Part shown: piece by piece, positions 1-47,141 of the stretch
How positions within the stretch are numbered: the stretch's first letter is position 1
Layout of the letters: each line of letters opens with the position of its first letter
Source: Singulisphaera sp.
GTDB lineage: Bacteria; Planctomycetota; Planctomycetia; Isosphaerales; Isosphaeraceae
Direction: 5' to 3'
DNA length: 47,141 nt
Assembly (NCBI GenBank): GCA_027451445.1
Contig: DAIDJG010000389.1
Location: forward strand, 1 to 47,141
The notes under the pieces: generated by a model
Seen by the model: the letters and a program-made list of their open reading frames with translations, nothing else
Databases searched by the model: none
What the model was told of the DNA's origin: nothing
Program-made: the position numbers and the translations under genes

Positions 1-12
1 CCCGACGCGCTA

Positions 13-2616
13 GTGGTCCACGTGATGCGTACGGTTCCGGCGACGGAATGGCCGGCGCGGGTGGCGGCGATGGATGCCCTGCTGCGCCGGCTCGAAATCG
101 CCCGCAAGGACGAGCTCCGGCTTGACTCGCGGGTGACGGAAGGACGCGTGCTCGGGCTCTACACCACCCGGCGCAAGGGCGAGGGGGCTCGACCTTACCG
201 GACGGTTCTCGCGGGCATCGAACCGATTTCGGGCCGTTGCGACTGCCCCGACTTCACGAAGAACTCACTGGGAATCTGCAAACATCTGATCGTCCTCCTT
301 GAGAACGTCTGCACGAAGCCCCGTTTGCTCCGGCAGGCGATGAAGGAGGAGTTGGCGGGGCCGTCCAGGACGCACGCGTTCGTTCGTTGGGATCCCATCC
401 GGCCGTTGTCTGGTCTTGGCGACTGGCTCGAACGAGTGACGTGGCCTCATCCTCCCGAGGCGAAGGGAGCGAAAGCCGAACGCATAAACCAGGTGAAGAG
501 TTGGTTCCGCTCGAATGGGAACGGGGCCTTGGTCCTGAAACGCACGTACCCCGAGGACGCCGTCAAGCGTCTGGCATTGGTCGAGGATCTGCTCAAGGTC
601 GCCCCCGCCGAGTCGGCAGGAGTTGATTTCGACCCTGCGCTCCAAAGCTTGCTCATGTTGGAGCGTGAGCGATTGTCCGACAAGCTGGAGGGATCGCTGT
701 CGCATCCTGAACGTCGCAGCGCCTTCAAGGGGCTCAAGAAGTCGCTCTATCCTTATCAGCGCGAGGGCGTGGAGCGTTTTCTTGCCGAAGGACGGTTGCT
801 CCTGGCAGACGATATGGGGCTCGGCAAGACGGCCCAGGCCATCGCCTGCACGGACATCCTTTGGCGTACGAAACGCATTGAACGCGGCTTGATCATCACG
901 CCAGCCAGTCTCAAGCCACAGTGGGCTCGGGAGTGGACGTACTTTTCCGATCTCCCGATCCATGTCGTCGACGGCCTCGCCCCCGAACGCCGGGCGTTTT
1001 ACCAGACACACAAAACCGGCTTGCTCATTATCAACTACGAGCAACTGATCCGCGATCTCGAGACGATCCGCCAGTGGAAGCCGGGTCTGGTTGTGCTCGA
1101 CGAGGCCCAGCGCATCAAGAACTGGGCGACGAAGACCGCGCTCTCGGTCAAAGGGTTGACGCCCCAGTACAGGCTCGTCTTGACTGGCACTCCCATGGAG
1201 AACCGCATCGACGAGTTAGCGTCGATCGTCGAGTGGGTCGACGACATGGCGCTCGAACCGAAGTGGCGACTGCACTCGATTCACACCGTCTATGGCGACG
1301 GGCGCCAGGAAGTCAAAGGGGTGCGGAATCTCGACACACTTCGCGCGCGGTTGAAGGGCTGCATGGTGCGCCGGGTGCGCCAGGACGTGCTCGACCAGTT
1401 GCCACCGCGTACGGACACACGGATTCCGGTGGAGTTGACCGAGCCACAGCGTGACGCGCACGATGCGCTCAATCAGCCGATCATCCGGTTGATGCAGATC
1501 GCGAAGAAGCGTCCCTTGACGCAGGTCGAGTTCCTGCGGCTGATGAGTTTCATGGCGACGCAGCGGATCATCTCGAACGGTCTCGCCCAGCTCGATTTCG
1601 AGAACGTCTGGCCGTCGCTGCGCGGGCGGACGCCGGACGACAGTGTGATTCAGGGGCTCTCCACGCCCAAGCTCCTGGAACTGCGCCAGCTTGTCCGCCA
1701 GATTGTTTTGAATCAGAAACGCAAGGTCGTGGTCTTCAGCCAGTGGCGGCGCATGCTGACGTTGGCCCACTGGGCGGTAAGCGACTTGCTCGCCGAGGAA
1801 GGACTGCACGCAGGATTCTTCACGGGTGCCGAGAAGCAGACCCGCCGGACCCAGAACATCGTCGAGTTTCACGACGATCCTCGGTTCCGAATCCTCTTCA
1901 CGAGCGACGCCGGCGGCGTGGGGCTCAACCTTCAGCACGCGTCGAACTGCGTGATCAACCTTGAGCTACCGTGGAACCCAGCCGTGCTCGAACAACGCAT
2001 CGGCCGCGTCTACCGGCTCGGTCAGAAGCAGCCGATTGACGTGTATAACCTCGTATGTGAGGAGGGGATCGAAGCGCGAATTTCGACCCTGGTCGGCTCC
2101 AAGCAGGCTTTCTTCAAGGGCCTGTTCGACGGTGATTCCGACTCAGTCCAGTTCGAGCAGTCGAGCTCTTTCATGTCGAAGCTTGAGAAACTGTACGAGG
2201 TCCCGAGTACGCCCGTCGGGGATCGCGAGCTCGAAACGGCAGAGGCGGAGTTCGCCGATTCGGAGATCGACGACTCGGTGGACGATCCCTTTGAGGAACT
2301 CATCGATGCCGGCGACGAATCGGCCGATCAGCCGCCGATGGTCGCTGAGGCCATTGCGCCAGAGACCACGGCCGTGATGCCGGAGGAACCCGAGCCCGTC
2401 GCCGCACTGGTCGTGGAACCAGCCGCTCCTGTTCAAACCGACGTGCGCCGGCTCTTCTCGCAGCTTCAGATCCGTCGAGAGACGACGGGAAAGGTGATCA
2501 TCGAGGCTCCGCCCGAGGCGGCGTCAACGCTCGCCGCCCTGTTCGAAGGGATGGCCGCATTACTGCAGAGTGCAGCCGCGCCGCCGCCGACAAACGAGTC
2601 GCGACCGGACGCGTAA
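13..2616 (+). CDS. SWIM zinc-finger SNF2-family helicase (5' end may lie outside the window)
   Basis: A Swi2/Snf2 ATPase of the DEAD/H superfamily 2, expected to translocate on duplex DNA. An N-terminal SWIM finger is visible as C76-x-C78-x10-C89-x-H91. The helicase core follows: Walker A GLGKT at 269-273 inside DDMGLGKT, the Walker B variant DEAQ at 363-366, motif III as LTGTPMEN, and the C-terminal motif VI as QRIGRVYRLGQ. After about residue 710 the chain becomes acidic and Pro/Ala-rich with no domain I recognise. SWIM-SNF2 fusions are a known bacterial type whose role is not well fixed. The frame is open to base 1 with no stop, and neither GTG 13 nor ATG 25 has a clear Shine-Dalgarno, so the true start may be upstream. 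It converges on the sugar-acid cluster. Confidence 0.88.
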   Translation: MVHVMRTVPATEWPARVAAMDALLRRLEIARKDELRLDSRVTEGRVLGLYTTRRKGEGARPYRTVLAGIEPISGRCDCPDFTKNSLGICKHLIVLLENVCTKPRLLRQAMKEELAGPSRTHAFVRWDPIRPLSGLGDWLERVTWPHPPEAKGAKAERINQVKSWFRSNGNGALVLKRTYPEDAVKRLALVEDLLKVAPAESAGVDFDPALQSLLMLERERLSDKLEGSLSHPERRSAFKGLKKSLYPYQREGVERFLAEGRLLLADDMGLGKTAQAIACTDILWRTKRIERGLIITPASLKPQWAREWTYFSDLPIHVVDGLAPERRAFYQTHKTGLLIINYEQLIRDLETIRQWKPGLVVLDEAQRIKNWATKTALSVKGLTPQYRLVLTGTPMENRIDELASIVEWVDDMALEPKWRLHSIHTVYGDGRQEVKGVRNLDTLRARLKGCMVRRVRQDVLDQLPPRTDTRIPVELTEPQRDAHDALNQPIIRLMQIAKKRPLTQVEFLRLMSFMATQRIISNGLAQLDFENVWPSLRGRTPDDSVIQGLSTPKLLELRQLVRQIVLNQKRKVVVFSQWRRMLTLAHWAVSDLLAEEGLHAGFFTGAEKQTRRTQNIVEFHDDPRFRILFTSDAGGVGLNLQHASNCVINLELPWNPAVLEQRIGRVYRLGQKQPIDVYNLVCEEGIEARISTLVGSKQAFFKGLFDGDSDSVQFEQSSSFMSKLEKLYEVPSTPVGDRELETAEAEFADSEIDDSVDDPFEELIDAGDESADQPPMVAEAIAPETTAVMPEEPEPVAALVVEPAAPVQTDVRRLFSQLQIRRETTGKVIIEAPPEAASTLAALFEGMAALLQSAAAPPPTNESRPDA

Positions 2617-2669
2617 ATCGAGAGACTTCTCGCCGAACACCACCTCGGGTCGATGGCTTGGGACTGGGG

Positions 2670-2763
2670 GGTGGCCGGGGAAAAGCGAGCCCACAGGGCG
2701 AGCGTGCCCCGGAGGTTCGCGCCTCCGGGGCACGCCCGCTGCGCGGGCTTTTCCCCGGCCACC
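2670..2763. repeat. Large nested palindromic element
   Basis: A two-level inverted repeat between convergent genes. The outer arms 2670-2686 and 2747-2763 (left arm GGTGGCCGGGGAAAAGC) are perfect complements. The inner arms 2704-2715 and 2722-2733 (left arm GTGCCCCGGAGG) are also perfect and enclose a 6-base loop. The form resembles REP/MITE-type intergenic palindromes. It could serve as a bidirectional terminator, but no long U-tract is present. Confidence 0.8.
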
Positions 2764-2814
2764 CGGGCCACTCCTCCGCAACGCCGGGGTGGTGATGAGC
2801 GAGGAAGAGATTTC

Positions 2815-2889
2815 GGCCACGGGTGAAACACGGATCTGAGATTTAAAAAAATCTTCCATCCGTGTTTGATCCGCGTTTCATCCGTGGCC
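2815..2889. repeat. Inverted repeat, 21-bp arms
   Basis: The arms are 2815-2835 and 2869-2889. They read GGCCACGG...AAACACGGAT against ATCCGCG...CCGTGGCC and pair with two mismatches. The centre is A/T-rich (TTTAAAAAAAT). The motif 'atccgtgtttgatccgcgtttcatccgtgg' also contains short internal direct repeats of ATCCG. It may act as a bidirectional terminator for the converging helicase and LarA-like genes, or be a dispersed repeat. Confidence 0.7.
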
Positions 2890-2914
2890 CTAGAGACTCA
2901 CGGTTCCATTTCTC

Positions 2915-4177
2915 TTAGACCGAGGACTCCAGGCGATAGAGCACCTCGCCCGCGCGTTCCACGACTAAAATCCCTTCATCTTCGCGGCCTCGATACTCGT
3001 CGAGATCGACCGTGGCAGGGTCCCGATAGCCAAGATTGATCTTGCGGCAAACGTCGGACGAAAGAGCTGTGGCGAGTGAGAGATTGACGTCCGGCACCTC
3101 AACGCCGTTGTCGTACCGGCCGGTTCCTTTGACGTGGGTCGAGTGAGCGAGCACACCCCAGGGCACATGCTTGAACTTATCGAACTGCTTCGTGAAGTAG
3201 GGGAGGACGTGATACCCCACTTCCTCGATCCAGTGACCGTGGGTCTTCGAGATCTCCGCCAGGTGCGGTCCGTAGATCACCAGGCTACCGCCCGAATCGA
3301 CCACGGGCTCGAGCTTGTACATGCATTTGCCGGCCGTCCACAATTCCGGATACATCTCGGGACAGACCGAAATCACTGTGTGGAACGGTCGGGCCACGCG
3401 CTTGATGTGAACCTGGGCGGAATGCCGCGCGGCTTGCTCGTAAGCGGCCTCCGGGGTCCCGAAGTAAAGGCCGTGGAGGCCCTCCTTGGTGACCACGAGC
3501 GAAAAGCAATGCTTGGGCATGTCGATCATCGCCGCGCAATGGTCGACGACCGCCCGTACCGGCGTGTAGTGCGTGCCGATCACGCGTCGATTGGTAATCA
3601 GCGCGCCAAGCCAGTGGAACATATCAATGATTTCCCGACCGGCGATTCCCGGAAAGAAATACTTGTTGCCCCCGGAGAACCCGACGACCTCATGCGGGAA
3701 CGTCGGACCGACGACGATCGCGTGATCGTAATCGAAAAGTGTGCTGTTGATTTTGACGTCGATCGGGCCGTCGAGGGCGCCCTCGGAAAGTGACCGGAGG
3801 GTTTCCGAGGGGATCGTACCGATCGTGCGGAGCCGTTTCGGGTCGTTCCACGCGTGATTCAGGAATTGCGTCTTCGGCAGGTTCGTCTCACGGAACGCAG
3901 CGTCGATGCCCAGAAACCGGTAGATCCGCTCGATGGGCATCGGCCGGTGGGTGCCGAGAGCGATGAGGACGTCGAGTTTCTCGACACGAGGGCCCACCGC
4001 GTCGTTCAGGACGCGGAGCATCAGTCCGATTGGCGACGTACGCGTGTCATCGGGGACGATCAGAAGAACGCGCCGGCCGTTGATGTCGAGCGTTTGCGCC
4101 GCGTTGTTGACGATTTGGCGCACTTCGTCTTCGGAGAGGAGCCGCTTGTCGGTATCTGCCACGCTTTCAGTCGGCAT
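2915..4177 (-). CDS. LarA-type nickel-pincer racemase/epimerase (DUF2088)
   Basis: A 420-residue protein of the lactate racemase (LarA) superfamily, which racemises or epimerises 2-hydroxy acids through a nickel-pincer nucleotide cofactor. The core residues are present: D43-x-x-R46 in PDDTR, H77 in GTHR, H162 in FPHEVVGFSGG, K172 in GGNKYFFPGIAG and H188. The spacings H162-K172 (10) and K172-H188 (16) equal those I recall for H174, K184 and H200 of LarA, so the enzyme should bind the cofactor. GGNK in place of the usual GGRK is a small deviation. The ATG at 4177 lies 5 bp after the lactonase stop, so it is translated as the last gene of the sugar-acid operon. The LarB/C/E maturation genes are not in the window. 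The substrate is more likely a sugar acid than lactate because of the neighbours (inference). Confidence 0.88.
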   Translation of the reverse strand: MPTESVADTDKRLLSEDEVRQIVNNAAQTLDINGRRVLLIVPDDTRTSPIGLMLRVLNDAVGPRVEKLDVLIALGTHRPMPIERIYRFLGIDAAFRETNLPKTQFLNHAWNDPKRLRTIGTIPSETLRSLSEGALDGPIDVKINSTLFDYDHAIVVGPTFPHEVVGFSGGNKYFFPGIAGREIIDMFHWLGALITNRRVIGTHYTPVRAVVDHCAAMIDMPKHCFSLVVTKEGLHGLYFGTPEAAYEQAARHSAQVHIKRVARPFHTVISVCPEMYPELWTAGKCMYKLEPVVDSGGSLVIYGPHLAEISKTHGHWIEEVGYHVLPYFTKQFDKFKHVPWGVLAHSTHVKGTGRYDNGVEVPDVNLSLATALSSDVCRKINLGYRDPATVDLDEYRGREDEGILVVERAGEVLYRLESSV

Positions 4178-4182
4178 GTGAA

Positions 4183-5046
4183 TTAATCCTGCTCGCGTGA
4201 GTTCGCGTGCAATCGATAGAACTGGGTCGCCACATCGCCAAAAATCAGGGTGCGCTCGCGCTCGCTCAAAGCCCCCAGCAGATCCCGCAGTGCGCCGATC
4301 ACCTGGCCATACGTACCGGCCAGTTCGCAAACGGGCCAGTCGGATCCGAACATCAAACGCTCGGGGCCGAACGCTTCCAGCGCCGTTTGGACGTAGGGCT
4401 TCAACTCGTCGACGCTCCAGTTCCGCCAGTCCGCCTCGGTGATCATTCCCGAAAGCTTGCAATACACATTCGGAAACGCAGCCGCAGCGCGAAAATCGGG
4501 TAGCCAATCGTCAACGCGGTGGTCTTTGATGTGTGGCTTCGCCAGGTGGTCGATGACCATCGGCAGATCGGGGAATCGGGTGGCGAGTTGAGGGACGTGC
4601 CGCAGGTGCTTGACGTAGAAGAGCAGGTCGAAGGGGACCTGGTGTTTTTCCAGCACCTTGAGCCCGCGCAGTACGTCGTCGCGGACGATAAAGTTGTCAT
4701 CGGGCTCGTCCTGCGTGACGTGCCGGATGCCGACGAACTTGGGGTGAGCTTTGAACTCCAGAAGCTGCTCCTCGCACGCCGGACTCGCCAGGTCGACCCA
4801 GCCGACAACCCCGGCGATGAAATCGTGCTGTTCGGCGAGGCCCAGCACCCAGCGGTTTTCGCGGATGTCGTGCTGAGTCTGCACGAAGATCGTTCGATCG
4901 ACGCCGGCGGCACGGATGAGGGGTTCGAGGTGTTCCGGCAGGAAATCGCGGCGGATCGGTGCGTTCGCGGGCGCATCGAGCCAGCCGTAGTTGAACGGCT
5001 GGCTGAGCTGCCAGAAGTGCTGGTGTGCGTCGATGGTCAGGGCCAT
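4183..5046 (-). CDS. Amidohydrolase-2 family sugar lactonase (L-fuconolactonase-like)
   Basis: A 287-residue TIM-barrel metal hydrolase of the amidohydrolase-2 (COG3618) family. It starts MALTIDAHQHFW, so the metal-ligand H-x-H motif is H8/H10. Further barrel motifs are MVIDHLAKPH and the late MFGSDWPV carrying the catalytic Asp. Relatives hydrolyse L-fucono-, L-rhamnono- and L-galactono-lactones to the aldonic acids. Its place between a FucU-type mutarotase and a LarA homologue, in an operon with an aldose dehydrogenase, fits hydrolysis of the lactone that dehydrogenase makes. The length is typical. The ATG at 5046 is 6 bp from the preceding stop. The exact lactone cannot be read from sequence. 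Confidence 0.87.
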   Translation of the reverse strand: MALTIDAHQHFWQLSQPFNYGWLDAPANAPIRRDFLPEHLEPLIRAAGVDRTIFVQTQHDIRENRWVLGLAEQHDFIAGVVGWVDLASPACEEQLLEFKAHPKFVGIRHVTQDEPDDNFIVRDDVLRGLKVLEKHQVPFDLLFYVKHLRHVPQLATRFPDLPMVIDHLAKPHIKDHRVDDWLPDFRAAAAFPNVYCKLSGMITEADWRNWSVDELKPYVQTALEAFGPERLMFGSDWPVCELAGTYGQVIGALRDLLGALSERERTLIFGDVATQFYRLHANSREQD

Positions 5047-5052
5047 GGGGAG

Positions 5053-5499
5053 TCAGTCCATGCGCACGCCGACCGTGAGCAGCACGTTGGCAAAGCGCTG
5101 CTGGTCGGCGGTCTGAATGGTCAGCACGTGATCCGGGGTCGCGACGGCCTCGTAGAAGGCCCACTTTTCGATCGCCTCGAGCTTCAAGGAGATCCCCGCG
5201 TTTTTGATGACGGCGCGGTACTGGTCCCAGACGGGTGGGTCTTCCGTCAACGCGTAGGGGCCTTCCGTCTCATAGCCCATCGTGTTGATCGCCTCGACGG
5301 GGACGGCCGAAAGCAGGGCCTGGAGAACCTGCGTGCACGAGACGACGCCCGGCATCAGGTTCATGCAGACGAGCTCGGCGTTCGGTCCTTTCTTCGAGGA
5401 GGCCGGGTAGTTGCCGTCCGCAACCAAGATCTTGGCGTGATGGCCGGCCCGGCCGATGATTTCGTTGATCTTGGGATGAATGAGCGTGTGCTTGAGCAT
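5053..5499 (-). CDS. fucU: RbsD/FucU family sugar mutarotase
   Basis: A 148-residue cytoplasmic protein of the RbsD/FucU fold, which interconverts alpha and beta anomers of free sugars (L-fucose for FucU, ribose for RbsD). The N-terminal block MLKHTLIHPKINEIIGRAGH followed by ILVADGNYP is the family signature, and the C-terminal TIQTADQQRFANVLLTVGV closes the domain. I chose the ATG at 5499 rather than a longer reading to 5532, because the family begins at this ML-H-P block and AGAGGA lies upstream. It sits 17 bp after the isomerase gene. L-fucose and L-galactose share ring configuration, so either could be its substrate. The FucU subtype is judged by eye and is less certain than the family. 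Confidence 0.85.
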   Translation of the reverse strand: MLKHTLIHPKINEIIGRAGHHAKILVADGNYPASSKKGPNAELVCMNLMPGVVSCTQVLQALLSAVPVEAINTMGYETEGPYALTEDPPVWDQYRAVIKNAGISLKLEAIEKWAFYEAVATPDHVLTIQTADQQRFANVLLTVGVRMD

Positions 5500-5516
5500 G
5501 CGGGGAAACGGTCCTC

Positions 5517-6338
5517 TCACCTGGGGAAACACGCGCGAACCATCGTGATGGTCTGCTGTGCCGCAGCGTCCGAGTCGGGGTACGGGAACGCCTCGGCCGA
5601 AGCGAAGCGGTCGTAGCCGATCGCATGGAGCGCCGCGACGATCGGTCCGTAGTCCATGTGGCCCAACCCGGCAGGCCGGCGGTTGGAGTCAACGAAATGC
5701 AAGTGGCCAATGTAGCCCGCACCCGCCATGATCGCCGCCGGGATCCTGGCCTCTTCGATGTTCATGTGAAAGAGGTCGGCGAGGAGTTTGACGTTGGACG
5801 TAGAGAGCGTTTTGAGGAGCGTCACGCCGTCGGCGACGGTATTGATAAAGTTCGTCTCGTACCGATTGAGCGGTTCATAGAGCAGGGGAGCCCCATACTG
5901 AACCGCATACTCGCCCAGTGCGTTGAGCGCCTCGGAAAGATAAGCAAAGCCTGTTTCACGATCGACGCCGTCGCCCCACCGCCCTTGCATGGAGCCGATG
6001 ATCGCCGGCGCTCCAAACCGCCCCGCCAGATCAATGATCGAACGAACGAAGGCCTGGGCCTTCGAACGCACGTTCGCGTCGGGGTGTGTCAGCGTCAATC
6101 GCTGCACGACCCAGCCGGCTCCGGTGCCGATCGCGCCGAGCTTGAGGCCGTGGACGGTCAGCAGATGTTGCAAGAGCGCGGGATCCACAGCATCGGCCGA
6201 AGGTGGGAAGACCTCGACCGCATCGAACCCAAGCTCAGCCGCCTTGCGGCAACCGGCTTCCAGGTCGTCCCAGAAGACGAACGGGCCGCCGCGTGCTTGC
6301 GGGACCAGGCTGATCGTCACGCACGATTGAATGGGCAT
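5517..6338 (-). CDS. Sugar isomerase/epimerase, AP-endonuclease-2-type TIM barrel
   Basis: A 273-residue xylose-isomerase-like TIM barrel (COG1082 type). Recognisable pieces are AAELGFDAVEVFPP near the N-terminus, YEPLNRYETNFINT with the metal-binding Glu, LLADLFHMNIEE, GHLHFVDSNRRPAGLGHMDYG and ASAEAFPYPDSD. These are the Glu/Asp/His/Glu metal ligands of hydroxypyruvate isomerase and ketose 3-epimerase relatives. The true start is the ATG at 6338, preceded by AGGATT; the frame runs further upstream into the SDR gene but that part is not protein-like. It is the one enzyme in the operon I cannot place with a specific step. A 3-epimerase or a ketose/aldose isomerase feeding the pathway are the obvious options. 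Confidence 0.85.
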   Translation of the reverse strand: MPIQSCVTISLVPQARGGPFVFWDDLEAGCRKAAELGFDAVEVFPPSADAVDPALLQHLLTVHGLKLGAIGTGAGWVVQRLTLTHPDANVRSKAQAFVRSIIDLAGRFGAPAIIGSMQGRWGDGVDRETGFAYLSEALNALGEYAVQYGAPLLYEPLNRYETNFINTVADGVTLLKTLSTSNVKLLADLFHMNIEEARIPAAIMAGAGYIGHLHFVDSNRRPAGLGHMDYGPIVAALHAIGYDRFASAEAFPYPDSDAAAQQTITMVRACFPR

Positions 6339-6400
6339 GAATCCTGTCCAGGATCGAAATATTCGGAATGTCGAGACGCCACCGCGTTGGCTTCTCCGGA

Positions 6401-7183
6401 TCAGAGCCGCATCGCCGTGAAACCGCCGTCGACGTAATACGACGCCCCTGTGATGAAGCTGCCCGCGTTCTTCGACAGCATCAGCAGGGTTGCTCCTACG
6501 AGCTCGTGCGGCTCGCCGAAGCGGTCCATTGGCGTTTGCGCCATGATCTTTTCCACTCGCTTGGCGTCGAGAATCTTGCGGTTCTGCTCGGCGGGGAAGA
6601 ACCCCGGACAAAGCGCGTTGACTCGCACACCCATGGGCGCCAGCTCGCGCGCAACATTCTGCGTGAGGTTGACGACGGCCGCCTTCGACGCGGAGTAGGC
6701 GAAGACGCGCGACAGGGGCAAATGCGACGAAACACTTGCGATGTTCACGATCGCGCCGCCGCCGTGCTCGGCCATGTGCTTGCCGAAGATCTGGCAGCCC
6801 CAGTGCACGGCTTTCAGGTTGCTGTCGATCACGCGATCCCAGTCTTCGTCTTTCACCTCGAAATACGCGCTGGCGCTGTTCACACCGGCGCCATTGATGA
6901 GCATGTCGACGCGCCCCTGGGTTTCGAGCACATGGGCCAGCAACTGCTCGATCGATGCTCGCTGGGTCACGTCGACCGAGGCATAAGCGGCTCGCCCGCC
7001 CGCGGCTTCGATCGCCTGAACCCGAGTCGCCCCTTTCTCCGGGTCTCGTCCCGCGACAATGGCCATTGCCCCCGCGCGCGCCAGGCCTTCGCAAAGCGCA
7101 CCGCCGAGGACTCCCGTCCCGCCGATCACCACGGCCACCTGGCCCGACAGCCCGAACAGTTCTTCCAAGTAACTCTGCGACAT
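6401..7183 (-). CDS. Short-chain dehydrogenase/reductase, D-fructuronate reductase-like
   Basis: A 260-residue classical SDR. The nucleotide-binding motif is GGTGVLGG (21-28), the NNAG equivalent is INGAG (96-100), and the catalytic residues are S150, Y163 and K167 in the YSASK block. The C-terminus ASYYVDGGFTAM is typical of the 250-residue reductases. SDRs with this YLEELF-GL-G N-terminus are often annotated as D-mannonate oxidoreductase. Beside a UxaE-type epimerase, reduction of D-fructuronate to D-mannonate is the natural assignment (inference). I chose ATG 7183, with GAGGTG 8 bp upstream, over the TTG two codons earlier. Confidence 0.88.
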   Translation of the reverse strand: MSQSYLEELFGLSGQVAVVIGGTGVLGGALCEGLARAGAMAIVAGRDPEKGATRVQAIEAAGGRAAYASVDVTQRASIEQLLAHVLETQGRVDMLINGAGVNSASAYFEVKDEDWDRVIDSNLKAVHWGCQIFGKHMAEHGGGAIVNIASVSSHLPLSRVFAYSASKAAVVNLTQNVARELAPMGVRVNALCPGFFPAEQNRKILDAKRVEKIMAQTPMDRFGEPHELVGATLLMLSKNAGSFITGASYYVDGGFTAMRL

Positions 7184-7215
7184 CAGCAATTCACCTCGTA
7201 TTCATCGGTTTCTGC

Positions 7216-8505
7216 TTACAACCCTACGCGCAGGGCGTCCAGGTGACGGCCGAAGTGGTCCTCCAGCACCTCCTCATACGTCGCCGGGTGTTGCTCCAAC
7301 ACCTGCCGGACGGCGGGGCCGAATTCTGGATGCGTCAGGGTCGAGCCGAAGGTGCAGTGCAAGATCTGGCGGCCCGGCTTCGTAAACCCTTTCCCTTGTG
7401 GAACCTCGGACCAGAGCTCCAGGTAATGACGTTCCAGCTCCGTCGTGCTGGAGACTTCGGAGGCCGGCGGCGCCGAGGCGAGTGTCGCGGAAACGTGGTA
7501 CGTGGCCTTGTCGGTGTCGTAGCGGCTACGGGCGAAATCGACGATCCGGCGGAAGAGCGCTTCGTCGTGGCGTGCGACAACCCGCAGCGCTTCGAGATAG
7601 CTCGTGCCCGCAGTCTTGACGTGGAATTGTCCTTTCGTTGCACGGGCGAGCGCCGGGTACATCGAGAGCTTATCGGAGCCCGAGTGCAGGCTCAGTTTGT
7701 ACGGACCCAGCGACTCGGCGATCGCGGCGTGATCGCGGAGTGATGCCTCGAGCGCGGCGACATCGCCCTTGTAATCGATGCCTTTCTCGAAGTCGCCAAT
7801 GTATCGCGGGGCCAGGCTGACCAGCTTCATACCGCGTGCCAGGCACTGATCGGCGATGATGTAATGCTCACCAAGCGTTGTCGGCTGCTCGGTCTCATCG
7901 ACGCTGAGCTCAATCTCGTAGTCGCGGCCCAGGGTCTTGTGGACCTTTTCGATGTGGTCGGCGAGTTTCAATGCGTGGTTCAGCGCACGGCCGTATTTCA
8001 CCGCGGCCCGCAAGCATGCCTCTTCATCGAGCCGGATGCCGGTTCCTGTCGCCAGTGTGACCGTTTTCCCCCGATACTTATCGAACCAGTCAATCTCCGC
8101 CGCGACCGCGTTGTACTTCTGCCGGAGCGTCGCCTCGTCGTAGTTGTCGGCGTGGGCATCGACGTGCGCGGAGGGATCGATGGTGAAAAACGTGAAGCCG
8201 GCGGCCGCGGTGACGTCGACGTCTTCCGGCGTTTTCAAGTGGTCCGCATCTGCACCCGTTTTGCCGGTCCAGCCAGCCTGACGCATACCCGAGAGGGCGT
8301 CGTCCATGACCTTCTGGGCCGACCGGTTTGTCCTTGCCATCTCGCGGATCGATTGCTGGGGGTAGATGGGCTCGATCCCTGCTCCCGAGCGCCGCATCGC
8401 CGCGACATGACCGGGGGTCGCCAGGCCGATGCGGTCGCCGAACCCGAAACTTGGGCTCAGGCCCAGGGTGACACAGGGTGACTGCCCCTTCGAATGCTCC
8501 GCCAT
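7216..8505 (-). CDS. uxaE: Tagaturonate/fructuronate epimerase family (UxaE-like)
   Basis: A 429-residue protein resembling UxaE, the D-tagaturonate 3-epimerase first described in Thermotoga, which makes D-fructuronate without the tagaturonate-reduction route of Escherichia coli. Supporting stretches are GFGDRIGLATPGH near the N-terminus, AAGFTFFTIDPSAHVD, IELSVDETEQPTT, LVSLAPRYIGDFEKGIDY and YKLSLHSGSDKLSMYP, the last three holding the acidic and His residues expected of a metal epimerase. The start is ATG 8505 with GGGAG upstream; longer readings run into the dehydrogenase gene. It lies between an LgoD-like dehydrogenase, which would supply tagaturonate, and an SDR that could reduce fructuronate. 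Family identity is by recognition, so a deoxy-sugar analogue as substrate remains possible. Confidence 0.8.
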   Translation of the reverse strand: MAEHSKGQSPCVTLGLSPSFGFGDRIGLATPGHVAAMRRSGAGIEPIYPQQSIREMARTNRSAQKVMDDALSGMRQAGWTGKTGADADHLKTPEDVDVTAAAGFTFFTIDPSAHVDAHADNYDEATLRQKYNAVAAEIDWFDKYRGKTVTLATGTGIRLDEEACLRAAVKYGRALNHALKLADHIEKVHKTLGRDYEIELSVDETEQPTTLGEHYIIADQCLARGMKLVSLAPRYIGDFEKGIDYKGDVAALEASLRDHAAIAESLGPYKLSLHSGSDKLSMYPALARATKGQFHVKTAGTSYLEALRVVARHDEALFRRIVDFARSRYDTDKATYHVSATLASAPPASEVSSTTELERHYLELWSEVPQGKGFTKPGRQILHCTFGSTLTHPEFGPAVRQVLEQHPATYEEVLEDHFGRHLDALRVGL

Positions 8506-8546
8506 CGCTTGTGTGCTCCCTTTTCCTCGACGCGGTTCGTCCGACT

Positions 8547-9569
8547 TCAATCCAGTTCCACGATGGCCTTGATCACGCCGGTTTCGGGCTTCGTGTACGA
8601 CGGGAAGACCTCGGGCAGCTCGTCGAACGGCGACCGGTGCGTGATCCACGGCTTCGTGTCGATCTTGCCGTCCTCGATCAGTTGAATGATGCGCGTGAAG
8701 TCCTCGGGCAAAGCGTTGCGCGAGCAGAGCAGGGTGCCTTCTGGCTTGTGGAACACCGGGTGGCGAAAGTGAACCTCTTCCGTGGTGATCCCCACGTAAA
8801 CAAGCCGGCCGCCGCCGGGAGCGACGAGTCCGAACGCATTCGACATTGAGACGTTGTTGCCCGTCGCGTCGATCACGACGTCGGGGAGGTGCCCGTCGGT
8901 CAGGTTGCGCAGGTCCTTCTCGGTATTCTCAGAGAGCTTGACCGTGTGTTGAACCCCCATCACGCGCCGGCAGAAATCGAGCCGTTGCTCGTTGACGTCG
9001 AGCATGATCGTCTTCGCCCCGGAGAGCTTGACGAACTCCAGGGTTGCCAGTCCGATCGGTCCTGCCCCGATGATAAGGCAGGCTTCTTCGGGCCGAGGTG
9101 CACCGCGGTTGACGGCGTGGCAGCCGATCGCCAGGGTTTCAACCAGTGCGAGCTGATCGAAGGCCAGCTTCTTCGACGGGTGCAGCTTCCGAGCGGGAAG
9201 GAGGAAGTTGGGCCGCATGCCTCCGTCGCGGTGGACGCCGAGCACTTCGAGTTTTTCGCAGCAATTGGGGTAGCCGCGACGACTCGCGTAGCTGTTGGGA
9301 TCGTTGATGTAGGGTTCGACGGAGCAGCGGTCGCCCGGCCGGACGTTCGTAACGTCGGCGCCGACGTCGACGACTTCTACGCCGAGCTCGTGGCCCGGGA
9401 TTCTCGGATAACTGAAGAACGGCATCTTGCCGAGATAGCCGCTGATGTCCGTGCCGCAGATCCCAATGCGGTGCACGCGCACCAGGGCCTCGCCCGGCGC
9501 GGGTTTCGCGGGTGCGTCGGTGTCGATCTTCTTGAAGTGCTTGGGGGATTCCAGCAGCAAGGCTTTCAT
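8547..9569 (-). CDS. Zinc-type dehydrogenase, L-galactonate 5-dehydrogenase (LgoD)-like
   Basis: A 340-residue medium-chain dehydrogenase. The catalytic zinc ligands are C38 in ICGTD and H60-E61 in GHE; the Rossmann motif is IGAGPIG. The stretches PFFSYPR-x2-GHE, NCCEKLEVLGVHRDGG and SRNALPEDF recall LgoD, which oxidises L-galactonate to D-tagaturonate. The structural-zinc lobe is altered: positions that normally carry four cysteines (spacing 3, 3, 8) are D90, S93, S96 and C104, so the structural zinc is probably absent. The start is ATG 9569 with GGAG 9 bp upstream. It precedes the UxaE-like gene by 41 bp. L-fuconate or L-gulonate are alternative substrates. Confidence 0.86.
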   Translation of the reverse strand: MKALLLESPKHFKKIDTDAPAKPAPGEALVRVHRIGICGTDISGYLGKMPFFSYPRIPGHELGVEVVDVGADVTNVRPGDRCSVEPYINDPNSYASRRGYPNCCEKLEVLGVHRDGGMRPNFLLPARKLHPSKKLAFDQLALVETLAIGCHAVNRGAPRPEEACLIIGAGPIGLATLEFVKLSGAKTIMLDVNEQRLDFCRRVMGVQHTVKLSENTEKDLRNLTDGHLPDVVIDATGNNVSMSNAFGLVAPGGGRLVYVGITTEEVHFRHPVFHKPEGTLLCSRNALPEDFTRIIQLIEDGKIDTKPWITHRSPFDELPEVFPSYTKPETGVIKAIVELD

Positions 9570-9597
9570 GGTGGGTCGGCTCCGGAGCACTTTGGAT

Positions 9598-10542
9598 TCA
9601 GGGGCGGGGCGTGTCGTTGTTTTCCGGCCGCCCTTCGATGTAGAACCAGTTGTGAATCGGACGAAGGATGTCGAGCACCTCCTTCAGGAGGGCCTGGTCG
9701 ATCGGCTGCTCCGACCACTCGACCCACTTCCGTACGTTTTCGGGGTTCGCCGAGCCGACGATGCACGTCGTCATATCTTCGTTGGCGATCGAGTATTGCA
9801 GGGCCAGTTGGGCGATGTCCACCCCTCGTGCCGCGCAGTGATCCGAGGCTTGCTTGCAGATCGCACGGACTTCGGGAGTCGCCTTGTGCCAGGGGGGCAG
9901 GGGGGCGTTCGTCAGCAGTCGCGCCGAAAAGGGCGCAGCGTTCATGATACCGACCCCTTTGCCCTGGAGGTAGGGGACGAGGTCGGCAAACATCGTGTTC
10001 TGAAGTGTGTAGTGATTGTACGAGAGCACGACGTCGAGCGGCGCGCGGTCCAATACGTAGCGGAACATGTTCATGGGGTAGCCGCTGACGCCGATGAAGC
10101 GGACTTTCCCCTGTTCTTGCACCTTGCGCAAGGCGGGCAGGGTCTCGTCGACGATCTGGGCCATGTCGACGAACTCGATGTCGTGGCAGAGAATGATGTC
10201 GAGGTAGTCGACGCCCATGCGCATGAGGCTGACATCCACACTTTCAACGACGCGCTTGGCTGAGAAGTCGAAGTGCGCGGGGGCATAGCGGCCGAGCTTG
10301 GTGCCGAGAAGGTACCGCTCCCTTGGTATGCCGCGTAGTGCGACGCCAAGGAGACACTCGCTCATCCCACGGCCATAGTAGGGCGACGTGTCGATGAAGT
10401 TCATGCCGAGGTCGAGTGCAACATGGACCGAGCGAACGGCTTCGTTCAGGTCGACGGTCCGGAACTCCTGTCCGAGCGACGAGGCCCCAAACGTGAGCCA
10501 TGACAACTCCAAGCCGGTCCGGCCCAGAGGACGAAATCGCAT
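9598..10542 (-). CDS. Aldo/keto reductase, L-fucose/L-galactose dehydrogenase-like
   Basis: A 314-residue AKR barrel with the full catalytic tetrad D51, Y56, K82 and H120 (DTSPYYG, GTKLG, LCHD). The N-terminus RFRPLGRTGLELSWLTFGAS is characteristic of D-threo-aldose 1-dehydrogenases and plant-type L-galactose dehydrogenases. These oxidise L-fucose, L-galactose or D-arabinose at C1 to the lactone. The start is ATG 10542, seven bases after GGGAG. It is the first of the eight sugar genes, with 115 bp to the large secreted cytochrome gene upstream on the same strand. With the mutarotase and lactonase in the same operon, the role as pathway entry dehydrogenase is well supported; the choice of sugar is not. 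Confidence 0.87.
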   Translation of the reverse strand: MRFRPLGRTGLELSWLTFGASSLGQEFRTVDLNEAVRSVHVALDLGMNFIDTSPYYGRGMSECLLGVALRGIPRERYLLGTKLGRYAPAHFDFSAKRVVESVDVSLMRMGVDYLDIILCHDIEFVDMAQIVDETLPALRKVQEQGKVRFIGVSGYPMNMFRYVLDRAPLDVVLSYNHYTLQNTMFADLVPYLQGKGVGIMNAAPFSARLLTNAPLPPWHKATPEVRAICKQASDHCAARGVDIAQLALQYSIANEDMTTCIVGSANPENVRKWVEWSEQPIDQALLKEVLDILRPIHNWFYIEGRPENNDTPRP

Positions 10543-10656
10543 AAAAACGCTCCCGAGCGCCGAGGCTCGCGACGAAACTCTGAGCCTGGAAAGTCTTCCC
10601 ATCCTAGCGTCTAAGCGTCGCGACGCCACCCGGTTCCGGGACAAATCGGGATCGGG

Positions 10657-13600
10657 TCAGTCGTTTCGGATCCTTGCCCCTGGGGTCGCGAGCTCGTTGA
10701 AGCGACCCACCGGTTCATGGGCGGCCCAGGCGATCCCTCGGAGGATGAGCAGCCGAAACAGGGGATCGTCGAACGTCCAGGTGTAATGGCCGGGAATTGA
10801 GCAGAACACGCGGCCCTTTCCTTGCTCCCGGGTCCAAAGCAACGGCCGCGGCTGCCCCTCTTCGTCGCACGTGGCGAGCACGTCGACACGAGCCGGGTCG
10901 CCAACCAGGGCCCAGTAACTCTCGTCCACGAACTTCACCCCATCGAGACCGGCCGTGATGGGGTTGGGGTTGCCCTTCGGCAGGCTCAAGGTCAGCGGCC
11001 CGTGGCGGAAGCGCGAGGCGCCGTCGCGCCAGGCGAGCCCGATGTGCGAGGCGAAGGCCTCGACGGCACCGCGACCATTGACGGCGTAGTGCAGATAGAC
11101 CATCCCGCCCCCGCGTTCCAGTAAGGCGTCGAGTGCGGGCCCGCGCTCGGCGTTCCAGCCCGGATTGGCGGAATACCAGACCAGGACGTCGGCCTTGGCG
11201 AAGTCCTCATCCGAAGGCCAGCCGGATGCCGTCGTCACAGTCACCCCTTCCGCCATCGACAGCAATTTCGACCACCGCTCGCGCCAGAGGGGGTAGTCGT
11301 GCTCGTCGATGCCGTGATCCTTCGGTCCGTCGACCAACACGATCCGCAAGGGCCGGCCACCAGGAGTCGCAGGAGGGCCTGCTTTCAGGGCGGTCTCGAT
11401 CTCGCCCCGGGTTCGAGCCGGGGGGACCTCCGGCCGATGAACCGGTGCGGGAGCAAACTCAGGAGCGAGCAAGAACGTGAGCAGATCTTTCAATGCCGCC
11501 GCATCAAGTGTCTCGGTCAGTCCCTTGGGCATCGTCGAGACCGCGAGTGGTTTCATCTCTTCTACATCGGTTCGCGCGATCTGGGAGACCCGGCCTTGTG
11601 TGTCGCCCACGAGTAAATGTTTTCCCACGGTCCGAACCGTGCCCGTGAGAACCTGTCCGTTCGTCAGCGCGAGGTTGTAACTGATGTAGTCCGGGTGGAT
11701 CGCGAAGCTGGGGTCGCGGATGTCGCGGAGAACGGATGTGACGTCGCGCTGGGAGAGGTTCGAAAGGTCGGGACCGATCTTTCCGCCCTCGCCGCGAACC
11801 GTGTGGCACTGCGAACAGCGGGCGGTTTCACTCAAGAAGAGCTTGCGACCTTTTGACCAACTCCCTCCCGCCAGCTCTTCGGGCGTATGGATCGTTGTTG
11901 GCGATGATTCGGAGTCCACCCGTGCCCAGGGCACGAAACAACGCGTTGGGGGCCACGCGCGCGGCCGAGGATCTTCGTTCGTGTGCCACGACAAACCGAG
12001 CTGGACCGGTTCAGGCCCGGTCGTCAGTTCGATCTCGATCGGCATCCATCGCGGGCTGTTCGGCGGCCGGGTCACGACCACGCTTCGATTCGCGCCCGCT
12101 TCGACGACCTTCTTGTCTTCGTTGAGCACGCGAACGCGAAACGGTCCGCCCGCGGCAAAAACCAGGACAACCTCCTCAGGCGGCAACTGGTCATTGACCT
12201 GAATGCCCGGTTGAACGGCGGGACGGAGCATCTGGCTCACGTCAAACCTCGCGGCGAGCCTGAGGTGGCCCGGTTTTGCCAACAGACCCCAGAGACGGTC
12301 GTGCTCCGCGCTTCCCGCAGTCAGAGTGCGCGCGACGGAGAGGTCCATATGCGGCAGCCAACCGTCCCAGCGCTCGGTTCGATCGTCCGAAACCCAGGCC
12401 GCGTGAAGGCCGGTCAGATCGTAGGCGAGATCGATGCCGGGATGTTGGGACAGCCCGTGTTCATTTGCTCTCAAGTCTCCAGAATCGGAGAGCGACACAG
12501 CATACGCCACCGCGCTTGTCTGTGGACCGACGGTCAGGACCAACGTCCGCCGATCGGGAGTCACACCGCTCGAATGGACCTTCAGATCGAAACGAGGTGC
12601 AGCCAGTTGCGCGGCGACCGCCGCGTAACCGGGCCGGAGCGTCTCAAAGCGATCCCCAGCGGCGACGTACTTGCCATACGTGATCTCCGCCTTCTTGATG
12701 AGCGCGGCCCACTGGTCCGGTGACACGGGGCGGTCGAACGCGACGAACGTCTCTGTCGGCCCGCCGGGCCAGGCCAGGACGGGCTGAGGAAGCGAGTGAT
12801 CGACATAGCGGACCTTGTACAGTGTTCCTTGACCGTTCGGACCGCTCCCCCAGTCCGGGCCGCCGCTATGTGCCGCAAGCGTGAGCGCTCCGTCCGGTCC
12901 CACGCACGCGTCGACGAGCAGCATCGACGTGCACGCCAGAAGCGTCGTCTTCGCGACGTAACCCTCGGCCGTTTTGGCGAGCTTCGTCCGGTAGAGCTTC
13001 CCTCGCGAGTAGCCGCACACGAGCGCATCGTCGCCCCATTCTCTTGGGCCGAACGTCGGTCCGCCGTTGATTGGGACGTTGAAGTTCAGACCACAAGTCG
13101 ACTGGTGTTGCGGCGTGTAGTCGAAGACCGATGGCTCGTCGATCACGACGGGCAGATATCTGGAATGCCGTGGCGGAAAGCCATAATGCCGGCCTGGTTG
13201 GATGTGGAGCAGTTCGTCAAACGGATTCCCATTGGGGAGCCACGTTGCCCCTTCCTGGTCGGTGGCGAACAGGTCGCCGAGGCGGTTGAACGCCAGCGAG
13301 ACCGGGAACCGGATGCCGGTGGCGATGACCTGGCGACTTGAGAAATCGGGCGCGACTCGCTCGATCGTTGCCCCTTCGCCCTTGACGTTGTAATGAGGGC
13401 GGCCGGACGCATCGAGCAGGTAGGGGTTAGTGAAGTCGCGAGTGCCGATCCCAAAATACACGCTACCATCCGCGCCGAGCGCAACCCCGAGTGCATCAAC
13501 GCCGTGGCCGATCTCGGTCCAGCCCTGCGCGATGATAATCTCACGGTCTGCACGGTCGTCGCCGTCAATGTCCACGATCAGCGAGCACTTCCCCTTCGAG

Positions 13601-14802
13601 GCGACGAACATACCGTTCCCGAAACGGTAACCCCGCGGCGTGAGCGCCATGCCGATCGGTGCGCGAATCCGGCCCTGGTTGTCCCAAAAGATCTCCGCGT
13701 GGTCCTCCTGGCCGTCGCCGTCGGTGTCAGAAAGAACGTAGACGTCGCCGTTGTAGGCCAGGGCGAGGAGCTTGCCGTCAGGCCGGTAGCGGAGGTTATT
13801 GATGTTCGAGAGCTTGAGGGGAAGCTGCCGCACCTCGAACCCGGGAACGAGGAACTGGACCGGCGGCGGGGCTTTGACCGTAACCAGCAGTTTCTCCCCC
13901 GTGCGTGTCCGCGCCACCGATTGCTCCAGGCCAGGGATCTTGGCGTGGAGGTACTGGCGAACCGCGGCGGATTCGGCCGGTTTGAGCGCACGATCGTAGA
14001 GAAGGATCTCGGCAATTTCGCCGTCGAAGAACCCGCGTGCTGAAGGGGGCTCGCTGTCGTTGCTATAGAAACGGGCACCGACCGTGAGTTCATCAAGGCG
14101 AAGGGCTTCGGAAGAGCGTTCGCGATGCCCTTGCGCCGATCCGTCGACGGTCAACTCGACGCCTGAGGGGCCATCGCTGGCGCGCACCTCGATCACGTGA
14201 AAATGCCCCATCGGATGGGACGAGCTCATCACGTTGCGCGCCCCGACGAAGCCGATGCCTTCGGGGTTGAGCGACTCGAAATTCTGCGAGGCCCACGGTC
14301 CGAGGTCGATTGTGAAGCCGGTCAGATAGTCGTTGCGGCCGGTCGCATTCGCGGCGACGAGACTGGAAAAGCCGCCGGGGTTCGCGCCGGGCGCGGCGAC
14401 GATGAACACGGTGAAGCCGGCGACGGAACGGCCCAGGCCGTTCAGCTCGTAGTGGTCGTCTTTGCCGTCGAAGCGAAAGATTGACTTTCCGTTTTGAGTA
14501 TGAAATGTCGGCTGGGCAGCGCGGGAGCGCTGAACGACATGATGGCGATGGCCGGAGCTGTCGAACCAAACGCCCGACGGGTTTCGATCCTGGAGTGGGG
14601 CAAGTCCTTCGGCCGCCCTGGCCTCTTGCTGCCGAGACGCGTCGAGCCAGAGGACGAGTCCAGAAGTGACGCTGAGATTGCGATCGGCCCACGGAGGCAC
14701 ATCAGCGCGAATTCGCGAGGTGGCTCCGGTCAAGATCAGGCCGGCGAGAACGCAGCACCGGAGGGAAGAATGCCCTATCGAGGCGTCTTGAGGGCGGTGC
14801 AT
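10657..14802 (-). CDS. Secreted LamG / dehydrogenase-like propeller / cytochrome c / ThuA fusion protein
   Basis: A 1381-residue exported protein with a hydrophobic signal peptide (about 15-33). A LamG/concanavalin-type jelly roll comes first (about 45-290: LVLWLDASRQQ, FRFDGKDDHYEL, GEIAEILLYDRALKPAE). A membrane-bound-dehydrogenase-type beta-propeller follows (about 320-700: LRYRPDGKLLALAYNGDVYVL, DIDGDDRADREIIIAQG). A class I cytochrome c has CSQCH at 996-1000. The end is a ThuA-like domain (about 1150-1370: LRIVLVDGPKDHG, FCSIPGHYTWTFDDP). Such modular cytochromes are typical of Planctomycetes and sit in the periplasm. Lying directly upstream of the sugar-acid operon on the same strand, it may handle sugar outside the cytoplasm; that link is inference. 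Confidence 0.85.
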   Translation of the reverse strand: MHRPQDASIGHSSLRCCVLAGLILTGATSRIRADVPPWADRNLSVTSGLVLWLDASRQQEARAAEGLAPLQDRNPSGVWFDSSGHRHHVVQRSRAAQPTFHTQNGKSIFRFDGKDDHYELNGLGRSVAGFTVFIVAAPGANPGGFSSLVAANATGRNDYLTGFTIDLGPWASQNFESLNPEGIGFVGARNVMSSSHPMGHFHVIEVRASDGPSGVELTVDGSAQGHRERSSEALRLDELTVGARFYSNDSEPPSARGFFDGEIAEILLYDRALKPAESAAVRQYLHAKIPGLEQSVARTRTGEKLLVTVKAPPPVQFLVPGFEVRQLPLKLSNINNLRYRPDGKLLALAYNGDVYVLSDTDGDGQEDHAEIFWDNQGRIRAPIGMALTPRGYRFGNGMFVASKGKCSLIVDIDGDDRADREIIIAQGWTEIGHGVDALGVALGADGSVYFGIGTRDFTNPYLLDASGRPHYNVKGEGATIERVAPDFSSRQVIATGIRFPVSLAFNRLGDLFATDQEGATWLPNGNPFDELLHIQPGRHYGFPPRHSRYLPVVIDEPSVFDYTPQHQSTCGLNFNVPINGGPTFGPREWGDDALVCGYSRGKLYRTKLAKTAEGYVAKTTLLACTSMLLVDACVGPDGALTLAAHSGGPDWGSGPNGQGTLYKVRYVDHSLPQPVLAWPGGPTETFVAFDRPVSPDQWAALIKKAEITYGKYVAAGDRFETLRPGYAAVAAQLAAPRFDLKVHSSGVTPDRRTLVLTVGPQTSAVAYAVSLSDSGDLRANEHGLSQHPGIDLAYDLTGLHAAWVSDDRTERWDGWLPHMDLSVARTLTAGSAEHDRLWGLLAKPGHLRLAARFDVSQMLRPAVQPGIQVNDQLPPEEVVLVFAAGGPFRVRVLNEDKKVVEAGANRSVVVTRPPNSPRWMPIEIELTTGPEPVQLGLSWHTNEDPRPRAWPPTRCFVPWARVDSESSPTTIHTPEELAGGSWSKGRKLFLSETARCSQCHTVRGEGGKIGPDLSNLSQRDVTSVLRDIRDPSFAIHPDYISYNLALTNGQVLTGTVRTVGKHLLVGDTQGRVSQIARTDVEEMKPLAVSTMPKGLTETLDAAALKDLLTFLLAPEFAPAPVHRPEVPPARTRGEIETALKAGPPATPGGRPLRIVLVDGPKDHGIDEHDYPLWRERWSKLLSMAEGVTVTTASGWPSDEDFAKADVLVWYSANPGWNAERGPALDALLERGGGMVYLHYAVNGRGAVEAFASHIGLAWRDGASRFRHGPLTLSLPKGNPNPITAGLDGVKFVDESYWALVGDPARVDVLATCDEEGQPRPLLWTREQGKGRVFCSIPGHYTWTFDDPLFRLLILRGIAWAAHEPVGRFNELATPGARIRND

Positions 14803-15019
14803 CGTGGTAGCCTCGTCAATTGCGCAGCGTCAAAGGTTGTGGAGGCGTCGGTCAGACCATTCTAAACCATCACAGTTGGCGAGCAACGTGCACTCAGGGA
14901 AGTCGGGTGGATCGAGAGGAGCCTGACCCGCTAAGATGGCTCGAGTCGAGCGCCCGATTGTTCGGTCGAGGTGCGTGGGGCTGGCCGCCGATCGTGCCTC
15001 GGGGAGGACGGACTTGTCG

Positions 15020-15439
15020 ATGCTGAAGATCAACGACCGGATCGTACTGCCCTTGAGCGAGCTCCAGTGGGACTTTGCGCGCTCCGGGGGGCCGGGCGGC
15101 CAGAATGTGAACAAGGTGAATTCCAAGGCACTCCTGCGCTGGAATCCCGTGACCAGTCCTAGCCTTCCTGAGCCGGTCCGCGCACGGCTGCTGAAGGCCA
15201 TTGGTTCGCGCTTGACGGGGGAGGGGGAACTCCTCATCACGTCGCAGGAGACCCGCGACCAGGCACGCAACATGGCCGACTGTATGAGTAAATTGCGTGC
15301 GCTGATCCTCTCTTCGGCGACGCCTCCCAAGGTGCGCAGACCGACCCGACCCACCCACGCGTCCCAGATCCGGCGGGTGGAGGCCAAGAGCCGTCGCGCC
15401 GTCGTCAAACGTCTCCGCCGCAAGCCCGATCCGGAGTGA
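15020..15439 (+). CDS. arfB: Peptidyl-tRNA hydrolase ArfB (alternative ribosome rescue factor)
   Basis: A 139-residue release-factor-like protein that frees peptides from stalled ribosomes. The catalytic GGQ is at residues 26-28 within RSGGPGGQNVNKVNSK. The C-terminus is a basic tail (RRVEAKSRRAVVKRLRRK) of the kind that enters the mRNA channel in ArfB/YaeJ. No tRNA-recognition domain of RF1/RF2 is present, and the length matches the family. The start is ATG 15020 with GGGGAGGACGG just upstream; a longer in-frame reading from 14936 lacks such a site. It is followed after 6 bp by a small helical protein and is divergent from the cytochrome fusion gene. Confidence 0.93.
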   Translation: MLKINDRIVLPLSELQWDFARSGGPGGQNVNKVNSKALLRWNPVTSPSLPEPVRARLLKAIGSRLTGEGELLITSQETRDQARNMADCMSKLRALILSSATPPKVRRPTRPTHASQIRRVEAKSRRAVVKRLRRKPDPE

Positions 15440-15445
15440 TGCCCG

Positions 15446-15706
15446 ATGGCCGACTATTCGCCCTACCAGCAAAAGATCATCAAGCGGTACTACGATAACT
15501 TCGACGCGATCCAGTACCAGCGTTTGTCCGAGCTCGCGACGGACCTGTACCTGGCGGAAGGCAAAAAACGCGAACGGGTCTGGAAACAGGTTGAGGAGTG
15601 CCTTGGGAAGCTCAAGTTCCCCCAGGCTCGGATCGACCACGTCATGCAAAAACGCGACCCCGCCCTGCTCCCCGGCATCTTGAAAGAGCTCGAACGCCAA
15701 ACCTGA
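15446..15706 (+). CDS. Small conserved helical protein of unknown function
   Basis: An 86-residue charged protein beginning MADYSPYQQKIIKRYYDNFD. It looks all-helical, rich in Lys, Arg, Glu and Tyr, with no signal peptide, Cys pair or known motif that I recognise. Its ATG is 6 bp after the arfB stop, so the two are almost certainly co-transcribed and perhaps translationally coupled. That suggests, without proving, a ribosome- or RNA-related job. Base composition and codon use match the neighbours. Confidence 0.75.
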   Translation: MADYSPYQQKIIKRYYDNFDAIQYQRLSELATDLYLAEGKKRERVWKQVEECLGKLKFPQARIDHVMQKRDPALLPGILKELERQT

Positions 15707-16017
15707 GAGTCAATCCCCGGATCGCCTCAATCACATCGCCAACCGCACCAACAGGCGCATCGCAAAGAGTCGCCGCTGGCCGTCGTTCGCCGTACGCACA
15801 CCACGCTCGTGACCGAGAAGTTTCCACATGCCAGCTTTGGCTGGTTGACCAAAACCAAACACTTTTGTAAGGTTTGGGAATGTTGTAAACTCCTCGATGG
15901 TTCTGATTCATCGGTGGGTATCATTTGCGACTCCGAGCTGCATTACGGCCGGTTCCAGGATGCGTTCCGAACCGCACAACGACTCGGCGGTCGTCAAGCG
16001 TCTTCGAGGGATAGGCG
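15707..16017 (+). promoter_or_regulatory. Intergenic region with possible sigma-70-like promoter for the XRE gene
   Basis: About 310 bp hold no credible gene. A TTGACC at 15845-15850 is followed after 17 bp by TAAGGT at 15868-15873, a weak sigma-70-like pair upstream of the XRE regulator. The local stretch CCAAAACC...GGTTTGGG overlaps it as a small inverted repeat and could be an operator for autoregulation. Both are by-eye calls. Confidence 0.3.
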
Positions 16018-16554
16018 ATGACACTCGCACAGCGAGTTCGGGATCTGCGCTATGCGAAGGGATGGGGTCCCGACGATTTAGCCGTCCGCGCTGAGATTTC
16101 GCGCACGGCGCTCTATCAGATCGAAAGCGGACGGACGGAGTTACCGCGTGCGGCGACTCTGCGGCGCATTGCGTTGGCGCTTGGTGTTTCCACGGAGGAA
16201 CTGCTCGGCCGTCCCCAGGCCGCGTCTGCGAGCAAAGCGTCGGATGTTGCGAGGCGAGATGGTGCAGCGCACGTTCCAACAACGATGGCACTTTGGGTTC
16301 CTGGAGAGGGGGGCCCTCTGCTCCTCGACCGGACCCCGCCGACTGCGACCCTCGGTGCGGACGATGATGCGCGCTTTGCGAGCGAAGTGATCGAAGTCGT
16401 ACCGATTCACGATGGCCAGCTCGCACAGTCTCGGCAGGCGGATTGGACCGGAAAGGTGCAGGCCTTGATGGAGTCTCCGTTGCGGGGGAGCCTCGAGCGG
16501 ATTGTGGAGGAGATGTATCGCCTTTTGCCGCCGTCCGGTCCTCCAGACGCGTGA
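16018..16554 (+). CDS. XRE-family helix-turn-helix transcriptional regulator
   Basis: A 178-residue protein. Residues about 1-65 form a Cro/CI-type HTH: LAQRVRDLRYAKGWGPDDLA, then SRTALYQIESGRTELPRAATLRRIALALGVSTEELLG. The remaining 110 residues are low in hydrophobics for the first half and then contain EVIEVVPIHDG and a helical end; no sensor domain is recognised. The ATG at 16018 follows GAGGGATAGGCG. It stands alone, with a 310 bp upstream region containing a possible operator, so autoregulation is plausible. Targets cannot be told from the window. Confidence 0.85.
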   Translation: MTLAQRVRDLRYAKGWGPDDLAVRAEISRTALYQIESGRTELPRAATLRRIALALGVSTEELLGRPQAASASKASDVARRDGAAHVPTTMALWVPGEGGPLLLDRTPPTATLGADDDARFASEVIEVVPIHDGQLAQSRQADWTGKVQALMESPLRGSLERIVEEMYRLLPPSGPPDA

Positions 16555-16652
16555 TCGAGAAAAACGGCCGCACCTCAAAAAATCGGGTAGAATCTCTCAA
16601 GGTCGGAAGCGATACGGCCGACACGCGATCGACACCTTGAGGCGAAGACACC

Positions 16653-17165
16653 ATGATTCGGCAATGTAGCCTGGCGCGATGGGTCCCCATCGTTGCGGCG
16701 ATACTGGTATTGGGGGCGACTCAGCCCTCCGAGGTCAAGGCGGGCGGTTTACTCCGGCGCCGCACTCCGGCGACTGCACCGGCACCCCAACCCACGGGGT
16801 ACGTTAGTAAATGGGAGGGCGCTCCGCCGCTCGGTACGTTTTACGGCACGCCGTACGTGACGATACGCGGGAACTACCCGACCGGCTTCGGCGGGTATTC
16901 ACCGCTCGATCAATACGGCGATACGGCGATGTCGATGTACGGGCCCATGTCGGCGTTTCGAAGCGTGGCGGCTCCCGTTCGCGTCTACTCGCGAGGCTAC
17001 GATGGCCGTGCCGTGGTCACCGAAGGCCACGCATTCTCGACGCCGAACCTCCCCGCGCTGTCCCCGGTGATTTATCCTACCCAGGGGACGTACTTCTATG
17101 GCTTCCCCACGTCGTCGACACCTCCGTGGAGGAAGGCCGGGACAAACTGGATTGACCAGAACTGA
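16653..17165 (+). CDS. Secreted Gly/Tyr/Pro-rich protein of unknown function
   Basis: A 170-residue protein with a clear signal peptide (MIRQCSLARWVPIVAAILVL, cleavage probably near SEVKA-GG). The mature part is rich in Gly, Tyr, Pro and Thr: GTFYGTPYVTIRGNYPTGFG, SMYGPMSAFRSV, TQGTYFYGFPTSSTPPW. Small exported proteins of this style are common in Planctomycetes and may belong to the cell envelope. There are no Cys residues beyond the leader and no known domain. It converges on the following minus-strand gene with 40 bp between them. Confidence 0.75.
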   Translation: MIRQCSLARWVPIVAAILVLGATQPSEVKAGGLLRRRTPATAPAPQPTGYVSKWEGAPPLGTFYGTPYVTIRGNYPTGFGGYSPLDQYGDTAMSMYGPMSAFRSVAAPVRVYSRGYDGRAVVTEGHAFSTPNLPALSPVIYPTQGTYFYGFPTSSTPPWRKAGTNWIDQN

Positions 17166-17205
17166 GGCGAGGCGAGGTGCGCTGCGCCTCAGTTTGGAGA
17201 AACGG

Positions 17206-19569
17206 TCACTCAGGATTCAGCCGTTGCCGCAGACGGATGAACTTGTCTCGCAGCGCACCACCGCCGAGCTCGGGGTGGAGGATCATGGTCGCGTCAAGAA
17301 GTTGTTGCGCCTCGCGCTCCCGGCGTGCACGATAGTACGCGAGCGCGAGGCCATACCGCGCTTCGAACCACGGTACCGACCCGGTCCGGTTTCGATGCGA
17401 CCGCAAACGCTGCACCTCGATGGCGAGCTCGAAGGCTTCGAGGCGAAAGTACGTGTCCGCGAGGTCCCGGTAATCATCGTCATCCGCGGAAGGGGGCAGG
17501 TTGTCCAGGCCTCGAACGGCCGCCTTTGCCATGGGCTCGTCACCCGTGAAGAGGAGGGCGCGAGCCTTCCTCAACGAGACCTCCCAGCGCACGTCGGGTG
17601 CGAGCTCACTCGGATTCTGCGAGAGGGGCGTGATCAGGATCCGCATCAGCAATCCAAAGCGCCGATGGCGCAGGTCGGATTCCGAGCTTGCGGCGTTGTG
17701 ATCGATCCAGCGTACAGTCTCCAGGATCTCACCCGGGCTCATCCGCCTGGCCTCTTCTTCGGCGAGATGCTCGGCCTCGACAAATCGGTTGGTCGCGGCC
17801 AGCGAAAGTAGGAGGATGCCTCGGGCCTTGGCAATCAGCTCGGGGGAGAGCGCCGAGGATCCGACTCGCTCGCAAAGGACCCTTGCCGTGTCCGCTTTCG
17901 ACAGGTCGCCGGTGAGATCGAGCCGCGCCAGCGCGAGGTCAAGCTCGGCCTTTTCCGGCCAGGTCTTCGCAAGGGCACGGCTGTCGAGGAGGAATCGTCG
18001 TGCCGACTCCTCCTTGAGGTGGACCTGCTCGCGATCGTTTACGACAAGCAGGCGTTCCAGGGCCTCCTGGTTGAGCCGCGCGACGGCGAGCCGCGATTCC
18101 ATCCAGTGCGTGGACCCCGGCGGAATGGCTTCCCACTGCTTCAGGGCGTCGTCGGTGTCTGCGCTCGCGTTGTGGAGCTGACCAAGGAGCCAGTGTGCCT
18201 CGGCCGTGAGCGGATCGTCCGGAAACTCGCTGATCAGGGCGTTGAGTGCCTCGGCGTAGGCTTGTCGGTTCGCGCCGGGTTCTTTCTTGGCGAGTGCCCT
18301 GCCACGTGCCATCGCGCGGAGGAGACCGGCCTTGGCGCGTGACGCTCCGGCCTCGGGATCGTCAAAAACGCGGGTGAGCAGAGAGTCGGCCTCGCTGTAC
18401 TTTTCTGCCTGAAAGCAGTAGGCGCCGGCTTTGAGTCGGAAGGCCTGGGCTTGCTTCTCCTTCCCCTCCTTTTCCGCCCGATCGGCAGCGCCCGCTTCCA
18501 GGGTCCCGGCGCGCGCAAGGTCACCGAGCCCCGCCGCGCCGTCCGCAAGAACCTCCCACGCGTCGGGTCCCTCACTGTCATCCGGCTGCTCGACCTCCTT
18601 CGCAGCCCTTCGTACCATCAGTCGAGCCGGAGCCGAGGTGCTTTCCCGCAGCTCCTTGAGCGCTCGGAAGAGGGATGCCTCGATGGCCGCGCGCGCTTCC
18701 CCGGGCGACGCGGCCGCTCTTTGAGTCAGGAGGATTCGTGCGGTCAGAACTGCCTTCGCCGTTCGATCCAGAGCGGACCTGTCGATGGCCTTCAGAGCGT
18801 CTTCGAACCGGGCGCGCCCGAGCAGGCTTTGGATGCGCACGTCGAGAAGGTCCGCTGCCGCGGGCGGAGGCGTCAGCTTCGCCGCGGTGTCGACTTCTTT
18901 GAGTGCCTCCTCGAAGCGATCGAGCCGGTTCAGTGCTTCGCCGCGAAGAAGGTGCTCATAACCCTTGAGTGTCGGCTCCTTGACCGGCTTCGCCAGAAGC
19001 TGGAGTGCCTCGCGTTCGAGCGTCTTCTTCTCGGCGTCGGACGCTGCGAGCGAGGCCCGGTCGACGAGGGTCTGAGCAAGGCGAAACCGGACGTTTTCCG
19101 CAAAAGTGTCGACCGACTCGGCCTCATCTTCGTTCACTTCGCGCAGTCGAGCCAGGGATGCGTCGAGATCCTCGAGCGCACGCTTTTGCAGCGGTTCCGG
19201 CGCGGGCGACAACTCGGCCTCGCGCAGCAGGTCGCGGGCTCTCGCCCAGAGATAAATCGCCGCCTGGGCACCGAGCTGATTGGAGTTTGCATGGCGTGGG
19301 TTCTTCTTCGCGAACTTATCCAGAGTGTCGATCGCCCGTTGCCAGAGCGTCCGCCGCTCTTCCGGATCTTTCGCGGCCTGGGCGGCCCGGTCGAGCGTCG
19401 CCGCCATCTCCATGACGATCTGGGAACGGCGGATCAAGGGTTGGGACGGACTTTCACTCTGCTCACGCAGACTCGCGAGGTGCTTTTCCAACTCCTCATC
19501 CGCGCGAGCCCCACCGCCGCCAACGAGACCGAGAACGAATAGGATCGCGAGAGCAAGGCGATGATTCAT
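17206..19569 (-). CDS. Exported TPR-like helical-repeat protein
   Basis: About 787 residues with a signal peptide (MNHRLALAILFVLGLVGGGG, cut near ARA-DEE). The rest is almost wholly alpha-helical, Ala/Leu/Glu/Arg-rich and arranged in TPR-like pairs, for example HLLRGEALNRLDRFEEALKE and AEAHWLLGQLHNASADTDDA. No catalytic motif is visible. TPR proteins of this size in Planctomycetes are thought to be periplasmic scaffolds. Starts at 19599, 19578 and 19569 are all possible; 19569 puts the signal peptide at the N-terminus and has GGA a few bases upstream. It lies in a minus-strand run with the next two genes. Confidence 0.8.
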   Translation of the reverse strand: MNHRLALAILFVLGLVGGGGARADEELEKHLASLREQSESPSQPLIRRSQIVMEMAATLDRAAQAAKDPEERRTLWQRAIDTLDKFAKKNPRHANSNQLGAQAAIYLWARARDLLREAELSPAPEPLQKRALEDLDASLARLREVNEDEAESVDTFAENVRFRLAQTLVDRASLAASDAEKKTLEREALQLLAKPVKEPTLKGYEHLLRGEALNRLDRFEEALKEVDTAAKLTPPPAAADLLDVRIQSLLGRARFEDALKAIDRSALDRTAKAVLTARILLTQRAAASPGEARAAIEASLFRALKELRESTSAPARLMVRRAAKEVEQPDDSEGPDAWEVLADGAAGLGDLARAGTLEAGAADRAEKEGKEKQAQAFRLKAGAYCFQAEKYSEADSLLTRVFDDPEAGASRAKAGLLRAMARGRALAKKEPGANRQAYAEALNALISEFPDDPLTAEAHWLLGQLHNASADTDDALKQWEAIPPGSTHWMESRLAVARLNQEALERLLVVNDREQVHLKEESARRFLLDSRALAKTWPEKAELDLALARLDLTGDLSKADTARVLCERVGSSALSPELIAKARGILLLSLAATNRFVEAEHLAEEEARRMSPGEILETVRWIDHNAASSESDLRHRRFGLLMRILITPLSQNPSELAPDVRWEVSLRKARALLFTGDEPMAKAAVRGLDNLPPSADDDDYRDLADTYFRLEAFELAIEVQRLRSHRNRTGSVPWFEARYGLALAYYRARREREAQQLLDATMILHPELGGGALRDKFIRLRQRLNPE

Positions 19570-19662
19570 GAGTTCCATCGATAGAGAGGATCTGTCCACG
19601 CCGGTCGAAGACTCGCTTCCGCGATCGGGGCGCCCCTGGCATCAAGGGCCGCCACTGTCATT

Positions 19663-20961
19663 TTACGCCCGAAGCAAGTCCTCGATCGCTTTCCGGTAGC
19701 TCGGCTCGGATTCTCGGCTGGAGAAGGCCACGGATGGCTCATACCCGCCTTCGGCGAACGACCTTTTCAACGGGATGTACCACGGTCCACCATCACCATA
19801 GGCCGCAGTCGCGAGCACATTGCCGCCGACGATCTTCTGGGCGTCGAGCTGGTACTCAACAAATGTTTCCGCCGGCAGATGAAGCAGTGTCGTCCCACCG
19901 AACTCCAGCTTGGACAACACGATCGGCCGCTTCGACGCCAGGCGCAAGAGCCAGCCGCAGGTCATCGCGTTGCGGTTCCGGTTGACGATGCTTTCCTTGC
20001 GATCAGCGACGATCGCCTTGAGCCGGTCCAGGTCGAGGTCTTCGCGCGGGCTGAATACGAATGGGGCGGTCTTCCAGGTGAGCGCGTCGAGGGCCTTGGC
20101 CGAGCCTTCAGCATCGGTGTCGGCCGCACGCATGCCGTCGTGGACGCGGCCGGCGAGAATCGCCCGATTTTCCTTGGAGCCGTCATTGTACTTTCCGGCC
20201 GTCACATTACCGGCCGAACCGGTGAAATAGACGTGGAGGGTTCCCGGCTCGTCCATATCGCGACGGTCGCGGGCGATGCCAACGAAGTCGCTCGAGACGC
20301 GGCCGTCGCCGTAGTAGCTCATCGGGTGCGTGGTGTAATAGTAGAGTCTTGCCAGTGGGCGATCGCCCTGGAAGAAACCCACCGACTTGAGGATCGGGTC
20401 GATCGTCCCCTCGGGAGCGGCCCGGGCGGCCGGGTCTTTCGTCGCGCTCGTGCGGGTGTAGAGAATCTTGCCGTTCGGTCCAATGACGCGACGATTGCAC
20501 GCCACCTCCTTGACCTCGGCCTGGCCGACGCGGAAATGCGTGACCGGACGCGCCGATGCCAGCGACGATCGGACGGCCGCAGCCGAGCGTTTGACGAGGC
20601 CGTCGACAAAGTCTTCATCGAAAAGCAGGGGAGTGGCCCCTGCCGCCTTCAGGAGCGCGTTCCCAGCCTTGTCGATGAATGGAGCGTTATGTTGATGAAC
20701 GCAGTGCAAGGCGACGCGATCGGCGGTCGTGTGGGCCGCGTCGGCGAGAGCCTCGATCCAGAGCCGATGTGACTCGTCCATGACGCCGGTCCAATCGAGC
20801 GCCGCGAGGACGATCGGCAGCCCTGCGCCGAGGAGAACCACTCCCCGAAGAGATTGAGGGTCGTCCACGCCCACCACCGACTTGATCCAGCCCCCGCAAA
20901 GCGAGTGGCCCATGGGCGGCGTGGCGTTCACGGAGAATGTGGCCAGGTGGAGGTCGGGCAT
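19663..20961 (-). CDS. Neutral/alkaline ceramidase-like protein
   Basis: A 432-residue protein resembling the N-terminal catalytic domain of neutral/alkaline non-lysosomal ceramidases. Supporting segments are TFSVNATPPMGHSLCGGW, VVLLGAGLPIVLAALDWTG, LHCVHQHNAPF with clustered His residues, YYYTTHPMSYYGDGRVSSDF and the Ser/Asn loop GSAGNVTAGKYNDGS. Planctomycetes carry many paralogues, generally uncharacterised. No signal peptide is seen at this start, unlike many ceramidases, and the C-terminal Ig-like domain of full enzymes is missing. Amide hydrolysis is inferred from the family; the real substrate is unknown. Confidence 0.8.
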   Translation of the reverse strand: MPDLHLATFSVNATPPMGHSLCGGWIKSVVGVDDPQSLRGVVLLGAGLPIVLAALDWTGVMDESHRLWIEALADAAHTTADRVALHCVHQHNAPFIDKAGNALLKAAGATPLLFDEDFVDGLVKRSAAAVRSSLASARPVTHFRVGQAEVKEVACNRRVIGPNGKILYTRTSATKDPAARAAPEGTIDPILKSVGFFQGDRPLARLYYYTTHPMSYYGDGRVSSDFVGIARDRRDMDEPGTLHVYFTGSAGNVTAGKYNDGSKENRAILAGRVHDGMRAADTDAEGSAKALDALTWKTAPFVFSPREDLDLDRLKAIVADRKESIVNRNRNAMTCGWLLRLASKRPIVLSKLEFGGTTLLHLPAETFVEYQLDAQKIVGGNVLATAAYGDGGPWYIPLKRSFAEGGYEPSVAFSSRESEPSYRKAIEDLLRA

Positions 20962-21069
20962 GGGAGGGAACCTGTGCGGAGGGTGTGAAGTCCGGCGAGG
21001 GAAAGCGAGCGCTCAGTGATTCGAAGGGTAACCGAACCGAGCCGAACGAGGCAACGAGGCTCTTCCGGG

Positions 21070-22161
21070 TTAGCGGTCTTCCTTCAAGGGCTCCAGGTCG
21101 CGCACGGCAATGACGCGGGCATGGAGATGCTCATCGAATCGAGCCTCGCCGCGGACTCCGACCTGGCGCGTCAGCATCCCCCGCGTGTCGACCCCCGGTG
21201 GAATCCGGAGGTAGGCGACGGCGTGCCCGTCGTCACCAATCAGGGCGTAGACCTTCTGGCCTTCGACGCGGTGCGCGGAGGGCTGAACGAGCCCGACCGC
21301 GTCATAAGGGTTCGCGTCGTCGCTCGTGCCCGCCTCGAGCCTCCGCCAGACGAGCGCGAGTTCGCGATCGCGACGACGACTGCGCGCCAGGATGGTCGCG
21401 ATCGTGCGCGCGTCTTGAGACATCTCGGTCTGGCGTGCGACCGTCGCGAGGCGATCGCGGATCAAATTCCCGATCTCGGTGTCTGTCACGCGTTTCAGAA
21501 GCGCTTCATAACGCTGTTTGACGTTTTCCAACCGCCATTGCTCCAGCGGGTTGCGCAAGATTGAACGATGCAGAGCCTCAATCTGAGCGAGCTCCGAGCG
21601 GGCATCCGTGGTCGGGTCGTCAGGGGCAAATGCAACCAGCATCTCGGGCCTTGTTGGCGCGGCGGTTCCCGGCAAGCGGACCCCTTCTGCGCGGACGTAT
21701 TTGACCCGGCCGGGCGGAGGCGAAATGGGGTGCCAGAGGCGGGTTGCCTTTTCGAACTTGAAGACCAACGGGGGTCGATTCAGCAGATCGACCGCACAGC
21801 CGCGCTTCAGTTCGAGCACCGGCGGCCCTGGCATTTTGGCACCATCTGCGCCCGACCGAACGATGGCACGCGTGCTCTCGACGCGGGCTTGGAGGTTGCC
21901 GTCGTGAGTCTCCAGGGCCGATTGCTCGATCCAGTCAAACGAACCAGCGGGTGGGTCGATCGTGAGCCAGCCGTCGCCAACCGCGTCACGGACTGTGATG
22001 TGCGCGCCTTTGCGCAACTGGCCCGTCGAGTAGGCGCGTGCGTCCGCATCGTCGAAGACCGGCAGCCGATCGGCCGACACCTCCGCCTCGACGGGGAAAT
22101 CGGTCGATGGGCCCGGCTCGACGGCAATACACACGGCGAGCAGGGGGACCAGCAGAAACAG
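21070..22161 (-). CDS. Exported SH3-like domain protein; probable CTG start
   Basis: A 363-residue protein of unknown function. The nearest conventional start (GTG 22134) falls inside a hydrophobic stretch. The frame is open upstream, and CTG 22161 lies 5 bp after GGAGG within GGGAGGAGG, giving an N-terminus LFLLVPLLAVCIAVEPG that looks like a signal peptide core. Residues about 30-130 resemble bacterial SH3 repeats (ADARAYSTGQLRKGAHITVR, DGWLTIDPPAG, FDWIEQSAL); a second such module closes the protein (RVEGQKVYALIGDDGHAVAY). The middle is helical and Arg-rich. It might act at the cell wall. Confidence 0.65.
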   Translation of the reverse strand: MFLLVPLLAVCIAVEPGPSTDFPVEAEVSADRLPVFDDADARAYSTGQLRKGAHITVRDAVGDGWLTIDPPAGSFDWIEQSALETHDGNLQARVESTRAIVRSGADGAKMPGPPVLELKRGCAVDLLNRPPLVFKFEKATRLWHPISPPPGRVKYVRAEGVRLPGTAAPTRPEMLVAFAPDDPTTDARSELAQIEALHRSILRNPLEQWRLENVKQRYEALLKRVTDTEIGNLIRDRLATVARQTEMSQDARTIATILARSRRRDRELALVWRRLEAGTSDDANPYDAVGLVQPSAHRVEGQKVYALIGDDGHAVAYLRIPPGVDTRGMLTRQVGVRGEARFDEHLHARVIAVRDLEPLKEDR

Positions 22162-22382
22162 CGTCGCCTCCTCCCGAAACGGGACCGGCGCACGGACAGA
22201 CGGGATTCCGGTGGCTGATATCCCAGATCGCCCAAACCGTCAAGCCCAACCGCGGACTCGACGTGCCCGGCGGCGCGAGGTTAAGCTAGCGCCGTATCGC
22301 GATTGAGTTGCAGTCAATCAGCCGGCGCCTGACTCCACACCGTTCAGCTCGCCCTCACCCGCGGGCGAGCGGATCTCTTACT

Positions 22383-22476
22383 CCCTCCCCCCTTTGTGGG
22401 GGAGGGTTGGGGTGGGGGGCCTGGGATGTGGCCACCGGAACCCCCCACCCCAACCCTCCCCCACAAGGGGGGAGGG
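22383..22476. repeat. G/C-rich palindromic element upstream of hemB
   Basis: The left arm 22383-22419 (CCCTCCCCCCTTTGTGGG...) and right arm 22441-22476 pair along 36 positions with a single inserted T. They enclose a 21-bp loop, inside a 356 bp gap between divergent genes. The purine/pyrimidine-skewed arms match the design of the element inside the ATP-grasp gene at 37700-37871. It is followed by a short T-run and lies 40 bp before the hemB start, so it may influence hemB expression. Confidence 0.85.
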
Positions 22477-22517
22477 GGTTTTCATTCTCTTGTGTTCCGA
22501 TATGAGTTGATTTTCCC

Positions 22518-23525
22518 ATGACGTTCTCTCCGTCCTCCGGTTACCCCACGCACCGCCCCCGTCGCCTGCGCTCGCATCCCAAGCTTCGCGACCTTGTGCG
22601 CGAGGAGCGACTGACGGTCGACGACCTGATCTATCCGCTCTTCGTCTATCACGGGAAGAACTTGCGACGCGAAATCGCGTCCATGCCCGGCCAGTTTCAG
22701 CTTTCGCTCGACCGGCTCGGCGAAGCCGTCGGCGAAGTAGCGGAGCTTGGTATCCCGTCAGTCCTTCTTTTTGGCATCCCCGAGCACAAGGACGCCACGG
22801 GCTCCGGGGCCTCGCATGACTCAGGGATCGTGCAGGAGGCGGTGCGTTTGATCAAGAAGCAGTTCCCCGATCTGCTCGTGATCACGGATGTCTGTTTCTG
22901 TGAATACACGGACCACGGTCATTGCGGTCCTCTCGTCGAGCGCGGGGGCCGGCTCGATGTGGATAACGACGCGACATTGCCGCTGCTTGCGCAGCAATCG
23001 GTGAGTCACGCACGCGCCGGGGCCGACGTGATCGCTCCCTCGGGGATGATGGACGGGATGGTCCAGGCGATTCGGTCTGGCCTGGACGCCGCGGGCTTTA
23101 CCCATGTGCCGATTCTCGCCTATGCCGCCAAGTTCGCGAGCGCATACTACGGCCCGTTTCGTGATGCGGCCGAGAGCGCGCCGAGCTTCGGAGATCGCCG
23201 GACTTACCAGATGGATCCGGCCAATGGTGATGAAGCCCTTAGAGAGGTCGCACTCGATCTTGCCGAGGGGGCCGACCTCGTGATGGTAAAGCCAGCGCTC
23301 GCGTACATGGACGTTGTGCGTCGAGTCAAAGACACATTCGGCGTTCCCGTGGCGGCCTACAACGTCTCGGGCGAATACGCCATGATCAAGGCCGCGGCCG
23401 CCAAGGGCTGGATCGATGAGCGCAGGATCGTGCTCGAAACGCTGACCGGATTCAAACGGGCGGGCACAGACATGATCATTACGTACCACGCTCTTGATGT
23501 GGCACGCTGGCTCCGCAATGCTTGA
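22518..23525 (+). CDS. hemB: Porphobilinogen synthase (delta-aminolevulinate dehydratase)
   Basis: A 335-residue cytoplasmic enzyme that joins two 5-aminolevulinate molecules into porphobilinogen in tetrapyrrole synthesis. The Zn-type active-site loop [14 protein letters not shown] is intact (C126, C128, C136). The two Schiff-base lysines are K205 in YAAKFAS and K258 in MVKPA. The C-terminal [17 protein letters not shown] block is canonical, and the length is normal. It is followed after 51 bp by hemL, so two successive steps of the C5 haem pathway are encoded together. A palindromic element lies shortly upstream. Confidence 0.97.
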
Positions 23526-23576
23526 GCGGCCGCTGGCAAAGCACAAATAAAACTTCCCTCGTTGAGCGCAATCACC

Positions 23577-24902
23577 ATGTTCACTCCCGCCCGCTCGCGC
23601 CCCAAATTCTCCCTGGATCAGAGTCACGCTGCGTTCGCGGCGGCCTGCCGCGTGATCCCTGGCGGCGTAAACAGTCCCGCGAGGGCGTTTGGAGCCGTCG
23701 GCGGGGAGCCGCCGTTCATCGATCGTGCCGAGGGGGCTTACCTTTACGATATCGACGGTCATCAATACATCGACTACATCGGTTCCTGGGGCCCGATGAT
23801 CCTGGGGCACAGCCATCCGAAAGTTCGCGCGGCCGTCTCGTCGGCCCTCGAACGCGGGTCGAGCTTCGGTGCTCCGACGATGCGCGAAATCGAGATTGCC
23901 GAGGCGGTTGCGGCGAGCGTGCCATCGATCGAGATGGTTCGCTTCGTCTCGTCGGGAACCGAGGCCGCGATGTCGGCCGTCCGGCTGGCGCGGGGGGCGA
24001 CCGGGCGGGCCAAGATCATCAAGATGACGGGGCATTATCACGGGCACGTCGATGCGCTGCTCGTGCAGGCCGGCTCGGCGGCGACGACGCTCGGGACCCC
24101 GAACAGCCCCGGCGTGACCCCCGGCACGACGGCCGACACGCTCCTCTGCCCGTTCAACGACGCGTCGGCCGTGGCAGATCTGTTTGCGCAACACTCCGGG
24201 CAGATCGCAGCGGTCTTGCTGGAGCCGGTCGCGGGGAACATGGGACTGGTGCCGCCTCGACCGGGCTATCTCGAGCTGCTCCGGGAACTCACCGCGCGCC
24301 AAGGAACATTGCTGATCTTCGATGAAGTCATGACGGGTTTTCGGCTGGCGCTCGGGGGGGCTCAGGAGCTCTATGGAGTCAAGCCCGACGTGACGGTGCT
24401 GGGCAAGATCATCGGTGGTGGTCTCCCCGCCGCGGCGTATGGCGCATCACGCAGTTTGATGCAGCAGATCTCGCCCGCCGGACCGATCTTCCAGGCGGGC
24501 ACACTTTCGGGCAATCCCCTGGCGATGGCCGCCGGCCTGGCGACAATCGAAGTCTTGCGGCAAGAATCTCCCTACGAGCGGCTGGACGCGCTTTCGGGCC
24601 GCCTGGCTGACGGATTTGCCCGTGCAGCGAAAGAGGCGAACGTACCGCACGTCGTGCAGCGGGTCGGCAGCATGCTCACCCTCTTCTTCAACGGCGAGCC
24701 CATTCACAATTACGAGGATGCCAAGCGGAGCGACACTGCGCTGTTTGGTCGATTCTTCTGGGAAATGCTCGCGAGGGGCGTGTACCTTCCGTGCAGTCAA
24801 TTCGAGGCCATGTTTGTCTCCACGGCGCACACCGAGGCCGATATCGATCGCACGGTTGCCGCGGCGGCTGATTCTTTGGACGCGATCGCGCGATCCGCGT
24901 GA
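23577..24902 (+). CDS. hemL: Glutamate-1-semialdehyde 2,1-aminomutase
   Basis: A 441-residue class III PLP aminotransferase that converts glutamate-1-semialdehyde to 5-aminolevulinate in the C5 route. Its product is the substrate of the preceding gene product. The PLP lysine is K277 in LGKIIGGGLPAAAYG; other signatures are IPGGVNSPARAF near the start, RFVSSGTEAAMSAVRLARG, YHGHVDALL and IFDEVMTGFR. I chose ATG 23577, which gives the usual N-terminus, over a TTG 15 bp earlier. Length and motifs are complete. Confidence 0.96.
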   Translation: MFTPARSRPKFSLDQSHAAFAAACRVIPGGVNSPARAFGAVGGEPPFIDRAEGAYLYDIDGHQYIDYIGSWGPMILGHSHPKVRAAVSSALERGSSFGAPTMREIEIAEAVAASVPSIEMVRFVSSGTEAAMSAVRLARGATGRAKIIKMTGHYHGHVDALLVQAGSAATTLGTPNSPGVTPGTTADTLLCPFNDASAVADLFAQHSGQIAAVLLEPVAGNMGLVPPRPGYLELLRELTARQGTLLIFDEVMTGFRLALGGAQELYGVKPDVTVLGKIIGGGLPAAAYGASRSLMQQISPAGPIFQAGTLSGNPLAMAAGLATIEVLRQESPYERLDALSGRLADGFARAAKEANVPHVVQRVGSMLTLFFNGEPIHNYEDAKRSDTALFGRFFWEMLARGVYLPCSQFEAMFVSTAHTEADIDRTVAAAADSLDAIARSA

Positions 24903-25056
24903 ACCCTCAGCGGCTTCGCCCGGCTCGTCGCGCGATCCCCTCGAGAACGTCCCATTGCGCGAGGCCACGGGACGTCTTCATCGGAATTGCTGAGGGACTC
25001 GACGGTTACCCACCGGGAGCAGGTACCGATGTTTGCCTCTACGATCCGTAGCCGGT

Positions 25057-25386
25057 CTATGCGAATTGCACAGCGGGTCGGAGGGGGGATGGGCTCGACG
25101 GAGCGCACTCACAGTCTTCACCAAAACCGGACATCACGAGCTCGCTCAACGCCGTGAGCGCTTCGCGGGCATCGGGGCCGGTTGTCTGGAGCCGAACCCT
25201 CGCTCCTTGAGACGCGGCGAGACAGGTGAGCTCGAGGATGCTCTTGCCGTCGGCCGTGTTTCCGTCGAGCGAGACTTGAACCGACGAGATGAAGGTCCGG
25301 GCGAGCCGGACAAACCGGTCAGCCGCTCTCAGATGCAGCCCCAGAACGTTCGGAATCTCAACCTCGCGTCTGCATACAAGCATCAT
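25057..25386 (-). CDS. HPr-family phosphocarrier protein
   Basis: A 109-residue HPr-like protein. The phosphoryl-accepting histidine is H18 in the sequence LGLHLRAA; classical HPr has G-x-H-x-R-P, so the Pro is replaced here by Ala. The regulatory serine site is conserved as S49 in DGKSILEL, suggesting possible HPr-kinase control. A C-terminal extension of about 20 residues (ECAPSSPSPLRPAVQFA) goes beyond the normal 85-90. The start is the first of two ATGs at 25386, after GGGAG. No Enzyme I or PTS permease is in the window, so the role is likely regulatory (inference). Confidence 0.85.
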   Translation of the reverse strand: MMLVCRREVEIPNVLGLHLRAADRFVRLARTFISSVQVSLDGNTADGKSILELTCLAASQGARVRLQTTGPDAREALTALSELVMSGFGEDCECAPSSPSPLRPAVQFA

Positions 25387-26053
25387 CGACACCACTCCCG
25401 GGGGGACTTCAAAACTTGGCTCTGTGTTCCGCGTCTTAACGTCTTTGCCTCGGCTACAAGTCGTCGGCCGATGCGCTCGAGGTCATACACAGGCTTGGTT
25501 GCGGGGACACCTCATGGCAAGTTGAGTTCGCCGATCAAATCAACGAACAATCCTGTCACTACTTCGTGTGAACGAGCGTGAATTTGCGCAGCGGTTGGCA
25601 ATCCGGTGGCCGGCGTTTGTCGAAACTTCAAGACAAATCCGCCTGCATCGCGAATCATGCGGGGAATGCCCTCAAATCCTTTGGGAAAATCGGAGGGGTA
25701 ACTCGGCGGGGGAAGGAGCCGAACGTCTCCAACTCACCAGCGACTCATCATTGGGACGATCATGCGGATTGTGAGGGACGTTCGTGCTGCAAATTCTGCG
25801 CCAGGTCTCAAAAAAGCTGAATCGCTCGGTGGGCAAGGATCTGAGATTGGGGGTAGGTTTGGGAGATTAGCGTTTCCTAAGCGACTCTGATCATGACGTC
25901 TCGTCGCAGTTGCTTTAAGCCTTACCGGCAGACAGCGGTTTGCGGTCCCGGCAGAATCGAGAATGAGTTGAGCCCGCCGAGAGACCTGATCACGCATTGG
26001 GAAATGCGCGGGTGCGAATGACCGCAGAATTTGCTCGTCGGGGGAGCAGTCGC
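25387..26053. other. Long divergent intergenic region with no recognised gene
   Basis: About 670 bp between the HPr gene (minus) and the MgtC-like gene (plus). Short open frames occur but none has a recognisable protein, a Shine-Dalgarno or family-like composition. I found no tRNA-like cloverleaf or strong terminator. It presumably holds the two divergent promoters. A magnesium-responsive leader for the MgtC-like gene is possible, but no known riboswitch consensus is visible to me. Confidence 0.5.
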
Positions 26054-26764
26054 ATGCCTACGGAGATCGGGTGGGAAGTGATCGGGATCAGGCTGGCACT
26101 TGCGGTTGTGGCTGGGGGGCTCATCGGTCTCGACCGAGGCAGTCACGGCCGGCCGGCGGGTCTGCGAACGACGCTGCTGGTTTGTCTGGCTGCGGCCATC
26201 TCGATGGTCCAGGTCAACCTTCTGCTTTCCACGGGCGGCAAACTCGATGACTCGTTCGGGACGCTCGACCTTATGCGTTTGCCGCTGGGCATTCTTACGG
26301 GGATGGGGTTCATCGGCGCAGGGGCGATCGTGCGACAAGGCGACACCGTACGAGGAGTCACGACCGCCTCGACACTCTGGTTCGTGACGGTCGTGGGCCT
26401 TTGCTTCGGCGGCGGACAACTCGGCCTCGGTGCGGTGGGTTTGGGACTCGGAATGGTGGTGTTGAAATACCTGAAAGCCGTTGAGGCCCGGCTGCCTCAG
26501 GATCGTCGAGCGAAGCTGTGGGTCACCTACGAGGCGGGGGCATCGGCGAGCGATGCACTCCGCAAGGACCTGATAGCGAGCGGCTGTCGCGTCGTCACGT
26601 CCGGGGTTCAGTTCGACAAGGGCGAGGGCTGCTGGACTTTTGAATGCGAGGTGCAATGGCGCGCGCAAGCCGACGAAGGGATGGCGCCCGCTTTCCTGGC
26701 TACGATCGCACAGCGATCGGACGTTGCGCGCCTAAAGTGGCAGGCCGGCGGTAATCAAAGCTAA
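26054..26764 (+). CDS. MgtC/SapB family membrane protein
   Basis: A 236-residue inner-membrane protein. The N-terminal part carries four or five hydrophobic helices with the MgtC signature: LALAVVAGGLIGLDRGSHGRPAGLRT, LPLGILTGMGFIGAGAIVR and GVTTASTLWFVTVVGLCFGGGQ. A soluble C-terminal ACT-like region follows (about 150-236). The family is tied to growth under low magnesium and to regulation of the F-ATPase in pathogens; in environmental bacteria the role is open. The start is ATG 26054 with GGGGAG upstream; 19 codons of in-frame sequence before it look non-coding. It stands alone. Confidence 0.9.
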   Translation: MPTEIGWEVIGIRLALAVVAGGLIGLDRGSHGRPAGLRTTLLVCLAAAISMVQVNLLLSTGGKLDDSFGTLDLMRLPLGILTGMGFIGAGAIVRQGDTVRGVTTASTLWFVTVVGLCFGGGQLGLGAVGLGLGMVVLKYLKAVEARLPQDRRAKLWVTYEAGASASDALRKDLIASGCRVVTSGVQFDKGEGCWTFECEVQWRAQADEGMAPAFLATIAQRSDVARLKWQAGGNQS

Positions 26765-27050
26765 GGTGCCTCGAACGACAGCACGACGGCCTCGTTCATG
26801 GGCCAGTCCCGTCTGAACGCCGCACCGCGGCCAAGATCCACGCGGGTTCGCTCGTCGAGGAGCGCGGCGAACGTCCGCTTGATCGCTAAAACCCGGCTCG
26901 AGAGCTCCACCGAGTTGTCCCTGCCGCCTCGGCCGCCCAGGGCCTTCTGATCCGGACATCTCTCACGACATTGGAAGCGCGAGGGCTCAAAGTACGGACG
27001 TCGATGTGCTTGAATTCCACTGGCGTTCGCGCCGGGTATTGGATTAACCT
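26761..27050 (-). pseudogene. Possible gene remnant (open frame without a start)
   Basis: On the minus strand a frame of about 95 codons ends at the TAG 26763-26761, overlapping the MgtC-like stop. It contains no ATG, GTG or TTG near its 5' end. Its last 50 codons read like real protein (VELSSRVLAIKRTFAALLDE, RRDWPMNEAVVLSFEAP) and have the G/C-rich third positions of the neighbours. I do not recognise the family. It may be the 3' end of a decayed gene, or chance. Confidence 0.25.
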
Positions 27051-27116
27051 AAAACCAACCGCCTGCCTGGCGCTCCGTCGATTCAAACGCGCCCCGACCT
27101 TCTCCGGGTCCCACCG

Positions 27117-29549
27117 ATGAAACCCACGCCTCTCCTTTTGGTCGGTTGGATTTTCCTGGCCACCTCCGCAAGGGCGGCGGAATCGGTGGATTACGTGCGG
27201 GAGGTCAAGCCGATTCTCACGCACCACTGCGCGTCGTGCCATGGTGCGGTCAAGCCGCGCGGCGGGCTTCGACTCGACACGGCCGAGGCAGCGCTCAAGG
27301 GGGGAAAGGAAGGACCAGCCGTCATTCCCGGCCAGAGCGAGGAGAGTCCGCTCATCGCCGCCGTGCTCGGCGAAGGGACGTCGGAGCGCATGCCGCTCAA
27401 ACGGCCGCCGCTCTCAGCCAAGGAGATTGACACCCTCAAAGCGTGGATTGACCAGGGCGCGAAACATCCAGCCGATGAGAAGCCGGATCGTCAAGCCTCG
27501 GTTCACTGGGCTTTCGTTCCACCGACGCGGCCGGGTGAACCAAAAGTCAACGATGGGTCCTGGTCGAGGGAGTCGATTGATAAGTTCATCCTGGCGCGAT
27601 TGGAGCAGGCGAACCTCCGACCATCACCTGAGGCGGACCGACTGACCCTGATCCGACGAGTCAGCCTCGATCTGACCGGTCTCCCGCCCACGCCGCAGGA
27701 GGTCGACGCCTTCCTCGCCGACAGTGGTCCGGAAGCGTATGAGCGGTTGGTGGATCGCTTGCTCGCGTCGCCCCACTACGGCGAGCGCTGGGGGCGGATC
27801 TGGCTCGACCAGGCGCGGTACGCGGATTCGAACGGCTATAGCATCGACGCCCCGCGCTCGATCTGGAAGTACCGCGACTGGGTGATCGACGCCCTGAATC
27901 GCGATCAACCGTTTGACCAGTTCGTCATCGATCAAATCGCCGGTGACCTCCGGCCAGGCGCGACGCTAGTTCAGCGAGTTGCCACCGGGTTCCATCGCAA
28001 TACGCTGATCAACCAGGAGGGGGGCATCGACCTCGAACAGTTCCGGGTCGACGCCGTCTATGATCGCGTTGCGACCACGGCCACCGTCTTTCTCGGGCTC
28101 ACGATGGGCTGTGCGCAGTGCCACGATCACAAATACGACCCGCTCTCCCAGCGCGAGTTCTACCAGTTCTTTGCGTTCTTCAACAACACCGACGAGCCCG
28201 AGGTCGAATTCGCGACTCCGGAAGAGCTGAAACTCCGCGCCGAGATTCGGGCGGAGATCGATGCGTTTCACAAGAACCTGGTCATGAACCACGCGGATGT
28301 TCTGAAGCGCGAACGGGCGTGGGAATCGACGCTGACCCTCGACTACAAGCAGGCACTTGCGCCGGAACTGAAGGACGCATTTGACCGGCCGGTCGAGAAA
28401 CGGACCGTCTCGCAAGAGCGGGGGCTCATGGAGCTCTTCCTCGGCCAGGAGCCGTCGCTCAAGCAAGAATACGCAGTCCTCGCCGAGTTGAGACGGAGAG
28501 AGCCGAAGTTCGCGACGTCCATGGTTGTCTCCGAACGGCAGAAGAACCGGCGCGAAACGCATATTCATCTGGGCGGCGACTTCACTCGCAAGGGTGATAC
28601 CGTCAGGCCCGCCGTCCCCGCCGTGCTCCCGCCTCTGTCTGCGGACGGAGACAAGTTGTCGCGCCTGGAACTGGCTCGCTGGTTGGTCGATCGTCGCAAC
28701 CCCCTGACGGCTCGTGTGACGGTCAATCGGATCTGGCAGGCCTTTTTTGGTGCGGGACTCGTTGAAACGGATAACGATTTCGGACTTCAGGGGACGCCTC
28801 CCACGCACCCCGAGCTGCTCGACTGGCTGGCGACCGAGCTGATGGACTCGGGATGGAGCCTGAAGGCACTCAAACGCCGTATCGTCCTCTCCGCGACCTA
28901 CCGGCAATCGTCCAAGGCGCGGCCGGATGCGGCCAAGGTTGACCCGAACAATCGACTGCTCGCACGTCAGGCGCGTTTACGACTAGACGCCGAATTAATT
29001 CGTGACGCAGCGCTCGAGGCAAGCGGGTTATTGTCGCGATCGATCGGCGGTCCGAGTGTGTTTCCACCCCAGCCCGACGGCGTAATGAAGGTCGGTCAGA
29101 TGAAGCGGGAGTGGAAAGCGAGCGACGGGGCCGACCGCTATCGGCGAGGGCTCTACACCTTCTTCTGGCGCGCGACACCGTACCCGGCCCTGACGGTCTT
29201 CGATGCGCCAAATGCGACGCAGGTCTGCACGCGTCGCAACCGCTCGAACACACCACTTCAGGCGCTGACGCTGCTGAATGACCAAGCATTTGTCGAAATC
29301 GCGCACGCACTCGCGAGCCGGGTGCTTAACGAAGCTTCGCAGGACGACGAGGGACGCGTTCGTTATCTCTTCCGGCTCTGTCTTGCCCGCGAGCCGAGCA
29401 CGCGAGAGGCCCAGGCGATGGAGCGTCTGCTCTCTCAGGAGCGAGCCGAGGGTGCGAGCGACGACGGTGAATCCGCGGCAGAGGACCAAGCTTGGCTAAC
29501 CGCCGCACGGGTGGTCTTGAATCTCGACGAGTTCATCACGAGGGAGTGA
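27117..29549 (+). CDS. Planctomycete cytochrome c / DUF1549 / DUF1553 protein (PSD1 type)
   Basis: An 810-residue exported protein: signal peptide (MKPTPLLLVGWIFLATSARA), planctomycete-type cytochrome c with C38-x-x-C41-H42 (HHCASCHG), then DUF1549 from about 145 (FILARLEQANLRPSPEADRL, SLDLTGLPPTPQEVDAFL, GERWGRIWLDQARYADSNGY). A linker comes next, and DUF1553 from about 520 (RLELARWLVDRRNPLTARVT, TDNDFGLQGTPPTHPELLDW, FDAPNATQVCTRRNRSNTPL). The family is abundant in Planctomycetes, almost always next to a DUF1501 gene as here, 5 bp downstream. The pair is presumed periplasmic and linked to redox degradation of polysaccharides or their sulfates, but no function is proven. Confidence 0.93.
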   Translation: MKPTPLLLVGWIFLATSARAAESVDYVREVKPILTHHCASCHGAVKPRGGLRLDTAEAALKGGKEGPAVIPGQSEESPLIAAVLGEGTSERMPLKRPPLSAKEIDTLKAWIDQGAKHPADEKPDRQASVHWAFVPPTRPGEPKVNDGSWSRESIDKFILARLEQANLRPSPEADRLTLIRRVSLDLTGLPPTPQEVDAFLADSGPEAYERLVDRLLASPHYGERWGRIWLDQARYADSNGYSIDAPRSIWKYRDWVIDALNRDQPFDQFVIDQIAGDLRPGATLVQRVATGFHRNTLINQEGGIDLEQFRVDAVYDRVATTATVFLGLTMGCAQCHDHKYDPLSQREFYQFFAFFNNTDEPEVEFATPEELKLRAEIRAEIDAFHKNLVMNHADVLKRERAWESTLTLDYKQALAPELKDAFDRPVEKRTVSQERGLMELFLGQEPSLKQEYAVLAELRRREPKFATSMVVSERQKNRRETHIHLGGDFTRKGDTVRPAVPAVLPPLSADGDKLSRLELARWLVDRRNPLTARVTVNRIWQAFFGAGLVETDNDFGLQGTPPTHPELLDWLATELMDSGWSLKALKRRIVLSATYRQSSKARPDAAKVDPNNRLLARQARLRLDAELIRDAALEASGLLSRSIGGPSVFPPQPDGVMKVGQMKREWKASDGADRYRRGLYTFFWRATPYPALTVFDAPNATQVCTRRNRSNTPLQALTLLNDQAFVEIAHALASRVLNEASQDDEGRVRYLFRLCLAREPSTREAQAMERLLSQERAEGASDDGESAAEDQAWLTAARVVLNLDEFITRE

Positions 29550-29554
29550 GGGGA

Positions 29555-31003
29555 ATGAACGACCCTTTGGCCTTGCTCCAACGCACGCGCCGGCATTTTT
29601 TCCGGGAGTGTGGTGTCGGTCTGGGTACGGTGGCCCTGGCGTCGCTGCTAGGTGAGGGGCAGGTCCGGGCGTTGTCCCCCTCGCGCGACGAGCGCTTCGG
29701 TTCGAAGCCGGGGCACTTCCCGGCGAAGGCGAAGAGCGTGATTTACCTGTTCATGGCCGGTGGACCGAGCCAGCTCGAGCTCTTCGACTACAAGCCGAGT
29801 CTCCAGCGGTACAGCGGCCAGCCGATCCCCGACTCGTTCGTCAAGGGGCGTCGATTCGCCTTCATGGATTCGTTTACGAAGGAGATTCCCAAGCTTCTGG
29901 GCACGACACGCCGGTTCGCGCGCCACGGCCAGTCGGGCACGTGGGTGTCGGAACTCTTGCCGAATTTTGCGCGGGTCGTCGATCAGGTCGCGATGATCAA
30001 TACCGTCGCGACCGACGTCTTCAACCATGCGCCGGCGAAGCTTTTCGTGAACACGGGGTCGACCCAGTTCGGCCGGCCGAGCATGGGTTCGTGGGTCACT
30101 TACGGGATCGGCAGCGAGTCGCGCGACCTGCCCGGTTTCGTCGTCCTCCAATCAGGCCCGCGCGGTCCTCGCGGCGGGGCCGTCAACTGGGGGAGCGGGT
30201 TTCTCCCGTCGTCGTATCAAGGGGTCCCGCTGCGTTCAGGGGGCGAGCCGATCCTCAACCTGTCGACGCCGCCGGGTATCGCGCCGGGCCGTCAGCGGCG
30301 AGCGCTCGAAACGATTGGCGAACTCAACCGTGAGCACCTCGACGCGACGGGCGATCCGGAGATCGCCACGCGCATCGCGTCGTATGAGATCGCGTATCGT
30401 ATGCAGACGAGTGCCCCGGAGTTGATCGATGTCGGCGGCGAGACCGCGGAAACGCTCAAACTCTACGGCGCGGTTCCGGGTGTGCCTTCATTCGCCAACA
30501 ACTGCCTCCTGGCGCGGCGGCTCGTCGAGCGCGGTGTCCGGTTCGTGCAACTCTACCACACCGAGTGGGACCATCACGGCACGCCGGGGCAGACACTCAC
30601 GGGCGACCTCGAGAAGGTGTGCCGGGATATCGACCAGCCGTGCGCGGCGCTGCTGGCCGATCTTAAACAACGGGGGCTGCTCGACGACACGCTGGTGATC
30701 TGGGGCGGAGAGTTCGGCCGGACCCCGATGGGTGAGATTCGCGAGCACATCGGGCGCAATCATCACATCGACACGGCCACGATGTGGATGGCGGGCGGCG
30801 GCGTGAAGCCAGGGATCACGCTCGGGGCGACCGACGAGTTCGGATTTGCCCCCGTGGAAGACCGGGTTCACATCCACGACCTTCAGGCGACCGTGCTCCA
30901 TCTGCTAGGCCTGGAGCACACGAAGCTCACATACCGCTTCCAGGGACGCGACTTCCGCCTGACGGACGTGGCCGGCAAGGTGGTTGATAAGCTGCTGGCG
31001 TGA
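29555..31003 (+). CDS. DUF1501 family protein (sulfatase-like fold)
   Basis: A 482-residue protein with a Tat-like leader (RTRRHFFRECGVGLGTVALASLL), as is usual in the family. DUF1501 proteins share the alkaline phosphatase/sulfatase fold. Visible motifs are SVIYLFMAGGPSQLELFDYK with the first metal-binding Asp, FNHAPAKLFVNTG, VQLYHTEWDHHG, DTLVIWGGEFGRTP and GRNHHIDTATMWMAGGGVK, with the clustered His and Asp expected for metal binding. The ATG at 29555 is 5 bp after the DUF1553 gene stop with GAGGGGA between, so the two form an operon. Substrate unknown. Confidence 0.92.
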   Translation: MNDPLALLQRTRRHFFRECGVGLGTVALASLLGEGQVRALSPSRDERFGSKPGHFPAKAKSVIYLFMAGGPSQLELFDYKPSLQRYSGQPIPDSFVKGRRFAFMDSFTKEIPKLLGTTRRFARHGQSGTWVSELLPNFARVVDQVAMINTVATDVFNHAPAKLFVNTGSTQFGRPSMGSWVTYGIGSESRDLPGFVVLQSGPRGPRGGAVNWGSGFLPSSYQGVPLRSGGEPILNLSTPPGIAPGRQRRALETIGELNREHLDATGDPEIATRIASYEIAYRMQTSAPELIDVGGETAETLKLYGAVPGVPSFANNCLLARRLVERGVRFVQLYHTEWDHHGTPGQTLTGDLEKVCRDIDQPCAALLADLKQRGLLDDTLVIWGGEFGRTPMGEIREHIGRNHHIDTATMWMAGGGVKPGITLGATDEFGFAPVEDRVHIHDLQATVLHLLGLEHTKLTYRFQGRDFRLTDVAGKVVDKLLA

Positions 31004-31056
31004 GGTCGCCGTTCGAAAGGGCCATGACTCTCAATCTGATGGTGGATGCGAGATGT

Positions 31057-31212
31057 TAGATGGCAGATGCCAGATGCAAAATGGCAAATGGCCGATGCAA
31101 GACGTCATTGATGACTAACGGACTATTGCGCTAGCCGAGTGACTAGATCCTTATCTCTCTTTCACCATTTGCCATCTGCCATCTTGCATCTGCCATTTTG
31201 CATTTGCCATTC
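31057..31212. repeat. Degenerate 'TGCCAT' repeat block in inverted arrangement
   Basis: The left block 31057-31091 (AGATGGCAGATGCCAGATGC...) is an imperfect reverse complement of the right block 31165-31212 (CCATTTGCCATCTGCCATCT...). Each block is built from 7-12 bp variants of TTTGCCATC/TGCATC. About 70 bp of unique sequence separates them. It fills the gap between the DUF1501 gene and the converging peptidase gene and could fold into a long hairpin. The units are too short and variable for CRISPR. Confidence 0.7.
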
Positions 31213-32020
31213 AGTCATCAGCCGAACCAGACTGGGCGCGGATAACAAGTGCGTCACGCGGCGGCGGCGTTGTCGAGGCAAGCCGGTGCCAGGAGCGCCA
31301 GGCGCGGTCGAGTTCGCGCACGTCGGCTAACCCGTAGTGCGTTTTGGTCGCGTTATCCCAGCCGACTTTAAGGCCGGCCTTGACGAATTTGAGGAATCGG
31401 GGGCGTCCGCCCATCTCGATCAGGAACCGCGAGATCGAGTAACCCTGACCGTAGAACCCGATGAGGTCGCTCGGGTAGTCTTCGATGCGGAACAGACGTC
31501 CGAGCGGAAGGTCGCCGCGTCTGCCGAACAAGTCCATCACAATATCGTCCTGCCGCCTGCGTTCGCGTTCGTCCTCGCTGAGGAGCGACGCCCCTTCATC
31601 AGCCCAGCGCGGCATGGGACCGCCGAAGAACGCGGCGAATACAGTATGGGTGACCTCGTGCGGGATCGCGGAGGCCAAAATGCGATCAAGGCGGCCTTCG
31701 ACGCTCATCGATTGGTCCGTCACTCGGCCGCGGTTGAATCCGAACGATGTCAAACCGCCGGCTTCACCCCGGGTGAGCTTAACCTTGACGGGACAAGGCG
31801 TATTCCAGGGCGGAAGTTCCTGCCCTAGCCAGGCCTTCGCGATCGACACACGGCAGGCCTCCGCGTGCTCCGCGATGGTCCGGGCCATCTCAGTCGTGGG
31901 CGCGTCGACGACAAAGTTCGCGGTGCGGTGCGATGCACCCGTCAGCAACGGCACGAACGCGAAGACACACAAGGCGACTAACGGGCGCGGGAACGCCCGC
32001 CGAACGGCGCAAGCCTCCAT
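31211..32020 (-). CDS. Exported peptidase-MA-like metalloprotease
   Basis: A 269-residue protein with a signal peptide (RPLVALCVFAFVPLLTGASH). The zinc motif is H121-E122-x-x-H125 (HEVTH), with the likely third ligand E142 in RWADEGAS, the gluzincin arrangement of the peptidase MA-like family. The downstream YGQGYSISRFLIEMGG helix is typical of this family. It should act in the periplasm; the substrate is unknown. Its stop overlaps the right edge of the repeat block. It follows the TIGR03032 gene on the same strand after about 165 bp. Confidence 0.82.
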   Translation of the reverse strand: MEACAVRRAFPRPLVALCVFAFVPLLTGASHRTANFVVDAPTTEMARTIAEHAEACRVSIAKAWLGQELPPWNTPCPVKVKLTRGEAGGLTSFGFNRGRVTDQSMSVEGRLDRILASAIPHEVTHTVFAAFFGGPMPRWADEGASLLSEDERERRRQDDIVMDLFGRRGDLPLGRLFRIEDYPSDLIGFYGQGYSISRFLIEMGGRPRFLKFVKAGLKVGWDNATKTHYGLADVRELDRAWRSWHRLASTTPPPRDALVIRAQSGSADD

Positions 32021-32186
32021 GCTTTCTCTCCCTCCTGGAGCAATCTCAGAACCGAGACGGTGACTTCCTGGCCGTCTTGGGTGGACTCACGTGCCTTGTT
32101 GGGCCGAGGAACGATAGCACAACTTGGGACGCGTGTCGCCCCCGTTTTTTCCGGGCCGTTTTCTTTGCGGGCTTTGATACCTGAAG

Positions 32187-33326
32187 CTAACTCTGCGCCG
32201 ACGCCCCTGACCCTTCTTCCGGCGGTACGGCGAGGGCCCGCAGCGGACTCGGGACATCGTTCAACGCGTCATCGGGCAAAACGAAGGAGTCACCAATCAA
32301 CTTGTTGTCGTCATTGATCAGGTCGGGGTAACGTCGGCCTGCGAGAACCTGCACGGCGAAGATTTCTTGAACGGCGTCTTCGAACTTCAGAAATGCGACT
32401 GTACGGCCGTTGCGCAGGTCGATGACCCACACCCCGCTCGTGCGCTCGTTCAGGCGCTCCGTCAGGGGAATGCCGCTGAACACGGCGGTCTCTCTCACCT
32501 GCGACAGGCCGACGAACGCCAAGGGCCCCGCGAAATCGAGGCCGCGGGTAAAGCCGGGAACCTTGGCGATGCTTTCATATCGTCCCGAGGCGGGATCGAT
32601 GAAGCCGATCGAACCGTCGCCGGACTCCAGGACCCAGAGCCGCCCGTCATACCAGCGCGGGGAGTGAGGCATCGAGAGTCCCTGCGCGAGCACGTCTCCC
32701 GTCGTGACGTCCATCAAGATCCCGCCGCGGGCCTTGTTCTCACGCCAGCCCGCTGTGCTGTCGGTTTGACCGAGAGCAGTTACGTAGCGGGGACGGCCTC
32801 CCACGAGCCCAAGCCCGTTGAGGTGACAGCGGTCCTCCGGTGCCAGTGCTGAGATGAACGAGGGACGCCAACGCGGGATGAAGCTGTAGATTGGGTCGAG
32901 GGTACACAGACAGGAAAACCGCGTGTTCACGAACCAGAGTTCGTCGTCACACCACGCCATCTCGTGGATCTGGACGTTTCCGGTCACGTGGGCCGAACGC
33001 GGCATGAAGCACGCATCGTGCTTGCCGGCAGGTTCGAGCTTCCGCGCCACAGCGGGGATGTTGTGGAACTCCCAGATCTGGTGAAAGGTGCCGATGGCTA
33101 ACCGATCTCCTTGAACCGCCAATCCCATGGGGCTCGCGAACCCCCGGAAATGCGTGTTCAGATGATCGCCTTCGGCCCTGACGATGACCAGCTTTCCGGC
33201 CTGGTATGTCGTCACCAGCAGCGAGGCGCCAAGTTCCGCGAGCAGATTGGGAAAATTGGAAGTGTGCACGCTCCGCAAGGGCGGCAGAGCGGGCTCGTTC
33301 GATTCGGGGCCTTTGTCTTCCGCCAT
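32187..33326 (-). CDS. TIGR03032 family protein (DUF4915-like propeller)
   Basis: A 379-residue protein of the family TIGR03032. The defining stretch is LLVTTYQAGKLVIVRAEGD with FRGFASPMGLAVQGDRLAIGT; later segments (LWFVNTRFSCLCTLDPIYSF, CHLNGLGLVGGRPRYVTALG, LWVLESGDGSIGFIDPASG) are repeated beta-propeller blades. No signal peptide and no catalytic residues are known for the family. I chose ATG 33326 over the upstream 33365. The family occurs in Planctomycetes and Cyanobacteria, sometimes beside surface or glycosylation genes; here it lies downstream of the C1 cluster with a 270 bp gap. Confidence 0.88.
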   Translation of the reverse strand: MAEDKGPESNEPALPPLRSVHTSNFPNLLAELGASLLVTTYQAGKLVIVRAEGDHLNTHFRGFASPMGLAVQGDRLAIGTFHQIWEFHNIPAVARKLEPAGKHDACFMPRSAHVTGNVQIHEMAWCDDELWFVNTRFSCLCTLDPIYSFIPRWRPSFISALAPEDRCHLNGLGLVGGRPRYVTALGQTDSTAGWRENKARGGILMDVTTGDVLAQGLSMPHSPRWYDGRLWVLESGDGSIGFIDPASGRYESIAKVPGFTRGLDFAGPLAFVGLSQVRETAVFSGIPLTERLNERTSGVWVIDLRNGRTVAFLKFEDAVQEIFAVQVLAGRRYPDLINDDNKLIGDSFVLPDDALNDVPSPLRALAVPPEEGSGASAQS

Positions 33327-33597
33327 GCGACCGAGGACTCCCAGGCTAGATCGGCCTCGGGTCAACGACCGAGGAATGGAATCGAATTCGACAGATTCCA
33401 GCGTACGCGCCTCGCCGCAATCGCCGGTGTGAGGGCGTCGTCTTAATCCCTAGCAACCTATGCACTTTGCCAAGAATATCTTGCTTGACTGCTGTCCGCA
33501 AGAATTTCGGCTTCTTGCACGTCTCGGGTCTGCTCATTCCAACGATCGTAACGCGCATGACGGAAGCGTTTCTGCAAACCGCTGGCGATGGACCTGT

Positions 33598-34596
33598 TTA
33601 CTCAGACCCGAGATAATCGAGCACCGTTCCCCCCGACTCGCGCAGGCGCAATGTACCGACGAGGTCGGAATGCGTTCCGTCCGCGAGTCCGTCCGCTAGC
33701 AAAGCCGCACCCTGGGCAGCGTGTTTGACCCAACTTCCGCGCAGCGTGGGAAGGGAGATTACCTCGCCAAAGGGAACCAGTGCATCGTAGGCGAGCGCCC
33801 CGACCGCCGATTGGGCGGCGGCGCTACCGGACAGGAAGATGCGATCGAACGGCGTAATCGCGCGCAGTCCGGCGACGTGCTTCGTCAGCGACTCAAAAAA
33901 CGCGTCTGGCCCGAGCGGTCCCAGGTCGAGCAGTCCGCCGCGATAGAGGTTGTTCTTCCCCAGCGGCGATCGCCAGTACGCTGTTTCGCCATCCCAGAGG
34001 CCCGAGGACCGATATCCGATGGGGCCGCGAGTGCCGGCGGAGGCGTCGACGAGCTGGCCCTTGGAGATGACCAGGATCGCAGCGAAGACAGATCCCAACT
34101 CGACCACGGCGAACGTTGAATCCGTGTATGTTCCGCCGTGGGTTTGGCGGTCGGCCCAAAGCGCGAGTGCGGCGACTGCCACCTTGTCGGCGGTTCCCAT
34201 ATCGATGGCGTTGACTTTGCGGTGAGGCGGAATGGATGGCAGATGAATACCGCCCGGAAGGAAAACCACGGGAAGTCCGGAGCTCACGAGCCGCTTCACC
34301 CAGGAACGGAAGCCGGCGACCCCAACACGCTGATCTCGCTCGTCGGGCCGGACGAGCGACATCAACTCCAGATGTGTTTCCTGGAATTCCTCTCCACGTA
34401 CCAGCGGAAGCCCATAGCCGGAGGGGCCGGCAATGAGATCGATTGGGCTCCATTCGTTGAGGACCGCGAGCAGGCGCGCAGGTTCGGCACGCAACTCGTC
34501 GGGCGTCAGGCGCACTTGCTCCGCGACACCACCATCGACCAGCAAGAGCAGGTCGAGACTACTCGTCCCGGGGTCGCACCCCACCACGCGCGTCAA
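33598..34596 (-). CDS. DUF1464 family protein (ASKHA-kinase-like), C1-cluster associated
   Basis: A 332-residue protein with an actin/hexokinase-type phosphate-binding start (VVGCDPGTSSLDLLLL) and a later FLSGSAAAQSAVG block. These mark DUF1464, a family of predicted ASKHA kinases found in methanogens and in H4MPT-using bacteria. It starts 6 bp before the stop of the methylene-H4MPT dehydrogenase gene, so the three minus-strand genes fae, dehydrogenase and DUF1464 form a likely operon. A part in synthesis of tetrahydromethanopterin or its side chain is suspected from this linkage, with no proven reaction. Confidence 0.85.
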   Translation of the reverse strand: MTRVVGCDPGTSSLDLLLLVDGGVAEQVRLTPDELRAEPARLLAVLNEWSPIDLIAGPSGYGLPLVRGEEFQETHLELMSLVRPDERDQRVGVAGFRSWVKRLVSSGLPVVFLPGGIHLPSIPPHRKVNAIDMGTADKVAVAALALWADRQTHGGTYTDSTFAVVELGSVFAAILVISKGQLVDASAGTRGPIGYRSSGLWDGETAYWRSPLGKNNLYRGGLLDLGPLGPDAFFESLTKHVAGLRAITPFDRIFLSGSAAAQSAVGALAYDALVPFGEVISLPTLRGSWVKHAAQGAALLADGLADGTHSDLVGTLRLRESGGTVLDYLGSE

Positions 34597-34602
34597 GACG
34601 TG

Positions 34603-35472
34603 TTACCCCAGGGTCCGACCGAGCTCCAAAACTTCCTCGGCATCCAGAACCTTATCATTGGATGTGAACAGTTCCTGAATCGCCTTTTTGTGAATCTTCA
34701 TCTTCGTGCCGCCGACCCCGAGCGCCCCCCAGGTGAGGACACCGTCTCGCTCGACCTTCTTGTCGTTAGCGGCGACGCCTTCGATGCCCAGCGGCGGCAC
34801 GGCGTTCAGGTCGATTGCGACCTTCAATGCGGGAAGCGAACGTCGTACGGTTTCAGGAAGGAGCACGGCTTTCGCCGCACCGGCCGCGACGACCACTGCG
34901 ATCCCTTCGAGCGCTTTCGACACGCTCGCCGGATCCGAGGTTGCGGCGGCCGAACAGTGGCCCCCGGTTCTCTCGCGGAGCGATGCCGCGACCGCTTCCG
35001 CCTTTTCGAGGCTGCGCGAGCCAACCGTGACTCTGGCTCCGAGCCTGAGCAGGAGCCTGGCCACGCGCTGACCGACCGGACCGGTTCCCCCCAGGACGGC
35101 TGCGGGAATGTCGTTCAACGATCCGCCTGCCCCTTCGAGCGCCGCCAGCACGGCGGCCGCCGCTGTTGTGTTCGAACCGTTCGCATCGAACAGGACCGAG
35201 ACACGGAACGGACCGAAGAACGTCGCCTTGACGGCTTCCAGCACGGCTTCGCCAGCGGCGACGTCCGATCCGCCGATGAAAAGCGCAGAGCGGTGCAGGT
35301 CCGCCGGTCCCCGTGTGAACAAGGCCCCGTAGACGAGATCACGGACGTTTTGCGGAGTCACACCGGCGTGGCGGAACAGGTGGTCGGCGCCCGCGTCAAC
35401 GGCCACAAACCCGTCGAAGACGCTCGGTTGCGCATCGGTGTCGAGCTGCACGAGGACGGAAGGCTTCGACAT
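34603..35472 (-). CDS. NAD(P)-dependent methylene-tetrahydromethanopterin dehydrogenase (MtdB/MtdC type)
   Basis: A 289-residue cytoplasmic enzyme oxidising methylene-H4MPT to methenyl-H4MPT in formaldehyde oxidation. The N-terminal signature VLVQLDTDAQPSVFDGFVAV followed by GADHLFRHAGVTPQNVRDLV is diagnostic. The Rossmann part carries AAVLGGTGPVGQRVARLLLR and SRSLEKA, an NADP-compatible Ser/Arg pattern. The length is normal. MtdB and MtdC are difficult to separate by eye; planctomycete forms have been called MtdC. It lies between fae and DUF1464, and formaldehyde condensed by Fae gives its substrate. Methylotrophy is not implied: Planctomycetes may use the route for detoxification. Confidence 0.92.
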   Translation of the reverse strand: MSKPSVLVQLDTDAQPSVFDGFVAVDAGADHLFRHAGVTPQNVRDLVYGALFTRGPADLHRSALFIGGSDVAAGEAVLEAVKATFFGPFRVSVLFDANGSNTTAAAAVLAALEGAGGSLNDIPAAVLGGTGPVGQRVARLLLRLGARVTVGSRSLEKAEAVAASLRERTGGHCSAAATSDPASVSKALEGIAVVVAAGAAKAVLLPETVRRSLPALKVAIDLNAVPPLGIEGVAANDKKVERDGVLTWGALGVGGTKMKIHKKAIQELFTSNDKVLDAEEVLELGRTLG

Positions 35473-35522
35473 GGTCGCGCGACTCTCAACTCCTGGTGCA
35501 GACCTAGATGCTTAAAACGATG

Positions 35523-35542
35523 GGGGGCGGCACGCCGCCCCC
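35523..35542 (-). promoter_or_regulatory. GC-rich hairpin between fae and the dehydrogenase gene
   Basis: GGGGGCGG (35523-35530) and CCGCCCCC (35535-35542) form a perfect 8-bp stem with a 4-base loop. It lies 31 bp after the fae stop in the direction of transcription. It lacks a strong U-tract, so partial termination or a 3' stabiliser is more likely than full termination. That would let fae exceed its downstream genes in expression. Confidence 0.55.
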
Positions 35543-35573
35543 TTCTGGCTTGGCCGTATGCGCCACGAAAGGC

Positions 35574-36077
35574 TCAGGCGAACGGGTGCTTCGCCGTGTC
35601 CTTCTGCGCGACGACTTCCTGGGGCGTCGGTAGGTTCTTCATGGCGCGTTCAATGGAGAGCTTGGTCGCGTCGTAGTTGTACTTGAGGATCTTGGCGTTG
35701 TCCTCGGCCTGGGGGTGAATGAAGACGCCGCAGACGATCACGAGGTCGTCCGCCTGCGCGATGGGGATAGTGCCTTCGGCGACGCAGTCGGCGACGGCCT
35801 TCGCGACAGCGTACTGTGCGGGGCCGAACATCTGGACGGCTTGCTTCATGCCCTTGATGGTCACCTTGGTGATGAGCACGGTGGCCGGCTTGGCGAGAAG
35901 GTTGGGGGTGAGCACGGCCAGCAGGTTCGTGTGGCCTTCGGATTGCGTCGACAAGGCATTTGCGAACGCGGCACCGACGGGCCCGGTCTTGGTGCCGATC
36001 ATGAGGTCGATGTGCGCGATCTCATTGCCTTCGCCCGAGAGGGCCTCACCGATGTTGAGGGTCAGGTCGCTGGCCAT
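35574..36077 (-). CDS. fae: Formaldehyde-activating enzyme
   Basis: A 167-residue cytoplasmic protein that condenses formaldehyde with tetrahydromethanopterin to methylene-H4MPT. The signature GNEIAHIDLMIGTKTGPVG contains the general-acid histidine H22; TKVTIKGMKQAVQMFGPAQY is also canonical. Length and sequence are complete with no Hps fusion. It is first in the minus-strand C1 operon and divergent from the small Cys protein gene at 36344, sharing a 266 bp upstream region. Confidence 0.97.
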   Translation of the reverse strand: MASDLTLNIGEALSGEGNEIAHIDLMIGTKTGPVGAAFANALSTQSEGHTNLLAVLTPNLLAKPATVLITKVTIKGMKQAVQMFGPAQYAVAKAVADCVAEGTIPIAQADDLVIVCGVFIHPQAEDNAKILKYNYDATKLSIERAMKNLPTPQEVVAQKDTAKHPFA

Positions 36078-36343
36078 GGTCCTGGAGACTCCCTGGTGTG
36101 AATAACAGCGCCGGCAACGCCGATCTCCTCGGCGCGCATGCCGACCGGTTCGTATGGTCCCGAATCATAACAGCCTGGACGCTCGCCGCAACCCCTCGGG
36201 TGAATTGTTTAGCAAATGGCAAAGAAAAGGGTTGTCGTCTGCACTCTTAACTGTTTCAATAACGGCGGAAAGGCACGGGTGCCGTGCCGCGATTGACGAC
36301 CTGAGGTCGTCCGTCCCCTTCCTTAGTCTTATGGAGAACGGCG

Positions 36344-36664
36344 ATGCGCAAGTTGTTCCCGCTCCTGTCCATGGCGGTTGTTTCCCTTGGCGCGACCCTG
36401 GCGTTCGCTGCCGCGGAAGTGACGGTCACGGGCGAAGGGCAGTGCGCCAAGTGCTCCCTCAACGAGACACCCGCCTGCCAGAACGCGATCGTGGCCACCG
36501 AGAATGGCAAGAAGGTCACCTACTACCTGGTCCAGAACGACGTCAGCAAGAAGTTCCACAAGAACGTTTGCAAGGCCGTCAAGAAGGTGAAGGCCACTGG
36601 CGAAGTCAAGGAAGAGGATGGCAAGAAGGTTCTGACCGCGTCGAAGATCGAAGTCGCCGAGTAA
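36344..36664 (+). CDS. Small exported Cys-containing protein (DUF6370-like)
   Basis: A 106-residue protein with a signal peptide (MRKLFPLLSMAVVSLGATLA, cut near FAA-AE). The mature part has C34-x-x-C37, C45 and a later HKNVC with H72 and C76, followed by a Lys/Glu-rich end (VKATGEVKEEDGKKVLTASK). The Cys/His set suggests metal binding or a disulfide-stabilised beta-fold. Similar planctomycete proteins are called DUF6370; no function is known. GGAGAACGGCG precedes the ATG. A good terminator follows, so it is a single-gene unit. Confidence 0.8.
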   Translation: MRKLFPLLSMAVVSLGATLAFAAAEVTVTGEGQCAKCSLNETPACQNAIVATENGKKVTYYLVQNDVSKKFHKNVCKAVKKVKATGEVKEEDGKKVLTASKIEVAE

Positions 36665-36683
36665 TTCCGCTCAGTTGATCCAC

Positions 36684-36720
36684 GGTCCGGTGGGGGCACT
36701 CGCTCTTGCCGGACCCTTTT
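36684..36720 (+). terminator. Rho-independent terminator after the small Cys protein gene
   Basis: GGTCCGG (36684-36690) pairs with CCGGACC (36709-36715), followed by CTTTT and further T-rich sequence. It starts 20 bp after the stop codon. It separates this gene from the ATP-grasp gene, whose proposed CTG start is only 20 bp further on. Confidence 0.75.
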
Positions 36721-36739
36721 CATTTCATCGTGAGGCAAT

Positions 36740-38203
36740 CTGGAACTCCTCATCCTCGGGGCAACCGCGCGGGCCGCGGCGTTTTCTGCCCTTCGCGCGG
36801 GACTGAGGCCGATTTGTTGCGACATCTTCGCCGACCGTGATCTTTGCGCGGTGGCTACCGCCCATCGCGTCCCACTCGCGGACTATCCGGCCGCGTTCGT
36901 TCTGCTCGCAGACTCGCTTCCTGCGACGCCCTGGCTCTATACGGGCGGGTTGGAGAACCATCCTGGGCTGGTCGATCAGATCGCCGAGCGACATCGTCTT
37001 CTCGGCAACGGTGGCGCAAGCCTGCGATCGGTTCGTGACCCAATCCAATTGGCTCGAGTGATCGCGCAGGCTGGTCTCCCGTGTCCCCGGGCCGAGCTGA
37101 ACCCGGCGGCAGTGCCTTGCGATGGGAGCTGGCTGATCAAACCGCTTCGTTCGGCGGGTGGAGCGGACGTCCGGATTTGGGACGGGACCTTCCTGAGTGC
37201 ACAACCCTGTTACTTCCAGGAGCGGATCACAGGACCGAGCCTTTCCGCGCTGTTTCTCGCTCGCGAGGATGGATGCGAACTGGCCGGCATCACGGCCCAG
37301 ATTCTTGGGCGGCCAGGTGCTCCCTTCGCGTATGTCGGGAGTCTTGGACCCTGGACGGTCTCGCCTCGAGAAGAACGAAACGTTGAGGAACTCGGCCGAT
37401 TGATCGCGGCTTCGTTTGGCCTACGAGGACTGTTCGGAATCGATTTCATTCTACGTGACGGTTTCCCCTGGCTCGTCGAAGTGAATCCGCGATACACCGC
37501 GGCTGTGGAAGTGCTGGAGCTTGGGACGGGGCGAACATACCTCGACGCGCACTGGGCAGCGTGTGATCCCAACGGTTGTCCCTCACGCGTTGTGCGTGAG
37601 GGCGCCGAGTACCCAGGCGCTGTAGTGTCCCCTTCGGAAGGGGGCCGATGTGTTGACGTGACGTACAACGCCAACCGCATTCGCGCGATGAGACCAACTA
37701 ACTCCCCCCCTTGGGAAGGGGGGGTAGGGGGGGTGGGGAATCAGCGCCCGCACGCGGGTGATCCGGTCGCGCTTCAAACATTGGGCGCAGGAGAGCAGAT
37801 GGCGGCGGAATCATCCACATCGGACGGCCACTCCCCACCCCCCCAACCCCCCCTTCCCAAGGGGGGGAGTTATGAGGTTCCACCGATTTCGAGAGTCCAG
37901 TCCAATTCGATGCCTCGTGTCGCGCCGCGCGATCCGCCAATCGCCCCGAGGCTTGTGGGCAAACTTGTGCTATTCGCCGACCGCCCATGCCGTTTTCCTG
38001 AACTGAGCGCGTGCGACGAAGCCAATTGGACACTCGACCCATTCGCGATGCCCGAGATCGCAGACGTCCCCTGGCCCGGCACAACCTTCGAGCCGGGCGA
38101 GCCTGTCCTTACCGTTTTCGCCACAGGGAACAGCGAAGCATCGTGCCGAGAAGAGCTGCAAAGGAAAGCTCAACTCTGGAAGGCACGCCTGACAAGCCTC
38201 TAA
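36740..38203 (+). CDS. ATP-grasp protein of the H4MPT C1 cluster, with an in-frame palindromic insertion
   Basis: About 487 residues. The N-terminus LELLILGATARAAAFSALRA is the expected Rossmann-like start of ATP-grasp proteins found with H4MPT genes, but it needs a CTG start (36740): the in-frame stop TGA 36731-36733 excludes anything further up, and the nearest GTG (36851) would remove this domain. GAGG lies just upstream. The ATP-grasp core includes WLIKPLRSAGGADVRIWD and GLFGIDFILRDGFPWLVEVNPRY. Residues about 275-400 are unlike the family: they include a palindromic element read as SPPWEGGVGGVG...PPLPKGG. The normal C-terminal part resumes at LVGKLVLFADRPCRFPEL. It probably ligates an amino acid or glutamate in cofactor synthesis (inference). 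Confidence 0.8.
   Translation: MELLILGATARAAAFSALRAGLRPICCDIFADRDLCAVATAHRVPLADYPAAFVLLADSLPATPWLYTGGLENHPGLVDQIAERHRLLGNGGASLRSVRDPIQLARVIAQAGLPCPRAELNPAAVPCDGSWLIKPLRSAGGADVRIWDGTFLSAQPCYFQERITGPSLSALFLAREDGCELAGITAQILGRPGAPFAYVGSLGPWTVSPREERNVEELGRLIAASFGLRGLFGIDFILRDGFPWLVEVNPRYTAAVEVLELGTGRTYLDAHWAACDPNGCPSRVVREGAEYPGAVVSPSEGGRCVDVTYNANRIRAMRPTNSPPWEGGVGGVGNQRPHAGDPVALQTLGAGEQMAAESSTSDGHSPPPQPPLPKGGSYEVPPISRVQSNSMPRVAPRDPPIAPRLVGKLVLFADRPCRFPELSACDEANWTLDPFAMPEIADVPWPGTTFEPGEPVLTVFATGNSEASCREELQRKAQLWKARLTSL
37580..37602. repeat. Short perfect hairpin inside the ATP-grasp gene
   Basis: CCCTCACGC (37580-37588) and GCGTGAGGG (37594-37602) pair perfectly around a 5-base loop. It lies at the beginning of the stretch that has no counterpart in the family, about 100 bp before the larger palindromic element, and may belong to the same block of inserted repeat sequence. 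Confidence 0.6.
37700..37871. repeat. Intragenic palindromic element, 40-bp arms
   Basis: The left arm 37700-37739 (AACTCCCCCCCTTGGGAAGG...) and right arm 37832-37871 pair at 39 of 40 positions. A 92-bp centre separates them. The element begins exactly on a codon boundary of the ATP-grasp frame and has no stop on either arm, so it is translated (residues 321-378). Design and composition match the element at 22383-22476, which suggests one family of mobile or dispersed palindromes. Confidence 0.88.
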
Positions 38204-38216
38204 AACGTGCGTTCGC

Positions 38217-40076
38217 TCAAAGACTCTTGAGATACTCAATCAAATCGTTGAGCTCGCTCTCCGTGAGCGCTTCGCCTCCCACGGCGATCTCCGGGCTATG
38301 CGGGCCGGCGAGCGCCTCGCGGAGCGTTTTTGCACGACCGTCGTGGAGATAGGGGTCCTTGTCATACACCCCCCGTAGCGAAGGCGGATTGTAACCTCGA
38401 TAGGCGTCGTCCGACTCCTCGAGGCCGACCATGTGGATCTTGCCGTCGGTCAGCTCACTGCCTCCGTGGCACGTATTGCAAGCCGACTTGGCGGCCCGGT
38501 AGACGCCCTCACCGCGTTGTGCCGCGGGGGACAAAGTGCCGTCGGCGAGCCGATAGGGATTCTTGGGGAAGTCGAGCGTCTCGAGGTAGGCGACGACCGC
38601 GAGCGACTCGTCGCGCGTGGGGCGCTGGCCTTGCATGCTCTTGGTGAACGATTCGACGGTCGCGTCTTCGAGCGCGGTTTGCCAGCCGTGCCAGGTCCAG
38701 GGTTTCGTTTGGGCCACTCGCCGGAGCGTCGGTACCTTTTTCCGGCTGCGCAAGTGCAGGACGCTGAGGTCCTGACGTCCGTCATTCAGAGTGTCGAAAT
38801 CGAGCCCGTTCGTATGACCGTCGCTGTGGCAGGTGTTGCAACTGTACCACTGGTTGAACGAGCGAGTGGCGTCGTGGAAGAGGATCTCGCCGCGACGCGC
38901 GAGCGAGAGCTCGCTCGGTGCGCCGAGCTTGATGGTTTGAGTGAGCGTTCCGTTTTCGGCGTCGATCACCTGCACCGCGTCTTCCAGATAGTTCGCAGCG
39001 TATAGCGTCGTGCCGTCCGGCGCGAAGGCCAGTTCGGTTGGCCGGCCGCCGAGCGCGACCCGCCGGAAGCGGCTCGCGTCATTGAGCACATCGGTCGGGA
39101 GCACATCTCTGGACCCGTTGGGGCGCCAGGGGAGCTTCGCGCGATCGGTTCGGAAGACCAGGACCTCGTGTGTGCCGCCGCAGCTCACCGCGAGGTAGCG
39201 ACCATCGTGGCTGATGGCGACGCCGTGAGCATCGGCCGTGGCCTTCCCGCGCGGGTCGAGGCTCAGGGTTGCACAGGGTTCGGAGCCATCGAGTGTGACC
39301 CGCGTGATGCGCTGGCCGAGCACCCAGCCGAGATCGATGTTGTTCCGCGTTGTCGCGAGTCCGCGGTTTCGCATGTTGGCGATGTACGCGGTTTTGCCAT
39401 CGGCACTGATCGTCACCTGGCGCAGGTTGGCACCGTCGAATTCGACATCCAGCGTCCGTTCGACCTTCCATTCCTCCGTGTCGATCAACGAAAGGTTCCG
39501 CGATCGCGAATTGCCGACGAGGAGCTTGGTTCCGTCGGCCGTCAAAGCGAGTCCTCTGGGCTCTCGTCCGACGGCCAACCGCCCCGTGACCCGTTTGGCC
39601 TCGACATCGACCCGCACGACTTCGTTCGACACGCCCACGGCGATGTATGCGGTCTTCCCGTCATTCGAGAGCACCACCCCGCGCGGCTCGGGCCCCACTT
39701 CGACCCGTCCCACGACCGTAAGCTTCTCGGGCGCCACGTCCAAAACGGCCAGGTCGTACCCGTACCAATGCGTGACGACCCCCCGGCGGCCGTCGCGCGA
39801 AAGGGCCACGCCCGCGGGCTTCTCGCCCGTCGCGACCTCGTCCAGCACCTTTCCCGCCTTGGGATCGACCAGCGAAACCGAGTTCGCCGTCTGGTTCGCG
39901 GTCAGGAGCCGGGAGCCGTCGACCGTGATCGCGATCGCGATCGGCGAGCGGTGCGGCGTGGCATCCGGGTCCTTGTTGGGACCGAGTGGTTTTTCCGCGT
40001 AGGCGTGGAAACATGTAACCCAACCGCAAAAGATTGAGGTCAACAGCGTCCGTCGTACGAGTGAACCTCTCATCAT
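38217..40076 (-). CDS. YVTN-type beta-propeller with di-heme cytochrome c domain
   Basis: A 619-residue exported protein. A signal peptide is followed by a seven-bladed YVTN/NHL-like propeller (about 45-390, repeats such as SPIAIAITVDGSRLLTANQT and EPRGVVLSNDGKTAYIAV). The C-terminal part (about 395-619) is a di-heme cytochrome c peroxidase/MauG-like domain with CNTCH at 413-417 and again at 533-537, plus NPPSLRGVYDKDPYLHDGRA, which may supply distal ligands. It should be periplasmic and redox-active; the substrate is unknown. It converges on the ATP-grasp gene with only 13 bp between stops. Confidence 0.88.
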   Translation of the reverse strand: MMRGSLVRRTLLTSIFCGWVTCFHAYAEKPLGPNKDPDATPHRSPIAIAITVDGSRLLTANQTANSVSLVDPKAGKVLDEVATGEKPAGVALSRDGRRGVVTHWYGYDLAVLDVAPEKLTVVGRVEVGPEPRGVVLSNDGKTAYIAVGVSNEVVRVDVEAKRVTGRLAVGREPRGLALTADGTKLLVGNSRSRNLSLIDTEEWKVERTLDVEFDGANLRQVTISADGKTAYIANMRNRGLATTRNNIDLGWVLGQRITRVTLDGSEPCATLSLDPRGKATADAHGVAISHDGRYLAVSCGGTHEVLVFRTDRAKLPWRPNGSRDVLPTDVLNDASRFRRVALGGRPTELAFAPDGTTLYAANYLEDAVQVIDAENGTLTQTIKLGAPSELSLARRGEILFHDATRSFNQWYSCNTCHSDGHTNGLDFDTLNDGRQDLSVLHLRSRKKVPTLRRVAQTKPWTWHGWQTALEDATVESFTKSMQGQRPTRDESLAVVAYLETLDFPKNPYRLADGTLSPAAQRGEGVYRAAKSACNTCHGGSELTDGKIHMVGLEESDDAYRGYNPPSLRGVYDKDPYLHDGRAKTLREALAGPHSPEIAVGGEALTESELNDLIEYLKSL

Positions 40077-40135
40077 GGCGATGCTCCAGGGTGGCTCGGC
40101 GGACTCACTGGGCGGGCAAGGATCCGTCAGGCGGC

Positions 40136-42034
40136 CTACATGCGATCCACGACATCGATTCCAAGCAAGTTCAGACCGCGCTTCAAGACCCGGCCGGTGA
40201 GGTCGCAGAGCGCCAGCCGGCTATTACGTCGCTCGGGCGATTCGGCCTTCAGCACCGGGCATTCCACGAAGAAGGTGCTGAACTGGTTCGCGAGGTCAAA
40301 CAGATAATCGGTCAGGATGTTCGGCTTCAATTCCGACGCTGTCATCTCGAGCGTCTCCGGCAGGCGAAGAACCCGAAGCCCCAGCCCCCGTTCAGCGGGG
40401 TGGGTCAGGACGATCGTGGGAGCCAACTGACGAATCGCTTCGGGCGTGGTTTCTCCCTTGCGGAAAATGCTCTGTGTGCGCGCGTACGCGTATTGAAGAT
40501 AAGCGCCGCTGTTTCCGTTCGTGGCCAGCATTTTCGCCCAGTCGAACACGTAGTCGCTCATTCGGTTTTGCGACAGGTCCGCGTACTTGATGGCTCCCAG
40601 GCCGACCACTTCGGATACGTGCTGCCGTTCCTCGGGGCTGAGCTCGCCGCTATTCTCGTCGACGATTTTGCGTGCTTGCTGCACGGACTCGTCGAGCAGC
40701 GACTCCAGCCCAATGACGTCCCCGGCGCGAGTCTTGAACGGGCGGCGATCCGTCCCCAGGATGGTTCCAAACGCCACGTGTTGAAAGTCGGTTCGGTCGT
40801 ATCCCCAACGTCGTGCGACGGCGAAGAGCTGCTTGAAGTGATCGCTCTGCCGATGGTCGACGACGTACAGGACTTCGTCGGGTTGCCAGTTCTGCTCACG
40901 ATATTGAATCGTGGCCAGGTCCGTCGTTGCGTAGTTGAAGGCGCCGTCGCGCTTGCGGACGATGAACGGGGCTTCCGTTTCCTCGGTGAACACAACGGTT
41001 GCGCCCTGGCTTTCGACGGCGAGCCCCTTGTGTTCGAGGTCCGTCACGACGTCGGCAAGCATGGGGTCGTAGAAGCTCTCGCCGAGTTCGACGTCGAACG
41101 TTACGCCGAGTCGGTCGTAGATCTGGTGCAGCGCGGCGAGACAATGGGGCATGAACTGGTCCCAGAGCGCACGATTCTCGGGATCGCCTGAGTGCAGCTT
41201 TACAGTTTCCGCCCGGGTCTTTTCCTCGACGTCTTTTCCTCGCTCAATCAATCGCTCGGTCTCTTCAAACGCCAACACGCTCTCGGCGAAACCCGGTCCG
41301 GACGGCGAAACCGGGACATCGGACCGCGAGCTGATTTGAGCGAACAACGAGATCGCTTTGTCGAGATTACCTTCGCGTTTCAACCGAATGGCGGCTTTAT
41401 ATTCTTCTTGTAGGACTTCTGCTCTCTTAATCTGATCAGCGGCGAGCCGATAGAGTCGCGCCAGTTCGCCCACCGGATCGACCGCGTAAGCCTGTTCGTC
41501 CCGGTGGTTCTTCCAGCCCCAGAGAATCATGCCGAACTGCGAGCCCCAATCGCCGAGATGGTTGTCTCGAATCACCTTGTGCCCAAGGGCGGCGAAGATT
41601 CGGGCGAGACTGTCTCCAATCACGGTCGAGCGGACATGGCCGACGTGCATCGGCTTGGCGACATTGGGCGAGGAAAAGTCCACGACAACCGTCTTGGGTG
41701 TTTCCGGCGGGGCGACGCCGAGGGCACTGTCCTGGAGGACTCGCTCCAACGCGCTGGAAAGCCACTCGTCGCGGAGGCGAACGTTGAGGAATCCCGGTCC
41801 AGCGACTTCCGGGCTCGTTGCGAGCGGCTCCAAATCGACCGAGCGGGCCACTTCTGCCGCAACGTCTCGCGGGTTCTTCTTCAGCGCCTTGGCGAGTGCC
41901 ATGCACCCGTTCGCCTGATAGTCGCCGAACTTCGCATCGCCACTAGGCCGCACGGCCGCGGCGAACGCGGCGCGGTCGCCTCCCTCGGGAGTGGCAGCGG
42001 CAAACGATTGTCGAAGTCGCTCGAGAAGGTTCAT
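40136..42034 (-). CDS. argS: Arginyl-tRNA synthetase
   Basis: A 632-residue class I aminoacyl-tRNA synthetase charging tRNA-Arg. The HIGH box is H130-V-G-H133 within SSPNVAKPMHVGHVRST; class-typical blocks are DNHLGDWGSQFGMILWG, FNYATTDLATIQYR, YVVDHRQSDHFKQLF and the C-terminal anticodon-binding part (DYVFDWAKMLATNGNSGAYL, YLFDLANQFSTFF). The usual C-terminal end VLKRGLNLLGIDVVDRM is intact. A helical stretch around AISLFAQISSRSDVPVSPSG seems longer than in E. coli ArgS. Nearby housekeeping genes rsfS and mobA share the strand. Confidence 0.97.
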   Translation of the reverse strand: MNLLERLRQSFAAATPEGGDRAAFAAAVRPSGDAKFGDYQANGCMALAKALKKNPRDVAAEVARSVDLEPLATSPEVAGPGFLNVRLRDEWLSSALERVLQDSALGVAPPETPKTVVVDFSSPNVAKPMHVGHVRSTVIGDSLARIFAALGHKVIRDNHLGDWGSQFGMILWGWKNHRDEQAYAVDPVGELARLYRLAADQIKRAEVLQEEYKAAIRLKREGNLDKAISLFAQISSRSDVPVSPSGPGFAESVLAFEETERLIERGKDVEEKTRAETVKLHSGDPENRALWDQFMPHCLAALHQIYDRLGVTFDVELGESFYDPMLADVVTDLEHKGLAVESQGATVVFTEETEAPFIVRKRDGAFNYATTDLATIQYREQNWQPDEVLYVVDHRQSDHFKQLFAVARRWGYDRTDFQHVAFGTILGTDRRPFKTRAGDVIGLESLLDESVQQARKIVDENSGELSPEERQHVSEVVGLGAIKYADLSQNRMSDYVFDWAKMLATNGNSGAYLQYAYARTQSIFRKGETTPEAIRQLAPTIVLTHPAERGLGLRVLRLPETLEMTASELKPNILTDYLFDLANQFSTFFVECPVLKAESPERRNSRLALCDLTGRVLKRGLNLLGIDVVDRM

Positions 42035-42141
42035 AGGCTTCGGATTGTGCCAGAGGGTCGCCCGGTGTGGAAGGCGCTGGTTTATGGTGGGTCGTTCGGC
42101 TTTGGCTGGCGCGCCGCGCTGGATCGAAGTTCATAGACTAA

Positions 42142-42193
42142 CCCGAAGCGCAAGCAAGGGCGTGAGTAACGTCTTCCCAGCTTGCGCTTCGGG
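42142..42193. repeat. Inverted repeat with 14-bp arms between argS and rsfS
   Basis: CCCGAAGCGCAAGC (42142-42155) pairs perfectly with GCTTGCGCTTCGGG (42180-42193) around a 24-bp loop. The 230 bp gap contains no gene. There is no T-run on either side, so it looks more like a dispersed palindromic repeat than a terminator. Confidence 0.7.
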
Positions 42194-42262
42194 CGATTGT
42201 CACACGTTTGCAGGCAAATCGGGAATCGCTGATTCGAGCTCGTTTGGAGGACGCTAAGGTGC

Positions 42263-42808
42263 TCACGCCCCGGCGGCGGCATCCGGCGGAGCGACCCCAC
42301 TAACGCGAGCGGGGTCCTGCCAATCGAGACGAGGCGCATCGCCCCAGATCTCTTCGAGCGCGTAGTACTCACGCGCTTCGGGCGAGAACACGTGGACGAC
42401 GAAGTCACCGTAGTCAATCAGGATCCAGCGCCCCTCTTCGGAGCCTTCCATCCCGAGCTTGAATTCCTTCCGCTGCTTCATCTCGTGGTCGATCTCTTCA
42501 GCGATCGCGTGGCTCAGCCGTCGCGAATTTGCCGTGACGATCACGAAGAAGTCCACAAGGGGGGTCGCCTCGCGGAGGTCGAGCAGCAGGACGTCTTTTC
42601 CACGATTTTCCTCGGCGATCCGTGCACAGATCCGAGCGTGCTCCAGGGCGCGTGCAAGCCGGTCGGGGGTCGTCCGGGCGGATGCCGAGTGTGGCACCTC
42701 GTCCTGCGTATCGTGCTCCCGTCGGGCGGGACGCCGTTTTTTGTCGGGGGTGATTCCGGGATTGGGCTGCGGGGTGGGGTTCGTCATCGTCTCGTGAGTA
42801 TCGGTCAT
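42263..42808 (-). CDS. rsfS: Ribosome silencing factor RsfS (Iojap family)
   Basis: A 181-residue protein. The C-terminal 115 residues are the RsfS/DUF143 domain that binds ribosomal protein uL14 and blocks subunit joining: CARIAEENRGKDVLLLDLRE, PLVDFFVIVTANSRRLSHAI, GRWILIDYGDFVVHVFSPEA and YYALEEIWGDAP. An unusual N-terminal extension of about 50 residues is basic and disordered (NPGITPDKKRRPARREHDTQ). ATG 42808 follows AAGAGG by 5 bp; a second ATG at 42787 would shorten the extension by seven residues. Confidence 0.94.
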   Translation of the reverse strand: MTDTHETMTNPTPQPNPGITPDKKRRPARREHDTQDEVPHSASARTTPDRLARALEHARICARIAEENRGKDVLLLDLREATPLVDFFVIVTANSRRLSHAIAEEIDHEMKQRKEFKLGMEGSEEGRWILIDYGDFVVHVFSPEAREYYALEEIWGDAPRLDWQDPARVSGVAPPDAAAGA

Positions 42809-43005
42809 TACACCTCTTCCGGAGAGAAGCCGGACCAGTCCCGCTCCCCTCAACTCGCTCGGGAGGCCACGAGCGACCAGCGTGCCAAACAGGGACACGA
42901 CGCTTGCCTTGAAGGTTCGATCGACACCCTACCAGTCTAACCGGGTGAACAGGCTCTGACTATCGCAGAAATACCGGTTGTCCGAACGCCGCAAGGGATG
43001 CCGTG

Positions 43006-43686
43006 TCAGTCGGTGCCAAACGCCCTGACACCGATCTCCCGCTCCGGCCGGAACTCTGGACGAGCGCAGTCGTCGTCCGGCGTATCAAAACCTGCGATAC
43101 GCAGGGCCGCAATGTACTCGTCCGGCGAATTCAGGTTCCGGAGGGTCTCGAACTCGGGATCCACGGATGCCAGTTCCTCGCGAGTCACGACCCGAGTGCG
43201 TACAGCGTCCATCAAGCCCACGAGCCGCAATCGATCGGCTCGGAGCAGGTCTTTGATGACCGGTAAGACGGCCGTCCGTCGGTAGAGCGCGGCTAGAGGG
43301 TGAGGGTAGCCGTCGACTGACGGGATGATCAGGTCGTAGTCGCCGCCGATTTCATGGAGGCATGGAATCCACGCCGGTCGTAAAAGCGGAGCATCTGTCG
43401 CCGTCGCAAAGACATACTCAACTTCGTTCGGAAGCGCCGCCAAGCCGGCTGCGAGCCCTTGCAAGGGACCACGTCCCGCGATTTCATCACGCACCGCAAT
43501 GACTGTTGGCGGCAGAGGCGGAAGGTTCTGGTCGGCAGCCGCGACGACCACGACCGGATCGACAACCGTGCTGACCAGACGCACCACGCGCTGGAGTAAA
43601 ACTTCGGGGCCAAACGGTAGCCACGCCTTGGGCCGTCCCATCCGACGGCTTTGTCCGCCGCAAAGTATCACAGCCCCCGTACTCAA
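43006..43686 (-). CDS. mobA: Molybdenum cofactor guanylyltransferase
   Basis: A 226-residue nucleotidyltransferase that attaches GMP to Mo-molybdopterin. The signature GAVILCGGQSRRMGRPKAWLPFG is the GTP-binding loop; ATATDAPLLRPAWI supplies the metal-binding Asp of the DxP motif, and PHPLAALYRR is also typical. A C-terminal 20-residue tail adds to the usual 190-200. It implies a bis-MGD-type molybdoenzyme somewhere in the genome; none is visible here. A gap of about 200 bp separates it from rsfS. Confidence 0.92.
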   Translation of the reverse strand: MSTGAVILCGGQSRRMGRPKAWLPFGPEVLLQRVVRLVSTVVDPVVVVAAADQNLPPLPPTVIAVRDEIAGRGPLQGLAAGLAALPNEVEYVFATATDAPLLRPAWIPCLHEIGGDYDLIIPSVDGYPHPLAALYRRTAVLPVIKDLLRADRLRLVGLMDAVRTRVVTREELASVDPEFETLRNLNSPDEYIAALRIAGFDTPDDDCARPEFRPEREIGVRAFGTD

Positions 43687-43832
43687 CGCTTGTTCCTCGG
43701 GTTACAACGGACGAACCGGGGCCCGTTTCGACCGACCGGCGCCGTGTTTCATCGAGCCGGTCGGACTTCGGAGAATACGAACGGTGCGGAGGAAAAGACA
43801 GAACGATTCGCGTGCAAGACGCGTCGACTGCG

Positions 43833-45209
43833 TCAACCCAGGTGAAGGGTGTAGTTCGTGAATCGCTGTCGCTCGGACCCCACATCCTCCCAGCTATAAC
43901 CGTACTGACCGTAATGGTACAGGCGGATCGTCGCATCGGCGAGGGGCGTGACTCCAATCTGGCCGAGGCGGTGGCTGAACGACCAATCCTCGCCCAGGAA
44001 GTGGTAGTCGTTCTCGCCGTGTTTGATGATGATCGAGTGGAAGAACGGCCAGAAGCCTTTACCCCAGCGCGTGTTGACCAGGGGCAGATTGAGCCGCTCG
44101 ATCATGAGGCGGAGCACCTCGGCCCGAATCCGGAGGAAACCGGTGGCAGCGTATTTCAAGGGATACAGGCCAGGTGCATCGGGACCGAAAACGATCTCTT
44201 TCGTTCCGTCAGCAAGCGCGCTTGTCACTTCCCGAGGTCCCTTCTTGGCGTAAATGCCGGCGACCACAGGCTCCGGCCGGTCGAGCAGCTTGAGCGCGTC
44301 GGCGGCCTGGAAACCCATGTCTGAGTCAATGAAAAGGATCGACTCGAAGCCGTTGTGCAGGGCATCGGAGACCATTTCGCTCCGCGCGAGCTCGATCTGC
44401 GAACATCCAACCCGACGGTGGACCTGAACCCCCGCCATCTCCAGTTCCTTGAGCCCCTGCTCGCAAGGCGCTTCGATCACATTCAAGTGGGGGACAAGGA
44501 CGATTTGACGGGATCGCGCGCCCGCTTTGTGCGGGGCGCCATTGACGGATGGCTTTCCGCGCTCGATCAGCTTCCAGCCCCGAGCACCCTCCCGCTCGAC
44601 ATTCAGATTGTTCGATTCCGCAAACGCCTGCACCGCGCTTTGCACGGGCTGCCAATCGAAATCGTCGCCGACGAGGAGCGCGTGGGGAAACAATCGATGT
44701 GCAAGCTCCAACTCGGCCATGACTGCTTCATGACTGTGTTCGGCGTCGATAAAAACCACGTCGGGCTCGACTCCGAACTGGTGGACCTTCTTTAGTCCTT
44801 CGACGGTTGTCATTTTCAGGGGGATGATCTGGTCGCGGTAGCGCCAGCAGAGGGCGAGGAAGGTCTCGTAAAGTGTGGGGAGCATCGAGCGCCATTCTTC
44901 GCTGGTCTGGTGTTCGGGGCTCCCTTGCCAGTGGTCGATGCTGATGACGGTGGCGTTGGGTGCAACGTCGGCGATGAACCGAGTGGACATTCCGAGCCAG
45001 GCACCGAGCTCGACGACCACGCGGGTGTCGTGATTGAGCACACTCGACAGAAGCTGGTCCGTCCCCTCTCCAAACCACCCGGGTGCCCGCACGGGGGCCT
45101 TGATGTCCGGCCTTTCCGAGGGCCATGGAAAAGCCTTTCTCAATCTCTCGATCGGACTCTCGGCGTCCGTGTGGGTTCGAGTCTCTTCGAGCGTGGTTTG
45201 CAGCGTCAC
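43833..45209 (-). CDS. Methyltransferase-glycosyltransferase fusion protein
   Basis: A 458-residue two-domain protein. The first half is a class I SAM methyltransferase of the Methyltransf_24/cephalosporin-hydroxylase type: the glycine-rich motif is VVVELGAWLGMST (about 64-76), and DVVFIDAEHSHEAVMAELEL carries the conserved Asp/His. The second half resembles a GT-A glycosyltransferase: SILFIDSDMGFQAADALKLL holds the DxD, followed by GIYAKKGPREV and LGEDWSFSHRLGQIG. I chose GTG 45209 because GGGAG lies about 10 bp upstream; the frame is open to 45386 but that part is not protein-like. It would modify a surface glycan or glycoprotein (inference); the next gene upstream encodes a surface-like Ser/Gly protein. 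Confidence 0.82.
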   Translation of the reverse strand: MTLQTTLEETRTHTDAESPIERLRKAFPWPSERPDIKAPVRAPGWFGEGTDQLLSSVLNHDTRVVVELGAWLGMSTRFIADVAPNATVISIDHWQGSPEHQTSEEWRSMLPTLYETFLALCWRYRDQIIPLKMTTVEGLKKVHQFGVEPDVVFIDAEHSHEAVMAELELAHRLFPHALLVGDDFDWQPVQSAVQAFAESNNLNVEREGARGWKLIERGKPSVNGAPHKAGARSRQIVLVPHLNVIEAPCEQGLKELEMAGVQVHRRVGCSQIELARSEMVSDALHNGFESILFIDSDMGFQAADALKLLDRPEPVVAGIYAKKGPREVTSALADGTKEIVFGPDAPGLYPLKYAATGFLRIRAEVLRLMIERLNLPLVNTRWGKGFWPFFHSIIIKHGENDYHFLGEDWSFSHRLGQIGVTPLADATIRLYHYGQYGYSWEDVGSERQRFTNYTLHLG

Positions 45210-45392
45210 GGTTGGCGTCTCCCTTTGAAGGCCAGCGGTCACCGTCCTCGTTGGCAAGCCCTGAAACACGCAACCACCGGTCGGCGAGCATCCATCAAAA
45301 CGGTTGCGCATGCGTATGGACTCGCGTCTGGAGACGAAAACCGTCTGCAAGAACTGGGCCAAGATCGGGGTCCGCGGATGAAACAAAAACGG

Positions 45393-45444
45393 AAAAAGCC
45401 GCGCCCGGCTTGCCCGCGGTTGCAGGACAAACGGACACGGCTTT
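45393..45444 (-). terminator. Terminator after the Ser/Gly-repeat gene
   Basis: On the minus strand AAAGCCG (from 45444) pairs with CGGCTTT (to 45395), and a T-rich tract (TTTTTCCGTTTTTG) follows. It lies about 100 bp downstream of the Ser/Gly-repeat gene stop and before the fusion glycosyltransferase, so the two are likely separate transcripts. The arms are 35 bp apart, but further G/C pairing occurs inside. Confidence 0.6.
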
Positions 45445-45546
45445 CGGGGAGACCGCTCACCGTGATTTGAGGTCTGGTGAACGGTCGTGGTGCCGAATTG
45501 ACTGCGGGTTGCGCGGTGAGATCACCGCGCTGGAGTTGCGGGGTGG

Positions 45547-47141
45547 TTACGCGCCCCCCGTCCCATTGTTGTTGGTGTTGAGCGCCCCGATCTCGAACAG
45601 GGCCTCCAGCTTATCAAGATCAAGTGTCGCCTGGGCGAGCACCGCGTCGACTTCGGATGCCGCAGGTGTGTTGCCTGCCGAATTCAGCTCATTGGCGAGC
45701 CCGTCCAGCAGGTTTTCCGTCTGGGCGATGTTGTTGTCGATGAACGTGGCGACTTGTGCCGAGTTCGGAACGCTGGCCAAGGTCGAGTTGATCTGTTGCG
45801 TGAGGGTGTTCAGCGCCGAGTTGATGGTCGAGATCAGCGCGGAAGCGCCGCTTCCACTGGCCGATCCACTGCCGCTGCCGGAACCACTGGAGCTTCCCGA
45901 GCCGCTCGTGCTGCCCGAGCCCGACCCGCTGGAGCTTCCCGAGCCGGAGCCACTCGTGCTGCCCGATCCGCTGCCGCTGCCAGAACCCGAACCGTCGTCG
46001 TCGTCGTGGTCGTCGTCGTTGCCGTCGTTGTCGTTGTCGACGCGGGTATCGTTGTCGTTCCCGCTGTCGTCACCTCTGCCGGTGTCCCTGCCGTTCGACT
46101 TGTCATCTCCATTGTTGTCGTTGTGTTGCGAGTTCCCGCCTTGATTTCCGTTGGTGCTCGTGAGCGGGACGAAGGTGCCCATGCTGTTCGAGCCGCTGGT
46201 GCTTCCGGAGTTGCTGGAGCTTCCCGAGCCGCTGGTGCTTCCGGAGTTGCTGGAGCTTCCCGAGCCGCTCGTGCTTCCTGATCCACTGGAGCTTCCCGAG
46301 CCGCTCGTGCTTCCTGAGCTGCTGCCCGATCCACTGGAACTGCCGGAACCGCTTGAGCTTCCCGATCCGCTGGTGCTCCCTGAACCGGAGCCGCTGGTGC
46401 TTCCCGATCCGCTTGAGCTACCGGACCCACTCGAGCTTCCCGATCCGCTCGAGCTACCGGAGTTGCTCATGCTTCCGGATCCGCTGGAGCTGCCGGAACC
46501 GCTCGTGCTTCCCGAACTCGTGCTGCCCGAACCGCTCATGCTTCCCGAGCCGGCCGACTGGAACGCCTGAGTGATTGCAGTGATTGCGTTGTCGAATTCT
46601 TGATTCACAGCGCTCTCGACCTGCGAAAGGGTCGACCCGCTCGCGGAGCCTGAACCACTGGCGCTGCCAGAGCCACTGCTGCTTCCGGAACCGCTTGAGC
46701 TTCCCGAGCCGCTCGTGCTGCCCGAACCGGAGCCACTGGTGCTGCCGGAGCCCGAACCGGAGCCACTGGTGCTGCCGGAGCCCGAACCGGAGCCACTGGT
46801 GCTGCCGGAGCCCGAACCGGAGCCGCTGGTGCTGCCCGAACCGGAGCCGCTGGTGCTGCCCGAACCGGAGCCGCTGCCGCTGCCCGAAGTAGTCGGACTG
46901 CCCGATCCACTGAGACTGCCGGAGCCTGAACCGCTCGTGCTACCCGACCCGGAGCCGCTGGTGCTACCCGAGCCAGAGCCGCTCGTGCTGCCCGAGCCAG
47001 AGCCGCTCGTGCTGCCCGAGCCAGAGCCGCTCGTGCTGCCCGAGCCGGAGCCGCTCGTGCTGCCCGAGCCGGAACCGCTCGTGCTGCCCGAACCGCTGGT
47101 GCTACCCGAACCGCTACTGCTGCCCGAACTGCTTCCGGAGC
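45547..47141 (-). CDS. Giant Ser/Gly-repeat protein (5' end beyond the window)
   Basis: At least 531 codons, open through the right edge. Most of it is [10 protein letters not shown]-type low complexity. Two unique helical segments break the pattern: [25 protein letters not shown] (around 46540-46640) and a C-terminal domain of about 100 residues ([60 protein letters not shown]). An acidic Asn/Asp-rich island ([20 protein letters not shown]) sits at about 46000-46120. The two helical segments resemble each other (S-x-I-N/A-x-I-T). No catalytic motif is seen. Extended Ser/Gly/Thr stretches point to a surface, stalk or matrix protein, perhaps heavily glycosylated or calcium-binding through the Asp island (inference). 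Confidence 0.8.
46721..46840. repeat. 30-bp tandem repeat array in the Ser/Gly gene
   Basis: The unit cccgaaccggagccactggt plus gctgccggag (30 bp, 10 residues) occurs three times identically at 46721-46750, 46751-46780 and 46781-46810. A diverged fourth copy lies at 46811-46840. Identity at third positions shows recent duplication. Confidence 0.9.
46967..47062. repeat. 24-bp tandem repeat array in the Ser/Gly gene
   Basis: A unit of 24 bp (cccgagccagagccgctcgt plus gctg; eight residues) is repeated identically at 46967-46990, 46991-47014 and 47015-47038. A fourth copy with a single change follows at 47039-47062. It is a second, independent expansion near the window edge. Confidence 0.85.

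Follow-up and report, generated by a model that had tools for sequence, protein, structure and literature searches.

A predicted GntE-type nickel-pincer hexonate 2-epimerase at the end of a putative L-galactose operon in Singulisphaera sp. (Planctomycetota)

Residues of the substrate pocket predict the substrate across the LarA superfamily: at LarA positions 175, 176, 358 and 359, lactate racemases carry F, F, W and E/Q, whereas gluconate 2-epimerases carry E, V, A and H (PMC11770544). GntE2 of Thermotoga maritima has been assayed as a D-mannonate/D-gluconate epimerase with a kcat of 197 per s and a KM of 17 mM, while for GntE1 of C. glutamicum the KM for mannonate is 120 mM, so that its native hexonate might be a different one (PMC7583248). 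According to the passage of PMC6978723 that reports the proposal, Rodionova and co-workers placed the T. maritima enzyme between mannonate derived from uronates and 6-phosphogluconate. Among the pathways for rare sugars, a dual L-glucose/L-galactose route encoded by lguABCDEF, lguG and lguH was described in 2025 for Luteolibacter sp. LG18, in which LguA and LguD each serve the L-glucose as well as the L-galactose series and LguG converts 5-keto-L-gluconate, derived from L-glucose, into D-tagaturonate (PMC12632266).

The window analysed here is a stretch of 47,141 nucleotides from a Singulisphaera assembly of 10.9 Mb (622 contigs, 96% complete, 4.8% contamination). It contains a LarA homologue as an intact ORF of 420 codons on the minus strand (2915–4177; ATG at 4177–4175, stop at 2917–2915). 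Upstream, the frame continues without a stop as far as a TTG at 4507; the ATG coincides with the starts of homologues and lies 5 bp past the stop of the lactonase gene. With 77.5 bits on Pfam PF09861 (Lar_N; cut-off 23.3), the product is a full-length LarA-superfamily protein. The translated ORF contained all six core residues listed in the original prediction (D43, R46, H77, H162, K172 and H188), with exactly that numbering, and also K284, which was absent from that list. R46, K172 and H188 are the equivalents of the NPN-binding residues of LarA (R75, K184 and H200), and D43, H77, H162 and K284 those of its catalytic residues (D72, H108, H174 and K298). The alpha-11 residue is W280.

In the pocket, the codons of the catalytic H162 and of E163 and V164 occupy 3686–3694 on the minus strand (LarA H174, F175 and F176; signature from PMC11770544), and those of A344 and H345, aligned to LarA W358 and T359, occupy 3143–3148 on the same strand. 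E163, V164, A344 and H345 thus form the exact E-V-A-H signature of the GntE enzymes, which was kept in 96 of 116 alignment rows. The best solved sequence match in the PDB was GntE2 (4nar), covering the full length with E 1.8e-61 and 212 bits in a single-sequence search; a profile search of the PDB gave 394 bits for 4nar versus 67 for the next entry. The AF2 model of the protein (pLDDT 91.7) likewise matched 4nar best (Z 48.5, 2.1 A, 401 residues), followed by lactate racemases (Z 32–35) and malate racemase (Z 28). In a tree of 56 rows, which left out the GntE1, Mar and HGR reference sequences, all rows bearing the hexonate signature, 51 in number, formed one clade with GntE2 (SH-aLRT 97). The homologue and its sister-genome orthologue joined a Fibrobacteria sequence (support 100) inside a large multi-phylum clade, and lactate-racemase-like rows, including the second LarA homologue of the same genome, fell outside the GntE2 clade. 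This placement beside GntE2 and apart from sequences resembling lactate racemases agrees with the original prediction. Membership of the LarAH18 equivalog (NF052594, putative hexonate epimerase) was considered and rejected: this was the best NCBIfam model for the homologue, yet the score of 176 bits lies below the cut-off of 500, and the proven GntE2 also falls short with 193 bits, so that the model does not separate the two.

These features suggested that the 420-residue protein, a predicted NPN-dependent hexonate C2-epimerase, extends the known GntE family by one new member. It shares with GntE2 (LarAH20; Q9WYS3, 4NAR) 35% identity, the same fold, all NPN-binding and catalytic residues and an E-x-A-H pocket, but differs from it in two substitutions (S156 to V164, N348 to G341) and in belonging to a separate sub-clade. 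Uronate-catabolism neighbours and the reaction order UxaE, reductase, GntE are also common to both; however, the GntE2 locus is a hexuronate/gluconate-kinase locus, whereas the present gene is joined to an L-galactose operon. LarAH18 and LarAH19/GntE1 have a hexonate-type pocket signature in common with the homologue. The lactate racemase LarA and Isosphaera Sar (5HUQ, 9EIA) share its fold, cofactor residues and mechanism, but differ in pocket residues and substrate class, with Z values of only 32–35. No relative of LarA was found among viral contigs, where all six pattern matches were unrelated.

The LarA homologue is the last gene of a nine-gene run on the minus strand (2915–14802), in which every gap measures 5–54 bp. 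The first gene (10657–14802) encodes a large, secreted-looking protein of 1381 aa that carries DUF7133, a motif of cytochrome c and, at its C-terminus, a ThuA domain, and which may act on sugar outside the cytoplasm. After 54 bp follows an aldo-keto reductase (AKR; 9598–10602) with the tetrad D71, Y76, K102 and H140; its top five PDB matches were L-galactose dehydrogenases (254–349 bits), the next family reaching 119, and it is LguA-like. The gene at 8547–9590 encodes a putative Zn-dependent hexonate 5-dehydrogenase of the LguD/LgoD/RspB type (NF007489, 169 bits, below the cut-off of 376; best PDB match 4ilk RspB), its nearest relatives, RspB/PRK10083, being presumably hexonate 5-dehydrogenases. 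It is followed by the tagaturonate/fructuronate epimerase UxaE (7216–8511; PF16257, 401 bits; PDB UxaE entries, 268–303 bits) and by an SDR resembling D-mannonate oxidoreductase (fructuronate reductase) (6401–7189), for which NF006132 was the best model with 245 bits, below its cut-off of 281. An IolO/LguG-like 5-keto-L-gluconate 4-epimerase (5517–6350, start tentative) reached 230 bits on NF041099 (below the cut-off of 300) and 154 bits against TM0416 in the PDB. Next come an RbsD/FucU-type mutarotase (5053–5493, start tentative, as the frame is open to 5532; PF05025, 98.5 bits) and a COG3618-type amidohydrolase resembling L-fucono/L-galactono-lactonases (4183–5046; NF052480, 249 bits, below the cut-off of 400). 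The closest solved match of this lactonase is 4dlf (177 bits), which we take to be an L-fuconolactonase structure. The eight metabolic genes recur in identical order in another species of the genus, with 78%–90% protein identity, an arrangement far beyond chance; among the matches listed, it was found in these two genomes of one genus.

From the gene, its residues, fold match, family placement, cofactor genes and genomic context, the following substrates, directions and reactions are predicted. The AKR would oxidise L-galactose to the lactone, which the lactonase would open to L-galactonate; the Zn dehydrogenase would convert L-galactonate into D-tagaturonate, UxaE would epimerise this to D-fructuronate, the SDR would reduce D-fructuronate to D-mannonate, and the LarA homologue would invert D-mannonate to D-gluconate. 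The FucU-type protein would equilibrate the sugar anomers, and the IolO/LguG-like enzyme would bring in L-gluconate, formed from L-glucose, at D-tagaturonate. L-Galactose alone does not explain the presence of the latter gene, which suggests that the operon handles L-glucose or L-gluconate too, entering at D-tagaturonate; the operon probably also serves a route from L-glucose to D-gluconate. By the family mechanism, K172 would tether the NPN, R46 would hold it and H188 would ligate the nickel, while H77 or H162 would take the proton of the C2 hydroxyl as the C2 hydride passes to the NPN; the resulting 2-keto intermediate would then be re-reduced on the opposite face. The genes for making the cofactor, whose presence agrees with the original prediction, were all found in the genome on three contigs other than that of the operon, each above its curated cut-off (larB, 274 bits; larC, 480 bits; larE type, 333 bits).

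The upper half of this scheme resembles the Luteolibacter L-glucose/L-galactose route and the lower half the hexuronate catabolism of T. maritima. With LG18, the operon appears to share an LguA-like AKR, an LguD-like dehydrogenase, an LguG/IolO-like epimerase, an RbsD-type mutarotase and D-tagaturonate as the common intermediate, the Lgu likeness being assigned from family and PDB matches and from the roles given in PMC12632266. In LG18, however, LguC reduces tagaturonate to D-altronate, which LguB dehydrates to KDG, whereas the operon has UxaE, the SDR and the nickel epimerase instead and, unlike LG18, a lactonase. Neither the tagaturonate reductase family of LguC nor the altronate dehydratase family of LguB was present among the operon proteins when these were compared with Pfam and NCBIfam families. 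Among the open-access papers searched, none combining both halves was found; as far as these papers show, the pathway would join the two known halves in a new way.

The neighbourhoods of orthologues in other genomes were examined in the best 80 of 574 candidate loci, whose orthologues share 50%–57% identity; they are the closest relatives and not a random sample, and the loci are not independent observations. On the same strand within 5 kb of the orthologue, 6-phosphogluconate dehydrogenase (6PGDH) occurred in 31 of these 80 loci (in 30 of them within 1.5 kb), an SDR in 33, both in 22, UxaE in eight and the glucuronate isomerase UxaC in seven. Fidelibacterota, Balneolota, Ignavibacteriota, KSB1, Calditrichota, Armatimonadota, Verrucomicrobiota, Chloroflexota, Elusimicrobiota and Hydrogenedentota were among the phyla with such neighbours. 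As a control, none of 18 planctomycete loci centred on UxaE and lacking LarA contained 6PGDH. Identities checked on examples were clear for 6PGDH (759 bits), UxaC (539 bits) and ManD (695 bits), and the example SDR lay just over the cut-off for D-mannonate oxidoreductase; as SDRs form a very large family, their adjacency was weighted below that of 6PGDH. In Chthoniobacter flavus, for example, LarA lies next to an SDR. The overall pattern supports a role for the enzyme in linking uronate-derived mannonate to 6-phosphogluconate. Planctomycetota were an exception, with only one of their 30 orthologues near 6PGDH in the same best 80 of 574 loci. In Pirellulaceae-like genomes the LarA gene usually stands apart. 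L-Galactose operons there comprise AKR, Zn dehydrogenase, IolO and UxaE, in some cases also FucU and lactonase, but neither LarA nor the SDR, LarA lying elsewhere in these genomes. One Pirellulaceae-like genome has what is apparently another L-galactose arrangement with LarA: at L056:9237–14919, LarA is followed or preceded directly by an aldehyde dehydrogenase, a distant UxaE and an AKR resembling L-galactose dehydrogenase (66%), all in one row. An SNF2 helicase is encoded next to LarA here as well as in several Pirellulaceae, but was not taken as conserved synteny, given identities of about 28%–31% and the other orientation.

The original prediction that the enzyme converts D-mannonate into D-gluconate gained support from the E-V-A-H signature, from the GntE2 fold match (Z 48.5 vs. 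at most 35) and from the clustering of orthologues with UxaE/UxaC, SDR and 6PGDH in many phyla, although the activity is putative. We therefore consider it likely that the homologue is a GntE-type NPN enzyme which inverts C2 of D-mannonate and so ends the L-galactose operon at D-gluconate. Several observations argue against this assignment, namely a ManD-subgroup enolase that could serve as the mannonate exit, the lack of a canonical gluconokinase among the genes found in the genome, the separation of most Planctomycetota orthologues from SDR, UxaE and 6PGDH, and the presence of G341 where GntE2 has N348. GntE1 also shows that family members may have another native hexonate (PMC7583248), and a GntE-type 2-epimerase acting on a pair such as L-galactonate/L-talonate or L-gluconate/L-mannonate would broaden the range of sugars accepted by the operon. 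The KM of 120 mM of GntE1 for mannonate (PMC7583248) is in line with such a substrate, as are the position of the gene beside a lactonase expected to liberate an aldonate of the L-series and the restriction of the exact arrangement to two genomes among the matches listed. We nevertheless regard this alternative as unlikely: in other phyla the orthologues have UxaC/UxaE, SDR and 6PGDH as neighbours, L-galactose enzymes were not detected beside orthologues except at L056 and L160, and the pocket signature is the same in 96 of 116 alignment rows. The orthologue context without L-galactose enzymes points to D-mannonate as the usual substrate of the clade.

A role after phosphorylation appears less probable still. 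In this case a PfkB-family kinase would first act on mannonate, and the homologue would turn 6-phospho-D-mannonate into 6-phospho-D-gluconate and feed 6PGDH directly. In its favour, LarA, PfkB and 6PGDH are directly adjacent in several Fidelibacterota loci, a search of the window genome turned up no canonical gluconokinase, and a 6-phosphomannonate 2-epimerase activity is known from Lactobacillus suebicus, where no gene has been assigned to it (PMC6978723). However, GntE2 has an almost identical signature and converts unphosphorylated mannonate (PMC7583248), the homologue revealed no phosphate site, and the PfkB of this genome is most like KDG kinase and adjoins a glucose-dehydrogenase-like gene. 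The wider proposal that this LarA clade, with its frequent 6PGDH neighbours, consists of 6-phosphomannonate 2-epimerases, or of enzymes accepting the free and the phosphorylated acid alike, in partnership with a mannonate/gluconate kinase of the PfkB family, seems to us equally doubtful; if true, nickel-pincer chemistry would operate on phosphorylated sugar acids at the entry to the pentose phosphate pathway. A racemase of lactate or another short-chain 2-hydroxy acid that chances to sit in a sugar operon is highly improbable. Superfamily membership is all that favours it, whereas the pocket has E, V, A and H in place of F, F, W and E/Q, GntE2 leads the solved matches by a wide margin, the tree sets the homologue apart from lactate-racemase-like rows and the sugar-acid context is conserved; a lactate racemase was thus rejected on pocket residues, fold ranking and phylogeny.

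If the D-mannonate 2-epimerase assignment is correct, the breakdown of L-galactose, and probably also of L-glucose, would proceed through a series of unphosphorylated acids, with a nickel-pincer enzyme as the final step, and would yield D-gluconate instead of 2-keto-3-deoxygluconate. D-Mannonate/D-gluconate epimerisation would then be assigned to a multi-phylum GntE sub-clade found repeatedly beside 6PGDH, and nickel would become a candidate requirement for the use of uronates and rare sugars in these bacteria.

The pathway also points to a missing gluconokinase. The original prediction had D-gluconate as the end point, which is supported, and a gluconate kinase as the next step, for which no canonical enzyme was found in the genome. 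GntK had no match above the cut-off, nor had the FGGY gluconokinase, the four FGGY kinases of the genome being best assigned as xylulokinase, glycerol kinase, rhamnulokinase and ribulokinase; both canonical types were thus discarded. Entry of gluconate into the pentose phosphate pathway consequently rests on a PfkB kinase (C295:6319–7395) as a candidate non-canonical gluconokinase, or gluconate takes another route. This kinase is 76% identical to one directly beside LarA in Fidelibacterota, but its best solved match is a KDG kinase, which leaves the gluconokinase role hypothetical. The PfkB gene adjoins a glucose-dehydrogenase-like gene (PF16912, 166 bits), the pair spanning L237:6319–8563 (minus strand, C295), and a glucose dehydrogenase would also make gluconate or its lactone. 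The 6-phosphogluconate formed by the candidate kinase would pass to the 6PGDH encoded on contig C113 (771 bits on TIGR00873). Next to this 6PGDH lies a gene for a conserved HAD-like protein of about 290 aa (L238:9037–9900, minus strand, C113) with a weak PF13419 match and no NCBIfam match. In the best 80 of 574 loci, this HAD-like gene was near LarA in 17 (e.g., L101:2017–2883 and L108:8774–9658) and PfkB in nine, with both together in only two, as if the two proteins could substitute for one another.

On the mannonate side, the mannonate dehydratase UxuA was not found in the window genome by a search that picked up those of T. maritima and E. coli, which leaves mannonate without its usual UxuA exit. 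Another mannonate dehydratase could exist, since the genome encodes a ManD-subgroup protein of the enolase superfamily (L082:260–1708, minus strand, C396) that scored 427 bits, below the cut-off of 550. This protein has an N-terminal signal-like stretch and looks exported. KDPG aldolase was found in three relatives and not seen in the window genome, a weak result from a single query against an incomplete assembly. In an Ignavibacteriales locus (L108:5884–12258), a ManD/KDPG aldolase branch for mannonate lies beside a LarA/6PGDH branch.

Follow-up and report, generated by a model that had tools for sequence, protein, structure and literature searches.

The ATP-grasp gene of a planctomycete C1 cluster carries a pair of long inverted repeats within its reading frame, which raises the question of where this segment came from and how the encoded protein accommodates it. 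The gene lies in the window, that is, the whole stretch of 47,141 nucleotides analysed here (contig C389 of a 10.9-Mb genome). Its product matched ATP-grasp_3 (PF02655, E = 1.6e-20), and a match was present in 41 of 45 family genomes. The preliminary description of this DNA had assigned the gene to a C1 cluster, and rightly so, since fae and a methylene-H4MPT dehydrogenase domain adjoin it.

36740..38203, + strand: ATP-grasp gene of the C1 cluster, with a probable CTG start at 36740 and the stop codon at 38201-38203

We recomputed the geometry of the repeat. The arms at 37700-37739 and 37832-37871 were complementary at 39 of 40 positions (40 of 41 with one outer base added), and the left arm began on a codon boundary, 37700 being phase 0 of the frame that opens at 36734. 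The arm match, codon-boundary start and in-frame position had all been claimed before, as had the peptides NSPPWEGGVGGVG and PPLPKGG; the translation contained NSPPWEGGVGGVG and PPLPKGGSY. The palindrome CCCCCCCTTSSSAAGGGGGGG occurred twice in the window (≤3 mismatches), compared with a mean of 0.00 in 100 shuffles. The parts of the inserted segment are as follows.

37580..37602, + strand: perfect hairpin CCCTCACGC-GTTGT-GCGTGAGGG at the insert's left edge
37629..37644, + strand: small extra palindrome CCCCTTCGGAAGGGGG within the insert's left portion
37699..37739, + strand: left arm, encoding NSPPWEGGVGGVG and containing the palindrome CCCCCCCTTGGGAAGGGGGGG; 4% pairwise difference among copies
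37740..37831, + strand: element core, type A; ~66% pairwise identity with other copies
37832..37872, + strand: right arm (inverted), encoding SPPPQPPLPKGGSY; 7% pairwise difference among copies

The left-edge hairpin was considered as a member of another repeat family and rejected because it is unique in the genome.

The repeat had been described as a local palindrome, a view that the genome-wide counts corrected. Copy statistics were obtained from pattern counts together with 58 non-overlapping stretches spanning 355 kb. The 39-nt arm was found in ~172 copies (≤3 mismatches) across the 10.9-Mb genome and a 21-nt palindrome at 207 exact sites, compared with 0 for the reversed-pattern control in each case. 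A BLAST search of the segment against this genome returned ~40 copies that include the core, among 234 candidates, and a search of plasmids gave no match. A 17-mer occurred 235 times in this genome compared with 0-18 times in 44 family genomes, and the palindromes in those genomes were only loosely similar, with a mostly different centre. The other genome of the genus contained arm-like pieces only.

Alignment of 40 copies (41-44 copies for the flanks) revealed the usual arrangement, in which inverted arm pairs surround a ~94-nt core within an element of about 325 bp. Pairwise difference among copies was 4-7% in the arms, 34% in the core and ~50% just outside the arms, and weak conservation extended ~75 bp beyond each arm, the two sides being inverted relative to each other. 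Adding twice 75 bp to an arm-to-arm length of roughly 170 bp gave an element of ~320 bp, an estimate that fits the inserts of 108 codons (contig C467) and ~110 codons (contig C113) found relative to related proteins. BLAST of the flanks against other copies gave no match, so the outer borders rest on the alignment and on empty sites.

37624..37947, + strand: probable full-length element of ~325 bp, comprising the arms and ~75-bp decayed outer flanks; its outer limits were deduced from the other copies and from empty sites

The consensus of these type A copies contained two essentially stop-free frames, one per strand, both of which begin with NSPPWEGGVGGVG because the arms are inverted repeats. 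In a second type, type B, these arms enclose another core. Three type B copies (L114, L116 and L104 on C382, C566 and C45) end at a common junction, CCCAAGTTTTGAAGTTGCGC, which gives the impression that another repeated unit is attached there.

Orthologues in named genomes were gathered with a family alignment, a scan with the single protein having given no match. The named relatives, among them Singulisphaera, Tautonia and Aquisphaera, identified the family as Isosphaeraceae. The window protein was longer than 27 family orthologues by 102-116 aa and longer than 56 measurable named loci by a median of 112 aa, which bears out the claim of about 120 residues without counterpart in the family. 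In the orthologues, a short linker connects the ATP-grasp domain to the C-terminal domain (beginning VGK), and it is in this linker that the insert is located. The alignment thus showed the segment to be absent from the Isosphaeraceae relatives. The preliminary description had correctly placed a palindrome inside the gene; the inserted stretch, at ~330-360 bp, is about twice the arm-to-arm segment that it had reported.

37580..37945, + strand: extra in-frame segment without counterpart in the orthologue alignment, an interdomain linker insert of ~112 aa; borders approximate

In the AlphaFold2 model, pLDDT was below 50 at residues 286-401 and at least 90 for 330 residues. On this model, the insert would form a disordered loop that links the ATP-grasp and C-terminal domains.

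We then analysed the placement of the other copies. Among the 46 type A copies sampled, 29 were in open frames that span at least 200 aa (element sense in 23, antisense in 6), 29 were inside or overlapping predicted genes and about 12 were deep in genes, fractions that may be overestimates as the sample was seeded with a genic copy. Seven of the eight type B copies were intergenic; the remaining one overlaps the end of a gene. Insert-free relatives were available for five host proteins. In the PMT_2 protein on C467, the flanking matches of two relatives (G001 and G038) abut exactly around the 108-codon insert; CobD on C113 carries ~110 extra aa, the PMT_2 proteins on C98 and C448 carry ~90 aa and ~88 aa, respectively, and the ATP-grasp protein is the fifth. 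Further hosts were recognised by domain matches that flank the element on one or both sides or are interrupted by it: an Eco57I methylase, a polyketide synthase (a frame of 2,819 codons), a GT87 protein and an FHA/TPR protein. The element is thus in frame inside at least five real genes and probably about twelve. These results support the earlier proposals that an in-frame palindromic element resides in a gene whose orthologues lack it and that such repeats add protein sequence, the same element being in frame in many other genes of the genome.

The element is present twice in one Eco57I-type methylase frame (L084, C72:2-2590), and one of these copies falls within the Pfam domain. Five hosts (L082, L094, L090, L089 and L086 on C411, C448, C467, C98 and C384) are multi-pass membrane glycosyltransferase-like proteins (PMT_2, GT87), families that, by inspection, seem over-represented among deep hosts. 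About half of the open-frame copies were near the 5' end of a gene, in many cases directly ahead of a stretch resembling a signal peptide; these copies may lie upstream of the true start. Four copies at the 5' end of long frames (L092, L085, L028 and L098 on C50, C86, C183 and C365) were observed just upstream of such a stretch.

The same ATP-grasp linker was surveyed in other bacteria. A Gemmata sp. MAG carried a 24-nt perfect inverted repeat there (L192:2293-2469), and three Gemmataceae MAGs carried other palindromes, of 17 nt (L195:2231-2299), 13 nt (L145:2266-2580, tandem palindromes) and 12 nt (L174). Inverted repeats of 14 nt (L161:2401-2481) and, in a gammaproteobacterial MAG, 31 nt (L169) were also detected in this linker, and in the remaining surveyed orthologues the longest inverted repeat in the linker region was 10 nt or less. 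The L192 and L195 inserts are dispersed high-copy elements of their own genomes, and four more L192-type copies (L208-L211) were found in long frames, reading as the same peptide. In three genomes, that of the window among them, this one ATP-grasp linker holds a high-copy palindromic element in frame, a different one in each genome. Unrelated palindromic repeats have entered the same linker in other bacteria, and repeats of this kind thus extend proteins again and again at linkers that tolerate them.

Several other explanations of the insert were weighed. The strongest of them, though improbable, is that the ATP-grasp gene is no more than a pseudogene or a relic with weak expression, in which the insert is tolerated junk. 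Its start codon gives this idea some footing: the conserved N-terminus offers no ATG, GTG or TTG in frame before residue 40, the first canonical in-frame start being GTG at 36851. At the position where the nearest orthologues begin with TTG or ATG (TTG in the two nearest), this gene has a CTG, at 36740, with GAGG before it. Against a relic, the frame is open over 489 codons with 35-57% identity to orthologues, the 38 columns that are invariant across 30 orthologues include the window protein, the AlphaFold2 model folds well, and the further genes that carry the element appear intact as well. Judged by the family-invariant columns, inactivity appears the less likely state of the gene, and the non-canonical start leaves some room for it.

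A somewhat weaker candidate is a coding element under selection, with the loop functional in the ATP-grasp enzyme and in the other hosts, for example as a proline/glycine-rich tether or interaction arm. The arms are indeed strongly conserved and encode near-identical Pro/Gly-rich peptides in all hosts, and the linker has gained unrelated palindromic inserts in several other lineages. However, the arms are conserved in non-genic copies too, which points to a constraint on DNA, and the hosts are functionally unrelated. In nine genic copies of equal length, core differences at the three codon positions were equal (0.35/0.33/0.36), so the core peptide shows no codon-position bias; the idea of a conserved peptide domain was dropped on this test. 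The disorder predicted for the loop also speaks against a selected function, which we consider unlikely.

The insert might instead be transcribed and left untranslated, through ribosome bypass of the hairpin or removal from the RNA. The RNA hairpin of the element is indeed very stable (-131 kcal/mol, z -9) and would be a strong structure in the message; yet the sampled deep genic copies are in frame and stop-free, which neither bypass nor RNA removal would require, and we give this explanation very little weight. An ancient family domain lost in most relatives can be dismissed, as no point was found in its favour, the segment is absent from the measured orthologues in the family and beyond, the same DNA recurs at numerous unrelated loci within this single genome, and no homologous segment was seen at the same site in diverged lineages.

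We therefore regard it as highly probable that the segment is one copy of a selfish mobile element (REP-pair- or MITE-like, ~325 bp), palindromic, non-autonomous and lineage-specific, that is tolerated in linkers. Such an element would have spread through this Isosphaeraceae genome, presumably with the help of a transposase supplied in trans. A copy landing in phase in a tolerant linker would add ~90-112 residues and leave the protein unbroken, and other landings in genes would have been purged, leaving the intergenic copies. In the ATP-grasp protein, the landing would have produced a long disordered loop between domains, probably translated and harmless. Some observations weigh against this reading: the very strong RNA hairpin could hinder translation, and none of the nine Y1_Tnp loci in the genome had the element in its flanks. 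By eye, about four of these nine genes (L042-L050) look RAYT-like (MPRTARA...). With ends ~50% different between copies and the nearest relative only ~70% identical at the protein level, target-site duplications were unreadable. Simple copy-and-decay does not explain why the arms are far more alike than the core (4-7% compared with 34% difference); gene conversion, recognition by a transposase and recent arm turnover are candidates.

A broader reading can be put forward tentatively. Palindromic selfish elements of Planctomycetes, and of some other bacteria, may have been shaped to be protein-compatible, being stop-free in one frame per strand and having an inserted length near a multiple of three, and might in this way come to occupy the coding portion of large genomes. 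Certain interdomain linkers hit repeatedly by unrelated families, that of the C1-cluster ATP-grasp being an example, would then provide a widespread route by which proteins gain disordered loops. We consider this generalisation possible and rather less likely than otherwise.

Comparison with known systems placed the element near several classes. Like MITEs, it is a non-autonomous inverted-repeat element within the 70-400 bp range and without a transposase gene, and by this structure it may be called MITE-like. MITEs with intragenic ORFs include enterobacterial RU-1/RU-2 (PMC2759123) as well as ERIC and Coxiella QMITE1 (PMC10969869). These too are non-autonomous inverted-repeat elements making in-frame fusions; however, those fusions were reported as individual cases, whereas here one family occupies many conserved genes of one genome.

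REPs are known from Planctomycetes, sometimes inside genes (PMC3733652), and REP/REPIN elements are accompanied by RAYT transposases (PMC3733652, PMC2817692). The present element shares with them an imperfect palindrome of 20-40 nt, a high copy number and frequent inverted pairs. It differs in that ~63% of the sampled type A copies are in open frames and about a quarter are deep in genes, whereas REPs are mainly extragenic, and in that none of the nine Y1_Tnp loci found has the element next to it. REP hairpins have a GTAG or CGTC tag at one end; here, some arms have GTAG after the palindrome and the others have GTTG. Because it is not mainly extragenic and has no RAYT attached, the element should not be filed as REP/REPIN.

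The preliminary description had likened the repeat to the palindromic elements of Rickettsia (RPEs), nearly half of whose copies in R. conorii are in ORFs (PMC10969869; also reviewed in PMC3733652). The likeness held for the way the elements work, in that both are dispersed palindromes with a usable open frame, placed in phase in unrelated genes and adding a peptide. It did not extend to identity. The host here belongs to the Planctomycetota (Isosphaeraceae) rather than the Rickettsiales and has a large genome of 10.9 Mb, and the unit is GC-rich and longer (~325 bp compared with ~150 bp). A second core type that is almost purely intergenic, and unrelated palindromes in one linker across lineages, also set the present case apart. 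By analogy, the element appears comparable to the RPEs and seems to form an independent family. A similar mechanism in other prokaryotes has been called "conceivable" (PMC10969869), and a literature search confined largely to non-subscription journals found no previous description of elements like these for Isosphaeraceae or Gemmata. Palindromic elements in frame have been known chiefly from the reduced genomes of intracellular bacteria; here, the conserved genes of a large planctomycete genome have been entered many times, with empty sites in relatives. One linker with inserts of different families across lineages provides natural replicates in the form of one enzyme that occurs both with loops and without them, and this makes it testable whether such elements are neutral or feed protein evolution.
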